This document shows, piece by piece, positions 1-64,000 of a DNA stretch of 64,000 bases. A model generated the notes under the pieces. The model saw only the letters and a list, made by a program, of their open reading frames with translations, did no database searches and had not been told where the DNA came from. The translations under genes were made by a program, and so were the position numbers. The stretch is from Pseudomonas sp. FP198 (GTDB taxonomy: Bacteria > Pseudomonadota > Gammaproteobacteria > Pseudomonadales > Pseudomonadaceae). Positions within the stretch are counted from its first letter, which is position 1. Every line of letters starts with the position of its first letter. Where the stretch lies: assembly GCF_030687895.1 (NCBI RefSeq), contig NZ_CP117452.1, positions 1,195,501 to 1,259,500 on the forward strand, in the 5' to 3' direction.

Positions 1-11
1 GGTTTGCCCCT

Positions 12-1421
12 ATGCGCTATATCAGTACCCGCGGCCAGGCACCGGCCCTGAATTTCGAAGATGTCCTGCTGGCCGGCCTGGCCACGGACGGCGGCCTCTA
101 TGTGCCGGAGAACCTGCCGCGCTTCACCCAGGAAGAAATCGCTTCCTGGGCCGGCCTGCCGTATCACGAGCTGGCCTTCCGAGTGATGCGCCCGTTCGTC
201 ACCGGGAGCATTCCGGACGCCGATTTCAAGAAGATCCTGGAAGAGACCTACGGCGTCTTTTCCCACAACGCCATTGCGCCGTTGCGCCAGCTCAACGGTA
301 ACGAATGGGTGATGGAACTGTTCCACGGTCCGACCCTGGCCTTCAAGGACTTCGCCCTGCAATTACTCGGTCGCCTGCTGGACTATGTGCTGCAAAAACG
401 TGGCGAGCGCGTGGTGATTGTCGGTGCTACCTCCGGCGACACCGGTTCGGCTGCCATCGAAGGCTGCAAGCATTGCGAGAATGTCGACATTTTCATCCTG
501 CATCCGCACAACCGTGTCTCGGAAGTGCAGCGTCGGCAGATGACGACGATTTTCGGCGATAACATCCATAACATCGCCATCGAAGGCAACTTCGATGACT
601 GCCAGGAAATGGTCAAGGCCAGCTTCGCCGACCAGAGCTTCCTCAAGGGCACCCGGCTGGTGGCGGTGAACTCGATCAACTGGGCCCGGATCATGGCCCA
701 GATCGTCTATTACTTCCACGCGGCCCTGCAGTTGGGCGGCCCGGCCCGTTCGGTGGCATTCTCGGTACCCACCGGCAATTTCGGCGATATCTTCGCCGGT
801 TACCTGGCACGCAACATGGGGCTGCCGATCAACCAGCTGATCGTCGCCACCAACCGCAACGACATCCTGCACCGCTTCATGAGCGGTAACCAGTACGTGA
901 AGGAAACCCTGCACGCGACGTTGTCGCCGTCGATGGACATCATGGTGTCGTCGAACTTCGAGCGTTTGCTGTTCGACCTGCACGGTCGCAATGGCGCGGC
1001 GATTGCCGGCCTGATGGACAGCTTCCGCCAGGGCGGTGGTTTCAGCGTCGAGGCCGAGCGCTGGACCGAAGCCCGCAAGCTGTTCGATTCCCTGGCGGTG
1101 GATGACGCGCAGACCTGCGAAACCATCGCCGAGGTGTTCGAGCAGAGCGGGGAGTTGCTCGATCCGCACACCGCCATCGGGGTGCGAGCGGCGCGCGAGT
1201 GCCGCCGCAGCCTGGATATTCCGATGGTCATCCTGGGCACCGCTCACCCGGTGAAGTTTCCAGAAGCAGTGGAGAAAGCTGGCGTAGGAAAAGCGCTTGA
1301 GCTGCCTGCACATCTTTCTGATTTGTTTGAGCGAGATGAGCGTTGCACCGTATTGCCTAATGATCTGAAGGCCGTGCAGGCCTTTGTCAGCCAGCATGGC
1401 AACCGCGGCAAGCCGCTCTGA
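12..1421 (+). CDS. thrC: Threonine synthase
   Basis: Last step of threonine synthesis: a PLP enzyme converting O-phosphohomoserine to threonine in the cytoplasm. The 469 residues match the longer bacterial ThrC class. Visible are the N-terminal start MRYISTRG, the PLP-lysine region PTLAFKDFALQ (Lys112) and the phosphate-binding loop SGDTGSAA at about 141-148. The ATG lies only 11 bases from the window edge, so the ribosome binding site is not visible. In Pseudomonas thrC normally follows hom, which would lie just outside the window. A strong terminator hairpin follows the stop. The call is secure from the motifs and full length. Confidence 0.97.
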   Translation: MRYISTRGQAPALNFEDVLLAGLATDGGLYVPENLPRFTQEEIASWAGLPYHELAFRVMRPFVTGSIPDADFKKILEETYGVFSHNAIAPLRQLNGNEWVMELFHGPTLAFKDFALQLLGRLLDYVLQKRGERVVIVGATSGDTGSAAIEGCKHCENVDIFILHPHNRVSEVQRRQMTTIFGDNIHNIAIEGNFDDCQEMVKASFADQSFLKGTRLVAVNSINWARIMAQIVYYFHAALQLGGPARSVAFSVPTGNFGDIFAGYLARNMGLPINQLIVATNRNDILHRFMSGNQYVKETLHATLSPSMDIMVSSNFERLLFDLHGRNGAAIAGLMDSFRQGGGFSVEAERWTEARKLFDSLAVDDAQTCETIAEVFEQSGELLDPHTAIGVRAARECRRSLDIPMVILGTAHPVKFPEAVEKAGVGKALELPAHLSDLFERDERCTVLPNDLKAVQAFVSQHGNRGKPL

Positions 1422-1443
1422 TCGCTGGAAACTGTCACATCTT

Positions 1444-1474
1444 GAAGCCCGTCTCCTGACGGGCTTCTTGGTTT
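1444..1474 (+). terminator. Rho-independent terminator after thrC
   Basis: A perfect 10-bp stem (GAAGCCCGTC / GACGGGCTTC) with a TCCT loop is followed by TTGGTTT. It lies 22 bases after the thrC stop and separates thrC from the sensor-like gene. Confidence 0.85.
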
Positions 1475-1540
1475 CTGCATGCCAAAATGGCCGGGTTTCG
1501 CCCAAGGAAGGACGGGTGAGTTATCTCGAAGGAAGTGCAG

Positions 1541-2911
1541 ATGCTGTTCGTTAACCGATGCAAACCGACGTTTTGTTTGATGATGGGCCTGGCCCTGATG
1601 TACTGGAGCCAATGGGGCGGCGCTGACCCGTCGACGACTCCCGGGCAGTCACCGCTCGAAGCGGGCGAAAGACTGGTGCTCGACGCCCGGGAGCTGGACT
1701 GGATCAGGCAGAACCCGCGTGTCGTTGTGGCGTCGATGCAAATCCCGCTGTATCTGTTCAAGAATGCACAGGGAGAATGGAGCGGCCTGAACGCTGACAT
1801 GCTCCATGCCATCGAGCAAATGACCGGACTTGAATTCATCCATCGGGAGTCGTTCTCTGCCGATCAATTGATAGAGATGCTGGAAAACGGCGAAGCCGAC
1901 ATGTCTAGCGTCCTGGCGATGAATGACGAGCGCCGGGCTGTGCTGAATTTCAGCCATGCGTTCGGCGGTTTCGACTGGGTATTCGTTGGCCGTGAGGGGG
2001 AGCCCGCGCTTCGTTCGCTGGATCAGTTGGCGGGCAAGGTGCTGGCGTTGCCGGCGCGGCATGCCCTGGAAGCGGAAATCCGCCGTGAGCATCCGACCAT
2101 AGCGCTGCGCACGGTGATGACCCCTGCCGAGGCCAGGGCGTTAGTGGAAAATCGCGAAGCCCATGCCACCATCGAAAGCGAAACCGCCGTGCACCTCTAT
2201 CCTTCAGGGCAGCTGCAAGTGGGAGGCAGTCTCGAAGGCATGTGGGAACCCGACTATCTCGCTGTACGGCAGGATTCCCAAACATTGCTGGAGATCCTCA
2301 ACAAGGCGCTGGAAGCGTTTCCCGCCGAAGACATGCGCGCGCTACGTTTCAAGTGGTTCGCCGAGAAAACACCTGATCAGGAACCGTCGTTCTGGTCGCG
2401 CATCCCCCTGCAGGGCTATTGGTGTGTGATCGCGGCAGGGGTGTTCGGCCTGTTGTCGCTGCTCTGGAACCGCCGCTTGCAGGGCCAGATCGGACAGCGC
2501 CTCAAGGCCGAGACCGTACTCAACGACCAATTGACGTTCCAGCGCGCCTTGATGGATGCCATTCCCGATCCGATCTTCATTCGAGATCTCGAAGGGCGGC
2601 TGATCATGTGCAACAAAAGTTATGAGGAGCGGTTTGCGACTCGCTTCGAGACGCTGCGAGGCACGCGTCTGACAGAGTCCGCGGCGATGCCGTCTGCAAC
2701 TGCCGAACTGTTGCACGGGGAGCTGATGGAGCAGCTGCGAACCCGTCAGCCTCGGTTTGTCGACCGCCAGCTGATGTTGCGCGGTGGATTGCAGGACATC
2801 TATCACTGGTCGGTGCCCTTTTATGCCGCCGATGGTCGGTTGCGCGGTGTCCTGGGCGGTTGGATCGAGGTTGGACGCCGGAGGGATCGTTCCAAGCGGC
2901 TGCCGGTTTGA
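1541..2911 (+). CDS. BvgS/EvgS-type sensor protein lacking a kinase domain
   Basis: 456 residues. A hydrophobic N-terminal segment (about 8-25) leads to a periplasmic solute-binding (SBP_bac_3-like) domain at roughly 50-270. A single membrane span around 285-305 follows (WCVIAAGVFGLLSLLW), then a cytoplasmic PAS domain around 325-440 containing PDPIFIRDLEGRL and GVLGGWIEV. In BvgS/EvgS hybrid kinases this architecture continues into HisKA, HATPase, receiver and Hpt domains. Here the protein ends about 12 residues after the PAS, and no kinase-like translation is seen downstream. The ATG at 1541 is preferred over the GTG at 1535 because of its spacing from GGAAG. It is either a truncated relic or a stand-alone sensor; signalling output is unknown. 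Confidence 0.75.
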   Translation: MLFVNRCKPTFCLMMGLALMYWSQWGGADPSTTPGQSPLEAGERLVLDARELDWIRQNPRVVVASMQIPLYLFKNAQGEWSGLNADMLHAIEQMTGLEFIHRESFSADQLIEMLENGEADMSSVLAMNDERRAVLNFSHAFGGFDWVFVGREGEPALRSLDQLAGKVLALPARHALEAEIRREHPTIALRTVMTPAEARALVENREAHATIESETAVHLYPSGQLQVGGSLEGMWEPDYLAVRQDSQTLLEILNKALEAFPAEDMRALRFKWFAEKTPDQEPSFWSRIPLQGYWCVIAAGVFGLLSLLWNRRLQGQIGQRLKAETVLNDQLTFQRALMDAIPDPIFIRDLEGRLIMCNKSYEERFATRFETLRGTRLTESAAMPSATAELLHGELMEQLRTRQPRFVDRQLMLRGGLQDIYHWSVPFYAADGRLRGVLGGWIEVGRRRDRSKRLPV

Positions 2912-3005
2912 TCGATGGCATCCGCTGAGGCTGATATCCAGCTGTCATATTGAACGCGCATGCTCGGTTGAACAGGTCGCCGTTGTGCCGGTTCGTTGCG
3001 CTGGC

Positions 3006-3033
3006 GAACTTTCTGCCGGGCCGCGGGGTCACT
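3006..3033 (+). promoter_or_regulatory. AlgU (sigma-22)-like promoter for the DUF3509 gene
   Basis: GAACTT at 3006-3011 and TCACT at 3029-3033 are separated by 17 bases, close to the AlgU/RpoE pattern GAACTT-N16/17-TCnnA. The expected start site lies near 3040, leaving a leader of about 37 bases before the ATG at 3077. Assigned by eye from the consensus. Confidence 0.6.
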
Positions 3034-3076
3034 TAATGTGCAGTTGTTTTTTTTCGGACTATTGAAGGGTGATCGA

Positions 3077-3364
3077 ATGGAAAGTATCAGCCTGTTGCTC
3101 AATGAAGCCTTGAGCCCGTATCAGGTTACGCTCACGCCCTCCGGTACCAAAGGCGAATGCCTGGTAACGCTGAAGAATTCCTCGGGGGCCATCATGGTCG
3201 AACGGCTGTTCAACCAGGCCCAGCTGACCGACAAACGCCAGCTGACCGACGTGGTCGACGGCCTGCATCGCGATGTGCTGATTGCCGAGGGGCGCCTGGA
3301 GCCGTGTGTCATCGCGGCGTTACGTAATGTGGCGCGCGACAAGGTCATGCTTGCTGCTAATTGA
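3077..3364 (+). CDS. DUF3509 domain protein
   Basis: 95 residues beginning MESISLLLNEALSPYQ. A ribosome site AAGGGTGA sits just before this ATG; an upstream in-frame ATG at 2996 has no such site and would start upstream of the predicted promoter. The protein is small, soluble and without signal peptide or membrane segment. It matches the DUF3509 family of Pseudomonas proteins, whose function is unknown. An AlgU-like promoter immediately upstream suggests envelope-stress control. It is monocistronic, followed by a separate small-RNA-like unit. Confidence 0.85.
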   Translation: MESISLLLNEALSPYQVTLTPSGTKGECLVTLKNSSGAIMVERLFNQAQLTDKRQLTDVVDGLHRDVLIAEGRLEPCVIAALRNVARDKVMLAAN

Positions 3365-3378
3365 GCGACATCCCGCGG

Positions 3379-3406
3379 GAACCTTCCTACGTTCTAGCGA
3401 GTCAGA
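3379..3406 (+). promoter_or_regulatory. AlgU-like promoter for candidate small RNA
   Basis: GAACCT at 3379-3384 and TCAGA at 3402-3406 are 17 bases apart. The -35 differs from GAACTT by one base. No open reading frame of note follows, but a structured segment ending in a terminator does. Confidence 0.6.
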
Positions 3407-3412
3407 CTTTTT

Positions 3413-3519
3413 ACCAACAAGAGCAAGCATTGTGCTCCGGTGCTTGTAGCTTGTTGTACGGACCTTTAAGGGTCACGTTTAACCCCGAGTTGTCTCCCCA
3501 CTTCTCGGGGTTTCTTTTT
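3413..3519 (+). ncRNA. Candidate small regulatory RNA, about 107 nt
   Basis: Between the AlgU-like promoter and the terminator lies a non-coding segment with two hairpins. The first is long: CAACAAG at its base pairs with CTTGTTG, and GCAAGCA pairs with TGCTTGT, enclosing the loop TTGTGCTCCGG. The second is the terminator stem at 3481-3513. A single-stranded linker of about 20 bases, GGACCTTTAAGGGTCACG, joins them and contains a small GGACC/GGGTC stem. Promoter, hairpin and terminator in tandem fit an independent small RNA. I do not recognise it as a named family. The 5' end is estimated from the promoter. Confidence 0.5.
3481..3519 (+). terminator. Rho-independent terminator of the candidate small RNA
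   Basis: AACCCCGAG at 3481-3489 pairs with CTCGGGGTT at 3504-3512 and is followed by TTTCTTTTT. Confidence 0.85.
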
Positions 3520-3569
3520 GCCTGGTGTTTATGGCCAGGATGCTCTGCGTCAGCCAAGACAGAATCCTT

Positions 3570-3655
3570 GTGGGAGCGAGCCTGCTCGCGAAAGCGGTTT
3601 GTCGGTCGATAGCATGTCGACTGGTCCGATGCCTTCGCGAGCAGGCTCGCTCCCA
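3570..3655. repeat. REP pair (GTGGGAGCGAGCCTGCTCGCG type)
   Basis: Two inverted REP units face each other across about 45 bases, the right one ending at TCCCA. It sits between the small-RNA terminator and the convergent end of the CoA-transferase gene. Confidence 0.9.
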
Positions 3656-3688
3656 GCGTGGATCTTCCTCTATCCGAAGATTTGCTCC

Positions 3689-4888
3689 TTAGACGGCACC
3701 ATCGGTGCGCAGCCTGGCGACCTGCTGCGCATCGTAGCCAAGCTCACCGAGCACCTGTGCCGTGTGCTCGCCCAATGCTGGCCCGACCCATTCGGCTGTC
3801 CCTGGTGTGTCGGAAAGCTTCGGTACGATCCCCGGCATCTTGAACGCCTTGCCATCCGGCAGCCTGGCTTGCAGGAACATCTCGCGGGCGAGAAATTGCG
3901 GGTCGCTGAACATGTCCTCGGCACTGAAGATCCGGCTCGCCGGCACGCCGGCCTGGTTCAACTGGTCGATGACGGCATCCAACGGCAGCGAGTTAACCCA
4001 GCGATCAATGACCCCATACAACTCGTCGCGGCGTTCGTCACGGCCATCGTTGCTGGCGAGCTGCGGGTCGTTCGCCAGGTCGTCCCGGCCAATGACCTGC
4101 ATGAAACGCTTGAAGATGGCGTCACCGTTGGCGCCGATCTGTACATGCTTGCCGTCGGCGCTGGTGTGGATGGACGACGGCGTGATACCGGGCATGATGT
4201 TGCCGGTGCGTTCGCGGATGAAACCGAACACGTCGAACTCCGGCACCATGCTTTCCATCATGGCAAAAATCGCTTCGTATAGCGCCACGTCCACCACCTG
4301 GCCGGTTCCGCCGTTGACCTCCCGGTGACGCAAGGCCATCAGCGCGCCGATCACCCCCCAGAGCGCGGCGATCGAGTCGCCGATGGAGATACCGGTGCGC
4401 ACCGGTGGGCGATCCTCGAAGCCGGTGATGTAGCGCAGTCCGCCCATCGACTCACCGACGGCGCCGAACCCGGGCTGATCCTTCATCGGCCCGGTCTGGC
4501 CGAAGCCTGATAGCCGGACCATGACCAGCTTCGGATTCAGTGCGTGCAACACGTCCCAGCCCAGGCCGAGCTTTTCCAGCACGCCGGGGCGAAAGTTTTC
4601 GATCAGGATGTCGGCTTCGCCAAGCAGTTTTTTCAGGATCGCCAGGCCTTCGGGGTGCTTGAGGTTCAGCGTCACGGACTTTTTGTTGCGTGCCTGGACG
4701 AACCACCACAAGGACGTGCCTTCATACAATTTGCGCCACTTGCGCAGCGGATCGCCGCCGTCCGGCGATTCGACCTTGATGACCTCGGCACCGAATTCAC
4801 CGCAGATCCGCGAGGCAAAAGGGCCGGCGATCAGTGTGCCGAGTTCGATGACCTTGACGCCGGCAAGAGGTTTGGCAGTAAGCGACAT
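3689..4888 (-). CDS. CaiB/BaiF-type (class III) CoA-transferase
   Basis: 399 residues from MSLTAKPLAGVKVIELG. Class III CoA-transferases move CoA between carboxylic acids through an aspartyl-CoA thioester. Family marks are the N-terminal VIELGTLIAGPFASRICGE segment, the NLKHPEG and IENFRPGVLEKLG motifs, and Asp171 in SIGDSIAALWG as the likely catalytic residue. The reading frame extends upstream to 4993, but the start at 4888 fits the family. The gene is divergent from the YaeQ gene. The substrate cannot be deduced from the sequence; no acyl-CoA ligase or dehydrogenase gene is adjacent. Confidence 0.88.
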   Translation of the reverse strand: MSLTAKPLAGVKVIELGTLIAGPFASRICGEFGAEVIKVESPDGGDPLRKWRKLYEGTSLWWFVQARNKKSVTLNLKHPEGLAILKKLLGEADILIENFRPGVLEKLGLGWDVLHALNPKLVMVRLSGFGQTGPMKDQPGFGAVGESMGGLRYITGFEDRPPVRTGISIGDSIAALWGVIGALMALRHREVNGGTGQVVDVALYEAIFAMMESMVPEFDVFGFIRERTGNIMPGITPSSIHTSADGKHVQIGANGDAIFKRFMQVIGRDDLANDPQLASNDGRDERRDELYGVIDRWVNSLPLDAVIDQLNQAGVPASRIFSAEDMFSDPQFLAREMFLQARLPDGKAFKMPGIVPKLSDTPGTAEWVGPALGEHTAQVLGELGYDAQQVARLRTDGAV

Positions 4889-5035
4889 GACGGATCCTGT
4901 AGGACAAAGGCAGAACGAATAGAGCGTTTTATCATAGGCCGACCGTCGTCGCCGCAGGTTGATGGTCGGCAATTCGTGGATTAGCCGTCGCATCGGTTAG
5001 ACTTGCCGCCTTTCCTCGTATCAAGAAGCCCGTTC

Positions 5036-5578
5036 ATGGCCCAGCCGTCCACGACCTACAAGTTTGAACTGAACCTCACTGACCTCGACCGCAGCGTGTA
5101 CGAGAATGTGAAGCAGACCATTGCCCGTCATCCTTCGGAAACCGAAGAGCGCATGACCGTACGCCTGTTGGCCTACGCGTTCTGGTACAACGAGCTGCTG
5201 GCGTTTGGTCGTGGGCTGTCGGATGTCGACGAACCCGCGCTGTGGGAAAAAAGTCTGGATGACCGTGTGCTGCACTGGATCGAAGTCGGCCAGCCGGATG
5301 CCGATCGCCTGACCTGGTGCTCGCGCCGCACCGAGCGCACCAGCCTGCTGGCCTACGGCAGCCTGCGGGTGTGGGAAGGCAAGGTGATCCCCGCGGTGAA
5401 GAACCTGAAGAACGTCAACATCGCCGCCGTCCCCCAGGAAGTGCTCGAAACCCTGGCCAAGGACATGCCACGGGTGATCAAGTGGGACGTGATGATCAGC
5501 GAAGGGACGATTTTCGTGACCGACGACCGTGGCCAGCATGAGGTTCAGTTGCAATGGCTGCTGGGCGAGCGTGGTTGA
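5036..5578 (+). CDS. YaeQ family protein
   Basis: 180 residues starting MAQPSTTYKFELNLTDLDR, the typical start and length of YaeQ. YaeQ proteins have a fold related to PD-(D/E)XK nucleases; their cellular role is unsettled. Conserved stretches visible are HPSETEERMTVRLLAYAF and WIEVGQPD. Single gene between a divergent CoA-transferase gene and a REP pair before recJ. Confidence 0.92.
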   Translation: MAQPSTTYKFELNLTDLDRSVYENVKQTIARHPSETEERMTVRLLAYAFWYNELLAFGRGLSDVDEPALWEKSLDDRVLHWIEVGQPDADRLTWCSRRTERTSLLAYGSLRVWEGKVIPAVKNLKNVNIAAVPQEVLETLAKDMPRVIKWDVMISEGTIFVTDDRGQHEVQLQWLLGERG

Positions 5579-5606
5579 GCCGTTGACCAGATATTGAGTG
5601 AACCCT

Positions 5607-5694
5607 GTGGGAGCGAGCTTGCTCGCGATGGCAATCTTATAGTCGACATCTCTGTTGGCAGTACATCAGTCATCGCGAGCAAGCTCGCTCCCAC
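5607..5694. repeat. REP pair (GTGGGAGCGAGCTTGCTCGCGA type)
   Basis: Convergent units of the CTTG variant separated by about 45 bases. It lies 28 bases after the YaeQ stop and 48 bases before the recJ ATG. Confidence 0.92.
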
Positions 5695-5742
5695 AAGGGC
5701 TCGCCACACTTTCATGATTGATAGAGAAAACACCGTTACCCC

Positions 5743-7452
5743 ATGCGCATAGAACCCCGCCAGTTACCCGCCACCCTGCCGTTTCTCGGTGACCTGCCGC
5801 CGTTGTTGACCCGTCTTTACGCAGCACGTGGCGTGCAGTCCGAAGCGGAGCTGGACAAGAGCCTGGCGCGCCTGATTCCTTATCAGCAACTCAAGGGGAT
5901 TGATGCCGCGGTGGACCTGCTGGTGGTGGCGCTGGAGCAACGCCAGCGCATCCTCATCGTCGGCGATTTTGATGCCGATGGCGCGACCGCCACTACCGTG
6001 GGCATGCTTGGTCTGCGCCTGCTCGGTGCGGCCCATGTCGACTACCTGGTGCCCAATCGCTTTGAGTATGGCTATGGCCTCACGCCGGAAATCGTCGAAG
6101 TCGCCCTGACACGCGCGCCGCAATTGTTGGTCACCGTGGACAACGGCATCTCCAGCGTGGAAGGCGTGGCAGCGGCGAAAGCGGCCGGCCTCAAGGTGCT
6201 GGTCACCGACCACCACTTGCCGGGGCTCGAATTGCCGGCGGCCGATGCCATCGTCAACCCGAACCAGCCCGGTTGTGAGTTCCCGAGCAAGGCACTGGCG
6301 GGCGTCGGGGTGATCTTTTATGTGCTGATGGCGCTGCGGGCCCGTCTGCGCAGCCTCGGTTGGTATGCCAGCAAGCCGCAACCGAACATCGGCGAACTGC
6401 TCGACCTGGTGGCGCTGGGCAGCGTCGCCGACGTGGTGCCGCTGGATGCCAACAACCGGATCCTGGTGCACCAGGGCCTGGAGCGTATTCGCGCCGGACG
6501 CGCCCGGCCCGGCATCAAGGCCATCCTCGAAGTAGCCAAGCGCGATCACTCGCGCATCACGTCCACCGACCTCGGATTCATCCTCGGGCCGCGCCTGAAT
6601 GCGGCGGGGCGGTTGGACGACATGAGCCTGGGCATCGAGTGCCTGCTCACCGACGACCCGGCGCTGGCGCGGGACATGGCGGCGCAGCTGGATGGCATGA
6701 ACCAGGACCGCAAATCCATCGAACAGGGCATGCAACGTGAAGCCATGGCCCAGCTCAAGGATCTGCCGGTGGAGTCGATGCCGTTCGGCTTGTGCCTGTT
6801 CGATCCGCAGTGGCACCAGGGCGTCATCGGGATCCTGGCGTCACGCATGAAAGAGCGCTATTTCCGTCCGACCATTGCTTTTGCCGATGCCGGGGACGGC
6901 CTGCTCAAAGGGTCGGGCCGCTCGGTGCCGGGATTTCATATCCGCGATGCGTTGAGCGTCGTCGCGGCGCAGCATCCGACCCTGATCAGCAAATACGGCG
7001 GTCACGCCATGGCGGCGGGGCTGACGTTGCCGGAGGCGAACTTTGCCTTGTTTGCCGAGGCTTTTGACGCGGAGGTGCGCCGGCAACTGCGTGAAGAAGA
7101 CCTGACGGGGCGGCTGTTGTCGGATGGCTCCCTGGCGGTGGAAGAGTTCCACCTGGAACTGGTCCGGGCACTGCGTCATGCCGGGCCGTGGGGACAGCAT
7201 TTTCCGGAGCCGGTGTTCCACGGCGTGTTCCAGCTGGTCGAGCAGCGAGTGGTGGGTGAACGGCACCTGAAGGTCATTCTCAAGACTGAGTGTGGTTCGG
7301 TGAAACTCGATGGCATAGCCTTCGGCATCGATCGGGAAATCTGGCCCAACCCCACCGTGCGCTGGGTAGAGCTGGCCTACAAGCTCGACCTCAACGAGTT
7401 CCGTGGCCAGGAAACGGTGCAGTTGATGATTGCCCATATCGAGCCGCGGTAG
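5743..7452 (+). CDS. recJ: Single-stranded-DNA-specific exonuclease RecJ
   Basis: 5'-to-3' single-strand exonuclease used in RecF-pathway recombination and mismatch and base-excision repair. At 569 residues it has normal length. DHH-family motifs are all present: DFDADG at 75-80, TVDNGIS at about 131-137, the DHH triad at 156-158, GSVADVV at about 226-232 and NAAGRLDD further on. The DHHA1 nucleic-acid-binding region has GGHAMAAG. These residues bind the two catalytic metals. It stands alone, preceded by a REP pair and followed by a REP palindrome. Confidence 0.97.
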   Translation: MRIEPRQLPATLPFLGDLPPLLTRLYAARGVQSEAELDKSLARLIPYQQLKGIDAAVDLLVVALEQRQRILIVGDFDADGATATTVGMLGLRLLGAAHVDYLVPNRFEYGYGLTPEIVEVALTRAPQLLVTVDNGISSVEGVAAAKAAGLKVLVTDHHLPGLELPAADAIVNPNQPGCEFPSKALAGVGVIFYVLMALRARLRSLGWYASKPQPNIGELLDLVALGSVADVVPLDANNRILVHQGLERIRAGRARPGIKAILEVAKRDHSRITSTDLGFILGPRLNAAGRLDDMSLGIECLLTDDPALARDMAAQLDGMNQDRKSIEQGMQREAMAQLKDLPVESMPFGLCLFDPQWHQGVIGILASRMKERYFRPTIAFADAGDGLLKGSGRSVPGFHIRDALSVVAAQHPTLISKYGGHAMAAGLTLPEANFALFAEAFDAEVRRQLREEDLTGRLLSDGSLAVEEFHLELVRALRHAGPWGQHFPEPVFHGVFQLVEQRVVGERHLKVILKTECGSVKLDGIAFGIDREIWPNPTVRWVELAYKLDLNEFRGQETVQLMIAHIEPR

Positions 7453-7475
7453 CCTTACCGTCCCCCCAGGCGAAC

Positions 7476-7509
7476 CCCGTGGCGAGGGAGCAAGCTCCCT
7501 CGCCACGGG
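7476..7509. repeat. REP palindrome (GTGGCGAGGGAGC type)
   Basis: A near-perfect 34-base palindrome, CCCGTGGCGAGGGAGC followed by its inverse with two A bases in the centre. It starts 23 bases after the recJ stop and could also act as a transcription end. The remaining 7510-7733 holds no recognisable gene; the promoter of the next gene must lie there. Confidence 0.88.
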
Positions 7510-7733
7510 AGTTCACACAAGCCTTGAAGCCGCAGCCTGGTTTCACCAGGGCGGTTTTTGACTCTGAACCCTTCCTCCTCCCTGGTTGTCGACTAGTCTC
7601 TAAGCACTGCTTGATAGGCCTTGTGACGTCTTGTCGATTATTTTGCCCGCGGGGGCGGGTGTTGCACCGTTTGTCACTCGTCGACTTTTCAAACAGAACC
7701 CTGGAGCCTGCCCACTGATTCGAGAGGTGCCCC

Positions 7734-8840
7734 ATGAGTCTGCTGCTGGAACCTTATACCCTTCGCCAACTGACCCTGCCCAATCGCATCGCGGTTTCGC
7801 CGATGTGCCAGTACTCGAGCGCCGATGGCCTGGCCAACGACTGGCATCTGGTGCATCTCGGCAGTCGTGCCGTGGGCGGTGCCGGCCTGGTGTTCACCGA
7901 AGCCACCGCCGTCACGGCTGATGGCCGGATTACCGCCGAGGACCTCGGGTTGTGGAACGATGAACAGATCGAGCCTTTGCAACGCATCACCCGGTTCATA
8001 ACCGCCCAAGGCGCCGTGCCCGGCATCCAGCTGGCCCACGCCGGGCGCAAGGCAAGCACCTGGCGGCCCTGGCTGGGCAAGCATGGCAGCGTCAAGCCGG
8101 AAGAGGGCGGCTGGGTTCCGGTCGGCCCTTCGCCGATCGCCTTCGACCCCCAGCACACTCAACCGAAGCAGCTCGATGAAGGACAGATCGCCGATGTCAT
8201 CCAGGCGTTCGTCGACGCGGCCAAACGCGCCCTGACGGCAGGTTTCAAGGTCGTCGAGGTCCATGCAGCCCACGGCTACCTGCTGCACCAGTTCCTGTCG
8301 CCGTTGAGCAACCAGCGTCGGGATCAATACGGTGGGTCGTTTGAAAATCGTATCCGCCTGGTACTGCAAGTGACCGAAGCGGTCCGGGCCGTATGGCCGG
8401 AGGAGCTGCCGGTTTTTGTTCGGGTATCCGCCACCGACTGGGTCGAAGACGGCTGGAACCCCGATGAAACCGTGGAACTGGCGCGGCGATTCCGGGCGCT
8501 GGGGGTGGACTTGATTGATGTGTCGTCGGGCGGTACCGCCGCCAACGCCGAGATTCCCACCGGCCCGGGCTACCAGACGCGCTTCGCCGAGCGGGTGCGC
8601 AAGGAGTCGGAAATCGCCACCGGCACGGTCGGCATGATCACCGAGCCGGCCCAGGCCGAACACATCCTGCGCACCTGCCAGGCCGACATCATCTTCCTCG
8701 CTCGCGAGCTGTTGCGCGATCCGTACTGGGCGCTGCATGCCGATGATGACCTGGGCGGACGCAAGGCCACCTGGCCGGCGCAGTACCAGCGGGCGACGCA
8801 TCGGGACCAGCCGATCCATGAATCGGATCTGCGCGACTGA
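7734..8840 (+). CDS. NADH:flavin oxidoreductase, old yellow enzyme family (YqjM/XenA-like)
   Basis: 368 residues. FMN-dependent ene-reductases of this class reduce activated C=C bonds, nitro compounds and xenobiotics using NAD(P)H. The start MSLLLEPYTLRQLTLPNRI is typical. Cys25 in PMCQYSS marks the YqjM-like subclass, in which this cysteine tunes FMN. HAGRKAS, the substrate-binding pair in HAAHGYLLHQF and DQYGGSFENR are also present. The ATG follows GAGAGGTGCCCC. A strong terminator follows, so it is probably monocistronic. Physiological substrate not known. Confidence 0.93.
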   Translation: MSLLLEPYTLRQLTLPNRIAVSPMCQYSSADGLANDWHLVHLGSRAVGGAGLVFTEATAVTADGRITAEDLGLWNDEQIEPLQRITRFITAQGAVPGIQLAHAGRKASTWRPWLGKHGSVKPEEGGWVPVGPSPIAFDPQHTQPKQLDEGQIADVIQAFVDAAKRALTAGFKVVEVHAAHGYLLHQFLSPLSNQRRDQYGGSFENRIRLVLQVTEAVRAVWPEELPVFVRVSATDWVEDGWNPDETVELARRFRALGVDLIDVSSGGTAANAEIPTGPGYQTRFAERVRKESEIATGTVGMITEPAQAEHILRTCQADIIFLARELLRDPYWALHADDDLGGRKATWPAQYQRATHRDQPIHESDLRD

Positions 8841-8850
8841 GCGGCTGATA

Positions 8851-8893
8851 AAACAAACAGCCCCGGTCGATTGGCCGGGGCTGTTTGTTTGTC
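8851..8893 (+). terminator. Rho-independent terminator after the flavin oxidoreductase
   Basis: A 16-bp stem, AAACAAACAGCCCCGG with its inverse at 8875-8890, ends in TTTGTTTG. Symmetric A and T flanks mean it could work on both strands. Confidence 0.9.
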
Positions 8894-8925
8894 TGATTGG
8901 AAAAAATTGGTGCTTGTACCGGCCT

Positions 8926-8998
8926 CATCGCGAGCAGGCTCGCTCCCACAGTAGAATGCCCTGTGATTCATTTGTGGGAGCGAGCCTGCTCGCGAAGG
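8926..8998. repeat. REP pair, divergent orientation
   Basis: Here CGCGAGCAGGCTCGCTCCCAC comes first and GTGGGAGCGAGCCTGCTCGCG second, the reverse order of most pairs in this window, with a spacer of only about 25 bases. It lies between two convergent genes. Confidence 0.88.
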
Positions 8999-9021
8999 CG
9001 TCATTTCTGACGCAGCAGGGC

Positions 9022-10647
9022 TCAGGGGTACTTACGCTTATCCGGCGCAGGCGGGAAGTACTGGTACAACCAGGTCTCGCTCAACGTCCGGTCCTTGGAG
9101 CGAATGAACAGACGCATCTCCACCGGATCCACGCGGTCGTCGGTCGGGTACCAGTCGAAGGTGATGCGATAACCCTTGATCGCGTCCAGCACCAGCACGT
9201 TGAAATCCTTGACCTCGCCGTGGGAGCAGGTCACCACCGGTTCGATGCCGGTGCCCGGTGGCAATTGATCGAGACCGCCCCCGGTGAAGTCCACCGCGAA
9301 GCGCCGTGCCCAGACGGTGGGGTAGTGTTCGCCGGGAGCCCAGCCTTCGATGAAGCCGCCCATGCCGGAACGGGTGGCGTCGACGCGGGCCAGGTCCGTG
9401 CTGACTGGTGGCAGGGCGCTCCAGTAGAGTTTGTAGCCATAGTTCAACGAATCGCCGGCAGCGACCGGTTTTTTCGGCGTCCAGAACGCAACGATGTTAT
9501 CCAGGGTCTCGCCGGTAGTAGGAATTTCCAGCAGGTCGACCGAGCCTTCGCCCCAAGCGGTCGTTGGTTCGACCCACAGGCTTGGCCGTTTGCTGTACCA
9601 GTCCACGGTGTCCTGGTAACTCTCGAAATCATGGTCGGTCTGCACCAGGCCGAAACCTTTCGGGTTGTTGTCGGCGAACGCATTGAACTGCAGGGTGGCG
9701 GGGTTGTTCAGCGGACGGCAGACCCATTCGCCGTTGCCGCGCCACATGGCCAGGCGATCGGAGTCGTGGATCTGCGGGTGAATGGTGTCGCACATGCGTC
9801 GCTCGACGGTGCCGCAACTGAACATGCTGGTCATCGGCGCGATGCCCAGCTGCTCGATGGCGGTACGCGCGTTGACGTGCGCATCGACTTCCATCACCAC
9901 CCGGGTAGGTTGGCAGTCGATGTCAAAGCGGTAGGCACCGGTGGCGCTCGGTGAGTCGAGCAGGGCATAGACCACGAAGCGGGTGCTGTTCTTGTCCGGC
10001 GTTTCGAACCAGAACTTGGTGAAGTCGGGGAATTCCTCGCGTTTTTTCGCATACGTGTCGATGGCCAGGCCGCGGGCAGACAAGCCGTACTGGCCGGTGG
10101 CGTCCACCGCGCGGAAGTAGCTGGCGCCGAGAAACGAAACGATGTCGTGCCGGTCCAGCTCCGGTGCCTTGAACACCCGGAAGCCTGCGAAACCGAGGTC
10201 GCCGGTGAGCTGCGAGGTATTGACCGTGGTCTTCTCGTAGTTGAACAGTTCCGGGCGAAAGTGCACTTCACGCGCCATGCGGGTCTTCGGGTCGACGCTG
10301 TACATGCGCACCGGCTGCTTGAAGCCCATGCCTACATGGAAGAACTGCACGTCCAGCTTGCCGTCCAGGTCATTCCACAGCGAATGATTGGCATCGTACT
10401 GAATGGCATTGAACTGCAAGGGGGACATCTGGGCCAGCGTCGGCGGCAGGACTTGCTTGGTGTCGACGTAGCGGCTTGCGGCCAGTCGCAGGGCCTGGTC
10501 TTTCAATTGGTTGAAATCGAAGGGACGGGCTTCGCCGTCGGCGGTCTGATCGGCAGCCCAGGCACGTGCGGCCATGAGCCCGGAGGCCGACAGTCCGGTG
10601 TAGGCGGCGAAGGCCATGGAGGCCTTGAGCAGATTCCTGCGGTGCAT
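9022..10647 (-). CDS. opgD: Glucan biosynthesis protein D
   Basis: 541 residues of the OpgG/OpgD periplasmic family, which shape osmoregulated periplasmic glucans by acting on the beta-glucan backbone. The start [13 protein letters not shown] has a twin-arginine signal (RRNLLK), followed by a hydrophobic stretch and the cleavage region ARAWAADQ, as expected of OpgD rather than OpgG. The frame remains open upstream to 10776, but only the 10647 ATG puts the Tat signal at the N terminus. Mature domain landmarks include [21 protein letters not shown] and [11 protein letters not shown]. No opgH lies nearby, as usual for a stand-alone opgD. Confidence 0.93.
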
Positions 10648-10944
10648 AAATACAACCTTATCTGAAGACAATCCCGAGCCGATCCTGGCAACAGAGACTG
10701 GTAAAGGAGTTCGGACATGCCTTTGGCCAAACGCGACGAACGTTAGAACAGATGCCTGAGAGCTGGATCGGTTCACCGAAACGCAAAATCATAGGGGAAA
10801 TGCCCGCTTGGAGAGATGGGAAAGCGTGGCTTGGTTAAAAATTCTTACAGTTATTTCTGTTTTTGTGAGAATTCGGGAATTTTTTGATCAATTACCTTAA
10901 GACTGTCTTTCCATGCCCTGAATCGACGTAACGAAGGACAACCC

Positions 10945-11130
10945 ATGACCAGAATACAGAGCATTACCGAAATGCTGGGGATCTCTCCTGGCCTGACCAG
11001 AACACGGAGCAAGCGCCCGCTCAGCCTGGAGGAAGCGAGGCTGGTCGAGCGTTATCGAGAGTTGTCGGAAAGCGACCGGATCGCCATGCGTTATCTGATG
11101 GATGCGTTGGGCCGTGTTTCGCGGTTTTGA
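10945..11130 (+). CDS. Small hypothetical protein (61 residues)
   Basis: A short basic protein starting MTRIQSITEMLGISPG. Its C-terminal half is probably helical (SLEEARLVERYRELSESDRIAMRYLMDALG). A good ribosome site, CGAAGGACAACCC, precedes the ATG, and an AT-rich promoter-like region lies upstream (10840-10910). The ERYRELSESDR segment resembles C-terminal tails of phage-repressor-like proteins, but no helix-turn-helix is evident. Function unknown. Convergent with the adjacent toxin-antitoxin pair. Confidence 0.6.
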   Translation: MTRIQSITEMLGISPGLTRTRSKRPLSLEEARLVERYRELSESDRIAMRYLMDALGRVSRF

Positions 11131-11164
11131 AAGTCGTCGCAACGGGGTTAGCAGCCGCCCGCCC

Positions 11165-11464
11165 TTATTGCACTGACCAGTCTTGAGGGCGTTCGCTGCG
11201 TTGATGCAGTATCCGAAGGACCTGTAATTGTCCGCCCTTGAGCCGATAGGGGGCAACGAACGGGTAGCGCGTCAGCACCAGCTCCCGAATATCGGGGACC
11301 ACCGAAGGACGCCCCGAGCCGGGAAAACGTTGCAATTGCCGCAGCGATTCCAGAATCGTGGCGATGACATCGTCAGCGCCTTCGGCGCCGAGTGCGCTTT
11401 GGTAACGTTCGTGGATCGAGTCGAGGTCACTCTGTGCTTTGTTGGTCAGTACGATGCTCGGCAC
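11165..11464 (-). CDS. RelE/ParE family toxin
   Basis: 99 residues. The fold signature is clear: an N-terminal strand IVLTNKAQSDLDSIHERY, the middle RFPGSGRPSVVPDIRELVL, and a C-terminal VLRILHQRSERP. RelE/ParE toxins inhibit ribosomes (RelE) or gyrase (ParE). The sequence looks closer to ParE, with the P-G-S-G-R-P loop and R-L-K-G-G turn, but this is inference. Its start overlaps the end of the antitoxin gene by 38 bases, so translation is probably coupled. Confidence 0.85.
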   Translation of the reverse strand: MPSIVLTNKAQSDLDSIHERYQSALGAEGADDVIATILESLRQLQRFPGSGRPSVVPDIRELVLTRYPFVAPYRLKGGQLQVLRILHQRSERPQDWSVQ

Positions 11465-11690
11465 GCTTTGCCCACTTAGCCTTCACGGCATCCAGATCGG
11501 TCAGATTCCCGGCGTCGGCATCCGCTATGCCTTCGCTGATCGCTTGCAGGTGCCAGGACTCGGCCTCTACGTATCGAACCAATGCACGCTTCAGGTGATA
11601 TTGACGGTCGCGGTCGGTGGCGGCAGCCAGCAAGTCCAGCTGTTGGGCCAAACCTTCCTCCACGCGGAAGGACAAAACGGGCGAGGCCAT
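11427..11690 (-). CDS. Ribbon-helix-helix (CopG-like) antitoxin
   Basis: 87 residues starting MASPVLSFRVEEGLAQQLD. An N-terminal beta-strand of ribbon-helix-helix type (VLSFRVEEG) binds DNA as a dimer, followed by helices to about residue 50. The C-terminal tail WHLQAISEGIADADAGNLTD would wrap the toxin. It is the first gene of the pair, as in most such modules. The start at 11690 follows GGAGATTCCCC; the frame extends further upstream without support. Such antitoxins usually repress their own promoter, and a candidate operator lies just upstream. Confidence 0.85.
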   Translation of the reverse strand: MASPVLSFRVEEGLAQQLDLLAAATDRDRQYHLKRALVRYVEAESWHLQAISEGIADADAGNLTDLDAVKAKWAKRAEHRTDQQSTE

Positions 11691-11698
11691 GGGGAATC

Positions 11699-11757
11699 TC
11701 CAAGATGTATACGTTGTAGACACCCTAGGCGGTACCAGGTTTTCCGTCAACCGGCGA
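11699..11757 (-). promoter_or_regulatory. Promoter and likely operator of the toxin-antitoxin pair
   Basis: On the minus strand TTGACG (about 11751-11756) is followed after 17 bases by TAGGGT. Overlapping the start region is the imperfect inverted repeat GTCTACAACGTATAC, a plausible ribbon-helix-helix site. The -10 is a weak match. Confidence 0.45.
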
Positions 11758-11835
11758 GCGTGCACCGATCGACGAAAACCTTAGCAGGACGAACGCAGGG
11801 CAGGCGTTGGCATGTGTTGCCAACATTGTCTTGTG

Positions 11836-13260
11836 TCAATGCTTGAACATCACATGCCGCACCACCGTGTAATCCTCCAGCCCATACATCGACATGTCCT
11901 TGCCATAGCCAGAACGTTTCTGACCGCCATGGGGCATTTCGCTGACGAGCATGAAGTGCGTATTCACCCAGGTGCAGCCGTATTGCAGGCGCGCCGACAA
12001 GCGATGGGCGCGGCCGATGTCGGCGGTCCACACCGATGAGGCCAGGCCGTAGTCCGAATCGTTGGCCCAGGCCAGCACTTGTGCTTCGTCGAGGAATGGC
12101 GTGACGGACACCACCGGGCCGAACACCTCGCGGCGGACGATTTCGTCATCCTGCTGGACGTCGGCCAGCACCGTCGGTTCGAAGAAAAAGCCGTTGCCGT
12201 CCACGGCCTTGCCACCGGTGACCAGGCGGATATGGGGTTGGGCGATGGCGCGCTCGACGAAGCCGGCCACGCGGTCGCGGTGCTGGGCGGTGATCAACGG
12301 TCCCATCTCGGTATCGGGCTCGTTCTGCAGGCCGTACTTGATGCTGGCGACGGCGGCGCCGAGTTTTTCGACAAATTTGTCGTAGATGCCTTGCTGGGCA
12401 TAGATGCGGCAGGCGGCCGTGCAGTCCTGGCCGGCGTTGTAGAAGCCGAAGGTGCGGATGCCTTCCACCGCAGCGTCGATGTCGGCGTCATCGAAGATGA
12501 TCACCGGGGCCTTGCCGCCCAGCTCCATGTGCGTGCGCTTGACGCTCTCGGCGGTGCTCGAAATGATGTTCGAACCGGTGGCGATGGAGCCGGTCAGGGA
12601 GACCATGCGGACTTTCGGGTGCGTGACGAGCGGCTGGCCGACGGTTTGCCCGCGACCGAAGACGACGTTGAGCACACCTGCCGGGAAAATTTCCGACGCC
12701 AGTTCCGCCAGGCGCAACGCGGTCAGTGGCGTCTGTTCCGACGGCTTGAGCACCACCGTATTACCGGCGGCCAGGGCCGGGGCGATTTTCCAGGCGACCA
12801 TCATCAACGGGTAGTTCCACGGGGCGATGGAAGCGATCACGCCCACCGGGTCGCGACGGATCATCGAGGTGTGCCCCGGCAGGTACTCGCCGCCCGCCGA
12901 TCCGTTCATGCAACGGCTGGCGCCGGCGAAGAAACGGAACACGTCGGCGATCGCCGGGATTTCATCGTTCAGCGCGGCGCTCAATGGCTTGCCGCAGTTA
13001 TCCGATTCGAGCCTGGCCAGTTCTTCGCCATTGGCCTCGATGGCATCGGCCAGCTTGAGCAACAGCAAGGAGCGGTCCTTGGGCGGCACTTGCGACCAGG
13101 CATCGAAGGCGCTGTCGGCGGCGCGCACGGCGGCATCGACCTGGGCCTCGCTGGCTTCATTGATTTCCACCAGGACCCGGCCCAGCGCCGGATTAAAAAC
13201 GGCCTGGCCAGGGCCGTCGCCGTTCACCAGATGGCCGTTGATCAACAGTTTGGTTTGCAT
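11836..13260 (-). CDS. patD: Gamma-aminobutyraldehyde dehydrogenase
   Basis: 474 residues. NAD-dependent oxidation of 4-aminobutanal (from putrescine) to GABA. Catalytic Glu246 in HMELGGKAP and nucleophile Cys280 in [11 protein letters not shown] are present; the PWNYPL motif at 148-153 and the cofactor-binding SLTGSIATG segment at 221-229 are intact. Length and start [14 protein letters not shown] match PatD (YdcW). It is the last gene of the ydcSTUV-patD order, 147 bases after ydcV with a REP pair in the gap. The upstream in-frame extension runs through the repeat and is rejected. Substrate range is inferred from family and context. Confidence 0.88.
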
Positions 13261-13292
13261 GTCCGTGTCCTCTTGAACGCTGTTGTTTTCCT

Positions 13293-13380
13293 GTGGGAGC
13301 GAGCCTGCTCGCGATGGCGGTGCAACAGTCGACATCTCTGTTGAATGCTGATCTGTCATCGCGAGCAGGCTCGCTCCCAC
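13293..13380. repeat. REP pair between ydcV and patD
   Basis: Convergent units of the CCTG variant. It occupies most of the 147-base gap inside a same-strand gene run, so it may modulate distal expression of patD. Confidence 0.92.
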
Positions 13381-13407
13381 ATGGGATAGTTTTCATTGGG
13401 GCCTGGG

Positions 13408-14220
13408 TTACTTCCCACCACTCCCCGCCACGCTCTCCCCACCGCGCGTCAGGTAATACGCGCCGAGTATCGGCAGCATCGTTACCAACATCACCAGCAT
13501 CGCCACCACATTGGTCACTGGCACATCGCGAGGGCGGCTGAGCTGGTTGAGCAGCCAGAGCGGCAGCGTGCGCTCATGACCGGCGGTGAACGTGGTGACG
13601 ATGATTTCATCGAACGACAAGGCAAACGCCAGCATTCCGCCGGCCAGCAGGGCCGACCCCAGATTAGGCAGGATGATGTAGCGAAAGGTCTGCCAGCCGT
13701 CGGCGCCCAGGTCCATCGACGCTTCGATCAGGCTGTGGGAGGTGCGGCGCAGGCGGGCGATGACGTTGTTGTAGACGATCACCACGCAGAAGGTCGCGTG
13801 GCCGACGATGATGGTGAACATACCGGGTTCGATGCCCAGGGTCTTGAAGGTCGCCAACAGCGCGATGCCGGTGATGATCCCCGGCAGCGCAATCGGCAGG
13901 ATCAGCATCAGCGAAATACCCTGCTTGCCGAAAAAATCACGGCGGTACAGTGCCGCCGACGCGAGTGTGCCGAGCACCATGGCAATCAGGGTGGCGACGG
14001 CTGCGATCTGCAATGACAACTTGATCGCCTCCAGCACGTCCGGGCGCGAGAAGGCGACGCTGAACCACTTCAGGGTCAGGCCCTTGGGTGGGAAGCTGAA
14101 CGCAGCGTCTTCGGTGTTGAAGGCATAGAGGAAAATGATCAGGATCGGGAAATGCAGGAACACCAGCCCGCCCCATGCCGCGATCCGCAAGCCCCACGAA
14201 GCCTTGGAGTCAGAGTGCAT
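13408..14220 (-). CDS. ydcV: Polyamine-type ABC transporter permease (YdcV-like)
   Basis: 270 residues with an N-terminal span ([19 protein letters not shown]) and about five further spans. The EAA loop sits near residue 175-200 ([20 protein letters not shown]), where the ATP-binding subunit docks. It belongs to the PotC/YdcV branch of inner-membrane permeases. It overlaps the partner permease gene by 11 bases, implying translational coupling. Confidence 0.88.
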
Positions 14221-15157
14221 CGAAAGCCCCCAGGCGCTTGACGACAGATAGATAGATGGCGATCAGCACGATGGGCACCAGCGTGAACGCCGCCGCCATC
14301 GGCATGTTGCCGATGGCGCCTTGCTGGGCGTAGACCATGCTGCCGACGAAGTAGCCCGGCGGGCCCACCAGTTGGGGCACGATGAAATCCCCCAGGGTCA
14401 GGGAAAAGGTGAAGATCGAGCCGGCGGCGATGCCCGGGATCGACAGCGGCAGGATCACCTGCATGAAGGTCTGGCGTGGCCTGGCGCCGAGGTCCGCCGA
14501 AGCTTGCAACAGCGATGGCGGCAGCCGTTCCAGGGAGGCCTGGATCGGCAGGATCATGAACGGCAGCCAGATGTAGACGAATACCAGGAAGCGCCCCAGG
14601 TGCGAGGTAGACAGCGTGCTGCCACCGACGCCGGGAATGCCCAGTACGAACTGCAACACCGGCCCCAGTCCCAGGTGCTGGATGAACCACTGCGCCACGC
14701 CGCCCTTGGCCAGCAGCAGTGTCCAGGCGTAGGCCTTGACGATGTAGCTGGCCCACATCGGCAGCATCACCGCGATGTAGAAAAACGCCTTGGTCTTGCC
14801 GCTGGTGTAGCGCGCCATGTAGTAGGCGATCGGGAAGGCGACTATGGCGCTGGCGATGGACACTGCGATCGCCATGGTCAAGGTGCGCGCAATGATGTCG
14901 AAATTCGACGGTTGGAACAGCGCCGAGAAATTGGCCAGGGTCAGGTCCGGCGTGACCGCCATGGTGAAGTCGTCGAAGGTATAGAAGCCTTGCCACAGCA
15001 AGGTCAGCAGCGAGCCCAGGTAGATCGCGCCGAACCAGATCAGCGGTGGCACCAGCAGCAGCGACAAATACAGGTTGGGTCGTCGGTACAGCAGGTTCGA
15101 AAAGCGTCGCAACGGCGAACCGTGCGTCTCGGTTTCAGTCATGGCCAGGGTGCTCAT
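14210..15157 (-). CDS. ydcU: Polyamine-type ABC transporter permease (YdcU-like)
   Basis: 315 residues. An N-terminal cytoplasmic stretch leads to a first span, [20 protein letters not shown], followed by five more. The EAA loop is visible as [22 protein letters not shown]. PotB/YdcU class; pairs with the next gene to form the channel. The start ATG lies one base after the stop of the ATP-binding gene, typical of a tight operon. Confidence 0.88.
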
Positions 15158-15158
15158 C

Positions 15159-16196
15159 TCAGGCCTCGCTGCCGGCGGTATCGTGCAGGGCGACCATCGC
15201 CTCGCGGGCCCAGCGCACGGCGAGGTGCTGGCCGGTCTGGTGCTGGGCGCCGCTGTCGTTCCATTGGCTGTTGGCCTGGCTGAGACTCAAGGTCTGGCCG
15301 TTTTCCAGCTTCAACTCGTAGCGCGTGGCGCTGCCCTGGTACTGGATGTCGTGGAGCAGACCGTTGACTTCGATTTCATCGCCGGCCAGCGGACCTTCGG
15401 CAAAGCGCACATGTTCCGGGCGGATCGAGAACGGCTGTGGATATCCGCTCAGTTGCCTGGCCAACTCTCCGCGAATCACGTTGGAAGTGCCGACGAATTC
15501 GGCGACGAAGGTGGTGGCCGGCTTCATGTACAGGTTGCGCGGGGTATCGACCTGTTCGATCCGGCCCTTGTTGAACACCGCCACGCGATCGGACATCGAC
15601 AGTGCCTCGGTCTGGTCGTGGGTAACGAAGATGAAGGTGATACCCAACTGGCGTTGCAGTTTTTTCAACTCGCTTTGCATCTGTTCGCGCAGCTTCAGGT
15701 CGAGCGCGCCCAAGGGCTCATCCAGCAGCAACACACGCGGGCGATTGACCAGCGCGCGGGCCAGGGCGACACGCTGGCGCTGGCCACCGGACAGTTGCAC
15801 CGGCTTGCGTTCGCCATAGCCGCCCAGGGCAACCATCTCCAGCGCTTCATCGGCACGCTTGATGCGCTCGGCCTTGGCGACGCCTTTGACTTTCAGGCCG
15901 TAGGCGACGTTGTCGCGTACGTTCATGTGCGGGAACAGAGCGTAGTCCTGGAACACCGTGTTGACGTCCCGCTGATACGGCGCGAGCCCGACGGCTTCCT
16001 CTCCATGGATGCGAATCGAACCGGCGCTGGGCTGCTCGAACCCGGCAATCAGCCGCAGGCAAGTGGTCTTGCCCGAGCCGGACGGGCCGAGCATGGAAAA
16101 GAACTCGCCGTCCTGGATGTCGATGGAGACCCGATCAACGGCCTTCACCTCGCCGAACTGACGGGAGACGTGAGTGAACTGGACTGCAAGCGTCAT
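15159..16196 (-). CDS. ydcT: Polyamine-type ABC transporter ATP-binding protein (YdcT/PotA-like)
   Basis: 345 residues from MTLAVQFTHVSRQFGEV. Walker A GPSGSGKTT at about 40, the signature LSGGQRQRVALARAL, Walker B VLLLDEPLGALD and the switch His in FVTHDQTEA are all present. A C-terminal TOBE-like domain (about 260-345) is typical of the PotA/MalK class. The frame runs upstream through a repeat to 16388, but the family start is 16196, preceded by AGCACCGCACC. It energises uptake by YdcU/YdcV. Confidence 0.92.
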   Translation of the reverse strand: MTLAVQFTHVSRQFGEVKAVDRVSIDIQDGEFFSMLGPSGSGKTTCLRLIAGFEQPSAGSIRIHGEEAVGLAPYQRDVNTVFQDYALFPHMNVRDNVAYGLKVKGVAKAERIKRADEALEMVALGGYGERKPVQLSGGQRQRVALARALVNRPRVLLLDEPLGALDLKLREQMQSELKKLQRQLGITFIFVTHDQTEALSMSDRVAVFNKGRIEQVDTPRNLYMKPATTFVAEFVGTSNVIRGELARQLSGYPQPFSIRPEHVRFAEGPLAGDEIEVNGLLHDIQYQGSATRYELKLENGQTLSLSQANSQWNDSGAQHQTGQHLAVRWAREAMVALHDTAGSEA

Positions 16197-16260
16197 GGTG
16201 CGGTGCTCCAGAAAGCGCGACTTCTGTTGAATTGTTGGTGGGTTGGTCGGGCACCAAACT

Positions 16261-16388
16261 GTGGCGAGGGGATTTATCCCCGCTGGGGCGCGAAGCGCCC
16301 CCAAGCTGAAGCCTCTGACTATCAGGCAGATTGAGTCGCCTGCTTTGGGGCTGCTTCGCAGCCCAGCGGGGATAAATCCCCTCGCCAC
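16261..16388. repeat. Composite REP element (GTGGCGAGGGGATTTATCCCC type)
   Basis: A 128-base inverted element with outer arms GTGGCGAGGGGATTTATCCC and inverse, and inner arms GGGGCGCGAAGCGCCCC on the left and GGGGCTGCTTCGCAGCCC on the right. Lies in the 213-base gap between ydcS and ydcT, where it may cause partial termination or mRNA stabilisation of the upstream binding-protein gene. Confidence 0.9.
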
Positions 16389-16409
16389 AAAAGCAGTGTT
16401 CGGCTGCGT

Positions 16410-17561
16410 TTAGCGCCCACCCATGATCGCAATGTAATCCTGCGTCCAGCGGCTGTACGGCACGAACTTGCCGCCTTCGGCCTGTGGGGTTTTCCAGAAG
16501 GCGATCTTGTCGAACTGGTCGAACCCGTTGGTCTTGCAGCCCTCGGCACCGAGCAGTTCGCTTGCCTTGCACGCCTCCGGCACGGCTGGCAACGAGCCGA
16601 ACCAGGCGGCTACGTCGCCCTGGACTTTCGGCTGCAGCGACCAGTCCATCCATTTATAGGCGCAGTTGGGATGCTTGGCCTCGGCGTGCAGCATCGTCGT
16701 GTCAGCCCAGCCGGTGGCGCCTTCCTTGGGGATGGTCGAGGCGATCGGCTGTTTTTCGTTGATCAGGCCGTTGACCTGGTAGGGCCAGGCGCCGGATGCG
16801 ACCACGCCTTCGTTCTTGAAATCGCTCATCTGCACGGTCGTGTCATGCCAGTAGCGGTGGATCAACGGCTGCTGGGCACGCAGTAATTCGAGCACGGCCT
16901 TGTACTGGGCTTCGTCGAGTTGATACGGATCCTTGATGCCCAGCTCGGGCTTGGCGGTCTTGAGGTAGAGCGCCGCGTCGGCGATGTAGATCGGCCCATC
17001 GTAGGCTTGCACCCGGCCCTTGTTCGGCTTGCCGTCGGGCAGGTTCTGCGCCTCGAACAGTACGCTCCAACTGGTCGGTGCCTGCTTGAATACTTCGGTG
17101 TTGTACATCAGTACGTTCGGCCCCCACTGGTACGGCGTCCCGTAGGTCTGTTGGCTGACCACGTACCACGGCGCGTCCTTGAGGCGCGGGTCGAGGTTTT
17201 TCCAGTTGGCGATCAACGCGGTGTTGATCGGCTGCACGCGTTTGCCGGCAATCAGCCGCAGCGAGGCATCGCCCGACGCGGTAACGAGGTCGTAGCCACC
17301 CTTGGTCATCAGGCTGACCATTTCGTCGGAAGTGGCGGCGGTCTTGACGTTGACCTTGCAGCCGGTTTCTTTCTCGAAACCGCTGACCCAGTCGTAGGCC
17401 TTATCGCTTTCGCCGCGTTCGATGTAGCCCGGCCAGGCGACGATATCCAGTTGGCCCTCGCCAGCGCCAATGGCCTTGAGCGGTTCGGCGGCCTGGAGGC
17501 TGGCGCTGGCCAGCAGCGCCGTGGTGAGTGCACTGAGCAATGCGGTCTTGTGCGCGTACAT
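16410..17561 (-). CDS. ydcS: Polyamine-type ABC transporter substrate-binding protein (YdcS/PotF-like)
   Basis: 383 residues with a signal peptide MYAHKTALLSALTTALLASA cleaved after ASLQAAEP. The mature part is a type II periplasmic binding protein: LDIVAWPGYIERGE at the start, VNVKTAATSDEMVSLM, and YGTPYQWGPNVLMYN in the hinge. The PotD/PotF/YdcS family binds putrescine, spermidine or related cations. Being first in the transporter block, it is expected to be the most abundant product. Exact ligand not decidable by eye. Confidence 0.88.
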   Translation of the reverse strand: MYAHKTALLSALTTALLASASLQAAEPLKAIGAGEGQLDIVAWPGYIERGESDKAYDWVSGFEKETGCKVNVKTAATSDEMVSLMTKGGYDLVTASGDASLRLIAGKRVQPINTALIANWKNLDPRLKDAPWYVVSQQTYGTPYQWGPNVLMYNTEVFKQAPTSWSVLFEAQNLPDGKPNKGRVQAYDGPIYIADAALYLKTAKPELGIKDPYQLDEAQYKAVLELLRAQQPLIHRYWHDTTVQMSDFKNEGVVASGAWPYQVNGLINEKQPIASTIPKEGATGWADTTMLHAEAKHPNCAYKWMDWSLQPKVQGDVAAWFGSLPAVPEACKASELLGAEGCKTNGFDQFDKIAFWKTPQAEGGKFVPYSRWTQDYIAIMGGR

Positions 17562-17651
17562 GGAAATCCCTCTTGCTTTAATTATGGTCGGGGCAGTTTT
17601 CGAACGGGGTGAAGCGCCATGGCTGGCCTGTTATTAGAGTAGTGCTGTTCC

Positions 17652-19109
17652 CTACAGATGCTGGCCGTGGCGGGCCATGATGTGGCGCACCACGCTGTAG
17701 TCCTGAAGCGAATCGCTGGACAGGTCTTTCCCATAGCCCGAGCGTTTCAGGCCGCCGTGGGGCATTTCGCTGACCAGCATGAAATGACTGTTGATCCAGG
17801 TGCAGCCGTATTGCAGCCGCGCCGCCACCTGCATCGCCTTGTCAAGGTTTTGGGTCCAGACCGAGGAGGCCAGGCCGTATTCCGAATCGTTGGCCCAGTC
17901 CACCGCCTGGCTGAGTTCATCGAAACGGGTCACGGTGACCACTGGGCCGAATACTTCGCGCTGGACGATCTCGTCGCTTTGCTTGCAGCCTGCCAACAGC
18001 GTGGGCTGGTAATAGAAACCGGCGCCGGAATGCACCGCCGCGCCGGTGATGCGCTCGATATGCGGCTGGCCGAGGGCACGCTCGACGAAACTGGCGACGC
18101 GGTCGCGCTGGCGGGTGCTGATCAGCGGACCGATTTCGTTGTCGGCGTCGCGCTTGCCGGCAAAACGCAGGCTGCCGACCGCCGCGCCGAGTTCAGCCAC
18201 CAGTTGATCGTGAATCCCGGCCTGGGCGTAGATCCGGCACGCGGCGGTGCAATCCTGGCCGGCGTTGTAATAACCATAGGTACGTACGCCCTCGACCACT
18301 GCCTGCAGGTCGGCGTCGTCACAGACGATCACTGGGGCCTTGCCGCCCAGTTCCAGGTGCGTGCGCTTGAGGGTTTTTGCCGCGGCCTGGAGGATTTTCT
18401 GGCCAGTGACGATATCGCCCGTCAACGAGACCATGCGCACCTTGGGGTGGCTGACCAGATGGCTGCCGACACCTTCGCCGCCACCACAGATGATGTTGAT
18501 GACGCCGCGCGGCAGGATTTCGGCCAGGATCGGCGCAAGGGCCAGGATCGACAGCGGCGTGTGTTCCGAAGGCTTGAACACCAGGGTATTGCCGGCGGCC
18601 AGGGCCGGGGCGATTTTCCAGGCCGCCATCATGATCGGGTAGTTCCAGGGCGCAATGGACGCCACCACGCCAATCGGGTCGCGACGCACCATGCTGGTGT
18701 AGCCGGGCAAGTATTCGCCGCTGAGCTGGCCGGTCTGGCAGCGTACGGCGCCGGCAAAAAAACGGAACACATCCACCGTGGCGCTCAGGTCGTCCTGACG
18801 CGCCAGGTGCAGTGGCTTGCCACAGTTCAGGGATTCGAGACGGGCCAGGTAATCGGCGTTTTTTTCGACAGCGCCGGCGATGTCCAACAGCAGGTTCGAG
18901 CGTTGTTGCGGCGTGGTGCGCGACCAGCCGTCAAAGGCTTGATGAGCCGCAAGGATAGCGGCTTCGACCTGTTCGGTACTGGCCTCGGCGATGTGGGCGA
19001 GCACTTCACCGGTGGCCGGGTTGAGGATCGGCTCGACAACGCCCTCGCCGGGTACGCTTTCGCCGTCGATCAGCAACGCTGTACATAATGGGATTTGCGT
19101 GCCGGCCAT
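17652..19109 (-). CDS. Second gamma-aminobutyraldehyde dehydrogenase-type enzyme
   Basis: 485 residues, plainly paralogous to the 474-residue enzyme at the far end of the same gene run. Shared blocks include [32 protein letters not shown] (Glu253) and [14 protein letters not shown] (Cys287). It carries an N-terminal extension of about 10 residues ([16 protein letters not shown]). It sits 90 bases upstream of ydcS on the same strand, so both enzymes flank the transporter. A different aldehyde chain length (for example 3-aminopropanal) would explain two copies, but this is inference. Confidence 0.85.
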
Positions 19110-19140
19110 TTTTTATAGATCTCAGTTTTACCGAAAACCT

Positions 19141-19227
19141 GTGGGAGCGAGCCTGCTCGCGAAGGCGGTATGACAGGCAGCATTAAATTGACTGAAAAAC
19201 CGCTATCGCGAGCAAGCTCGCTCCCAC
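19141..19227. repeat. REP pair between the LysR gene and the aldehyde dehydrogenase
   Basis: A mixed pair: the left unit has the CCTG variant and the right unit the CAAGCTCG variant. It starts 31 bases upstream of the dehydrogenase ATG. Confidence 0.9.
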
Positions 19228-19319
19228 AATGACTCCCACCAATTGGATTGTGGTGATGCAGCAAGACTAGTGCCCAGCCACTAAGCCGACAAATTCGAAA
19301 TACTCAAGGGAGCATTCGA

Positions 19320-20231
19320 TTAAATAGATGGCTTGCGTCCGTGGGGCTGTTCGCGGGCAACGGCCAGGAACGGGTCGACCGAGGCCGGGCGTGCCGTGCC
19401 CCGGCGCCAGGCGAGTCCGACATCCAGCGTCTGGTTGAGGTCGGCGATGGGCCGTGCCTCGATGATGTCGCCTTCCAGCGACCATGGGCGGTAGGTCATG
19501 TCCGGTTGGATTGATACCCCCAGCCCGGCCGCCACCAGGCTGCGCACCGCTTCGGTCGAGGCGGTACGCAGGGTGATCTGCGGTTGCAGGCCGGCACCGC
19601 GCCACAGGCGTTGCGCGTTGCGATCCATCTCGTCGACGTTCAGTTGGATCAACGGCTCGCGAGCCACATCCGCCAGGTTGATGCTGTCGTGTTCGAGCAA
19701 CGGATGCTGGGCCGGCAGCCACAAACGATGGGGCGAGTGGGTCAACACTTCGGTCTGCAGGGCGTGGCGGTCTTCCAGGTTGGACAGGATCAGCACGCCG
19801 ACGTCGATCTCGCCGCTGACCAGCAGATGTTCGATATAGGGGCGTTCGTCTTCCATCACGCGGATGGCCACGTTGGGGTAAGCGCGCTGGAAACGGGTTA
19901 AAAGGTCCGCCAGATAGTACCCGGCGACCAGGCTGGTCACGCCGATGGTGACCTGGCCGGCCACCTGATCGGTGCTTTGTTGCAGGCTGCGCTTGGCGTT
20001 GTCGACGGTGGCGAGTATCAGGTGCGCCTGACGCAGGAACTGATGCCCCTGGTGGGTGAGCGTCATGCCCTTGGCGTGACGGTTGAACAGGCTGACGCCG
20101 ATTTCCTCTTCCAGTTGCTGGATGGCCAGGGTCAGGGTGGACTGGGAAATGAACGCGGTTTGCGCGGCGGCGGAAATCGAACCGGTTTCGGCTACCGCGA
20201 TGAAATGACGGATCTGGCGCAGGGTCATCAT
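19320..20231 (-). CDS. LysR-family transcription regulator
   Basis: 303 residues. An N-terminal winged helix-turn-helix (about 1-60: LRQIRHFIAVAETGSISAAAQ, ISQSTLTLAIQQLEEEIG, LFNRH) is followed by a linker helix and a two-lobed effector domain (about 90-290). It lies directly upstream of the dehydrogenase-ydc run in the same orientation, and is divergent from the TerB-family gene. Most LysR proteins regulate a divergent gene, yet the functional neighbour here is downstream. Control of polyamine catabolism is plausible but unproven. Confidence 0.88.
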   Translation of the reverse strand: MMTLRQIRHFIAVAETGSISAAAQTAFISQSTLTLAIQQLEEEIGVSLFNRHAKGMTLTHQGHQFLRQAHLILATVDNAKRSLQQSTDQVAGQVTIGVTSLVAGYYLADLLTRFQRAYPNVAIRVMEDERPYIEHLLVSGEIDVGVLILSNLEDRHALQTEVLTHSPHRLWLPAQHPLLEHDSINLADVAREPLIQLNVDEMDRNAQRLWRGAGLQPQITLRTASTEAVRSLVAAGLGVSIQPDMTYRPWSLEGDIIEARPIADLNQTLDVGLAWRRGTARPASVDPFLAVAREQPHGRKPSI

Positions 20232-20427
20232 TGGTGGATACCCAGGAGACGAATTTATCGATGTCCTGGAGTGTATATCGTTTTTATCGAATGACTGCGG
20301 CTGCCTTCAAATCAGCGTCGAGCCCGTAGGCAACATCTCGAAGCAATCTGGCCAAGGGCGGTGGGGCACTTTCGATCTACGCTGGGGGCCTTATGATCCA
20401 GTTAACCCGAATGCGTGGAGGCAGCAA

Positions 20428-21138
20428 ATGAACACCCGTGGATTGCTCGATCAGTTACTCAAGTCCGGTCAGGAAATGTTGCAGAACAAGGCCGGCGGCT
20501 CCCAGGGCAAGTCGTCCGGCGGTCTGGGTGGTTTGCTCGGCGGCTCCGGCAACCTCGGCGGAATGCTCTCCGGCGCAGGGGGCGGGGCGCTGGCGGCCAG
20601 CGCCATGGGGTTGCTGCTGGGCAACAAGAAAGCCCGTAACTTTGGTGGCAAGGCCCTGACGTATGGCGGCCTGGCTGCATTGGGTGTGATTGCCTACAAG
20701 GCTTACGGCAACTGGCAGGCCCAGCAGGGCAATGCGCCGAAAACCGAACCGCAGACCCTCGACCGCGTCCCACCGGCTCAGGTCGAGCAGCACAGTCAGG
20801 CGATCCTCAAGGCCCTGGTCGCGGCGGCCAAGGCCGACGGCCATGTGGACGAACGCGAGCGTCAACTGATCGAAGGCGAATTCACCAAGCTCGACAACGA
20901 CCAGGAACTGCAACACTGGCTGCACGCCGAGCTCAACAAACCGCTGGATCCCGGCGACGTCGCCCGGGCGGCCAGCACACCGGAAATCGCCGCCGAAATG
21001 TACATCGCCAGCGTGATGCTGGTGGATGAGGAGAACTTCATGGAGAAATCCTACCTCGACGAACTGGCGCGACAACTCAAGCTGGAACCTGGACTGAAGG
21101 CGGAACTGGAGAAGCAGGTGCGTCAGGCGGCTGCCTGA
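20428..21138 (+). CDS. TerB-family / DUF533 inner-membrane-associated protein (YebE-like)
   Basis: 236 residues. A glycine-rich N-terminal part (about 20-65, GGLGGLLGGSGNLGGML) leads to a hydrophobic stretch (ALTYGGLAALGVIAYKAYGNW, about 74-94). A C-terminal TerB-like helical domain has AAAKADGHVDERERQLIEGE with acidic residues suited to metal binding. This is the DUF533/YebE architecture; YebE is linked to envelope stress in enterobacteria. ATG preceded by GGAGGCAGCAA. Monocistronic. Confidence 0.85.
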   Translation: MNTRGLLDQLLKSGQEMLQNKAGGSQGKSSGGLGGLLGGSGNLGGMLSGAGGGALAASAMGLLLGNKKARNFGGKALTYGGLAALGVIAYKAYGNWQAQQGNAPKTEPQTLDRVPPAQVEQHSQAILKALVAAAKADGHVDERERQLIEGEFTKLDNDQELQHWLHAELNKPLDPGDVARAASTPEIAAEMYIASVMLVDEENFMEKSYLDELARQLKLEPGLKAELEKQVRQAAA

Positions 21139-21195
21139 TCCTTACCCAAGGATATTTTTTTGGTGTTTGAACAATAATTGCCCACCCCTTTCCCT

Positions 21196-21281
21196 GTGGG
21201 AGCGAGCTTGCTCGCGATGGCGTCCGGCCAGTCGATATGTATTCACTGACCCACCGCTATCGCGAGCAAGCTCGCTCCCGC
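21196..21281. repeat. REP pair upstream of wspA
   Basis: CTTG-type unit followed by its inverse; the right end reads CTCGCTCCCGC, one base off the standard CCCAC. It lies about 90 bases before the wsp promoter candidate. Confidence 0.9.
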
Positions 21282-21368
21282 AGGAGCAGCGCTCAACCTG
21301 AAAAATCACGATCCTCGGCTTCGTCAAATTCCCCCAGACCGCCATACAGACGCACCACCACCCTCGGC

Positions 21369-21374
21369 TATACT
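21369..21374 (+). promoter_or_regulatory. Candidate -10 element of the wsp operon
   Basis: TATACT in the context CGGCTATACTCCCGG, 31 bases before the wspA start codon. The -35 at about 21346-21351 is a poor match, so the assignment rests on the -10 alone. Confidence 0.4.
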
Positions 21375-21405
21375 CCCGGCAATTCAAAGTACCCGAGGTT
21401 TTCCT

Positions 21406-23028
21406 GTGAAGAACTGGACGTTGCGCCAACGCATTCTGGCGAGTTTTGCGGTGATTATCGCCATCATGTTGCTGATGGTGGTGGTCACTTACTCGCGGTT
21501 GTTGAAGATCGAGGCCAGTGAACAGGAAGTACGTACCGACGCCGTTCCAGGGGTGTATTACAGTTCCATGATCCGTGGGGGCTGGGTCGACAGTTACGTC
21601 AAGACCCAGCAGCTCGTGGGACTGTCCGATCAGCGGGAAATCACCGACGAAGACAAGGCGCTCTATCAGCGGTACGAGCAGCATCTGCGCGATGAAATGC
21701 AGCAATACCAGAAGCTGATCCAGGACCCGGCCGACCAGGCCTCTTTCGATGAATTCGAAGTCAATCACCAGGACTTCAACAAAGCCCTGGCCAAGGTACT
21801 GGACCTGTACCAGCGCAAGGATTACCAAGGCGCCCGGCTGGCGGTGGAGAAAGACCTGACGCCTGCGTGGCTAGAGGGTCGCGGGCACTTGAACCAGATC
21901 ATCGAGCGCAATCGTGAGTTGGCTGAGCAGGCCGCCCTGACCATCGGCCGTGCGGTGACAGCCGCCGAGGTCGCCATGGGCCTGTCCTTTGTCGTCGCGG
22001 TGCTGGTGGCTGTTCTTTGCGGCCTGTTGCTGATGCGCGCGATCATGGCGCCGATGAGCCGCATCGTCGAGATACTCGATGTCATGCGCAGCGGCGATTT
22101 GAGCGGACGCCTGAACCTGGCGCGCAAAGACGAATTCGGCGCTGTGGAGACCGGCTTCAACGACATGATGGCCGAGTTGACGTCGCTGGTGTCCCAGGCC
22201 CAGCGTTCCTCGGTGCAGGTCACCACCTCGGTGACCGAGATCGCCGCGACCTCACGGCAGCAACAGGCCACGGCCACCGAAACCGCCGCCACCACCACCG
22301 AGATCGGTGCGACGTCCCGTGAAATCGCCGCCACCTCTCGCGACCTGGTGCGCACCATGACCGAAGTCTCCAGCGCCGCCGACCAGGCCTCGGTCGCCGC
22401 CGGCTCAGGTCAGCAAGGCCTGGCGCGCATGGAAGAGACCATGCATTCGGTGATGGGCGCCGCCGACCTGGTGAACGCCAAGCTGGCGATCCTCAACGAG
22501 AAGGCCGGCAACATCAACCAAGTGGTGGTGACCATCGTCAAGGTTGCCGACCAGACCAACCTGTTGTCGCTCAACGCCGCCATCGAGGCCGAGAAAGCCG
22601 GTGAGTACGGGCGCGGTTTCGCCGTGGTCGCCACAGAGGTGCGGCGCCTGGCCGATCAGACCGCTGTCGCCACCTACGACATCGAGCAGATGGTGCGCGA
22701 GATCCAGTCCGCTGTCTCGGCTGGTGTGATGGGCATGGACAAATTTTCCGAAGAAGTGCGCCGTGGCATGGCCGAGGTACAGCAGATCGGCGAGCAATTG
22801 TCGCAGATCATCCATCAGGTCCAGGCGCTGGCGCCGCGGGTGTTGATGGTCAACGAAGGCATGCAGGCCCAGGCCACCGGTGCCGAGCAGATCAATCACG
22901 CCCTGGTGCAACTGGGCGATGCCAGCAGCCAGACCGTGGAGTCCCTGCGCCAGGCCAGTTCCGCCATCGACGAGCTCAGCCAGGTGGCCGTGGGCCTGCG
23001 CAGCGGCGTCTCGCGTTTCAAAGTCTGA
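21406..23028 (+). CDS. wspA: Wsp surface-sensing methyl-accepting receptor
   Basis: 540 residues. Inner-membrane receptor of the Wsp system, which senses surface contact or envelope stress and signals to WspE. First span about 11-29, periplasmic four-helix-type domain about 30-188, second span about 190-210, HAMP about 211-263, then the signalling coiled coil with the hairpin tip [21 protein letters not shown] and [21 protein letters not shown] start with a weak upstream ACCCGAGG. First of seven genes with overlapping or adjacent ends. Confidence 0.95.
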
Positions 23029-23564
23029 TGAGCGATTTCGACGCCCGACGCGGTACCGGGCCGGCGGCCCGGCAGGCGTTGTTCCTGGTGTTTTGCATCG
23101 GTAACGAGCGCTACGCCCTGCAAGCCATCGATGTGGTGGAGGTGCTGCCGCGCCTGCCGCTCAAGCCGATTGCCCGGACGCCGTCCTGGGTGGCCGGGGT
23201 ATTCGCCTGGCGGGGCCGGGTGGTGCCGGTGCTCGACCTGTGTGCCTTGACCTTCGGCCAGGCCGCCGAGGCGCGCACCAGTACCCGGCTGGTGCTGGTC
23301 AATTACCGGCCCCAGGCGCAGCAAGCAGCGCACGTGCTGGGTTTGATCCTGGAACAGGCCACCGACACCCTGCGTTGTGATCCGGCCGACTTCAAGCCTT
23401 ATGGCCTGGATAATCCCCAGGCGCCTTACCTCGGCCCGGTACGCGAGGATGCCCAAGGAATGCTGCAATGGGTACGAGTCAACGATTTGCTCGATGAGTC
23501 GGTGCGTGCGGTGCTGTTCCCCACGCCGCCGCTGGACCTTGATGGTTTCGAGGATCGGCGATGA
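23028..23564 (+). CDS. wspB: CheW-like adaptor WspB
   Basis: 178 residues, a single CheW domain (about 15-165) with VDVVEVLPRLPLKPIARTP and VAGVFAWRGRVVPVLDL. It couples WspA to the kinase WspE. Its ATG overlaps the wspA stop by one base, and its own end overlaps wspC by four bases. Assignment to WspB rather than WspD follows from order and length. Confidence 0.93.
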   Translation: MSDFDARRGTGPAARQALFLVFCIGNERYALQAIDVVEVLPRLPLKPIARTPSWVAGVFAWRGRVVPVLDLCALTFGQAAEARTSTRLVLVNYRPQAQQAAHVLGLILEQATDTLRCDPADFKPYGLDNPQAPYLGPVREDAQGMLQWVRVNDLLDESVRAVLFPTPPLDLDGFEDRR

Positions 23565-24826
23565 ACAACGACCAGCGTTTTTTCGATTTCCTCAAGGAGC
23601 GCATCGGCCTGGACGTGACGTCCGTCGGCACCGCGATTATCGAGCGGGCCGTGCGCCAGCGCGTCCTTGCCGTGCCCGGCCGGACCACCGATGACTATTG
23701 GCAAAGCCTGCAGCATTCTGCCCAGGAGCAGCAGGCGCTGATCGAAGCGGTGATCGTCCCGGAGACCTGGTTCTTCCGTTATCCCGAATCCTTCGCGACG
23801 CTGGGGCGACTGGCCTCCCAGCGCCTCGCTGCGATCAAGCACCTGCGCGCGCTGCGCATCCTCAGCCTGCCGTGCTCCACCGGCGAAGAGCCGTATTCGA
23901 TCGCCATGGCCCTGTTCGACGCAGGCCTCGGGCCGCATCAGTTCAAAGTCGATGCAATGGACGTCAGCCCGCTGTCGGTTGATAAAGCCCGGCAAGCGCG
24001 TTACGGCAGGAACTCCTTCCGTGGCGCGGACCTGGGGTTTCGTGAACGATATTTCAGTGCCGAGGAGGACGGCTATTACCTCGATGAGCGCATACGTGAA
24101 CAAGTGCGCCTGCAAGTGGGCAACCTCTTGGATCCGGCCTTGCTGGTGAATGAGGCGCCGTATGATTTTGTGTTCTGTCGCAACCTGCTGATCTATTTCG
24201 ACCAACCGACCCAGCAACAGGTATTCGAGGTGCTCAAGCGCCTGACCCATCAGGACGGCGTGTTGTTCATCGGCCCCGCCGAGGGCAGTTTGCTCGGGCG
24301 GTTGGGCATGCGCTCGATCGGCATCCCCCAGTCGTTCGCCTTCAGCCGCCAGGGCGCGCCCGAGCCGCAACCGCTGCCAACACTGTTGCCAAGTCCGTTG
24401 CCGATTCGCCAGCCGCCACCACGAGCCGCTGCGCCGCCGCTTCAGCGTCGACCGTTTGCAGCCAGCGTGACGCCGATCGCCCCACCGAGGAGCAGCGACG
24501 CGATGACCTTGCTGGCCAATATCGCCGCCCTGGCCAACGGCGGCAAAAGCGCTGAGGCCCGTGCGGCTTGCGAAGAGTATTTGCGCAGCCATGCGCCCAG
24601 TGCGCAGGTGTTCTATTGGCTGGGCCTGCTCAGCGACATGGCCGGCAACGCGCTCGAGGCCCAGGGTTTTTATCGCAAGGCGTTGTATCTTGAACCGCAA
24701 CACGCCGAGGCCCTGGTGCATCTGGCGGCGCTGCTGGCATCCCAGGGCGACGTGGCCGGTGCCCGTCGATTGCAGGAACGTGCGGCCCGCGGTGGGCGCC
24801 CGGTTGAGAGTGAGCGCAAACGATGA
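23561..24826 (+). CDS. wspC: CheR-type methyltransferase WspC
   Basis: 421 residues. SAM-dependent methylation of glutamates on WspA, the adaptation step opposing WspF. The CheR domain (about 1-270) shows ETWFFRYPESF, LSLPCSTGEEPYSIAM (SAM loop) and DFVFCRNLLIYFDQPTQ. A proline-rich linker (about 270-305) precedes a tetratricopeptide region (about 325-410, including AQVFYWLGLLSDMAGN and EPQHAEALVHLAAL), the usual C-terminal addition in WspC. Overlaps its neighbours by four bases. Confidence 0.94.
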   Translation: MNNDQRFFDFLKERIGLDVTSVGTAIIERAVRQRVLAVPGRTTDDYWQSLQHSAQEQQALIEAVIVPETWFFRYPESFATLGRLASQRLAAIKHLRALRILSLPCSTGEEPYSIAMALFDAGLGPHQFKVDAMDVSPLSVDKARQARYGRNSFRGADLGFRERYFSAEEDGYYLDERIREQVRLQVGNLLDPALLVNEAPYDFVFCRNLLIYFDQPTQQQVFEVLKRLTHQDGVLFIGPAEGSLLGRLGMRSIGIPQSFAFSRQGAPEPQPLPTLLPSPLPIRQPPPRAAAPPLQRRPFAASVTPIAPPRSSDAMTLLANIAALANGGKSAEARAACEEYLRSHAPSAQVFYWLGLLSDMAGNALEAQGFYRKALYLEPQHAEALVHLAALLASQGDVAGARRLQERAARGGRPVESERKR

Positions 24827-25494
24827 GTGGTTCGGCTTCCTATAACGTGACTCATGACGATGCCCAGGCCATCGATGACTGCTGGAACCGCATCGGGGTC
24901 CATGGCGACAAGACTTGCCCGTTGCTGGTCGAGCATATCCATTGCCGCAACTGCTCGGTGTACTCGGCGGCGGCCACCCGTTTGCTCGACCGTTATGCCC
25001 TGCGCCAGGATGATCGAGAACTGGCTCTTGCGCCGGTCGACAATGACATCGTCACGCGCTCGGTGTTGATGTTCCGCCTGGGCGAAGAATGGTTGGGCTT
25101 GAGTACTCGCAGCCTGGTGGAAGTGGCGCCGTTGCAGCCGATCCATTCGCTGCCGCACCAGCGTTCGAGGGCCTTGCTCGGCGTTGCGAATGTGCGCGGC
25201 GCCCTGGTGGCCTGCCTGTCGCTAGTCGAGTTGTTGGGGCTGGAGCCTGGCTCGGCCGCGCCTGCTGGCGGGCGAATCATGCCGCGCATGCTGATTATCG
25301 CCGCCCAGGGCGGACCGGTATTGGTGCCGGTGGATGAGGTGGACGGCATTCATGCAATTGACGAACGCATCCTGGCGGGTGCTTCGCAATCGGCGGGCAA
25401 GTACACCCGTGGCGTGTTGCAGTACAAAGGCCGCAGCCTGCGTTGGCTGGATGAAGAGCAGTTGTTGTCCGCCGTGTCCCGGAGCCTGTCATGA
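24823..25494 (+). CDS. wspD: CheW-like adaptor WspD
   Basis: 223 residues. An N-terminal region with the cysteine motif HCRNCSVYSAAATRLLDR (about 44-61) is followed by a CheW domain (about 85-215) with GEEWLGLSTRSLVEVAPL and LLGVANVRGALVACLSL. It is the second adaptor of the array. The Cys-x2-Cys arrangement before the domain is a recurring WspD feature and may bind a metal or be structural. Overlaps wspC and wspE by four bases each. Confidence 0.93.
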   Translation: MSGSASYNVTHDDAQAIDDCWNRIGVHGDKTCPLLVEHIHCRNCSVYSAAATRLLDRYALRQDDRELALAPVDNDIVTRSVLMFRLGEEWLGLSTRSLVEVAPLQPIHSLPHQRSRALLGVANVRGALVACLSLVELLGLEPGSAAPAGGRIMPRMLIIAAQGGPVLVPVDEVDGIHAIDERILAGASQSAGKYTRGVLQYKGRSLRWLDEEQLLSAVSRSLS

Positions 25495-27761
25495 CCCCCG
25501 ATCAGATGCGCGACGCCTCGTTGCTCGAACTGTTCAGCCTGGAAGCCGAGGCGCAGACACAGGTGCTCAGCGCCGGCCTGCTGGCCCTGGAGCGTGACCC
25601 GACCCAGGCTGACCACCTTGAGTCATGCATGCGCGCGGCCCACTCGCTCAAGGGCGCCGCGCGAATCGTCGGGATCCCCGCCGGAGTCAGCGTGGCCCAT
25701 GTCATGGAAGATTGCCTGGTCAGTGCCCAGGAACGCCGCCTGGTCTTGCGTGCCGAGCATATCGATGCCTTGCTGCAAGGCACCGACCTGCTGACGCGCA
25801 TCGCGACCCCAGGCAACAGCGTCGGCGCCGAGGACATCGAGGCCTATGTCGCGTTATTGGGGCGCCTGCTGGATCCTGCCGCTGCGGCGGCTTCAACCAC
25901 CAGGTCGCCGACCAGCGAGATACCCCTCGAGCCCATGCGGGTCGAGATGCCTGAGCCTGTGCCCGCGCCCATGGAGCCTGGAGAACCGGCGGCCAGGAAA
26001 AAGCATGTCACCGAGGAGGGCGAACGGGTCTTGCGGGTCACTGCCGGGCGCCTCAACAGCCTGTTGGACCTGTCGAGCAAGTCGCTGGTCGAAAGCCAGC
26101 GTCTCAAGCCTTGGCTGGCGACCCTGCTGCGGCTCAAGCGCCAGCAAGGCAATGGGCTGCGTGCTCTTGAAGACCTGAATGTGCATCTCAAGGACCATGC
26201 CTTGAGTTTGCAGGCCCAGGAGGCGCTCAACGATGCCCGGCGCTTGTTGGCGGAAACCCAGCAGATCCTGGCGCAAAAAACCGCTGAGCTGGATGAGTTT
26301 GCCTGGCAGGCCGGCCAGCGCGCACAAGTGTTATACGACACGGCGCTGGCCTGCCGCATGCGCCCGTTTGCCGATGTGCTTGCGGGCCAGGCGCGGATGG
26401 TTCGTGACCTGGGACGCAGCCTGGGCAAACAGGTACGCCTGGAAATCGAAGGCGAGAAAACCCAGGTCGATCGCGATGTACTGGAAAAACTCGAAGCGCC
26501 CCTGACTCACCTGCTGCGCAACGCCGTCGACCACGGCATCGAGACGCCGGAGCAACGGCTGTTGGCGGGCAAACCCGCCGAAGGCCTGATCCGCTTGCGT
26601 GCCTCGCACCAGGCCGGCCTGCTGGTGCTGGAGTTGGCGGACGACGGTGCCGGCGTGGATCTGGAACGGGTGCGCCGCAGCGTGGTGGAGCGTGGTCTTT
26701 CTCCCGAACACGCCGCCGCCAGCCTGAGCGAAGAAGAACTGCTGACTTTCCTGTTCCTGCCCGGCTTCAGCCTGCGGGACAAGGTCACCGAGGTGTCCGG
26801 GCGCGGTGTCGGCCTGGACGCTGTCCAGCATATGGTCCGGCAGTTGCGTGGCGCAGTGGTGCTGGAGCAGACGGCGGGCACGGGCAGTCGCTTCCACCTT
26901 GAGGTGCCGCTGACGCTTTCGGTGGTGCGCAGCCTGGTGGTGGAAGTCGGCGGCGAGGCCTATGCGTTTCCGTTGGCCCATATCGAACGCATGTGCGACC
27001 TGTCGCCCGAGGACATCGTCCAGGTCGAAGGTCGCCAGCATTTCTGGCATGAAGGCCGCCATGTGGGGTTGGTCGCCGCCACGCAATTGCTCAACCGCCC
27101 GGTAGCGCCCAACAACGGCCAGAGTCTCAAGGTCGTGGTGATCCGCGAGCGCGAAGTGATCTATGGCGTGGCGGTGGAACGCTTCATCGGCGAGCGAACC
27201 CTGGTGGTGCTGCCCCTGGATGAGCGCTTGGGCAAGGTTCAGGACATTTCCGCCGGTGCCTTGCTCGATGACGGCTCGGTGGTGTTGATCGTCGATGTCG
27301 AAGACCTGCTGCGTTCGGTAGAAAAGTTGCTCGACACCGGGCGCCTGGAACGCATCGCCCGGCAGAACGAGGCCCAGGCCCCTCGCAAGCGGATCCTGGT
27401 GGTCGACGACTCGCTGACCGTGCGGGAACTGGAGCGCAAGCTGTTGCTCAATCGAGGCTATGACGTGGCAGTGGCGGTAGACGGCATGGATGGCTGGAAC
27501 GCGTTGCGTTCGGAGGATTTCGACTTGCTCATCACGGACATCGACATGCCGCGCATGGACGGTATCGAACTGGTGTCGCTGCTGCGCCGCGACAACCGCC
27601 TGCAATCGCTGCCGGTGATGGTGGTTTCCTATAAGGATCGCGAGGAAGATCGCCGCCGTGGCCTGGATGCCGGGGCCGACTATTATCTAGCCAAGGCGAG
27701 TTTTCATGACGACGCCTTGCTCGACGCCGTGGTCGAATTGATCGGAGGAGCGCGCGCTTGA
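25491..27761 (+). CDS. wspE: Hybrid CheA-type kinase WspE
   Basis: 756 residues. Phosphorylates WspR and WspF. Domains in order: Hpt with His51 in [10 protein letters not shown]; a linker and dimerisation region (about 175-300); HATPase with [15 protein letters not shown] (N box), [11 protein letters not shown] and GRGVGLDAV; a CheW-like regulatory domain (about 475-610); and a C-terminal receiver (about 630-750) with [15 protein letters not shown] and the phosphoacceptor Asp in [13 protein letters not shown]. All catalytic motifs look intact. Four-base overlaps with wspD and wspF. Confidence 0.95.
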
Positions 27762-28768
27762 AGATCGCCATCGTCAATGACATGCCCCTGGCGGTCGAGG
27801 CCCTGCGCCGCGCGCTGGCATTCGAGCCCGCGTATCAGTTGGTCTGGGTGGCGGCCAACGGCGCCGAGGCGGTGCAGCGTTGCCATGAATACACGCCGGA
27901 CCTGATCCTGATGGACCTGTTCATGCCGATCATGGACGGTGTCGAGGCGACCCGGCGAATCATGGCCGACACGCCGTGCGCCATCGTGATTGTCACTGGC
28001 GACAGCCAGCAGAACGTCCATCGGGTGTTCGAAGCCATGGGCCATGGCGCCCTGGACGTAGTGGATACTCCGGCGCTGGGCGTCGGCAGGCCCGAGGACG
28101 CCGCTGCCCCCTTGCTGCGCAAGATCGCCAACATCGGCTGGCTGATCGGCGAGCGGGGCAACCGTGAGCGCGCCGCGCCGGCTGCGCAGCGGGCGTCGGT
28201 GTCACGCAACAGCCTGGTGGCGATCGGCTCGTCGGCCGGCGGCCCCGCCGCGTTGGAAGTGCTGCTCAAGGCGCTACCCCGCGATTTCGCCCCGGCCATC
28301 GTGCTGGTCCAGCATGTGGACGAAGTGTTTGCCGCCGGCATGGCCGAGTGGCTTGGTGGCGTGTCGGGCCTTGAGGTCCGGCTGGCCCGCGAGGGCGAGA
28401 CACCGCGAGGCGGGGTGGTGCTGTTGGCCGGAACCAATCATCATTTGCGGCTGTTGAAAAATGGCACGCTGGCGTACACGGCCGAACCCGTCAACGAAAT
28501 CTATCGGCCCTCCATCGATGTGTTTTTCGAGAGTGTCGCCAATTTCTGGAGTGGTGAGGCGGTAGGCGTGTTGCTCACCGGCATGGGCCGCGACGGTGCG
28601 CAAGGGCTTAAACTGATGCGCCAGCAGGGCTGCGTGACCATCGCCCAGGACCAGCAGAGCAGCGCGGTCTATGGCATGCCCAAGGCGGCCGCCGCTATCG
28701 ACGCGGCGACGCAGATACTCGCGCTGGACCGGATAGCGCCACGCCTGGCGGAAATTTTCAGCCAATAA
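27758..28768 (+). CDS. wspF: CheB-type methylesterase WspF
   Basis: 336 residues. Removes methyl groups from WspA and so damps the signal; loss of WspF locks WspR active and gives wrinkly colonies in this genus. An N-terminal receiver (phosphoacceptor Asp53 in LILMDLFMP) and a C-terminal esterase with catalytic Ser159 in [18 protein letters not shown] (His) and [12 protein letters not shown] (Asp) are present. Both domains appear intact, so wild-type control is expected. TTG start, overlapping wspE by four bases. Confidence 0.94.
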
Positions 28769-28805
28769 TGCCCTTTTGCACCCCAGCAGTACTCAGGTGA
28801 GCCCC

Positions 28806-29807
28806 ATGACTGATTTACAGCTCGACGACTTCAAGCGCGATGAGAACGCCGCCATGGTCTTGCTGGTCGATGACCAGGCGATGATCGGCGAGGCAGTGCG
28901 ACGCGGGTTGTCGAACGAGCAGAACATCGACTTCCACTTCTGCTCCGACCCTCACCAGGCCATCGCCCACGCCGTGCGCATCAAGCCGACGGTGATTCTC
29001 CAGGATCTGGTGATGCCCGGTCTCGACGGCTTGAGCCTGGTGCGCGAATACCGCAACCATCCGGCCACTCGCGACATCCCGATCATCGTCCTGTCGACCA
29101 AGGAGGACCCGCTGATCAAGAGCGCGGCGTTTGGCGCCGGCGCCAACGATTACCTGGTCAAGTTGCCGGACGACATCGAGCTGGTAGCCCGGATCCGCTA
29201 TCACTCGCGTTCCTACATGATGCTGTTGCAGCGCGACGCGGCCTACCGCGCGCTGCGGGTCAGCCAGCAACAGTTGCTCGACACCAACCTGGTGCTGCAA
29301 CGGCTGATGAACTCCGATGGCCTGACCGGGCTGTCCAATCGCCGGCACTTCGATGAATACCTGGAGCTGGAGTGGCGAAGGGCGCTGCGGGACCAGTCCC
29401 AGCTGTCGTTGTTGATGATCGATGTGGATTATTTCAAATCGTTCAACGACAACTACGGTCACCTTGAGGGCGACGAAGCCCTGCGCAAGGTTGCCACGGC
29501 GATCCGCGAGGCCTGCAGTCGTCCGTCCGACCTGCCGGCCCGTTATGGCGGCGAGGAGTTCGCCCTGGTCTTGCCCGGCACCTCGCCTGGCGGTGCACGG
29601 CTGATGGCCGAAAAACTGCGCCAGAGCATCGTCGCCCTGAAAATCCCGCATAGCACGCCCGACGGCGGCGAAAACCTGACCATCAGCATCGGCGTCGCGA
29701 CCTTCACCCCGCAACAGGGCGGCGAGTGCCGCCAACTGATCTCGGCGGCGGACAAGGGGCTGTACCTGGCCAAGCACAATGGGCGCAATCGGGTGGGGGT
29801 TGAATAA
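28806..29807 (+). CDS. wspR: Diguanylate cyclase response regulator WspR
   Basis: 333 residues from [16 protein letters not shown]. An N-terminal receiver (Asp67 in [11 protein letters not shown]) is joined by a helical stalk (about 140-168) to a GGDEF domain. The active site is GGEEF (248-252), and the product-inhibition site RPSD (239-242) sits the expected five residues before it, so c-di-GMP synthesis with feedback is predicted. The start at 28806 follows GAGCCCC; the frame begins earlier at 28776. Last gene of the operon, 37 bases after wspF. Confidence 0.95.
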
Positions 29808-29831
29808 ACCCTGCCTGGCGAGATTGCTTTT

Positions 29832-29961
29832 GTGGCGAGGGAGCTTGCTCCCGCTGGGGCGCGCAGCGGCCCTGAAACCATTTGGCTCGGTGTGCCAGAT
29901 CGATTGAGGAGGTCGTTTTGGGGCTGCTGCGCAACCCAGCGGGAGCAAGCTCCCTCGCCAC
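29832..29961. repeat. Composite REP element after wspR
   Basis: Outer arms GTGGCGAGGGAGCTTGCTCC and its inverse, inner GCTGGGGCGCGCAGCGGCCC on the left and GGGGCTGCTGCGCAACCCAGC on the right, about 130 bases in all. Lies 24 bases after the wspR stop; nothing else is recognised before the prfB promoter region. Confidence 0.9.
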
Positions 29962-30030
29962 AGGGGCCGTACGCTCAATCTCATTGCCCCTAAAGCCGCC
30001 AGGCGGGCTGCCGCCGACGCTTGATTACGT

Positions 30031-30036
30031 TATACT
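30031..30036 (+). promoter_or_regulatory. Candidate -10 element of prfB
   Basis: TATACT in ACGTTATACTCGCC, 39 bases before the prfB ATG. No convincing -35 is seen. Confidence 0.4.
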
Positions 30037-30075
30037 CGCCGGCTTTCAAAAGTTCGCCAACGAGTGCTGCCCGCC

Positions 30076-31171
30076 ATGGAAATCAACCCGATCCTGAACA
30101 CCATCAAGGACCTGTCCGAGCGCTCCGAAACTATTCGGGGGTATCTTTGACTACGATCAAAAGCATGAGCGTCTGACCGAAGTCAATCGCGAGCTTGAAG
30201 ATCCGAATGTCTGGAACAACCCTTCCTACGCCCAGGAGCTGGGCCGCGAGCGTTCTGCGCTGGCGCAGATCGTCGAGACCCTGGACGAGTTGTCCAGCGG
30301 CCTGGCCGACTGCCGCGACCTGCTGGACATGGCCGTCGAGGAAAACGACGAAGGCGCGGTCGGCGATGTGGTCGCCGAGCTGACGCGCCTGGACGAGAAC
30401 CTGGCCAAGCTGGAGTTCCGCCGCATGTTCAGCGGCGAGATGGACATGAACAACGCCTACCTGGACATCCAGGCCGGCTCCGGCGGCACCGAGGCCCAGG
30501 ACTGGGCCAACATCCTGCTGCGCATGTACCTGCGCTGGGCCGACAAACGCGGTTTCGACGCGACCATCATGGAACTGTCCGCCGGTGAAGTCGCCGGGAT
30601 CAAGGGCGCTACCGTGCACATCAAGGGCGAGTACGCCTTTGGCTGGCTGCGCACCGAGATCGGCGTGCACCGCCTGGTGCGCAAGAGCCCGTTCGACTCC
30701 GGCAACCGCCGCCACACCTCGTTCTCGGCGGTATTCGTCTCGCCGGAAATCGATGACAACATCGAGATCGAGATCAACCCGGCCGACCTGCGTATCGACA
30801 CCTACCGTTCCTCCGGGGCCGGTGGTCAGCACGTCAACACCACCGACTCGGCCGTACGGATCACCCACGTACCGACCAACACCGTGGTCAGTTGCCAGAA
30901 CGAACGGTCCCAGCACGCCAACAAAGACACCGCGATGAAGATGCTGCGGGCGCGTTTGTACGAGCAGGAAGTGCAGAAGCGCAACGCGGCGTCCCAGGCC
31001 CTGGAAGACACCAAGTCGGACATTGGCTGGGGTCACCAGATCCGCTCGTACGTCCTCGACGCTTCGCGGATCAAGGACCTGCGCACCAGCATCGAACGCA
31101 GCGACTGCGACAAGGTGCTCGACGGCGACATCGATGAATATCTGATCGCCAGCCTCAAGCAAGGGCTGTAA
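30076..31171 (+). CDS. prfB: Peptide chain release factor 2 with programmed +1 frameshift
   Basis: Recognises UGA and UAA stop codons. The gene is read in two frames: codons 1-24 run from ATG 30076 to an in-frame TGA at 30148-30150. The ribosome then shifts +1 at CTT-TGA-C and continues GAC TAC GAT to 31171, giving about 364 residues. The shift site CGGGGGTATCTTTGAC has the internal Shine-Dalgarno-like GGGGG. Class-I motifs are clear: SGAGGQHVN (the GGQ catalytic loop) and the codon-recognition tripeptide SPF in RKSPFDSG. Low RF2 levels raise frameshifting, so it regulates itself. Precedes lysS, as in many proteobacteria. Confidence 0.97.
30139..30153 (+). promoter_or_regulatory. prfB programmed frameshift site
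   Basis: GGGGTATCTTTGAC: a Shine-Dalgarno-like G run, slippery CTT and an internal TGA followed by C, the weak-termination context. It is the classical autoregulatory element. Confidence 0.95.
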
Positions 31172-31275
31172 CGCGACACCCACGTGGCGGGCGGGCACGC
31201 TTTCGAAAGCGCGGCTCGCCGGCAGACTCCGGCCCGGGCCGGGGGCAACGAACCTGTGATGGAAACCTTAAAGAC

Positions 31276-32778
31276 ATGAGCGACCAAGAACTCGACCCGC
31301 AAGCCCTGCAACAGGAAGAAAACTCCCTGATCGCCCTGCGCAAGGAAAAGCTTGCTGCCGAGCGCGCCAAGGGCCAGGCCTTCCCCAACGACTTCCGCCG
31401 CGATTCATACTGCGATGCCTTGCAGAAGAAGTACGCGGACAAGACCAAGGAAGAGCTGGCCGAAGCGGCGATTCCGGTCAAGGTTGCCGGTCGCATCATG
31501 CTCGACCGTGGTTCGTTCCTGGTGATCCAGGACATGACCGGTCGCATCCAGGTCTACGTCAACCGCAAGACCCTGCCGGAAGAAACCCTGGCCGCCGTCA
31601 AGACCTGGGACCTGGGCGACATCATTGCCGCCGAAGGCACCCTGGCCCGTTCGGGCAAAGGCGACCTGTACGTCGAAATGACCAGCGTGCGCCTGCTGAC
31701 CAAGTCCCTGCGCCCGCTGCCGGACAAGCACCACGGCCTGACCGACACCGAGCAGCGCTACCGCCAGCGCTACGTCGACCTGATCGTCAACGAAGACGTG
31801 CGCCACACGTTCCGCGTGCGCTCGCAGGTCATCGCGCACATCCGCAGCTTCCTGATGAAGCGTGACTTCCTGGAAGTCGAGACGCCGATGCTGCAGACCA
31901 TTCCGGGTGGCGCGGCGGCCAAGCCGTTCGAAACCCACCACAACGCCCTGGACATGGAAATGTTCCTGCGCATCGCGCCGGAGCTGTACCTCAAGCGCTT
32001 GGTGGTCGGTGGTTTCGAGAAGGTCTTCGAGATCAACCGCAACTTCCGTAACGAAGGTGTTTCGACCCGGCACAACCCCGAGTTCACCATGCTCGAGTTC
32101 TACCAGGCCTACGCCGATTACAACGACAACATGGACCTGACCGAAGAACTGTTCCGCGAGCTGGCACAGTTGATCCTGGGCAGCACCGACGTGCCGTACG
32201 GCGACAAGGTGTTCCACTTTGGCGAGCCGTTCGTGCGCCTGTCGGTGTTCGATTCGATCCTCAAGTACAACCCGGAAATTACTGCGGCCGACCTGCAGGA
32301 CATCGACAAGGCGCGTGCCATCGCCAAGAAGGCCGGCGCCAAGGTGCTCGGCTTCGAAGGCCTGGGCAAGCTGCAGGTGATGATTTTCGAAGAGCTGGTC
32401 GAGCACAAGCTGGAGCAGCCGCACTTCATTACCCAGTACCCGTTCGAAGTGTCGCCGCTGGCCCGTCGCAACGACGAGAACCCGAGCGTGACCGACCGTT
32501 TCGAACTGTTCATCGGCGGCCGTGAGATCGCCAACGCCTACTCCGAGCTCAACGACGCGGAAGACCAGGCCGAGCGCTTCATGGCCCAGGTGGCCGACAA
32601 GGACGCCGGTGACGACGAAGCCATGCACTACGACGCCGACTTCGTTCGCGCGCTGGAGTACGGCATGCCGCCGACGGCTGGCGAAGGCATTGGTATCGAT
32701 CGTCTGGTGATGTTGCTGACCAACTCACCGTCGATCCGGGATGTCATCCTGTTCCCGCACATGCGGCCCCAAGCGTAA
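31276..32778 (+). CDS. lysS: Lysyl-tRNA synthetase (class II)
   Basis: 500 residues. An N-terminal OB-fold anticodon-binding domain (about 65-165; [21 protein letters not shown]) precedes the class II catalytic core with motif 1 ([20 protein letters not shown]), motif 2 ([18 protein letters not shown]) and motif 3 ([18 protein letters not shown]). All motifs are intact. It follows prfB after 104 bases containing two GC-rich palindromes, and ends at a strong terminator. Confidence 0.97.
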
Positions 32779-32786
32779 GTGTTTCA

Positions 32787-32815
32787 ATTAAAAAGCCGCC
32801 TCGATGGGCGGCTTT
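32787..32815 (+). terminator. Rho-independent terminator after lysS
   Basis: AAAAAGCCGCC at 32790-32800 and GGGCGGCTTTTT form the stem around a short TCGAT loop, ending in a T run. Nearly symmetric. Confidence 0.9.
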
Positions 32816-32879
32816 TTAATGCCTGTCTGGTACAAACGTATCAATTGGTTACTTCTGAAATAGCGAGGAAAGACCTGTC

Positions 32880-33596
32880 GTGAATCGTGCAATGGCTCCA
32901 GAAGGTGCAGCGGGCGTCGCCACTGCTGTCGCTGAAAGTGTTCAGTACCAGGGTCGCAAGGCCAGCCGACAGGGCAGTGAACAGCGCCGCCAGGAGATTC
33001 TCGACGCGGCCATGCGCATTGTCGTGCGCGATGGCGTGCGTGCGGTGCGCCACCGCGCGGTGGCCGCCGAGGCGGGCGTGCCGCTGTCGGCCACCACTTA
33101 TTATTTCAAGGACATCGACGACCTGCTCACCGACACCTTCGCCCAGTACGTGGAACGCAGCGCGGCGTTCATGGCCAAGCTGTGGACCAACAATGAAGGC
33201 CTGCTGCGCGAGATGGTCGCCTACGGGGATGGCAGCGCCGCGTCGCGCTCGCAACTGGCGGACGACATCGCGCGGATGACGGCGGACTACGTGCAGCATC
33301 AATTGCACAGTCGTCGCGACTACCTGATGGCCGAACAGGCCTTCCGCCAGGAAGCGCTGCTCAACCCGCGCCTGGCGGTGTTGGTGCGTTCTCACCAGCA
33401 GATTTTGCTGCACGGCACCTGTCAGTTTTTCCAGGTCCTGGGCTCCCGCGAGCCACAACAGGATGCCAAAGTGTTGACGGCGATTATCGGACGGATGGAA
33501 TATCAGGGCTTGCTCAATGGCGCCGAGCCGGTAGCTGACGAAGACATGCTCGGCATCCTGACCCGTTACATGCACTTGGTACTGGCGTCGGTGTGA
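32880..33596 (+). CDS. TetR-family transcription regulator
   Basis: 238 residues. After a 30-residue tail, the TetR DNA-binding domain (about 33-85) reads SEQRRQEILDAAMRIVVRDG, VRAVRHRAVAAEAGVPLSATTYYFKDIDDLL. The rest is an all-helical ligand domain. GTG start with GAGGAAAGACC at good spacing. In P. aeruginosa a TetR gene also follows lysS. No divergent gene is present; the downstream lipoprotein and DUF1704 genes are possible targets, but a REP element intervenes. Ligand unknown. Confidence 0.9.
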   Translation: MNRAMAPEGAAGVATAVAESVQYQGRKASRQGSEQRRQEILDAAMRIVVRDGVRAVRHRAVAAEAGVPLSATTYYFKDIDDLLTDTFAQYVERSAAFMAKLWTNNEGLLREMVAYGDGSAASRSQLADDIARMTADYVQHQLHSRRDYLMAEQAFRQEALLNPRLAVLVRSHQQILLHGTCQFFQVLGSREPQQDAKVLTAIIGRMEYQGLLNGAEPVADEDMLGILTRYMHLVLASV

Positions 33597-33622
33597 CCCA
33601 AATGGGTTCACCACAGCCCCCT

Positions 33623-33768
33623 GTGGCGAGGGGATTTAGCGAAACGTCGCACCGCCCCGCTGGGCTGCGAAGCAGCCCCAAAACCAGCCAACTCGGTACA
33701 TCTGGCTAACTGAGCTGACTGCAAGGGGGGCTGCTCCGCAGCCCAGCGGGGATAAATCCCCTCGCCAC
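33623..33768. repeat. Composite REP element with rearranged left arm
   Basis: The right half is standard (GGGGCTGCTCCGCAGCCCAGCGGGGATAAATCCCCTCGCCAC, given here only as a description of its order). The left half begins GTGGCGAGGGGATTTAGC and then breaks into GAAACGTCGCACCGCCCC before resuming. It ends 18 bases before the lipoprotein ATG, abutting its ribosome site. Confidence 0.85.
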
Positions 33769-33786
33769 AGACCATAGGGAGTTCCA

Positions 33787-34341
33787 ATGAAAGCCTGGCG
33801 TGCCGTTGCACTGGCCGTGTCGTTGCTGCTGCTCAGTGGCTGCCTGGTGTCGTTCAAGGCGCCGTTGCCCGACAGCGAAGCCGCGCCCAAGGGCCTGCTC
33901 GGCCACTGGACCAGCACCAACGCCTGGGGTGAGCCGGTGAACCTGGAACTGACGGAAGTCGGCAAGCATCGCTACCAGGCCGTCAGTTATTTCCGGGCCA
34001 GGCCCCAGGAGCGCGAAGCCATTCCCCTGACCGTCTCCCGTCACGGCAGTCGCTGGTATTTGTCGGCCAAGGTGCCGGCGCGCTTCGGCGGCCATTTCGT
34101 CATCGCCGGTTTCGAACTGACCGATAAGCAGGAACTGGTGGTCTACAACCTGGACATGGAACAGATCAACCAGGCCATCGGCCAGAAGCTCCTCAGCGGC
34201 CAGCCAAACCAGAGCGAGGAGGGTGATGGCGTGCTGGTGGACAGCGACATGAACAAGGTTTTCAGCTACCTCGACGACCCGGCCAATTCCGATGTGTTCT
34301 CGGAAGCCGTGCGCTACCAGCGACTGAGCAAATCCCAATAA
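33787..34341 (+). CDS. Hypothetical lipoprotein
   Basis: 184 residues. A lipoprotein signal peptide ends in LLLLSGC, so Cys19 is the lipidated residue after signal peptidase II cleavage. The mature part has a beta-rich look (GLLGHWTSTNAWGEPVNLEL, YQAVSYFRARPQEREAIPLTVSRHG) and no catalytic motif I can name. The ribosome site AGGGAG directly follows a REP element. It is 36 bases upstream of the DUF1704 gene and probably co-transcribed. Function unknown. Confidence 0.82.
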   Translation: MKAWRAVALAVSLLLLSGCLVSFKAPLPDSEAAPKGLLGHWTSTNAWGEPVNLELTEVGKHRYQAVSYFRARPQEREAIPLTVSRHGSRWYLSAKVPARFGGHFVIAGFELTDKQELVVYNLDMEQINQAIGQKLLSGQPNQSEEGDGVLVDSDMNKVFSYLDDPANSDVFSEAVRYQRLSKSQ

Positions 34342-34377
34342 CGGCTACAAGCGGACGTTTTTTCACAGGAGTTTCGG

Positions 34378-35655
34378 GTGGACGATTACCAGCAGACGAT
34401 ACGCACCTTGTCCGATCGCATTGTGCTGGCGCAAACGCCGATTCGCATTCTCGACGCGGTGAAGTGGGACGAGAGCATCCGCAAGGGGTTCCTCAAGGCC
34501 AAGGGCAAGGAAATGCCCGCGGTGGATCGTGATTATTACCTCAACCGGCCACTCTCCTTTGATTCCAGCAAGGTGAAGCTGGAGTTCCAGAACATCGAGC
34601 GCGACATCACCCGTCAGCTTGGGCAGTTCAACCCGGTGGGCCAGATCATGCGGCGCATGTGCAAGGAATACCGCATGGTGGTGCGCATGCTCGAAGCGCG
34701 CGGCACCGAGGACTTCGGGCTGATTTCCCAGGAGCTGTACGGCGCCGCTTCCGATGCCTTCCACGCCGGTGACCCGACCCTGGCCGACCTGGGCCTGATG
34801 CTCTCCGATTACCTGAACAACATCGATGGCCGTGGCGACCTCAAGGACGAGCCCAAGGTGCTCAGTGCCAAGGAGGCCGTCAGCCTGCTGCAGCATCGCC
34901 TCAACCGGGTGTTTGGCGAGGCCGAGGAAACCATTCGCGTATTCGAGTCCGACGGTATCGTCGCCGACGCGGCGGCGGGCGCCGACTACATCAAGATCCG
35001 CACCGACGCGATGTTCAACGAGCGCGACGTACGGGCGCTGGAGGTCCATGAGGGGCTGGTGCACGTTGGCACCACCCTCAATGGTTTGAACCAGCCGATC
35101 TGCACCTTCCTGTCCAAGGGCCCGCCCTCGTCGACGGTGACTCAGGAAGGCCTGGCGATCCTGATGGAAATCATCACCTTCGCCTCCTACCCGAGTCGCC
35201 TGCGCAAACTCACCAACCGCACCCGCGCCATCCATATGGTGGAGGAGGGGGCCGACTTCCTGCAGGTCTTCGAGTTCTTCCGCGAGCAGGGCTTCGAAAT
35301 GGCCGAAAGCTACGGCAACGCCAGCCGCGTTTTCCGTGGCTCGGTGCCGACCGGTCTGCCATTTACCAAAGACTTGTCCTACCTCAAGGGCTTCATCATG
35401 GTTTACAACTACATTCAGCTGGCCGTGCGCAAAGGCAAGCTGGAGCAGGTGCCGCTGCTGTTCTGTGGCAAGACCACCCTGGAGGATATGCGCACCCTGC
35501 GCCAGCTGGTGGATGAGGGCCTGGTCGTGCCGCCCAAATACCTGCCCGAGCAGTTCCGCGACATGAACGCCTTGTCGGCGTGGATGTGTTTTTCCAACTT
35601 CTTGAACCACCTGAGCCTGGACCGGATCGAAGCGGATTATTCGAACATTCTGTAA
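34378..35655 (+). CDS. DUF1704 family protein with HExxH motif (QEGLA-motif protein)
   Basis: 425 residues. The family is annotated as flavohemoglobin expression-modulating QEGLA-motif protein and is related to eukaryotic KIAA0895/MATCAP proteases. Two hallmark motifs are present: HEGLVH at 224-229, which fits the zinc-metalloprotease pattern HExxH, and TQEGLAI at 255-261, whose Glu could be the third ligand. No signal peptide or membrane span. GTG start after CACAGGAGTTTCGG. Bacterial substrates are unknown to me, and the link to flavohemoglobin rests only on the family name. Confidence 0.82.
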   Translation: MDDYQQTIRTLSDRIVLAQTPIRILDAVKWDESIRKGFLKAKGKEMPAVDRDYYLNRPLSFDSSKVKLEFQNIERDITRQLGQFNPVGQIMRRMCKEYRMVVRMLEARGTEDFGLISQELYGAASDAFHAGDPTLADLGLMLSDYLNNIDGRGDLKDEPKVLSAKEAVSLLQHRLNRVFGEAEETIRVFESDGIVADAAAGADYIKIRTDAMFNERDVRALEVHEGLVHVGTTLNGLNQPICTFLSKGPPSSTVTQEGLAILMEIITFASYPSRLRKLTNRTRAIHMVEEGADFLQVFEFFREQGFEMAESYGNASRVFRGSVPTGLPFTKDLSYLKGFIMVYNYIQLAVRKGKLEQVPLLFCGKTTLEDMRTLRQLVDEGLVVPPKYLPEQFRDMNALSAWMCFSNFLNHLSLDRIEADYSNIL

Positions 35656-35673
35656 CCACAACACCCAGCCCCT

Positions 35674-35760
35674 GTGGGAGCGAGCTTGCTCGCGATAGCG
35701 TCAGAACAGTCAGCACGGCTGTGACTGACCCTCCGCTATCGCGAGCAAGCTCGCTCCCAC
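35674..35760. repeat. REP pair between the DUF1704 and hydrolase genes
   Basis: Convergent CTTG-type units across 45 bases; interrupts an otherwise same-strand gene run. Confidence 0.92.
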
Positions 35761-35800
35761 AGGGAACTGCGTTTACTTCTAACTTGCGAGGCTTCACCGG

Positions 35801-36706
35801 ATGCGAACCCTCGGCATCATTTGCCTGCTGCTGGCCCTGAGTGGCTGCAGCTCCCTGCTGTTCTATCCCGAACGCGGCCTGCCATTCACGCCGCAGCGGG
35901 CCAAGCTCGAATACCGCGACGTCACCCTGACCACGGCCGACGGCCTGAAGCTACGTGGCTGGTGGCTGCCGGTGAAACCGGGTGTCGAGGTCAAGGGCAC
36001 GGTGCTGCATTTGCACGGCAACGGCGGCAATCTGTCCTGGCACCTCGGCGGGAGCTGGTGGTTGCCGGAGCAGGGTTATCAAGTGCTGATGGTCGATTAC
36101 CGGGGTTATGGGGTGTCCGAGGGCGAGCCGAGCCTGCCGGCGATCTACCGGGACATCGACGCTGCGTTCAAATGGCTCGACCAATCGCCCGAGGTCCAAG
36201 GCAAGCCGCTGATGCTGCTCGGCCAAAGCCTGGGTGGCGCGCTGGCGGTGCATTACCTGGTGGAGCATCCTCAGCGTCAACGGCAGCTCAAGGCGCTGGT
36301 GCTTGATGGCGTGCCCGCCAGCTATCGCGACGTCGGACGTTTTGCGCTGAGCACGTCATGGCTGACCTGGGCGTTGCAGGTGCCGCTGTCGTGGCTGGTG
36401 CCGGACGGCGACAGTGCCATCGGTTCGATCGCTCAACTGAACGGCGTGCCGAAACTGATCTACCACAGCCTTGACGACCCCATCGTGCCTCTTTCCAACG
36501 GCATCCGCTTGTATCAAGCTGCGCCGCCGCCCCGCGTCCTGCAACTGACCCGGGGTGGTCATGTGCAGACTTTCGCCGACCCGACCTGGCGAACCGTGAT
36601 GTTGCGCTACCTCGACGATCCCCAGCACTTCGATGGCTTGCGCCGCCTGGGCGAGGTGCCGAACTACCCGAAATCATCCGTTGAATCATCCGAGAACCCG
36701 CAATGA
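35801..36706 (+). CDS. Alpha/beta hydrolase lipoprotein
   Basis: 301 residues. A short signal peptide ends LLLALSGC, so Cys16 is likely lipidated. The hydrolase core has LHLHGNGGN (oxyanion region), VDYRGYGVSEG, the nucleophile elbow GQSLGG and late acid/base regions YHSLDDPIVPL and TRGGHVQTF. It matches the YfhR/bem46-like branch. Expected to face the periplasm at a membrane. Substrate unknown. Its stop overlaps the next ATG by four bases. Confidence 0.88.
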   Translation: MRTLGIICLLLALSGCSSLLFYPERGLPFTPQRAKLEYRDVTLTTADGLKLRGWWLPVKPGVEVKGTVLHLHGNGGNLSWHLGGSWWLPEQGYQVLMVDYRGYGVSEGEPSLPAIYRDIDAAFKWLDQSPEVQGKPLMLLGQSLGGALAVHYLVEHPQRQRQLKALVLDGVPASYRDVGRFALSTSWLTWALQVPLSWLVPDGDSAIGSIAQLNGVPKLIYHSLDDPIVPLSNGIRLYQAAPPPRVLQLTRGGHVQTFADPTWRTVMLRYLDDPQHFDGLRRLGEVPNYPKSSVESSENPQ

Positions 36707-37032
36707 GCGAAGAACGCAACGCCATCCCCCTGATCATCACCGGTATCTGCAGCATTCTCGGCACCGTCGCGGCGCTCTGGTACTACGGCTACCTGCATTT
36801 CGCCAAGCCCGAGGATGCGTTGCTGCTCAACCAGTTCACCATGCTCAAGACCGTGCCGGGCGAAGACTATAAAGTCGCCCTGGAGCCGGCGCCCCAGGTC
36901 GCCCAATGCATCGATGGCGTACTGGTGCTGTTCGATACCGAGCAGAAAGGCCTGACCGGTGTGCTGATCAACGAGAAGAAGCGCGCGGTGCGGTGTATGG
37001 GGCAGGAGACGCCGCAGAAGCTGCAACCGTAA
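36703..37032 (+). CDS. Small membrane-anchored hypothetical protein
   Basis: 109 residues with one N-terminal membrane helix (about 7-27: IPLIITGICSILGTVAALWYYGY) and a small domain of about 80 residues. Translationally coupled to the hydrolase gene (ATGA overlap), so the two probably work together. I do not recognise a domain. Confidence 0.8.
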   Translation: MSEERNAIPLIITGICSILGTVAALWYYGYLHFAKPEDALLLNQFTMLKTVPGEDYKVALEPAPQVAQCIDGVLVLFDTEQKGLTGVLINEKKRAVRCMGQETPQKLQP

Positions 37033-37061
37033 GCCAATCCAAGGACACCACATTTTCCCAT

Positions 37062-37148
37062 GTGGGAGCGAGCTTGCTCGCGATAGCGGTGGTTCAGCAA
37101 CATTGTCAGTGGCTGACACTCCGCCATCGCGAGCAAGCTCGCTCCCAC
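37062..37148. repeat. REP pair between convergent genes
   Basis: CTTG-type units, inverted, lying just before the bidirectional terminator shared with lptF. Confidence 0.92.
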
Positions 37149-37180
37149 AGGGAAGGGGTACTGCCAACATATTCGGCCAA

Positions 37181-37220
37181 TAAAAAGCCCCGCCTGATTG
37201 AAGTCAGGCGGGGCTTTTGC
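37181..37220. terminator. Bidirectional terminator between the small membrane gene and lptF
   Basis: A 15-bp stem AAAAGCCCCGCCTGA at 37183-37197 and its inverse at 37204-37218, A-rich on one side and T-rich on the other, serves both converging units. Confidence 0.9.
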
Positions 37221-37234
37221 GTTGCGTCAGCCGA

Positions 37235-38026
37235 TCAGTTGGCGCTCATGGTCGAGCGCGGGGCGACTGGCTGGTTGTCGTTGGAAATGGTCACTTCCAC
37301 GCGACGGTTCATGGCACGGCCCGAGACGCTGGTGTTGTCGGCGACCGGAAATTCCTTGCCGTAACCCTGGGTCACGATGCGGGCCGGGTCGACGCCCATT
37401 TTCACCAGAGCGGTGCGCACCGAGCTGGCGCGGCGTTCGGACAGCGACTGGTTGTAGGAATCCGAACCGGTGCTATCGGTATAACCTTCGATGATCACCT
37501 TGCGATCCGGGTTTTCCTGAAGGAACTGCGCCAGTTTGCTCACATTGGTCATGCCGCTGGCGCGCAGGTCGGATTTGTTGGTGGCGAACAGCACGTCACC
37601 GAAGGTCACCAGCGTACCGCGCTCGGTCTGCTTGGCGTTGAGGCTGTCCTGCAACTGCTTGATCTGCGCGTTGCGGGCGTCGAGCAGTGCGCGGGCGCGT
37701 TCGTCACCGGCGTTTTTCAGCTCGGCTTCAGCGTTGCGCAAGGCGATGGTCTGCTTGGCCACTTCGACGCGCTGGTTGGTCAGGTAGGCCAGTTGGTCAA
37801 CCTTGGCTTCGTCTTCGTTGTCCAGGTAGGCCTTGTCGGCCTTGGCCAGGAAGTCGGAGGCCTCCTTGGTTTCCAGGGCCGCGACCTTGGTGGCCGCCGG
37901 GTCGGCCTGCAGGCCGTTGTAGTTGGTACGGGCCTGTTCCAGGTTCGCGTTCGGGTCGTGGGAGCAAGCGGCCAGGGCTACGCAGGCGGCAAGCAGGGCG
38001 GGCATCATGAAATGTTTGTGCGTCAT
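37235..38026 (-). CDS. lptF: OmpA-family lipoprotein LptF-like
   Basis: 263 residues. A signal peptide ends AACVALAACS, giving a lipidated cysteine. A helical region (about 30-140) rich in Ala, Lys and Glu is likely coiled coil. The C-terminal OmpA domain (about 145-255) has GYTDSTGSDSYNQ and LSERRASSVRTAL, the peptidoglycan-binding elements. Length and gene order match P. aeruginosa LptF, an outer-membrane lipoprotein under AlgU control. ATG at 38026 follows AAGGACGACAG. Partner gene DUF4398 lies 49 bases upstream. Confidence 0.88.
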   Translation of the reverse strand: MTHKHFMMPALLAACVALAACSHDPNANLEQARTNYNGLQADPAATKVAALETKEASDFLAKADKAYLDNEDEAKVDQLAYLTNQRVEVAKQTIALRNAEAELKNAGDERARALLDARNAQIKQLQDSLNAKQTERGTLVTFGDVLFATNKSDLRASGMTNVSKLAQFLQENPDRKVIIEGYTDSTGSDSYNQSLSERRASSVRTALVKMGVDPARIVTQGYGKEFPVADNTSVSGRAMNRRVEVTISNDNQPVAPRSTMSAN

Positions 38027-38075
38027 AGTCTGTCGTCCTTTTATCAATGAGAAGTACGTCGTGGCTCGAACAGGG

Positions 38076-38489
38076 TTACTGAACCTTGTTCATGCCTTCC
38101 TGACGCAGTTCCTGAACCCCTTTCTGGGAATCCTTGAGGGCCTGTTCGGCCTTGGCTGCCTGGGCCTTGCGTTCGGCAACGCGGGCATCCCATTCGGCCT
38201 GTTCGGCCAGACGCTTGGCCTCTTCGTAGTTCTCGTCGTGCATGGCGATCTCGGCCTGCTTGAGTTTGTCCTGGGCCGATTTCATTTCCACCGCGGCGAA
38301 CTCGGTGCCGCCCGCGCTGACGGCGCTGTTGACCGCCGATTGCGTGACCGCGTATTGCTCCGAAGGTGGGTTGCCGGCGCAACCGGCCAGGATGAAGCTG
38401 CTACCGATAGCCAGGGCAGCCAACTTCAGGCCGCGCAAGCCAGTGGATGAGGGTTTGGCAGTGCAGGTATTCATAGGCTTCAACTCCAT
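38076..38489 (-). CDS. DUF4398 lipoprotein
   Basis: 137 residues (132 if the ATG at 38474 is used; both have acceptable ribosome sites). A lipoprotein signal ends SSFILAGC. The mature part is a long helix rich in Ala, Glu and Lys (EFAAVEMKSAQDKLKQAEIA, AERKAQAAKAEQALKDSQ), typical of DUF4398. It forms a two-gene unit with lptF behind an AlgU-like promoter. Structural envelope role inferred. Confidence 0.86.
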   Translation of the reverse strand: MELKPMNTCTAKPSSTGLRGLKLAALAIGSSFILAGCAGNPPSEQYAVTQSAVNSAVSAGGTEFAAVEMKSAQDKLKQAEIAMHDENYEEAKRLAEQAEWDARVAERKAQAAKAEQALKDSQKGVQELRQEGMNKVQ

Positions 38490-38603
38490 TGGAAAACTCC
38501 TGAAAAAACACTAATCCATGCTGGGACCGAAGCCGTGACGTCTGTTTTGGCGCTGGCGCCAGGGCGCGTTTATTTAAACGACCGTTCCAGTATGGTTACT
38601 CGG

Positions 38604-38631
38604 TGTGACCCGAGGCGTTTTTCAAAAGTTC
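38604..38631 (-). promoter_or_regulatory. AlgU-like promoter for DUF4398-lptF
   Basis: On the minus strand GAACTT (38626-38631) and TCACA (38604-38608) are 17 bases apart. The predicted start is near 38598, giving a leader of about 110 bases. Family knowledge that lptF is AlgU-controlled supports the site. Confidence 0.68.
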
Positions 38632-38772
38632 AGGGAAGGATGGCCAATCGCCAAAAGAAATGCTGACTGATCGGTCAGTTGCCAAAAAGCTGAACTTTCA
38701 AGGCGGGCAGCGGTATCCCGGCACCACAAACTCGCTAGCGGTGCCGGGATAACGCGACGCGGGGAGGGGGAA

Positions 38773-39117
38773 TCAGTGCTTGGACTTGTCGTTTTGCGAG
38801 GAGAGTTGGCGCAGATGACGACGGGACAAGGCGAGAAATCGCGGGGTCGGACCGACGTCTTCGTACAGCGGGTCGCCTTCTTCATCGGTGGCCACGACCT
38901 GCGAGCCCTTGATGTAGGGAAAGCTGGCTTCCAGCTCCTCCAGCGCCGCGCCGATCAATTCACCGAGCAGTTCTTCGGGCTGGCGCTTGGGGTACATGTC
39001 GCAGATCGCCGCCAGGCGTGCGGCGGCTTCCACATCCAGATGAATCGTATAACCGGTCTGGGTCAGGTGACCCTTGGCGTTTTCTTCCCAGTGCTGAGCA
39101 AGTTCACGGATTTTCAT
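38773..39117 (-). CDS. Conserved hypothetical protein (114 residues)
   Basis: A short acidic soluble protein starting MKIRELAQHWEENAKG. The segment YTIHLDVEAAARLAAICDMYP looks like a ribbon-helix-helix-style strand plus helix, followed by ELLGELIGAALEELEASFPYI. It could therefore bind DNA or another protein. No signal peptide. It stands alone, divergent from ppc, with a 180-base intergenic region shared by both promoters. I do not recognise the family with certainty. Confidence 0.75.
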   Translation of the reverse strand: MKIRELAQHWEENAKGHLTQTGYTIHLDVEAAARLAAICDMYPKRQPEELLGELIGAALEELEASFPYIKGSQVVATDEEGDPLYEDVGPTPRFLALSRRHLRQLSSQNDKSKH

Positions 39118-39297
39118 GATGGCGCCTCAATGGACCCGCTCGTGGCGGGCGCGACAGTGACAAGCCGTTGTGTGGCTTACCCATGAGACTAGCTTTGGCT
39201 GACAAGGTTTAAAGTCCCTTCGTCGCTTGTCATAAGCGACCGGCATCGGCACTCTCTCCTACAAAGCTGTCCGGACCTTTTTGCTGGAGACCTGCTG

Positions 39298-41928
39298 ATG
39301 ACCGATATTGATGCCCGCTTGCGCGAGGACGTCCACCTGCTCGGCGAGCTGCTGGGCAATACCATTCGCGACCAGTACGGAGACGCCTTTCTCGACAAGA
39401 TCGAGCAGATTCGCAAAGGCGCGAAGGCTGACCGACGCGGATCGATGGATGCGGAACTGAGCGCCAGCCTCAACCAGTTGAGCGAGGACGAACTGCTGCC
39501 GGTAGCGCGGGCGTTCAACCAGTTCCTCAACCTGGCCAATATCGCCGAGCAATACCAGCTGATCCACCGCCGCGAAGAGTCCAGGCCGGCACCGTTCGAA
39601 GCACGCGTGCTGCCCGAGCTGCTGGCGCGCCTGCGAGCCGAAGGCCATGGCGCCGAGTCATTGGCCCGGCAGTTGGGCCGGCTGGAAATCGAACTGGTGC
39701 TCACTGCGCATCCCACGGAAGTCGCTCGGCGTACGTTGATCCAGAAATACGACGCGATCGCCGCGCAACTGGCCGCCCAGGACCATCGAGACCTCACCAG
39801 TGCCGAGCGCGCGCAGATCCACGAACGCTTGCAGCGGCTGATCGCCGAAGCCTGGCACACCGAAGAGATACGCCGGACCCGTCCGACTCCGGTGGACGAG
39901 GCCAAGTGGGGCTTCGCGGTGATCGAGCATTCGCTGTGGCACGCCATCCCCAATTACCTGCGCAAGGCTGACCAGGCCCTGCATGCCGCCACGGGGTTGC
40001 GCCTGCCGCTGGAAGCCGCGCCGATCCGCTTTGCCTCGTGGATGGGCGGCGACCGGGACGGCAACCCGAACGTCACCGCCGCGGTCACTCGCGAGGTGTT
40101 GCTGCTGGCGCGCTGGATGGCGGCTGACCTGTATTTGCGCGACGTCGATCATCTGGCCGCCGACTTGTCCATGCAGAAAGCCAACGAGGCCTTGCGCGCC
40201 CAGGCCGGTGACAGCGCCGAGCCCTATCGCGCGGTGCTCAAGCAATTGCGCGAACGCCTGCGAGCCACGCGCAACTGGGCCCAAGCCTCCTTGAAGGGCA
40301 CGACGCCGGCGACCGCCGAGGTGTTGCAGGACAACCGTGAACTGCTCGATCCGTTGGAGTTGTGCTACCAGTCCCTGCATGAGTGCGGCATGGGCGTGAT
40401 TGCCGACGGGCCGTTGCTCGATTGCCTGCGCCGAGCGGTGACTTTCGGCCTGTTCCTGGTGCGCCTCGACGTGCGCCAGGACTCGACGCGGCACACGGCG
40501 GCGATGACCGAGATCACCGATTACCTCGGGCTGGGGCGTTACGAGGAATGGGACGAAGAGCAGCGCATCGGTTTCCTCCTCGGCGAGCTGAATAATCGTC
40601 GGCCCTTGTTGCCGCCTTACTTCAAGCCGTCGGCCGATACGGCGGAAGTCCTGGCCACGTGCCGCGAGGTTGCGGCGGCACCGGCAGCGTCCCTGGGCTC
40701 TTATGTGATTTCCATGGCCGGCGCGGCTTCCGATGTGCTGGCGGTGCAGTTGCTGCTCAAGGAGGCCGGTGTATTGCGGCCGATGCGCGTAGTGCCGCTG
40801 TTCGAAACCCTCGCCGACCTGGATAACGCCGGGCCGGTGATCGAACGCCTGCTGTTGCTGCCGGGTTATCGCTCGCGCCTGCAAGGTCCCCAGGAAGTGA
40901 TGATCGGCTATTCCGACTCGGCCAAGGACGCCGGGACCACGGCGGCGGCCTGGGCGCAATACCGCGCCCAGGAGCGGTTGGTGGACATCTGCCGCGAGCA
41001 GCAAGTCGAATTGCTGTTGTTCCATGGCCGCGGTGGCACCGTCGGCCGTGGTGGCGGCCCGGCGCACGCGGCGATCCTGTCCCAGCCGCCGGGCTCGGTG
41101 GCCGGACGTTTCCGCACCACCGAACAGGGCGAAATGATTCGTTTCAAATTCGGCCTGCCGGACATCGCCGAACAGAACCTCAATCTTTACCTCGCCGCAG
41201 TGCTCGAAGCGACCTTGTTGCCACCACCGCCACCAACCCCGCAATGGCGGCATCTGATGGATGAGTTGGCTGCCGACGGGGTCAATGCCTACCGGGCCGT
41301 CGTGCGGGAAAATCCGCAATTCGTCGAGTATTTCCGCCAGTCCACGCCGGAACAGGAACTGGGCCGCCTGCCCTTGGGCAGCCGTCCGGCCAAACGTCGG
41401 GCTGGCGGTATCGAAAGCCTGCGGGCGATCCCGTGGATTTTCGGCTGGACCCAGACCCGGCTGATGCTGCCGGCCTGGCTCGGTTGGGAAACCGCCCTGG
41501 GCAAGGCGCTGGAGCGCGGCGAGGGCGAACTGCTCGGTCAGATGCGTGAGCAATGGCCGTTCTTCCGCACCCGCATCGACATGCTGGAGATGGTCCTGGC
41601 CAAGGCCGACGCCGATATTGCCCAGTCCTATGACGAGCGTCTGGTGGAACCAGCGTTGCTGCCTTTGGGCGAGCATTTACGCGACCTATTGTCGCAGGCC
41701 TGTTCGGTGGTCCTGGGCCTGACCGGCCAGTCGCAGCTACTGGCACATAGCCCAGACACGCTGGAATTCATCCGCCTGCGCAATACCTACCTCGACCCGC
41801 TGCACCTGTTGCAGGCCGAGCTGCTGGCACGTTCGCGGCAGCAGGACGTGGCCCAGGGCAGCCCTGTGGAACAGGCGTTGCTGGTGTCTGTGGCAGGGAT
41901 TGCCGCCGGTTTGCGCAACACCGGCTAA
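39298..41928 (+). CDS. ppc: Phosphoenolpyruvate carboxylase
   Basis: 876 residues. Carboxylates PEP to oxaloacetate, replenishing the TCA cycle. His138 in [13 protein letters not shown] is the catalytic histidine. Other signatures: [27 protein letters not shown] and [16 protein letters not shown]. The C-terminus ends in the allosteric-site tail RNTG. Full length. ATG after GCTGGAGACCTGCTG. Followed by a strong hairpin. Confidence 0.97.
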
Positions 41929-42867
<939 letters not shown>

Positions 42868-42886
42868 AAACGCTGATCGCAGCCTC

Positions 42887-42919
42887 AACTACGGCCCGCT
42901 TGCGGGCCGTAGTTGTTTA
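42887..42919 (+). terminator. Terminator between adk and tsaB
   Basis: AACTACGGCCCGC and its inverse GCGGGCCGTAGTT, a 13-bp stem with a two-base loop and GTTTAT after it. Confidence 0.85.
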
Positions 42920-42959
42920 TACTGGCGCACTTTTTCCCACCTGATTTACGGACATATCG

Positions 42960-43637
42960 ATGAGCACCTTGCTGGCCCTGGACACCGCGACTGAAGCTTG
43001 CTCCGTTGCCTTGCTGCATGACGGCAAGGTCACGAGCCACTACGAGGTGATCCCGCGCCTGCATGCGCAAAAATTGCTGCCGATGATCCAGCAATTGCTC
43101 AGCAACGCCGGGATCACCTTGCAAGCCGTGGATGCGATCGCCTTTGGTCGCGGCCCGGGTGCGTTTACCGGCGTGCGCATCGCCATTGGCGTCGTGCAGG
43201 GCCTGGCCTTCGCCTTGGAACGCCCGGTATTGCCGGTCTCGAACCTGGCCGTACTGGCCCAGCGCGCCTTGCGCGAGCACGGCGCGCATCAGGTTGCGGC
43301 CGCCATCGATGCGCGCATGGACGAGGTGTACTGGGGCTGCTATCGCGAAACCGCTGGCGAGATGCGCCTGGTCGGTGCCGAGGCGGTGTTGCCACCCGAA
43401 GCGGCGGCGTTGCCGACTGACACCCGCGGTGACTGGTTCGGCGCCGGTACCGGTTGGGGCTACGGCGAGCGAATCGGCGTCAGCCTTGTCGGCCAGGATG
43501 CCTCGATGTTGCCCCATGCCGAAGACCTGCTGGCCCTGGCACGCTTTGCCTGGGAGCGCGGCGAAGCCATCCCGGCCGACGATGCGCAGCCGGTCTACCT
43601 GCGGGACAAGGTAGCGACGCCCAAGTCCGAACGGTAA
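42960..43637 (+). CDS. tsaB: tRNA threonylcarbamoyladenosine biosynthesis protein TsaB
   Basis: 225 residues. Partner of TsaD and TsaE in making t6A at position 37 of ANN-decoding tRNAs. Typical ASKHA-fold start LLALDTATEACSVAL, then HAQKLLPMIQQLL and AFGRGPGAFTGVRIAIG. The protein itself is a scaffold; catalysis is by TsaD. Note tcdA elsewhere in the window modifies the same nucleotide further. Confidence 0.95.
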   Translation: MSTLLALDTATEACSVALLHDGKVTSHYEVIPRLHAQKLLPMIQQLLSNAGITLQAVDAIAFGRGPGAFTGVRIAIGVVQGLAFALERPVLPVSNLAVLAQRALREHGAHQVAAAIDARMDEVYWGCYRETAGEMRLVGAEAVLPPEAAALPTDTRGDWFGAGTGWGYGERIGVSLVGQDASMLPHAEDLLALARFAWERGEAIPADDAQPVYLRDKVATPKSER

Positions 43638-43671
43638 ACCCAAACTTGACCACACTCTCGAGCGAGCACAA

Positions 43672-43703
43672 TTGTGGCGAGGGAGCTTGCTCCCTCGCCA
43701 CAA
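43672..43703. repeat. REP palindrome after tsaB
   Basis: A perfect palindrome TTGTGGCGAGGGAGC and its inverse with a two-base centre; a strong hairpin 34 bases after the tsaB stop. 43704-43894 shows no further gene. Confidence 0.9.
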
Positions 43704-43894
43704 AGGCGTTGCTCCGGCTCAAAACCCGCCAAAGTCATCCTAAGAGCCAAAAGTCACACGCAAAATTGCCAGTCGTCACTTTTTTCGCCGGTTTTTAAAC
43801 CTTTTTGCCTTTATGTGTTCTAGTTATCACTTGCGCATTTGCGCGGATACGAATGTGCCGCTAAATTGCCATCATTGATACCGAGCATTCTGTT

Positions 43895-44203
43895 ATGCGT
43901 ATAGACGGCGTTTCATCCCAGTCCTACCCCATCAAGCGTCGGCCTCGTGCGGGTAAAGCCGCTGAGCCGGAAAACTTCGATGACATCGATGGTGAGCTGG
44001 AATTTCCGTCCGAAGAGCAACTGGCCGCCCGCGCCGCCAAAGCCTCTGCGCAACGCCTGAGCAATCTTCCCGCCCGTCAGCAGGACATGCTGTATCACCG
44101 CGCCATGAGCCGCAGTGTCGCCACGGCGCTGGCCAGCTACCTGAGCACCGCCGGTTTTGTTGATTGGGATATGGAAGTGCTGGGCCTCGACCTCTACATC
44201 TGA
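43895..44203 (+). CDS. Hypothetical protein (102 residues)
   Basis: Starts MRIDGVSSQSYPIKRRPRAG. An N-terminal basic, disordered-looking part is followed by an acidic segment and a helical C-terminal half (RLSNLPARQQDMLYHRAMSRSVATALASYL). Ends VLGLDLYI. No ribosome site is obvious. The stop TGA overlaps the next gene's ATG, so DUF72 translation is probably coupled to it. I do not recognise a family. Confidence 0.72.
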   Translation: MRIDGVSSQSYPIKRRPRAGKAAEPENFDDIDGELEFPSEEQLAARAAKASAQRLSNLPARQQDMLYHRAMSRSVATALASYLSTAGFVDWDMEVLGLDLYI

Positions 44204-45063
44204 TGCGGTTGCCCTACTATCTGGGTTGCCCGTCCTGGAGCGAAAACGCCTGGCGCGATTATCTTTATCCCCAGGACGCCAAAAGCTCCGATTTCCTCAG
44301 TCTCTACTCTCAAGTATTCAATGCCGTGGAAGGCAACACGACCTTCTACGCGAGCCCGGCCGCGTCCACCGTTCAGCGCTGGGCCGAGATCATGCCCGAG
44401 CACTTTCGCTTCACCGCCAAGATCCCCGGTGACATCAGCCACGGCGGCGACCTGCGCGAACACCTGACCGCCACCGAAACCTTTGTCCAGTTGCTGAGCC
44501 CGTTGGGCAAGCGCGTCTCGCCGTTCTGGCTGCAACTGTCCAAGGCGTTCACGCCCAATCGATTGCCGGAGCTGGCGGCATTCATCGAGGCGTTCCCACG
44601 GCCGTTGGCCGTAGAGGTGCGTCACGCTGAGTTTTTTGCCAAAGGCGACGCCGAACGACAGCTCAACCGCTTGCTGCTCGATCGCGGTGTCGAACGCATC
44701 TGTCTCGATCCCCGCGGCTTGTTCAGCTGCGCGTCGACCGCCCCTGAAGTCATTCATGCGCAATACAAGAAGCCCCGGGTGCCGACGCGGCCGGCGGCGT
44801 TCACTCAATACCCGCAAGTGCGCTTCGTCGGTCATCCGGTAGTCGAGGCCAACGAGCCGTTCCTGACGCCATGGGTAGAAAAAATCGCCGTGTGGATCGA
44901 AGAGGGGCGCACGCCGTATATGTTCCTGCACACCGCCGACAATCTGCTGGCGGCGAAACTCGCGATGCATTTTCACAGCCGCCTGATGAAGCGTTTGCCT
45001 GGCTTGCCGGCGCTGCCTGAGCTATATAGAGAACCCGCCGCCGAGCAACTCGGTCTGCTCTGA
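44203..45063 (+). CDS. DUF72 domain protein
   Basis: 286 residues from MRLPYYLGCPSWSENAW. The TIM-barrel-like DUF72 family is marked by GCPSW near the start, FYASPAASTVQRWAE, FRFTAKIPGDISHGG and LAVEVRHAEFF. Function unknown; the fold suggests an enzyme or metal/nucleic-acid role. Start at 44203 overlaps the previous stop, and the extended frame from 44164 is rejected. Confidence 0.88.
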   Translation: MRLPYYLGCPSWSENAWRDYLYPQDAKSSDFLSLYSQVFNAVEGNTTFYASPAASTVQRWAEIMPEHFRFTAKIPGDISHGGDLREHLTATETFVQLLSPLGKRVSPFWLQLSKAFTPNRLPELAAFIEAFPRPLAVEVRHAEFFAKGDAERQLNRLLLDRGVERICLDPRGLFSCASTAPEVIHAQYKKPRVPTRPAAFTQYPQVRFVGHPVVEANEPFLTPWVEKIAVWIEEGRTPYMFLHTADNLLAAKLAMHFHSRLMKRLPGLPALPELYREPAAEQLGLL

Positions 45064-45098
45064 GGCGAACTCCGCAAAATTGCCCAGGAGCGACTTTC

Positions 45099-45920
45099 AT
45101 GGATGCACAAACCCGCCGAGCCCAGGCGTTCAAGGCCTTGCACGAACGCGATGGGGCGTTTGTCATTCCCAATCCATGGGATGCCGGTTCGGCAAAGATG
45201 CTCGCCAGCCTCGGCTTTGAAGCATTGGCGACGACCAGTGCCGGTCACGCTTTTTCCCTGGCACGACCTGACGGCGCCCTGGGCCTTGATGACACGCTGG
45301 CGAATGTGCGAGCGATTGTTGCGGCCACGGACCTGCCAGTGGCCGTCGACCTGGAAAACGGCTTTGCCGATGCGCCCGAAGACTGCGCCCGCAGCTTGCT
45401 CAGCGCGGCGCAAGCCGGCGCGGTAGGGGGCTCCATTGAAGATGCCACGGGCCGCGAAGACAGCCCGATCTACGATTTCGAGCACGCCGTGGCGCGGGTC
45501 AAGGCCGCCGCCGAGGCGGTGCGCAGTCTGCCTTTCCCTTTCCTGCTGACCGCGCGGGCGGAAAATTTCCTGCATGGCAGGCCGGATCTGGACGACACGA
45601 TCCGGCGCCTGAAGGCCTTCGCCGACGCCGGCGCCGATGTGCTGTACGCGCCGGGGCTGAGCAGCGCCGAGCAAGTGCTGGCGGTGGTCCGGGCCGTGGC
45701 GCCCAAGCCCGTTAACGTACTGATGTCCGGCGCGCTGGACCTGACGGTGGCCCAATTGAGTGAACTGGGCGTCAAGCGCATCAGTGTCGGATCGGCCCTC
45801 GCGCTGGCGGCGTATGGCGAGTTTTTCCGCGCCGCCGAAGAAATCCAGCGGCAGGGGACCTTCACTTTCACCCGTCGCTCAATGCCTTTCAACCAGGCCA
45901 ATCAATTATTCAAGGGTTGA
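45099..45920 (+). CDS. Isocitrate lyase/PEP mutase superfamily protein
   Basis: 273 residues. The superfamily cleaves or forms C-C or C-P bonds on alpha-keto/hydroxy acids. Visible barrel elements: FVIPNPWDAGSAKMLASLGF, ATTSAGHAFSLA, VAVDLENGFADAP and GAVGGSIEDATG with acidic metal ligands, LLTARAENFL and YAPGLSSAEQV. The KKCGH-type isocitrate lyase loop is absent, so it is not canonical isocitrate lyase. Reaction unknown. Precedes the extensin-like gene by 16 bases. Confidence 0.85.
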   Translation: MDAQTRRAQAFKALHERDGAFVIPNPWDAGSAKMLASLGFEALATTSAGHAFSLARPDGALGLDDTLANVRAIVAATDLPVAVDLENGFADAPEDCARSLLSAAQAGAVGGSIEDATGREDSPIYDFEHAVARVKAAAEAVRSLPFPFLLTARAENFLHGRPDLDDTIRRLKAFADAGADVLYAPGLSSAEQVLAVVRAVAPKPVNVLMSGALDLTVAQLSELGVKRISVGSALALAAYGEFFRAAEEIQRQGTFTFTRRSMPFNQANQLFKG

Positions 45921-45936
45921 AGCCCGGGGCGTTGTC

Positions 45937-46635
45937 GTGCGGTTTTTGAAAGGACTGATGGTATTGACGCTGATCGCTGGCGTCGCGGTGGTGGCGGTAT
46001 GGCGCGGTTGGCTGGCCGTACCGCCGCAATGGAACCCCTGGGCGCCGCTGGACGTGAAAGCGCCGCCAAATCTGCTGACCCGCTACAAACTCATGGCGCT
46101 GCGCAACGATCCGCAACTGTGTGACCAGGCGCTCGCCACGTCGGGGCTGCGCACCGCTCGCCAGGCTGACAGCGGCGCCAATACCTCGTGCCCGCTGACC
46201 AATGTGCTGCGGGTGCAGGGCGGTGAGGTAGGGTTGAGCAGCAGCTTCCTCGCCAGTTGCCCACTGGCGGTGGCCTTCGCGCTGTTCGAGCGCCATGCAT
46301 TGCAGCCGGCGGCAATGGCCGCCTATGGCAAGCAAGTCACGCGGGTCGATCACCTGGGCAGTTTTGCCTGTCGCAACATGTACGGTCGTGAAAGCGGCGC
46401 GCGCAGCCAGCACGCCACTGCCAGCGCGTTGGACATCGCCGGGTTTCGCCTGGCCGATGGACGAACCGTCAGCGTGCTCAGGGATTGGCCGAAGGACAAC
46501 ACCGATGCGCAGTTTCTACGGCAGGTGCGCGATGGCGCCTGCGACATGTTCAGTGTGGTCTTGAGTCCGGATTACAACGCGGCGCACCGCAACCATTTTC
46601 ATCTGGATGTGGGGCCCTGGTGGATTTGTCGTTGA
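45937..46635 (+). CDS. Extensin-like C-terminal domain protein
   Basis: 232 residues if started at the GTG 45937 (MRFLKGLMVLTLIAGVAVV); an ATG at 45958 is an alternative. One N-terminal membrane anchor (about 3-25). The domain (about 60-230) has CPLTNVLRVQ, SFACRNMYGRESG, HATASALDIAGFRL and HRNHFHLDVGP. The spaced His-Asp...His pattern resembles the zinc sites of M15-type D-Ala-D-Ala peptidases, so a cell-wall role is likely. Start choice is moderate. Confidence 0.82.
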   Translation: MRFLKGLMVLTLIAGVAVVAVWRGWLAVPPQWNPWAPLDVKAPPNLLTRYKLMALRNDPQLCDQALATSGLRTARQADSGANTSCPLTNVLRVQGGEVGLSSSFLASCPLAVAFALFERHALQPAAMAAYGKQVTRVDHLGSFACRNMYGRESGARSQHATASALDIAGFRLADGRTVSVLRDWPKDNTDAQFLRQVRDGACDMFSVVLSPDYNAAHRNHFHLDVGPWWICR

Positions 46636-46639
46636 GGAC

Positions 46640-47260
46640 TCAGGCAGCGATGCGCAGGTTCTGCAATACGATCGGACGCGCCCAGCGAGTGTCGAAGTCC
46701 AGTTGTTTCTGCTGTGCCACCAGTTCCTCTTCCGGGAATGGAGGGAATGGCTTGTCCAACAGGTCGAGCTCGAATTCGGCAATCGGCAGGGGCAGTCGAC
46801 GCGGCTGTGGCGCCGGGCCCGGTTCTGGCAACGGTTGACCGGCGGCGAGGACAATCGGGCGAACCCAGTTGCTCTCGAAGGTCTGCTGCTTTTGCTGTGC
46901 GACGATTTCTTCTGGCGGGAAGGGCGGGAACGGCTTGTCGAGCAAATCGAGTTCGAACTCGGCGATCGGCAGGAACAACGGCTCGGGTGGCTTGACCTGG
47001 GTTTCCGTCACGTCGCAGGTGCGCTGGCTGACGATATGCTCCAGCAGCTCGGCGCCCAGGGTCGGTTCAACCGCTTCATCGAGGGCGACTGGCTGGTAGC
47101 TGCCGGGCGCCGGTGCGTTTTCACCTAACTGGTCGGCCAGGGCCCGGGCAAAAAAATCCTGCCACAGGTGACTGACGCCGCTCAGCGCTTGGGTGTTGCG
47201 CAGGCTGTAATCGCCGTAAGGGGAGATAACGCCTATCGATGTGGATTGAATGTCTGACAT
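46640..47260 (-). CDS. Hypothetical protein with a duplicated 42-residue block
   Basis: 206 residues. Residues 97-138 and 158-199 are near copies: both begin LPIAEFELDLLDKPFPPFP, continue EE-VAQQKQ and end in RPIVL. A proline-rich linker (GQPLPEPGPAPQPRR) separates them. The N-terminal 90 residues (MSDIQSTSIGVISPYGDYSL) are not repeated. No signal peptide or membrane segment. The short linear repeats look like binding motifs. Convergent with the extensin-like gene, 4 bases apart. No function can be assigned. Confidence 0.8.
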   Translation of the reverse strand: MSDIQSTSIGVISPYGDYSLRNTQALSGVSHLWQDFFARALADQLGENAPAPGSYQPVALDEAVEPTLGAELLEHIVSQRTCDVTETQVKPPEPLFLPIAEFELDLLDKPFPPFPPEEIVAQQKQQTFESNWVRPIVLAAGQPLPEPGPAPQPRRLPLPIAEFELDLLDKPFPPFPEEELVAQQKQLDFDTRWARPIVLQNLRIAA

Positions 47261-47351
47261 TTTTCTCGGTCGACGCTCAGCTCTGGCAAAATGCCGTTCA
47301 CCGTTGTTATCGGCCGTTTTTGCCGATCCTTAATTTTTTGAGCATGTTTTC

Positions 47352-48134
47352 ATGATTGAGCAACCCGCGGCTTGCCGCATCCACGTCGAGGCTCTGGCCC
47401 CGGCGTTCCAGCCCCGCGCCGAGCAGTGGGCCGAACAGCTCGGCCTGCCGTTGCAGATGGATGACGGCGAGTTCGCCTTGCAGGTCGGCGAGCACGGGTT
47501 GCAATTGCAGCAGCTGGGTCCCGATGCGCCGGGACCGGTGCGCGTGGATTTCGTCGAGGGCGGCGCAGCCCATCGTCGCCTGTACGGGGGCGGCAGTGGC
47601 CAGATGATCGCCAAGGCAGTCGGTGTCGCCCAGGGTGTCCGTCCGCGAGTGCTGGATGCCACGGCGGGGTTGGGCAAGGATGCGTTCGTGCTGGCGAGTC
47701 TCGGTTGCGAGATGAGCCTGATCGAGCGCCAACCCTTGATCGGTGCTTTGCTGGAGGATGGCCTGGCTCGCGGTGCGGAAGATTTCGATGTGGCGCCAAT
47801 TGTGGCGCGGATGCGCTTGCTCAAGGGCAATTCCATCGAAGTGATGCGCAACTGGCAAGGCGAGCCGCCCCAGGTGATCTACCTGGACCCGATGTTTCCC
47901 CATCGGGAGAAAACCGCCCTGGTGAAAAAAGAGATGCGCCTGTTCCGCCCGCTGGTGGGCGATGATACCGACGCCCCGGCGCTGCTTGCCGCCGCGCTGG
48001 CGTTGGCGACCCACCGGGTGGTGGTCAAGCGCCCGCGCAAGGCACCCTGCATTGAAGGGCCGAAGCCGAGCCATGGGCTGGAAGGCAAGTCCAGTCGGTA
48101 CGATATCTATCCGAAGAAAGCGCTCAAGGCTTGA
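47352..48134 (+). CDS. rsmJ: 16S rRNA (guanine-1516-N2)-methyltransferase
   Basis: 260 residues. Methylates G1516 in 16S rRNA. SAM-binding loop [20 protein letters not shown] near 101-120, [16 protein letters not shown] as the motif II region, and [19 protein letters not shown] with the target-binding DPMFP. ATG preceded by no strong ribosome site. Single gene. Confidence 0.92.
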
Positions 48135-48152
48135 GACCGGGGTGACTTCATT

Positions 48153-48265
48153 CGCGAGCAGGCTCGCTCCCACATTGGACTTTGGCACTCTCAACCCTGT
48201 GGTAGGGAGCTGTTCACAGAATCCATATTCACCACCGTCCTCCTGTGGGAGCGAGCCTGCTCGCG
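48153..48265. repeat. REP pair, divergent, widely spaced
   Basis: CGCGAGCAGGCTCGCTCCCAC first, GTGGGAGCGAGCCTGCTCGCG second, 71 bases apart, between convergent rsmJ and the mexL-type regulator. Confidence 0.85.
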
Positions 48266-48302
48266 AAGAGGCCCTCCCAGCCAGCGAAAGTGACCGGTCG
48301 AA

Positions 48303-48938
48303 CTAAGGCCGATAAGCCCGCACAAACAACCCCACCACTTCCTGCACATGCGCTTCGGCCGCTTCGGCGTCCTGCGGCCCGTCGCAGCCGTACAGCAACC
48401 TGAAGTTCGCCGCGCCCTTGATCAGGCAGAAGAAATGTTCGGCGGCGTTGCGCGGTTTGTCGATGCTCAGGGCGCCGCTCTGGTCGATCTTGGTCAGCAA
48501 CCTTTCCATCTCTGAAAGCATTCGCTGCGGGCCGGCCTGGTAGAAAATGGTCGAGAGTTTCGGATCCTGGCTACCCAGCGCCACCATCAGCCGATGCAGG
48601 TTCACCGATTCGTCGCTGTTGATCAGTTGGTTGAAGCCGCGGGCGATGTTCAGCAGCACGTGTTCAATCGGAACACCGTCGGCCCATTCGAAGAAAAGCG
48701 GCGGCACCTGTTCCTCGCACTTGGCAATCACGGCGGCGGAAAACAGCGTTTCCTTGTCATTGAAATGGCTGTAGACGGTCAGCTTCGAGACGCCGGCCTC
48801 GGTGGCCACGGCGTCCATGCTGGTGCTGGCGTAGCCCAGGCTCAGGAACAGGCGTTTCGCGGCCTCGAGAACGGCCTGGCGCTTGGCCAGATCCTTGGGA
48901 CGACCAGGGCCGCTGGAGGAGGGAGGATTGTTCGACAT
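48303..48938 (-). CDS. mexL: TetR-family repressor, MexL-like
   Basis: 211 residues. A TetR DNA-binding domain (about 18-65) with AAKRLFLSLGYASTSMDAVATEAGVSKLTVYSHF, then a helical ligand domain. It is divergent from the mexJ-type adaptor gene, with a 94-base gap carrying an inverted-repeat operator, exactly as for mexL-mexJK in P. aeruginosa, where MexL represses both itself and the pump. Orthology is inferred from arrangement and similarity. Confidence 0.85.
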   Translation of the reverse strand: MSNNPPSSSGPGRPKDLAKRQAVLEAAKRLFLSLGYASTSMDAVATEAGVSKLTVYSHFNDKETLFSAAVIAKCEEQVPPLFFEWADGVPIEHVLLNIARGFNQLINSDESVNLHRLMVALGSQDPKLSTIFYQAGPQRMLSEMERLLTKIDQSGALSIDKPRNAAEHFFCLIKGAANFRLLYGCDGPQDAEAAEAHVQEVVGLFVRAYRP

Positions 48939-48958
48939 TATTCGCTTTTAATACTGGA

Positions 48959-48992
48959 CTGGTGAGTTTGCTATTAATAACATACTCGCCAG
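48959..48992. promoter_or_regulatory. TetR-type operator between mexL and mexJ
   Basis: CTGGTGAGT at 48959-48967 and ACTCGCCAG at 48984-48992 form an inverted repeat matching at 8 of 9 positions. The region also contains the outer TACTGG/CCAGTA pair. Confidence 0.75.
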
Positions 48993-48998
48993 TATAAT
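48968..48998 (+). promoter_or_regulatory. mexJK promoter candidate
   Basis: A consensus TATAAT at 48993-48998, with TTGCTA at 48968-48973 (19-base spacing) as a possible -35. It overlaps the operator, so repressor binding would block it. Confidence 0.6.
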
Positions 48999-49032
48999 TA
49001 TTCCAAGCATCATTAGCGAAAGGTCATCCACC

Positions 49033-50133
49033 ATGTTCCGCTATGTCCTGCCCCTCGCCGTGCCAGTCAGCCTGGCTTTTTTATTGTCTGCGTGCGGTCA
49101 TGAGGAGCCGACGCCGGTCGCCGTGCGCCCAGCGATGGTCGTCAAGCCGGAGCCTTCGGCCCAGGCGATGGACAGTTATCCCGGCGAAGTACGGGCGCGG
49201 TTCGAGCCGGACCTGGCGTTTCGCATTGGCGGCAAAGTAAGCCGCCGGCTGGTGGAAGAGGGCCAGCGGGTCAAGGCCAACCAGGCGCTGGCCGAACTCG
49301 ACCCCGAGGATGTGCGCCTGCAACTGGAAGCGAGCCGGGCCCAGGTCGCCGCGGCCGAGGCCAACCTGAGCCTGGTGAAAGCCGAGCGTGACCGCTACAA
49401 GACCTTGATGGAACGGCAGATGGTCAGCCGCTCACAATACGACAACGCCGAGAATCTCTATCGCTCCGGTGCCGCGCGGCTCAAGCAGATCAAGGCCGAA
49501 TTCGACGTTGCCAGCAACCAGGCCAGCTATTCGGTGTTGCGTGCACCCCAGGACGGCGTGGTGGCCCGGCGGGCGGTGGAAGTCGGTCAGGTGGTGTCGG
49601 CTGGACAGACCGTCTTCACCTTGGCCACCGATGGCGAGCGTGAAGTGTTGATCAGCCTGCCGGAGCAGGGATTTGGTCGGTTCAAGATCGGCCAGCCAGT
49701 GTCGGTGGAGTTGTGGAGCCAGCCCGATCAGCGCTTCAGCGGACGCATCCGCGAACTCTCGCCGGCCGCCGATCCGAAATCCCGTACCTTCGCCGCTCGC
49801 GTCGCCTTCACCGCGGGCAGCGTCCCGGCGGAACTGGGCCAGAGCGCCCGGGTGTTTATCCAGACCGCTGAAAAGGCGCCGCTGTCGGTGCCATTGTCGG
49901 CCCTCACCGCCGAGAACGGCGCCACCTTCGTCTGGGTGGTCAAGCCCGACAACACGCTCAGGAAAGTCCCGGTGCGCGTTGGCGCCTTCGGTGAAAAGAC
50001 CGTGCCGGTGCTCGAAGGCCTGAGCGCCAATGACTGGGTGGTGGCTGCTGGCGTGCATGTGCTTCTGGACGGCCAGCAGGTACGGCCGGTGGATCGCTCC
50101 AATCGCGTGGTCAACCTGGCGGCCAAGGAGTAA
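49033..50133 (+). CDS. mexJ: RND efflux periplasmic adaptor, MexJ-like
   Basis: 366 residues. A lipoprotein signal ends LAFLLSAC (Cys21). The HlyD-type fold follows: barrel and lipoyl halves (RIGGKVSRRLVEEGQRVKANQ and YSVLRAPQDGVVARRAVEVGQ) around a coiled-coil hairpin (about 90-155), then beta-barrel and membrane-proximal domains. It joins MexK to an outer-membrane channel; none is encoded here, so a channel such as OprM or OpmH encoded elsewhere must be used. Six bases separate it from mexK. Confidence 0.9.
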   Translation: MFRYVLPLAVPVSLAFLLSACGHEEPTPVAVRPAMVVKPEPSAQAMDSYPGEVRARFEPDLAFRIGGKVSRRLVEEGQRVKANQALAELDPEDVRLQLEASRAQVAAAEANLSLVKAERDRYKTLMERQMVSRSQYDNAENLYRSGAARLKQIKAEFDVASNQASYSVLRAPQDGVVARRAVEVGQVVSAGQTVFTLATDGEREVLISLPEQGFGRFKIGQPVSVELWSQPDQRFSGRIRELSPAADPKSRTFAARVAFTAGSVPAELGQSARVFIQTAEKAPLSVPLSALTAENGATFVWVVKPDNTLRKVPVRVGAFGEKTVPVLEGLSANDWVVAAGVHVLLDGQQVRPVDRSNRVVNLAAKE

Positions 50134-50139
50134 TCCCCG

Positions 50140-53100
50140 ATGGGCTTCAATCTCTCCGAATGGGCGTTGCGTAACCGCCAGATCGTACTGTTCCTGATGC
50201 TTTTGCTGGCGATCGTCGGCGCGCTTTCCTACACCAAGCTGGGTCAGAGCGAAGATCCGCCATTCACCTTCAAGGCCATGGTCATCCGAACCGTCTGGCC
50301 AGGGGCCACGGCCGAGGAAGTGTCGCGCCAGGTCACCGAGCGTATCGAAAAGAAGCTCATGGAAACCGGCGACTACGAAAAGATCGTCTCGTTTTCCCGC
50401 CCGGGAGAATCCCAGGTGACTTTTGCGGCTCGCGACTCCATGCATTCCAGGCAGATTCCCGAGCTGTGGTACCAGATCCGCAAGAAGATCGGCGATATCC
50501 GGCAGACCTTGCCGCCCGGTATCCAGGGACCGTTCTTCAACGATGAGTTCGGCACTACCTTCGGCAATATCTACGCGCTCACCGGCGACGGCTTCGATTA
50601 TGGCGTGCTCAAGGATTACGCCGACCGTATCCAGATCCAGCTGCAGCGGGTCAAGGACGTGGGCAAGGTCGAGTTGGTCGGCCTGCAGGACGAGAAAATC
50701 TGGGTCGAGCTGTCGAACGTGAAGCTGGCGACCCTCGGCTTGCCCCTGGCGGCTGTCCAGCAGGCTCTGCAGGCGCAGAACGCGGTATCGACCGCCGGCT
50801 TCTTCGAGACCGGCAGCGAGCGATTGCAGCTCCGGGTCTCGGGGAATTTCCAGACCGTGGAAGAGATCCGTGACTTTCCGATCCGCGTGGCCGACCGGAC
50901 CTTCCGCATCGGTGACGTGGCCGATGTTCGTCGCGGCTTCAATGATCCACCGGCGCCGCGCATGCGCTTCATGGCGGAGGACGCCATCGGTCTGGCCGTG
51001 GCGATGAAGGAGGGCGGCGACATCCTGATCCTCGGCAAGGCCCTCGAAGCCGAGTTTGCCCGCATCCAGAACACCCTGCCGGCGGGCATGCAACTGCGCA
51101 AGGTTTCCGACCAGCCGGCTGCGGTGAAGACCGGCGTCGGCGAGTTTGTCCAGGTACTGGTGGAAGCACTGACGATCGTGTTGCTGGTGAGCTTCTTTTC
51201 CCTGGGCCTGCGCACCGGAATGGTGGTGGCGCTGGCGATTCCGCTGGTCTTGGCGATGACCTTCGCCGCGATGTATTACCTGGGCATCGGTTTGCACAAG
51301 ATTTCCCTTGGCGCGTTGGTGTTGGCGCTGGGGCTGTTGGTGGACGATGCGATCATCGCGGTGGAGATGATGGCCATCAAGATGGAGCAGGGCTACGACC
51401 GGATCAAGGCGGCCAGCTTTGCCTGGACCAGCACGGCGTTCCCGATGCTCACCGGTACCCTGATCACAGCGGCGGGGTTCTTGCCGATCGCCACCGCGCA
51501 ATCGGGCACCGGTGAGTACACCCGTTCGATTTTCCAGGTGGTGACCCTCGCACTGCTCGCTTCGTGGGTGGCCGCGGTGGTATTCGTGCCGTATCTCGGG
51601 GAAAAACTCCTGCCGGACCTGGCGAAGATTCACGCAGCCAGGCATGGCACCGCTGACGGCCAGCCGGACCCCTACGGCACGCCGTTCTATCAGCGAGTCC
51701 GGCGAACGGTGGAATGGTGCGTGCGTCGACGCAAGACGGTGATCACCTTGACCGTGTTGTTGTTCGTTGGCTCGGTGGTGCTGTTCCGTTTTGTCCCGCA
51801 GCAGTTTTTCCCGGCGTCGGGACGACTGGAGCTGATGGTCGACCTGAAACTGGCCGAAGGCGCTTCGCTGGTCAACACAGCGGAGCAGGTCAAGCGCCTT
51901 GAAGCGCTGCTCAAGGACCACGCCGGTATCGACAATTACGTGGCCTACGTCGGCACCGGCTCACCACGCTTCTACTTGCCGCTGGATCAACAACTGCCGG
52001 CGCCGAGCTTTGCCCAATTCGTCGTGCTGGCCAAGACCATCGAAGACCGCGAGCCCCTGCGCAGTTGGCTGATCAGCACACTGAACGAGCAGTTCCCGAC
52101 CCTGCGCTCGCGGGTCACACGCCTGGAAAACGGCCCGCCAGTAGGGTATCCGGTGCAGTTCCGGGTGACGGGCGAGCACATCGAAGAAGTTCGCGCGCTT
52201 GCCCGGAAAGTCGCGACAAAGGTTCGCGAAAACCCCTACGTCGCCAATGTCCACCTGGACTGGGAAGAGCCGAGCAAGGTGGTGTACCTCAACATCGATC
52301 AGGATCGCGCCCGCGCGTTGGGCGTCACCACAGCCAACCTGTCGAGCTTCCTGCAAAGCTCCCTCACCGGCTCCAGTGTCAGCCAATACCGCGAAGACAA
52401 CGAGTTGATCGAGATCCTGCTGCGCGGCACCGTGCATGAGCGCACCGAGCTGTCACTGTTGCCGAGCCTGGCGGTGCCTACCGACAACGGCACGAGCGTT
52501 GCGCTGTCGCAGATCGCGACGCTGGAATACGGCTTTGAAGAAGGGGTGATCTGGCACCGCAACCGTCTGCCCAGTGTGACCGTACGTGCCGACATCTATG
52601 GCAAGGAGCAACCGGCGACGCTGGTGCAACAGATTTTCCCTACCCTGGACCCGATTCGCGCAGAGTTGCCGGACGGCTACCTGCTGGAAGTCGGGGGCAC
52701 GGTGGAGGATTCAACCCGCGGACAGAAATCGGTGAATGCGGGCGTGCCGCTGTTCATCGTGGTGGTGCTGACGTTGCTGATGCTGCAGTTGCGCAGCTTC
52801 TCGCGCACGGCGATGGTGTTTCTTACCGCGCCGCTGGGACTGATCGGCGTCACGCTGTTCCTGCTGGTGTTCCGCCAGCCGTTCGGTTTCGTCGCCATGC
52901 TCGGCACCATCGCGTTGTCCGGGATGATCATGCGCAATTCGGTGATCCTGGTGGACCAGATCGAACAGGACATCAAGGCGGGGCTCGCCCCCTGGCAGGC
53001 GATCATCGAGGCGACCGTGCGCCGTTTCCGGCCGATTGTACTGACTGCACTGGCGGCGGTCCTGGCGATGATCCCACTGTCGCGCAGCCTGTTCTTCGGG

Positions 53101-53205
53101 CCGATGGCGGTGGCTATCATGGGCGGCTTGATCGTGGCGACGGCGTTGACGCTATTGTTCCTGCCGGCGTTGTATGCGGCGTGGTTCAGGGTCAGGAAAA
53201 ACTGA
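50140..53205 (+). CDS. mexK: RND efflux transporter, MexK-like
   Basis: 1021 residues. Inner-membrane proton-drug antiporter. Family marks: N-terminal span LFLMLLLAIVGALSYTKL, first porter segment beginning QSEDPPFTFKAMVIRTVWPG, the paired aspartates of the proton relay in GLLVDDAIIAVEMMAIK, and a duplicated second half starting near 530 (VITLTVLLFVGSVVLFRF). P. aeruginosa MexK exports triclosan and, with OprM, erythromycin. Substrates here are inferred by similarity only. Confidence 0.9.
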   Translation: MGFNLSEWALRNRQIVLFLMLLLAIVGALSYTKLGQSEDPPFTFKAMVIRTVWPGATAEEVSRQVTERIEKKLMETGDYEKIVSFSRPGESQVTFAARDSMHSRQIPELWYQIRKKIGDIRQTLPPGIQGPFFNDEFGTTFGNIYALTGDGFDYGVLKDYADRIQIQLQRVKDVGKVELVGLQDEKIWVELSNVKLATLGLPLAAVQQALQAQNAVSTAGFFETGSERLQLRVSGNFQTVEEIRDFPIRVADRTFRIGDVADVRRGFNDPPAPRMRFMAEDAIGLAVAMKEGGDILILGKALEAEFARIQNTLPAGMQLRKVSDQPAAVKTGVGEFVQVLVEALTIVLLVSFFSLGLRTGMVVALAIPLVLAMTFAAMYYLGIGLHKISLGALVLALGLLVDDAIIAVEMMAIKMEQGYDRIKAASFAWTSTAFPMLTGTLITAAGFLPIATAQSGTGEYTRSIFQVVTLALLASWVAAVVFVPYLGEKLLPDLAKIHAARHGTADGQPDPYGTPFYQRVRRTVEWCVRRRKTVITLTVLLFVGSVVLFRFVPQQFFPASGRLELMVDLKLAEGASLVNTAEQVKRLEALLKDHAGIDNYVAYVGTGSPRFYLPLDQQLPAPSFAQFVVLAKTIEDREPLRSWLISTLNEQFPTLRSRVTRLENGPPVGYPVQFRVTGEHIEEVRALARKVATKVRENPYVANVHLDWEEPSKVVYLNIDQDRARALGVTTANLSSFLQSSLTGSSVSQYREDNELIEILLRGTVHERTELSLLPSLAVPTDNGTSVALSQIATLEYGFEEGVIWHRNRLPSVTVRADIYGKEQPATLVQQIFPTLDPIRAELPDGYLLEVGGTVEDSTRGQKSVNAGVPLFIVVVLTLLMLQLRSFSRTAMVFLTAPLGLIGVTLFLLVFRQPFGFVAMLGTIALSGMIMRNSVILVDQIEQDIKAGLAPWQAIIEATVRRFRPIVLTALAAVLAMIPLSRSLFFGPMAVAIMGGLIVATALTLLFLPALYAAWFRVRKN

Positions 53206-53227
53206 CCCACAGGCGCACATCGGACCT

Positions 53228-53320
53228 GTGGCGAGGGAGCTTGCTCCCGCTCGGTTGCGCAGCGACCGCAAAAGACCTGGGGGCGCTACGCGCCCCAGCG
53301 GGAGCAAGCTCCCTCGCCAC
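53228..53320. repeat. Composite REP element after mexK
   Basis: Outer arms GTGGCGAGGGAGCTTGCTCC and inverse, with GGGGCGCTACGCGCCCC inside the right half. Starts 22 bases after the mexK stop, between convergent genes. Confidence 0.9.
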
Positions 53321-53345
53321 AGGTATTGTATTTGTCGGATAGGGC

Positions 53346-54035
53346 TTAGAGCGTGCCAAACACTTTCTTGGCCAAACTGGTCGCCGCGGCCGCCGGGTTC
53401 TGGCGGATCGTTGCTTCCTGCTTGGCGATCATCTCGAACAGACCGTCCAGCGCCTGCTCGGTCACGTAGTTCTCGACGTTGGCGCTCTTGGTGTCCACCA
53501 CGCCGAGTGTCGCAGCCTGGCCGGCGAAGGCGTTGTATTTCTGGACTAGGCCGACCTTGTCGGTGGCTTGCTTGACGATCGGCAGGAACTTCGCGCGAAT
53601 CTGCCCGCGGCTGCTCTTGTTCAGGTATTGCGTGGCCGAGTCGTTGCCGCCGCTCAGAATGCCCTTGGCATCCGTCACGCTCATGTTCTTCACCGCATCC
53701 ACCAGGATCGGCTGGGCCTGCACCACGGCGGCTTCGGCAGCCTGGTTCATGCTGGTTTCCAATTGATCGACCTGAGCGCCCATGCCGAAGGCCTTCATCT
53801 TGCTGGCGACTTTACCGAGCTTGCCCGGCAGCTCGATCTTCACCTCGGGGTTGTTGCTGAAACCGCCGGGCTTACCCAGTTGCTTGACCGCGATCTGGGC
53901 GCCTTGGGTGAGCGCATCCTTCAGGCCGCCCGTGGCGTCCTTCTGCGAGAGATCACCGAGCGACAGGGCCATGGCGTTGGCGCAGATCAACAGGCCGGCG
54001 CAGAGGCCGGTGAAACGGAGGGTAGGGCGGAGCAT
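53346..54035 (-). CDS. DUF4197 periplasmic protein
   Basis: 229 residues. A signal peptide (LRFTGLCAGLLICANAMA) is cleaved before LSLGDLSQKDA. The rest is a helical DUF4197 domain with SVTDAKGILSGGNDSATQYL and YVTEQALDGLFEMIAKQE. Family function unknown. ATG at 54035 has AAGGAAAG at good spacing; a GTG two codons upstream is less likely. Confidence 0.88.
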   Translation of the reverse strand: MLRPTLRFTGLCAGLLICANAMALSLGDLSQKDATGGLKDALTQGAQIAVKQLGKPGGFSNNPEVKIELPGKLGKVASKMKAFGMGAQVDQLETSMNQAAEAAVVQAQPILVDAVKNMSVTDAKGILSGGNDSATQYLNKSSRGQIRAKFLPIVKQATDKVGLVQKYNAFAGQAATLGVVDTKSANVENYVTEQALDGLFEMIAKQEATIRQNPAAAATSLAKKVFGTL

Positions 54036-54131
54036 GGGCACTTTCCTTGAACGTTTGAAAGGGAATCAGCGTACGGCATTGCCAGGGATCTTCATATTCA
54101 GGGCGCCCGAATGCAACCAGGCGCCCAGGGT

Positions 54132-56633
54132 TCACTCCGCAGCCGTCGGAACGCCCTGATCCGCCGCATCTTCGCTGCGGTGCAACGCCACCTGGCGGAT
54201 CGACAGGCGAATTTCCGCCGGCAGCACCCGCTTGGCCGCGCCTTCGGCCAGCTCGCCGAGCAGTTCGTGATAGCTCAGCTTGCCTGCTTCGTCGCGCCGC
54301 AGGACATCGAGGTCGAGCATCGTCTGGATGAAGTGGCGGAACAGGCTCTTGTCGAAGAACTCCGGTGCGTTCAGCCCATGCAGGATCGACAGGCGCTGGG
54401 CCATGACGGTGCAGAGGTCTTCCAGTTCTTCGGCGCTGATGCTGTTCTGCCCGCTGTTGAGCAGCAGCGAGACGGTCATGTAGAAGCGTTGCAAGGTCTG
54501 GGCGATGCTTTTCGACAGCAGCGTCAACAGCACGAAATGCCGCGAACTCGGCGCCGGGCGCAGGTAGAGATCTTTTTCGAAACGCAGCAGGCCCTGCTCG
54601 ACGAACGCGTCGAGCCACTGGTCGACCACCGCGTCCAGTTCTTCCAGCGACCAGCGGATGAACAGCTCCGATTGCAGGTAGGGGTACAAGGCCCGGGTGT
54701 AGCGAAGGATCTGTTCGCGACTCATGCGCGAGCTGCTCTGGAAGAAACTGGCGAGCAGCGCCGGCAGGGCGAAGATGTGCAGGACATTGTTGCGGTAGTA
54801 GGTCATCAGCACTGCGTTCTGCTCATCCAGATACAGAATCTTGCCCAGGGCATCCTTCTGTTCCGACAGCAGGTCCATGCCTTTGACGTGCTCGATCAGC
54901 GCCTGGCCGTCGCCTTCGGGCAAGGTGGTGTGCGGCGAGTACGGCACTTTGCGCAGCAACGCGAGGTACAGGTCCAGCACGCGGGCCATGGCGTGATCGT
55001 CCAGGGCCAGACGGCTGGTGGACAGCAGCGCGAGCGCGACCAGGTTGACCGGGTTGATGGCCGCGGCTTCGTTCAGGTGGCGGGCGACACGTTCGCCGAG
55101 GCGGTTGGTGGTCGCGTTGAGCCAGTCGGGTTTGAATTGCGGTCCGAGTTCCTGCTGGCGCCAGCCGGGTTGTTCGCCGTCGAGGAACTCCGCCAGCTTG
55201 ATTGGCTCGCCGAAGTTCACCGCGACCTGGCCAAAGCGTTGCTTGAGGGCGCCGATGACCTTGAAGATGTCGAAGATCGACTCCTTCTTCTTGCTCGCAC
55301 CCCGCAGTTCACCGAGGTAGGTGCGGCCTTCCAGCACGCGCTCATAACCGATGTACACCGGCACGAAGACGATCGGCATGCGCGAGGAGCGCAAAAAGCT
55401 ACGCAGGGTAATGGCGAGCATGCCGGTCTTCGGCTGCAGCATGCGTCCTGTCCGCGAACGGCCGCCTTCGACGAAGTACTCCACCGGGAAACCCTTGGTG
55501 AACAGCGTGTGCAGGTATTCGTTGAACACGGCGGTGTAAAGCGGGTTGCCCTTGAATGTGCGACGCATGAAAAACGCGCCGCCACGGCGCAGCAGGCCGC
55601 CGATCACCGGCATGTTGAGGTTGATGCCGGCGGCAATGTGCGGTGGGGTCAGGCCATTGCGAAACAGCAGGTATGACAGCAGCAGGTAGTCGATATGGCT
55701 GCGATGGCAGGGTACGTAGATAACTTCGTGGCCTTGGGCAACGTTCTGCACGCCTTCGATGTGGTTGACCTTGATGCCATCGTAGATCTTGTTCCAGAAC
55801 CAGCTCAGCACCACTTCCAGGAAGCGGATCGCGGTGTAGGTGTAGTCCGAGGCAATCTCATTGCCATAACGCAGGGCCTGCGCCTTGGCTTTTTCGGCCG
55901 GGATCTTTTCCCGCTCGGCCTCTTCGAGAATGGCCTGCTTGACCAGCGGCTGGTTCAGCAGCCCCTTGACCAGGTTGCGCCGGTGGGAAATGTCCGGGCC
56001 GATCACCGCTGCTTTCAGATTGCGGAAGTGCACCCGCAGGATCCGCTGGGCCATGCGCACGGTGCGTTCATGGCCTTTGTCGTGCTCGATCAGTTCGCGC
56101 AGATGAATTGGCGCGGAGAACTGCACCCGCGTCTTGCGCCCGAGAATCATGATGCTCAGCAAGCGGCGCAGGCGCCCGGTGACCGCCCAGCTGTCGGCGA
56201 ACAGCAGCTTCCAGGGGCTGGATTCGCTGTCGGGCGACTGGCCCCAGAAGACGCTGACCGGAATGATCTGGGCGTCTTCGGCGGCGTTGTGGGTCAGTTC
56301 GTCGACCAGCCGCGTCAGGGTCGGCGGCGCACCGCGTTTGTCCTGGCGCCCTAGCCAGTCCGGCGCCGGCGTCAGGTAGAAAAACGCCGCCGGCTCCAGC
56401 AGGCCGCCCACCGAGACGGGCAGCACCGGACGTGGCAGGCCGGCCTTGGTGCACTCGGTGTCGAGCACCGCCAGATCGGTGAGCGAAGGATCTTGCAGGA
56501 CGTAGAACACCGGACGACTGCGGTCGAGGTTGAGGGTGAAGGACGACTGGTTGATGGTCTCGGAGCGAACCCAGAGGTACAACAGTCGGCGCAGGGTGCC
56601 AAACACAAGACGGCGGAACGGGGAGCGGGTCAT
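54132..56633 (-). CDS. plsB: Glycerol-3-phosphate 1-O-acyltransferase
   Basis: 833 residues. First step of phospholipid synthesis at the inner membrane, acylating glycerol-3-phosphate. The acyltransferase HX4D motif is CHRSHID (His310, Asp315). Further blocks: [30 protein letters not shown] and [14 protein letters not shown]. The large N-terminal and C-terminal extensions distinguish PlsB from PlsC. A DUF4197 gene lies downstream after about 100 bases. Confidence 0.96.
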
Positions 56634-56720
56634 ACGGCTTCTGCGTGAGTGGATAGAGCAAGCGGTACTAGTGTGCCGGATTCACCGAAAATCGGCAAAA
56701 AAGCGGCGAAGTAAAGTCAG

Positions 56721-56748
56721 TTGAGAGTTTTTCCGGGTGTCATATACT
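56721..56748 (+). promoter_or_regulatory. Promoter of the cold-shock gene
   Basis: TTGAGA at 56721-56726 and TATACT at 56743-56748 are 16 bases apart. The start near 56755 would give a leader of about 100 bases, in keeping with long leaders of cold-shock genes. Confidence 0.65.
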
Positions 56749-56856
56749 CGGCCAGTGACTGCCCCGGCCTCCCGACGGACGGTGGGACGGCGGCTGAAGC
56801 GCGTACGGCTTTCCCTCGAAAAGCCGGCTCAGAAAACAAGAACGGGAGTGAGCATC

Positions 56857-57066
56857 ATGGCAGCACGCGAAACTGGCAGTGTGAAGTGGTTCAACGACGC
56901 CAAGGGTTATGGCTTCATCCAGCGCGAAGGCGGGGCGGATGTGTTCGTCCACTACCGCGCGATCCGTGGCGACGGCCACCGTTCACTGACCGAAGGCCAG
57001 CAGGTCGAATACGCGGTGGTGGAAGGGCAGAAGGGCTTGCAGGCTGAGGATGTGGTGGGGTTGTAA
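56857..57066 (+). CDS. Cold-shock domain protein
   Basis: 69 residues. Single-stranded nucleic-acid binding protein of the CspA/CapB family. RNP1 is KGYGFIQ and RNP2 DVFVHY, with the N-terminal [11 protein letters not shown]. It is divergent from plsB. GGGAGTGAGCATC precedes the ATG. Cold induction is inferred. Confidence 0.95.
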
Positions 57067-57096
57067 CCCGCATTCACTGGCTACACAAAACCCATT

Positions 57097-57183
57097 GTGG
57101 GAGCGAGCTTGCTCGCGATAGCGGTGTATCAGCCAATACTTCATCAACTGTCACACCGCTATCGCGAGCAAGCTCGCTCCCAC
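57097..57183. repeat. REP pair after the cold-shock gene
   Basis: CTTG-type units across about 45 bases; the right unit ends at CTCCCAC. Lies between convergent genes. Confidence 0.92.
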
Positions 57184-57245
57184 ATAGGGTCATTGTTCAC
57201 ATTGGATCTTTCATAGGCATGGCGATTGTGGCATGCCTCCAAGCC

Positions 57246-57623
57246 TTACGCCGTCTTCCAGGTAATCTCTTCTTCCCCATCGGCGCTGATGCGAATCCAG
57301 CGATCCGCCGAATCCTCGCCTTCTTCTTCCACCCATGATCCCGGCGCGCAGCGCACTTCGACGTTCAGCGCGGCGAAGGCGGCGCGGGCGCAGGCGATGT
57401 CGTCTTCCCACGGGGTCTGGTCACTTTCCAGGTACAGGCTGTTCCATTTGCCTACAGCCTTGGGCAACCAGGTCACCGGGATGTCGCCGGCCTTGCACTT
57501 GTACGTCTGACCTTTCTGCACCCAGTCGCTGCACGGGCCGAGGGCCTGGCCGAGCCAGGCGGCGATCGCCTTGTGGTCGACGTCGGCGTCCTTGAGGTAA
57601 ATCTCGATATCGGGTTGGCGCAT
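57246..57623 (-). CDS. Conserved hypothetical protein (125 residues)
   Basis: Starts MRQPDIEIYLKDADVDHKAI. A soluble acidic protein with CKAGDIPVTWLPKAVGKWNSLYLESDQTPW and EDIACARAAFAALNVEVRCAPGSWVEEE, probably an alpha/beta fold. It lies in line with rlmA and dapE on the same strand, after an 83-base gap. Function unknown; the core-like neighbourhood suggests housekeeping. Confidence 0.8.
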   Translation of the reverse strand: MRQPDIEIYLKDADVDHKAIAAWLGQALGPCSDWVQKGQTYKCKAGDIPVTWLPKAVGKWNSLYLESDQTPWEDDIACARAAFAALNVEVRCAPGSWVEEEGEDSADRWIRISADGEEEITWKTA

Positions 57624-57706
57624 GGATGTCCTCACTGCGGTCTCGAAAAATCCATTCGCGGATTTAACTGGCCCCGGACAGTTGTCCGAGGCCCGGAATA
57701 AAAAAT

Positions 57707-58516
57707 TTACTGAAGAACGAAATAATCGTAGCGCATCGACACGCTGACCTCGAACGGCTCGGCCTGCTCGATCACGCTGGCGCGGCGTTCGGCGCTGGCG
57801 CGCCAGCCGTGGGGCGTCATCGCCAGCAGGTTGGCGCGATCCTGGCCGTTGTCGAGCGTGAGCTTGAACTCAAGGGTTTCACTGTGATCCAGCGCCATCC
57901 CCGACGGCACCAGGGCCAGGTGTTTGTCATCGGTGTATTCGCGAACCTCGTCATACAGCCGCTCGCGCAGCTCCATCAGGTGGCCGCGGGTAGGCCCGAC
58001 TTTCATCAAGCCGCCGCCGGGGCTGAGCAGGCGCTTGGCCTCCTGCCAGTCCAACGGGCTGAACACGCTGGCGAGGAACTGGCAGCAGCCGTCGGCCAGC
58101 GGCACCCGCGCCATGCTGGCGATCAACCAGGTCAGCTGGGGGTTGCGTTTGCAGGCGCGCTTGACGGCTTCGCGGGAAATATCCAGGGCGTAGCCATCGG
58201 CGCCGGGCAGGGCATCGGCGAGTTGCGCGGTGTAGTAACCTTCGCCACAGCCAATGTCCAGCCAGCGTCCGGGCCCGCGTTCGGCGGCCAGTTCAGCCAG
58301 GCGCCGGGCGACCGGGGCGTAATGGCCAGCGTTGAGGAAATCGCGGCGGGCCTCGACCATCGCCTGATTGTCGCCAGGGTCGCGGCTGTTCTTGTGCTGC
58401 ACCGGCAGCAGGTTCAGGTAACCCTGCCGCGCGCGGTCGAAACGATGCCCGGCGGGGCATGCCACGCCGTTGTCCACCGCATTCAAGGGTTCATTGCAGA
58501 TCGGGCAGGCGAGCAT
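57707..58516 (-). CDS. rlmA: 23S rRNA guanine-N1-methyltransferase (RlmA-type)
   Basis: 269 residues. Methylates N1 of G745 (RlmA-I) in 23S rRNA. The N-terminal zinc site is CPICNEPL...CPAGHRFD. It is followed by RQGYLNLLPVQHKNSRDPGD and SAM-binding LDIGCGEGYYTAQLADALPG. The RlmA-I vs -II division is by taxonomy, so G745 is inferred. Starts exactly on the last base of dapE, a tight overlap. Confidence 0.9.
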   Translation of the reverse strand: MLACPICNEPLNAVDNGVACPAGHRFDRARQGYLNLLPVQHKNSRDPGDNQAMVEARRDFLNAGHYAPVARRLAELAAERGPGRWLDIGCGEGYYTAQLADALPGADGYALDISREAVKRACKRNPQLTWLIASMARVPLADGCCQFLASVFSPLDWQEAKRLLSPGGGLMKVGPTRGHLMELRERLYDEVREYTDDKHLALVPSGMALDHSETLEFKLTLDNGQDRANLLAMTPHGWRASAERRASVIEQAEPFEVSVSMRYDYFVLQ

Positions 58517-59667
58517 CAGGCGAGCAACTTGATGAGCGTCTTGTAGTAGATCTCGGTCAGCACGTCGAGATCGGCGGCCAGCACGCGTTCGTTGACCTGG
58601 TGGATCGTCGCGTTGACCGGCCCCAGCTCAACCACTTGAGTGCCCATGGTCGCGATGAAGCGACCGTCGGAGGTGCCGCCGCTGGTGGAGGCCTTGGTCT
58701 CGCGGCCGGTGACGTCCTTGATGCTCGACGACACGGCGTCGAGCAGCGCGCCCGGTTCGGTGAGGAACGGCAGGCCGGACAACGCCCAGTCGATGTTCCA
58801 GTCCAGTTGATGCTTGTCGAGGATGTCGGCGACCCGCTGCTGCAGGCCTTCGACGGTGGATTCGGTGGAGAAGCGGAAATTGAACACGGCTTCCAGGTCA
58901 CCGGGGATCACGTTGGTCGCGCCGGTGCCGGAGTTGAGGTTGGAGATCTGGAAACTGGTCGGCGGGAAGAAATCGTTGCCGTGATCCCAGTGCTCGGCGG
59001 CCAATTCGGCCAGGGCGGGCGCGGCCAGGTGGATCGGGTTCTTCGCCAAGTGTGGATAAGCCACGTGGCCCTGCTTGCCGCGCACCGTCAGTTTTGCGCC
59101 GAGGGAACCGCGACGGCCATTCTTCACCACATCACCCACCAGCGTGGTGCTCGACGGCTCGCCAACGATGCACCAGTCCAGGCGTTCCTGGCGGGCCTTG
59201 AGGCGCTCGACCACGGCTTTGGTGCCATGGTGGGCCGGGCCCTCTTCGTCGCTGGTGATCAGGAAGGTGATCGAGCCCTGGTGATCCGGGTAGTCGGCGA
59301 CGAACCGTTCGGCCGCCACGACCATCGCCGCCAGGCTGCCTTTCATGTCCGCGGCGCCACGGCCGCAGAGCATGCCCTGTTCGTCGATGATCGCATCGAA
59401 CGGGTCGAGCTGCCAGGCCTGCACCGGGCCGGTCGGGACCACATCGGTGTGACCGGCGAAGCACAATACCGGACCGTCATGCTTGCCATGGCTGGCCCAG
59501 AAGTTATCCACATCCTCGATACGCATGGGTTCGAGCTTAAAACCGGCGTCGCCCAGGCGCTGCATCATCAGTTTCTGGCAATCGGCATCCACCGGCGTCA
59601 CGGACGGACGGCGGATCAGGTCGCAGGCGAGTTGCAGGGTCGGCGAGAGGTCGGCGTGGGCCGTCAT
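58516..59667 (-). CDS. dapE: Succinyl-diaminopimelate desuccinylase
   Basis: 383 residues. Cleaves N-succinyl-LL-diaminopimelate in lysine and cell-wall synthesis. M20 di-zinc motifs: [27 protein letters not shown] and [12 protein letters not shown], with the late His in [14 protein letters not shown]. The ATG at 59667 is supported over the frame's upstream extension by family start [14 protein letters not shown]. Overlaps rlmA by one base. Confidence 0.96.
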
Positions 59668-59797
59668 GGAAACTCCGGAAAATAGTGTGGACGCAAGGCT
59701 TTTACTGGCGCGGGCTGGTTCGCGCAAAATGGCGGTTATCTTATAGCAAAACGACCGCCATGGGCCCCTGGTGCGGGACAGGAGGAATACAAATCCT

Positions 59798-59884
59798 GTG
59801 GGAGCGAGCTTGCTCGCGATGGCGGTGGATCAGTCGATACTCTATTGAGTGGACAGACGCCATCGCGAGCAAGCTCGCTCCCAC
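59798..59884. repeat. REP pair between dapE and tcdA
   Basis: CTTG-type units, inverted. It lies within a 302-base divergent gap; the remainder holds promoters for both genes, including TATAAT at 59938-59943 before tcdA, and nothing else I can see. Confidence 0.92.
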
Positions 59885-59937
59885 AAGAAGGATGGAGTTT
59901 CATTTTGCGAACGGCTCGAATTGCTGCGGCAAAGCCC

Positions 59938-59943
59938 TATAAT
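59938..59943 (+). promoter_or_regulatory. Candidate -10 element of tcdA
   Basis: A perfect TATAAT in CCCTATAATGCGCG, 27 bases before the first ATG; no good -35. Confidence 0.45.
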
Positions 59944-59969
59944 GCGCGCCGGTTTTTGGGGTAATGGTC

Positions 59970-60782
59970 ATGAGTACAGAAGATCCACGGTTCGCCGGCA
60001 TCGCCCGTTTGTATGGCATCGAAGGCCTGGAGCGCCTGCGGGCGGCCCATGTGGCGATTGTCGGCGTCGGCGGCGTTGGTTCCTGGGCGGCGGAAGCCAT
60101 TGCCCGTTGTGGCGTGGGCGAGATTTCGCTGTTCGACCTGGATGACGTCTGCGTCAGCAACGCCAACCGTCAGCTGCACGCCCTGGACAGCACTGTCGGC
60201 AAGCCCAAGGTCGAGGTGATGGCCGAGCGGCTGCGGGGGATCAACCCCGATTGCACCGTGCACGCGGTGGCCGACTTTGTCACCCGCGACACCATGGCCG
60301 AGTACATCACGCCGAACATCGACTGCGTGATCGACTGCATCGACAGCGTCAACGCCAAGGCTGCGTTGATCGCCTGGTGCAAGCGCCGCAAGATCCAGAT
60401 CATCACCACCGGCGGCGCGGGCGGGCAGATCGACCCGACGCTGATCCAGGTCTGCGACCTCAACCGTACGTTCAACGATCCGCTGGCCTCCAAGGTGCGC
60501 TCCACCTTGCGCCGCGACTACGGTTTCTCGCGCACGGTGACCCGTCATTACAGCGTGCCCTGCGTGTTTTCCACCGAGCAATTGCGCTATCCGAAACCGG
60601 ACGGCAGCATCTGCCTGCAGAAGAGTTTTGTCGGCGACGGCGTCAAGCTCGACTGCGCTGGCGGGTTTGGCGCGGTGATGATGGTCACCGCGACGTTCGG
60701 CATGGTCGCGGCGACCAAGGCTGTGGACAAGATCGTCGCGGGTGTGCGGCGGCCGGCGGACCGGCTTAAGCCCGAGGTTTGA
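59970..60782 (+). CDS. tcdA: tRNA threonylcarbamoyladenosine dehydratase (ct6A synthase)
   Basis: 270 residues. E1-like enzyme that cyclises t6A to ct6A with ATP. ATP site GVGGVGSWAAEAIARCGVG and NANRQLHAL are the ThiF/UBA hallmarks. The ATG at 59970 is chosen for its spacing from GGGG; 59964 is possible. It is convergent with csdE, whose product and CsdA enhance TcdA in E. coli, where the three genes are also neighbours. Confidence 0.93.
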   Translation: MSTEDPRFAGIARLYGIEGLERLRAAHVAIVGVGGVGSWAAEAIARCGVGEISLFDLDDVCVSNANRQLHALDSTVGKPKVEVMAERLRGINPDCTVHAVADFVTRDTMAEYITPNIDCVIDCIDSVNAKAALIAWCKRRKIQIITTGGAGGQIDPTLIQVCDLNRTFNDPLASKVRSTLRRDYGFSRTVTRHYSVPCVFSTEQLRYPKPDGSICLQKSFVGDGVKLDCAGGFGAVMMVTATFGMVAATKAVDKIVAGVRRPADRLKPEV

Positions 60783-60800
60783 AGGTGGGGCTGATGGCCT

Positions 60801-60893
60801 CATCGCGAGCAAGCTCGCTCCCACATTGGATCGGGCTGAATGCGGTATTTGCGTATATCCTGATCCCCTGTGGGAGCGAGCTTGCTCGCGATG
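60801..60893. repeat. REP pair, divergent, between tcdA and csdE
   Basis: CGCGAGCAAGCTCGCTCCCAC first and GTGGGAGCGAGCTTGCTCGCG second; the right edge reaches within 11 bases of the csdE stop. Confidence 0.88.
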
Positions 60894-60903
60894 CTTCTGG
60901 CGG

Positions 60904-61308
60904 TTATCCAGCCAGCTCGCGCATCCGCTTCAACACCGCATTCAAGCCATTGCTGCGCGAAGGCGACAGCTGCCGTGACAACCCCAACTGATTGAACCAG
61001 TCCGGCAAGTCGACCTGGCGCAAATCCTCAGCCGACAACCCGTTGACCCGCGCCAGCAACAACGCCACCAACCCGCGTATCAAGCGCGCATCGCTGCTGG
61101 CGGAAAACTGCCAGTGCCCATCATGCAGCCGACCCACCAGCCACACCTGGCTTTCACAGCCGTTGACGAGGTTGGCCTCGCACTTGTCTGCATCGCTCAG
61201 CGGTGGCAAGCGATCGCCCCACTGCATCAGCAGCCGGGCGCGTTGCTCCCAGCCGGAGGCGTCCTGAAAAATCCGCAGCGCCGCAGCGGCATCGGCCGGC
61301 AGGCTCAT
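60904..61308 (-). CDS. csdE: SufE-family sulfur acceptor CsdE
   Basis: 134 residues. Accepts persulfide sulfur from CsdA on Cys51 in ANLVNGCESQVWLVG, in a mobile loop typical of SufE. Other conserved parts: DRLPPLSDADK and DARLIRGLVALLLA. The start overlaps the csdA stop by four bases, so the two are co-translated. Confidence 0.92.
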   Translation of the reverse strand: MSLPADAAAALRIFQDASGWEQRARLLMQWGDRLPPLSDADKCEANLVNGCESQVWLVGRLHDGHWQFSASSDARLIRGLVALLLARVNGLSAEDLRQVDLPDWFNQLGLSRQLSPSRSNGLNAVLKRMRELAG

Positions 61309-62510
61309 CGCAGCATCTCCAGGGCCTGATCCAGCGCCTCGAAGAACCGCTCGATATCGGCGGAGTCGTTGTACAGCGCCAGCGATACACGAATCGCCCC
61401 GGAAAGCTTCAATTGCTTGAACAGCGGCATCGCACAGTGATGCCCGGCGCGCACGGCGATGCCTTGCTCGGTCAACAGATGCGCCAGATCGGCGTTATGA
61501 ACGCCTTCGACGCCGAAGCTGACCAGCGCCAGTTGTGGGTTGCCCACCAGCCGCACGCCGTTGCGCGCCAGCAGGCCGTGAAGCAGATAATCGTGCAGTG
61601 CGGTTTCGTGATCGATAACCGCCTGCCCGTCGAGATCGGACAGGTAGTCGAGCGTCGCTCCCAGGCCGATCACGCTGGCGGTGGGCGGCGTGCCGGCTTC
61701 GAAACCCAACGGCGCCGGGCGGAACGTGGCGCTGTGGTAATCAGCCGTTTGCACCATTTCGCCGCCGAACTGCCAATGACGCAATTGAGCGAGGGCTTCG
61801 GTACGTCCGAACAGCACGCCCAGGCCTTCGGGACCGTAAAGCTTGTGGCTGGAAAATACATAGAAATCGCAGCCCAGCGCTTCCACATCATGGCGACCGT
61901 GGACCACGCCCTGGGCGCCATCGACCACCGTCAGCGCACCTTGCGCCTTGGCCATCGCCAGCAGCGCCGGCACCGGTTGCCAGGTGCCAAGCACGTTGGA
62001 CAACTGGCTCACCGCCAGCAGGCGGGTGCGCGGACCGATCAGCCTGGCGGCGGCCTCCGTATCGATCACCCCGTCGGCATCCAGGGGCAGCACCACCAGC
62101 GCCAGCGAGCGGCGCTCGGCCAGTTGCTGCCAGGGCAGCAGGTTGGCGTGATGTTCGAGGGCGCTGATGACAATCTCATCGCCCGGGTTGAACAGGTGTT
62201 CCAGCCCATAGGCCAGCAGGTTCAGCGCCGACGTGGCGCCGTGGGTAAAAACGATCTGTCCGCAATTTCCCGCATTGAGCCACTGGGAAACCTTGAGCCG
62301 GCTGTCCTCGAACGCCTGGGTGGCCAGTGCACCGGGCAGATGTTGCGCCCGGTGCACGTTGGCCGCGCCGTTGGCGTAGTAATGCGCCAGGGCGTCGAGC
62401 AGGGCTTGGGGTTTCTGTGTGGTGGCGGCGTTGTCCAGATAGGTCTGGCCTTGCCGTTGCAGGGCGGCGAGGGCCGGAAAATCGGCACGCCAGGAGGATT
62501 GAATCAACAT
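61305..62510 (-). CDS. csdA: Cysteine desulfurase CsdA/SufS-type
   Basis: 401 residues. PLP enzyme releasing sulfur from cysteine. PLP lysine in FSSHKLYGPEGLGVL; the active cysteine is Cys359 in RAGHHCAMP. N-terminal YLDNAATTQKP and HRAQHLPGA are typical of group II desulfurases. The pairing with csdE and tcdA favours CsdA over SufS (no sufBCD nearby). Confidence 0.92.
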   Translation of the reverse strand: MLIQSSWRADFPALAALQRQGQTYLDNAATTQKPQALLDALAHYYANGAANVHRAQHLPGALATQAFEDSRLKVSQWLNAGNCGQIVFTHGATSALNLLAYGLEHLFNPGDEIVISALEHHANLLPWQQLAERRSLALVVLPLDADGVIDTEAAARLIGPRTRLLAVSQLSNVLGTWQPVPALLAMAKAQGALTVVDGAQGVVHGRHDVEALGCDFYVFSSHKLYGPEGLGVLFGRTEALAQLRHWQFGGEMVQTADYHSATFRPAPLGFEAGTPPTASVIGLGATLDYLSDLDGQAVIDHETALHDYLLHGLLARNGVRLVGNPQLALVSFGVEGVHNADLAHLLTEQGIAVRAGHHCAMPLFKQLKLSGAIRVSLALYNDSADIERFFEALDQALEMLR

Positions 62511-62541
62511 GCTTTCGGGCCCTGCTGGAGTTACGCCGGAC

Positions 62542-62569
62542 CCTGTGGGAGCAAGGTTGCTCCCACAGG
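62542..62569. repeat. REP-like palindrome between dapD and csdA
   Basis: CCTGTGGGAGCAA and its inverse with a GG centre; a compact hairpin in the 75-base gap of a same-strand gene run. Confidence 0.85.
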
Positions 62570-62585
62570 TGAGGTGTGAAGCGGT

Positions 62586-63620
62586 TCAGTTATGCGCGTG
62601 CAGTGCTTCGTTCAGCTCGATGGCCGACTTGTGGGTCTTGCATTCCACTGCGCCGGTCTCGGAGTTGCGCCGGAACAGCAGATCCGGCTGGCCGGCCAGG
62701 TCGCGAGCCTTGACCACTTTGACCAGTTGGTTGTTCTCATCCAGCAGCGCGACCTTGGTGCCGGCGGTCACGTACAGGCCCGACTCCACGGTGTTGCGAT
62801 CGCCCAACGGAATGCCGATGCCGGCGTTGGCGCCGATCAGGCAGCCTTCGCCAACCTTGATCACGATGTTGCCACCACCCGACAGGGTGCCCATGGTCGA
62901 GCAACCGCCGCCCAGGTCCGAGCCCTTGCCGACGAACACACCCGCCGAGACCCGGCCTTCGATCATCCCCGGCCCTTCGGTACCGGCGTTGAAGTTGACG
63001 AAACCTTCGTGCATCACCGTGGTGCCTTCGCCCACATAGGCGCCCAGGCGCAGGCGCGCGGCGTCGGCGATACGCACGCCGGCCGGAACCACGTAGTCGG
63101 TCATCTTCGGGAATTTGTCCACCGAGAACACTTCCAGTAACTCGCCACGCAGACGGGCTTCGAGCTGGTGCTCGGCCAGTTCGGCCAGGTCGATCGCGCC
63201 CTGGCTGGTCCAGGCCACGTTCGGCAGCAGTGGGAAGATGCCGGCCAGGTTCAGGCCGTGAGGCTTGACCAGGCGATGGGACAACAGGTGCAGCTTGAGG
63301 TACGCCTCAGGCGTGGATGCCAGTTGGGCATCTTCGGCCAGCAGCGTGGCGACCAGCGGCTTGTGGCTTTCAGCCAGGCGGGTCAGCAGCTTGGCTTGCG
63401 CGGCGTCGACGTTGCGCAGCGCTTCAGCCAGTTGCGAGGCCTGGGCCGTGGTGAACGTGATGGCCTGGTTGCCTTCGCTGTAGCCAAGGATCGGCGCGAT
63501 GGCGGCAACGATCTCGACCGACGGGTTGAGCAGCGGTTGGGCGTAGAAGACTTCCAGCCAGGCGCCTTCACGGTTTTGAGTGCCGACACCAAAGGCCAGG
63601 CTGAACAGGGTAGTGGACAT
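62586..63620 (-). CDS. dapD: Tetrahydrodipicolinate N-succinyltransferase
   Basis: 344 residues, the long Pseudomonas-type DapD. Adds succinate to tetrahydrodipicolinate in lysine synthesis. The left-handed beta-helix is visible: VRIADAARLRLGAYVGEG, GMIEGRVSAGVFVGKGSD and GCLIGANAGIGIPLGDR. N-terminal 150 residues are lineage-specific. Shares the pathway with dapE in this window, 3 kb away. Confidence 0.96.
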   Translation of the reverse strand: MSTTLFSLAFGVGTQNREGAWLEVFYAQPLLNPSVEIVAAIAPILGYSEGNQAITFTTAQASQLAEALRNVDAAQAKLLTRLAESHKPLVATLLAEDAQLASTPEAYLKLHLLSHRLVKPHGLNLAGIFPLLPNVAWTSQGAIDLAELAEHQLEARLRGELLEVFSVDKFPKMTDYVVPAGVRIADAARLRLGAYVGEGTTVMHEGFVNFNAGTEGPGMIEGRVSAGVFVGKGSDLGGGCSTMGTLSGGGNIVIKVGEGCLIGANAGIGIPLGDRNTVESGLYVTAGTKVALLDENNQLVKVVKARDLAGQPDLLFRRNSETGAVECKTHKSAIELNEALHAHN

Positions 63621-63653
63621 GAAAATTACCTCAACAAAATGGACTGGGCAGGC

Positions 63654-64000
63654 TTACTTGATCTCTGCCGCATAGATATCTGGCTTGAAGCCAATCAGGG
63701 TTCGGTCACCGAGATCGAGCACCGGGCGCTTGATCATCGAGGGTTGGGCGAGCATCAGTTCGATGGCTTTCGTCTGGTCGAGATCGGCTTTGCGTTCGTC
63801 GTCGAGTTTGCGAAAGGTCGTACCGGCACGGTTCAACACCACTTGCCAGCCATGCTCGTTGCACCATTGGGTCAGGTGCTCACGGTCGATGCCGGCAGTC
63901 TTGTAATCGTGAAAGTCATAGTGCACCGCGTGTTCATCGAGCCAGGTGCGGGCTTTTTTCATCGTGTCGCAGGCTTTGATGCCGAAAAGGTGCAACGTTT
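63654..64000 (-). CDS. ArsC/Spx-family reductase (YffB-like), 5' end cut by window
   Basis: At least 115 residues; the reading frame stays open to the edge, and the true start lies beyond it. Thioredoxin-like fold with FGIKACDTMKKARTWL (single active-site cysteine) and the conserved RTLIGFKPD near the end. YffB proteins are glutathione-dependent or of unknown redox function. In Pseudomonas it stands between dapC and dapD. Confidence 0.88.
   Translation of the reverse strand, partial: TLHLFGIKACDTMKKARTWLDEHAVHYDFHDYKTAGIDREHLTQWCNEHGWQVVLNRAGTTFRKLDDERKADLDQTKAIELMLAQPSMIKRPVLDLGDRTLIGFKPDIYAAEIK

Follow-up and report, generated by a model that had tools for sequence, protein, structure and literature searches.

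A probable AlgU-driven, ErsA-like small RNA gene next to a DUF3509 gene in Pseudomonas

The DNA analysed here (the window) is a stretch of 64,000 nucleotides from the genome of Pseudomonas sp. FP198. It contains an element that, judged by comparison of sequences, is in all likelihood a genuine small RNA. Folding and covariation across related genomes lend strong support to the RNA and to its structure. We propose that it is probably a free-standing gene driven by AlgU and switched on by envelope stress, whose product would act in trans through two conserved loops on G-rich sites; its mode of action and its targets are what we infer from these loops and from the RNAs that it resembles. The original prediction had placed the RNA at the right positions, while missing its middle hairpin, its two conserved C-rich loops and its resemblance to ErsA. 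Coordinates are collected in Table 1.

Table 1. Features of the small RNA locus (window coordinates).
Feature	Position	Strand	Evidence and remarks
DUF3509 protein (PF12021)	3077..3364	+	94.8 bits; syntenic upstream neighbour, outside the RNA
AlgU/sigma-E-type promoter: -35 GGAACCT (3378-3384), N17, -10 TCAGA (3402-3406)	3378..3406	+	Conserved in 84 orthologues
Small RNA, putative primary transcript, about 107 nt	3413..3519	+	Folding z, covariation; start put about 7 nt downstream of the -10 box, near 3413; 3' end in U run
Hairpin 1 (7 + 10 pairs, small internal bulges), apical loop UGCUC	3415..3456	+	Fold, covariation
GCUCC, conserved apical-loop element, candidate pairing seed 1	3434..3438	+	Conservation in orthologues
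Hairpin 2, covarying (GGACC/GGUC vs GGUCU/AGGCC types)	3458..3478	+	Fold, alignment A1, covariation
CGUUUAA linker, hairpin 2 to terminator; possible Hfq contact	3476..3482	+	Conserved columns in A1
Intrinsic terminator stem with C-rich loop	3481..3512	+	Fold, covariation
CUCCCC terminator loop, candidate pairing seed 2	3494..3499	+	Predicted unpaired; conserved CCC
U-rich 3' tail (UCUUUUU)	3513..3519	+	Sequence, fold

The RNA has a predicted folding energy of -47.0 kcal/mol, compared to -25.7 +/- 3.3 kcal/mol for 200 shuffled sequences, none of which was as low (z = -6.6). Its complement folds less well (z = -4.6), and two U-G pairs are nearly invariant in alignment A1 (48/49 and 49/49 sequences), which makes the forward strand the likelier RNA strand. 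The long hairpin and the terminator of the original prediction are both present; the layout of a single hairpin followed by a linker did not stand, as a second hairpin lies in between, giving three. The linker itself is partly paired in the window's own predicted fold. A simple terminator scan did not list the terminator hairpin and flagged part of hairpin 1 instead, probably because the terminator's loop, taken together with its small inner pairs, exceeds the length that the scan allows. One 98-nt orthologue (L122) is predicted to fold without the middle hairpin, which suggests that hairpin 2 may be dispensable in that lineage.

Alignment A1 contains 49 distinct RNAs (L004, a duplicate of L002, was excluded), with four helices and 31 pairs. 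Double-sided changes are found at 9 of the 31 pairs, against 3.1 in shuffles, and in 52 cells, against 9.9 in shuffles; 99.7% of cells are paired, compared to 37-46% when the partners are slid. By the weaker measure of further pair types the count is 22, against 20.1 when shuffled, a value reached by 15 of 500 shuffles. Alignment A2 consists of 47 diverged sequences fitted to the structure of the covariance model, a procedure that favours pairing; it excludes L128, a second and weak match in genome G015 that has no syntenic gene. Its stem sequences are widely different. It has 225 double-sided cells, against 68 in shuffles, and 91.2% of its cells are paired, against 76.4% shuffled and 34-50% slid; 22 of the 31 pairs show a double-sided change, where shuffles already give 17.8. 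When the 47 sequences were each folded alone, as an alignment-free check, the mean z was -4.8 and the weakest -1.5. Structural covariation, which the original prediction had set as a test, is therefore strong in both alignments. The union of A1 and A2 used below comprises 84 orthologous loci, L052-L063 not being counted in it.

A BLAST search with positions 3370-3525 gave matches in 198 of 298 genomes of the same genus, including FP198's own. R2, a covariance model broader than the model built from A1 (R1), matched 247 of the 298 at E 0.001, six of them weakly (E 3e-5 to 8e-4, uninspected); some of the genomes scanned also gave training sequences. In the family sample, R1 matched 20 of 198 genomes, four of them outside the window's genus (two in g2, one each in g8 and g9), and in the order sample, under stricter filters, it matched 2 of 194, both of the window's genus. 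A further 40 genomes were chosen for their weaker BLAST matches (20), for having no BLAST match (15) or as members of other genera (5); R1 matched 29 of these at E 0.05, and one match (G127:C80, 23.3 bits) was excluded from the fetched loci. Orthologues beyond the window's genus thus occur in three further genera of Pseudomonadaceae. In the sister genus g9, R2 gave a match in 25/25 genomes at E 0.05, strong only in G423. The ErsA signature is carried by 23 of the 30 matching rows, one more locus being too short to check; g9 is therefore counted as 1/25 for this RNA, because its weak matches are mostly ErsA itself.

A GTDB pattern scan for the promoter plus GCTCCG found at least 116 loci, all of which were tested with R1. 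The RNA is held by 25 of these (17/80 and 8/36), all titled Pseudomonas; that these have the promoter and GCTCCG follows from the search pattern itself. Among the matches listed, the RNA is missing from one of 26 loci titled Pseudomonas (L200) and from 90/90 others. The species names are a sample: RNA-positive among the matches listed are P. fluorescens, P. mandelii, P. koreensis, P. helleri, P. paralactis, P. migulae, P. fulva, P. capeferrum, P. guariconensis and P. sichuanensis.

The AlgU-like promoter of the original prediction, GAACCT-N17-TCAGA, is found where it was placed. Joined to GCTCC as a single pattern, it has one occurrence across the 64 kb of the window and none in 100 shuffles. 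Promoters of the 84 orthologues were scored as the best site within 72 bases, a span that begins 60 bases upstream of the model's first position and reaches 12 bases beyond it. The form GAAC[CT]T-N15..18-TCN[AGT]A is perfect (11/11) in 72 of them, with one mismatch in 9, two in 2 and three in 1. The spacer is 17 nt in 51, 16 in 32 and 18 in one (L070), where the best-scoring site is probably the wrong pick and GAACGA-N17-TCAGT can be seen by eye. Among 336 control intervals of the same length, located 200-572 bases upstream, there was no perfect site and there were 14 with one mismatch; the controls are mostly inside genes, so that their composition is unlike that of the promoter region. Other AlgU genes of FP198 offered no calibration of the motif, because the exact pattern GGAACYT-N14..17-TCWGA is unenriched in this genome (2 sites, one being the promoter described here, against 3 in a reversed control).

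PMC3247240 gives GAACTT-N16-17-TCcaA as the AlgU consensus, and the promoter has this form, with -35 GAAC[C/T]T, a spacer of 16-17 nt and -10 TC..A upstream of the start. It also resembles the promoter of the small RNA ErsA, which is described as AlgU-dependent (PMC8395346): an anchor was found in 36 of 41 ErsA loci of related genomes, and of these 34 carry GAACTA/GAACTT-N17-TCAGA and 35 the TCAGA box. On these grounds of sequence AlgU is the likeliest sigma factor, and the AlgU control originally suggested for the RNA gains support from the 84 orthologous promoters. A different ECF factor, SigX or one like HrpL, might read the promoter instead: HrpL promoters have the same GGAAC -35 box, and AlgU-like and HrpL motifs mingle in a study of strain DC3000 (PMC3247240). 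However, the same source gives the HrpL -10 box as CCAC, whereas here it is TCAGA in 64/84 orthologues, another sequence in 20 and TCNNA in 81/84. HrpL is disfavoured by this box, and the near-constant TCAGA of AlgU-dependent ErsA likewise speaks against another factor, a reading that we consider fairly unlikely.

The gene order around the RNA is conserved. In the window the DUF3509 gene ends 5' of the promoter, a CoA-transferase III gene (CaiB) lies downstream on the opposite strand, and genes for a solute-binding/PAS protein and threonine synthase are found farther upstream. The neighbourhood shared by the orthologues, the diverged RNAs included, is thrC / DUF3509 / CaiB / YaeQ / recJ: at least one of thrC, SBP/PAS, DUF3509, CaiB, YaeQ and recJ flanks the RNA in the fetched flanks of 84/84 loci, DUF3509 being detected in 78 and CaiB in 70. 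At twelve loci where the RNA persists (L110, L114, L115, L117, L118, L120, L121 and L123-L127), DUF3509 is merely 44-56% identical to that of the window. The RNA also persists at L068, L102, L103, L112, L116 and L119, where DUF3509 went undetected in the fetched flanks. At 10/84 loci (L066, L071, L118, L120, L121 and L123-L127) the -35 box overlaps the last DUF3509 codons (...GTFA stop), tying the promoter and the protein end together there. Just 3' of the terminator, the window has a near-perfect inverted repeat (3571-3655; 25-nt arms, 96%, 35 nt between), which we take to be of the REP/REPIN type; its core, GCGAGCAGGCTCGCTCC, has 48 copies in 464 kb of the FP198 genome, nine of them within the window.

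This arrangement raises the question of whether the element is the terminator and 3' UTR of the DUF3509 mRNA, lacking a promoter of its own, and the short RNA a processed 3' end. Between the DUF3509 stop codon (3364) and the element, no terminator is evident in the window, so read-through transcripts would end at the small RNA terminator too, and the DUF3509 mRNA may do so; the -35 overlap at ten loci points the same way. Against this, both promoter boxes are conserved while the spacer and flanks vary, six of the 84 loci keep the RNA with DUF3509 undetected, and hairpins 1 and 2 covary with no evident role in termination. Moreover, at two loci of genus g2 (L067 and L069) DUF3509 and the promoter have between them a GC-rich hairpin with a U tail (about -21 kcal/mol), which argues for an independent transcription unit. 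A processed 3' UTR is thus an improbable account of the element, and a free-standing gene remains our preferred reading.

When 50 loci are aligned with the window, the GTGCTCC loop, the GTTTAACCCC linker, the terminator loop and the promoter boxes stand out as conserved blocks among variable stretches. GCUCC is found in all 100 distinct orthologues, although 17 of 101 loci were fetched with a pattern that contains it, and in 35/35 diverged orthologues (L064-L071, L101-L127), which were found with R1, itself containing the motif. It is also present in 47/47 A2 sequences, with at least three of the five bases unpaired in each predicted fold. CCC lies within the last predicted hairpin loop in 97/100 distinct orthologues. 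A stable three-hairpin RNA with conserved loops would fit in form an RNA that titrates a protein, either Hfq or of the Rsm/CsrA type, rather than pairing with mRNA. Rsm proteins need GGA, whereas the loops conserved here are rich in C. Hairpin 2 of the window does have a GGA, but it is unconserved (GGUC types being common in A1), and by eye A1 shows no prominent A-rich Hfq/Crc motif like AANAANAA. We therefore think a protein sponge quite unlikely, and favour pairing in trans. That the element encodes a small protein is hardly credible. An open frame of 83 aa with a TTG start does span 3361-3612, but substitutions in the stems are compensatory and there are indels in the loop of hairpin 2. Of 100 distinct orthologues, 44 have no ATG at all; across the 100, the longest closed ORF per sequence has a median length of 16 aa and never exceeds 30. 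A coding sequence can thus be rejected, as the original prediction had it.

The original prediction also did not recognise a named Pseudomonas small RNA, and this held: when 4227 Rfam families (Rfam 15) were searched against the window, none gave a match at the gathering score anywhere in it, and membership of a known Rfam family is rejected. At E 10, the region 3300-3700 has seven matches, namely four microRNA models, which overlap the inverted repeat, together with NsiR1 and anti-hemB, both weak small RNA matches, and ErsA (Pseudomon-1 RNA, RF01719). The last is the best sub-threshold match over the RNA itself (22.4 bits, cut-off 50). Among six diverged orthologues RF01719 scores 26.9-33.1 bits in four and gives no match at E 1 in L066 and L071. 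ErsA proper, above the cut-off, was found in 47/47 family genomes (among 57 relatives and 11 chosen genomes), including all 11 of the chosen genomes. A second RF01719 match at E 0.001 is found in 5 of the 47 (G020, G021, G298, G304 and G315), all five overlapping the small RNA locus at 30.4-36.0 bits, which is unlikely to be chance; the other 42, FP198 included, have no second match. In the reverse direction, R2 scores the FP198 ErsA at 22.4 bits, below an unrelated-looking match of 27.3 bits (400 kb), and an R1 search of L051 at E 10 did not report ErsA. Sub-threshold ErsA-model matches also occur in two other families of the order (G486:C38:32305-32420, 45.8 bits; G492:C42:1886-1998, 37.3 bits), and are possible distant relatives of ErsA.

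The two RNAs have much in common. Both occur in Pseudomonadaceae, with an AlgU-type promoter (GAACT[A/T]-N17-TCAGA for ErsA), a GCUCC element, a hairpin before the terminator and a terminator loop containing CUCCCCA. They differ in locus and are found together in one genome: in FP198 ErsA is separate, at G000:C1:36097, whereas the RNA described here lies between DUF3509 and CaiB and scores far below the ErsA cut-off. ErsA of P. aeruginosa is located in the polA-engB region (PMC8575079). The GCUCC of ErsA falls outside predicted stems in 11 of 12 sequences folded, and would sit at the border of the U-rich domain described as unstructured (PMC5819304, PMC8575079), whereas here it caps a long hairpin. 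Common descent is suggestive; the shared traits could reflect descent or convergence, and we therefore file the RNA as ErsA-like rather than as ErsA. It is conceivable, if doubtful, that the two form an ancient duplicated pair of separately encoded AlgU-driven RNAs, present together across much of Pseudomonadaceae, which share the CUCCCC/GCUCC pairing loops and divide between them the post-transcriptional repression of envelope genes. In enterobacteria, MicA and RybB likewise divide post-transcriptional repression for sigma-E.

In the mechanism that we propose, RNA polymerase with the envelope-stress sigma factor AlgU would start at about 3413 and stop at 3519. The product would be an RNA of about 107 nt with three hairpins, its structure backed by covariation and its transcription and sigma factor read from the sequence. 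The GCUCC loop and the CUCCCC terminator loop would pair in trans with G-rich ribosome-binding sites or early coding regions, and pairing would lower translation of the target mRNAs, probably with help from Hfq through the U-rich linker and tail. This would be a mode like that of ErsA in Pseudomonas and sX13 in Xanthomonas. The AlgU response would then have two repressing arms, ErsA and this RNA, each encoded independently. The logic is that of the enterobacterial sigma-E small RNAs MicA, RybB and MicL, which act in trans and are driven by the envelope-stress sigma factor, since a sigma factor can itself only activate; these were compared only via Rfam, with no family at threshold in the window.

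HPnc5490 of Helicobacter is also called RepG. Its C/U-rich loop is described as a pairing element (PMC3771888), a likeness by description, in an unrelated organism. In sX13 (RF02232), three C-rich loops act on GGGG (4G) motifs near start codons (PMC3771888). Both sX13 and the RNA described here have three stem-loops with C-rich apical loops, and those of the latter are stable, with conserved loops predicted to be unpaired. They differ in that sX13 lies at the polA locus, and RF02232, searched at E 10, does not match the window region; its single match, a weak one, is in a diverged orthologue (L069, 30.0 bits, cut-off 50). sX13 acts without Hfq (PMC3771888), and Hfq use therefore cannot be assumed here. 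ErsA represses translation of algC and oprD (PMC8395346, PMC7264166); it also activates anr and amrZ, for which it has a long pairing region located in the part that is unstructured (PMC8575079, PMC5819304). The RNA described here has no unpaired stretch of comparable length, so that a purely repressing role is the simpler guess. In the FP198 genome, the seed-plus-start pattern GTGGGGAG-N2..13-ATG has 6 sites, against 4 in a reversed control, and none of the six is a convincing target, in this search of one genome with one exact pattern.

Alginate, repair of the envelope and adaptation to the host all fall under AlgU control in Pseudomonas. In the literature cited here, ErsA is the only small RNA called AlgU-dependent by experiment. 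Among the titles and starts of abstracts listed in a literature search, with most subscription journals and supplements outside its reach, there was no paper on a small RNA at the thrC-recJ locus. In P. syringae, the ncRNA PSPTO_5670 is reported to have an AlgU-like motif upstream (PMC3247240); it may be this RNA, ErsA or another, and a catalogue entry for the RNA may thus already exist. The RNA is of a known sort, possibly paralogous to ErsA. Roughly four fifths of the species sampled from the window's genus carry it, and it would warrant an Rfam family of its own. If it is indeed a second AlgU-driven small RNA, its defined promoter, defined structure and two candidate seeds would open the repressing arm of AlgU control to direct testing.
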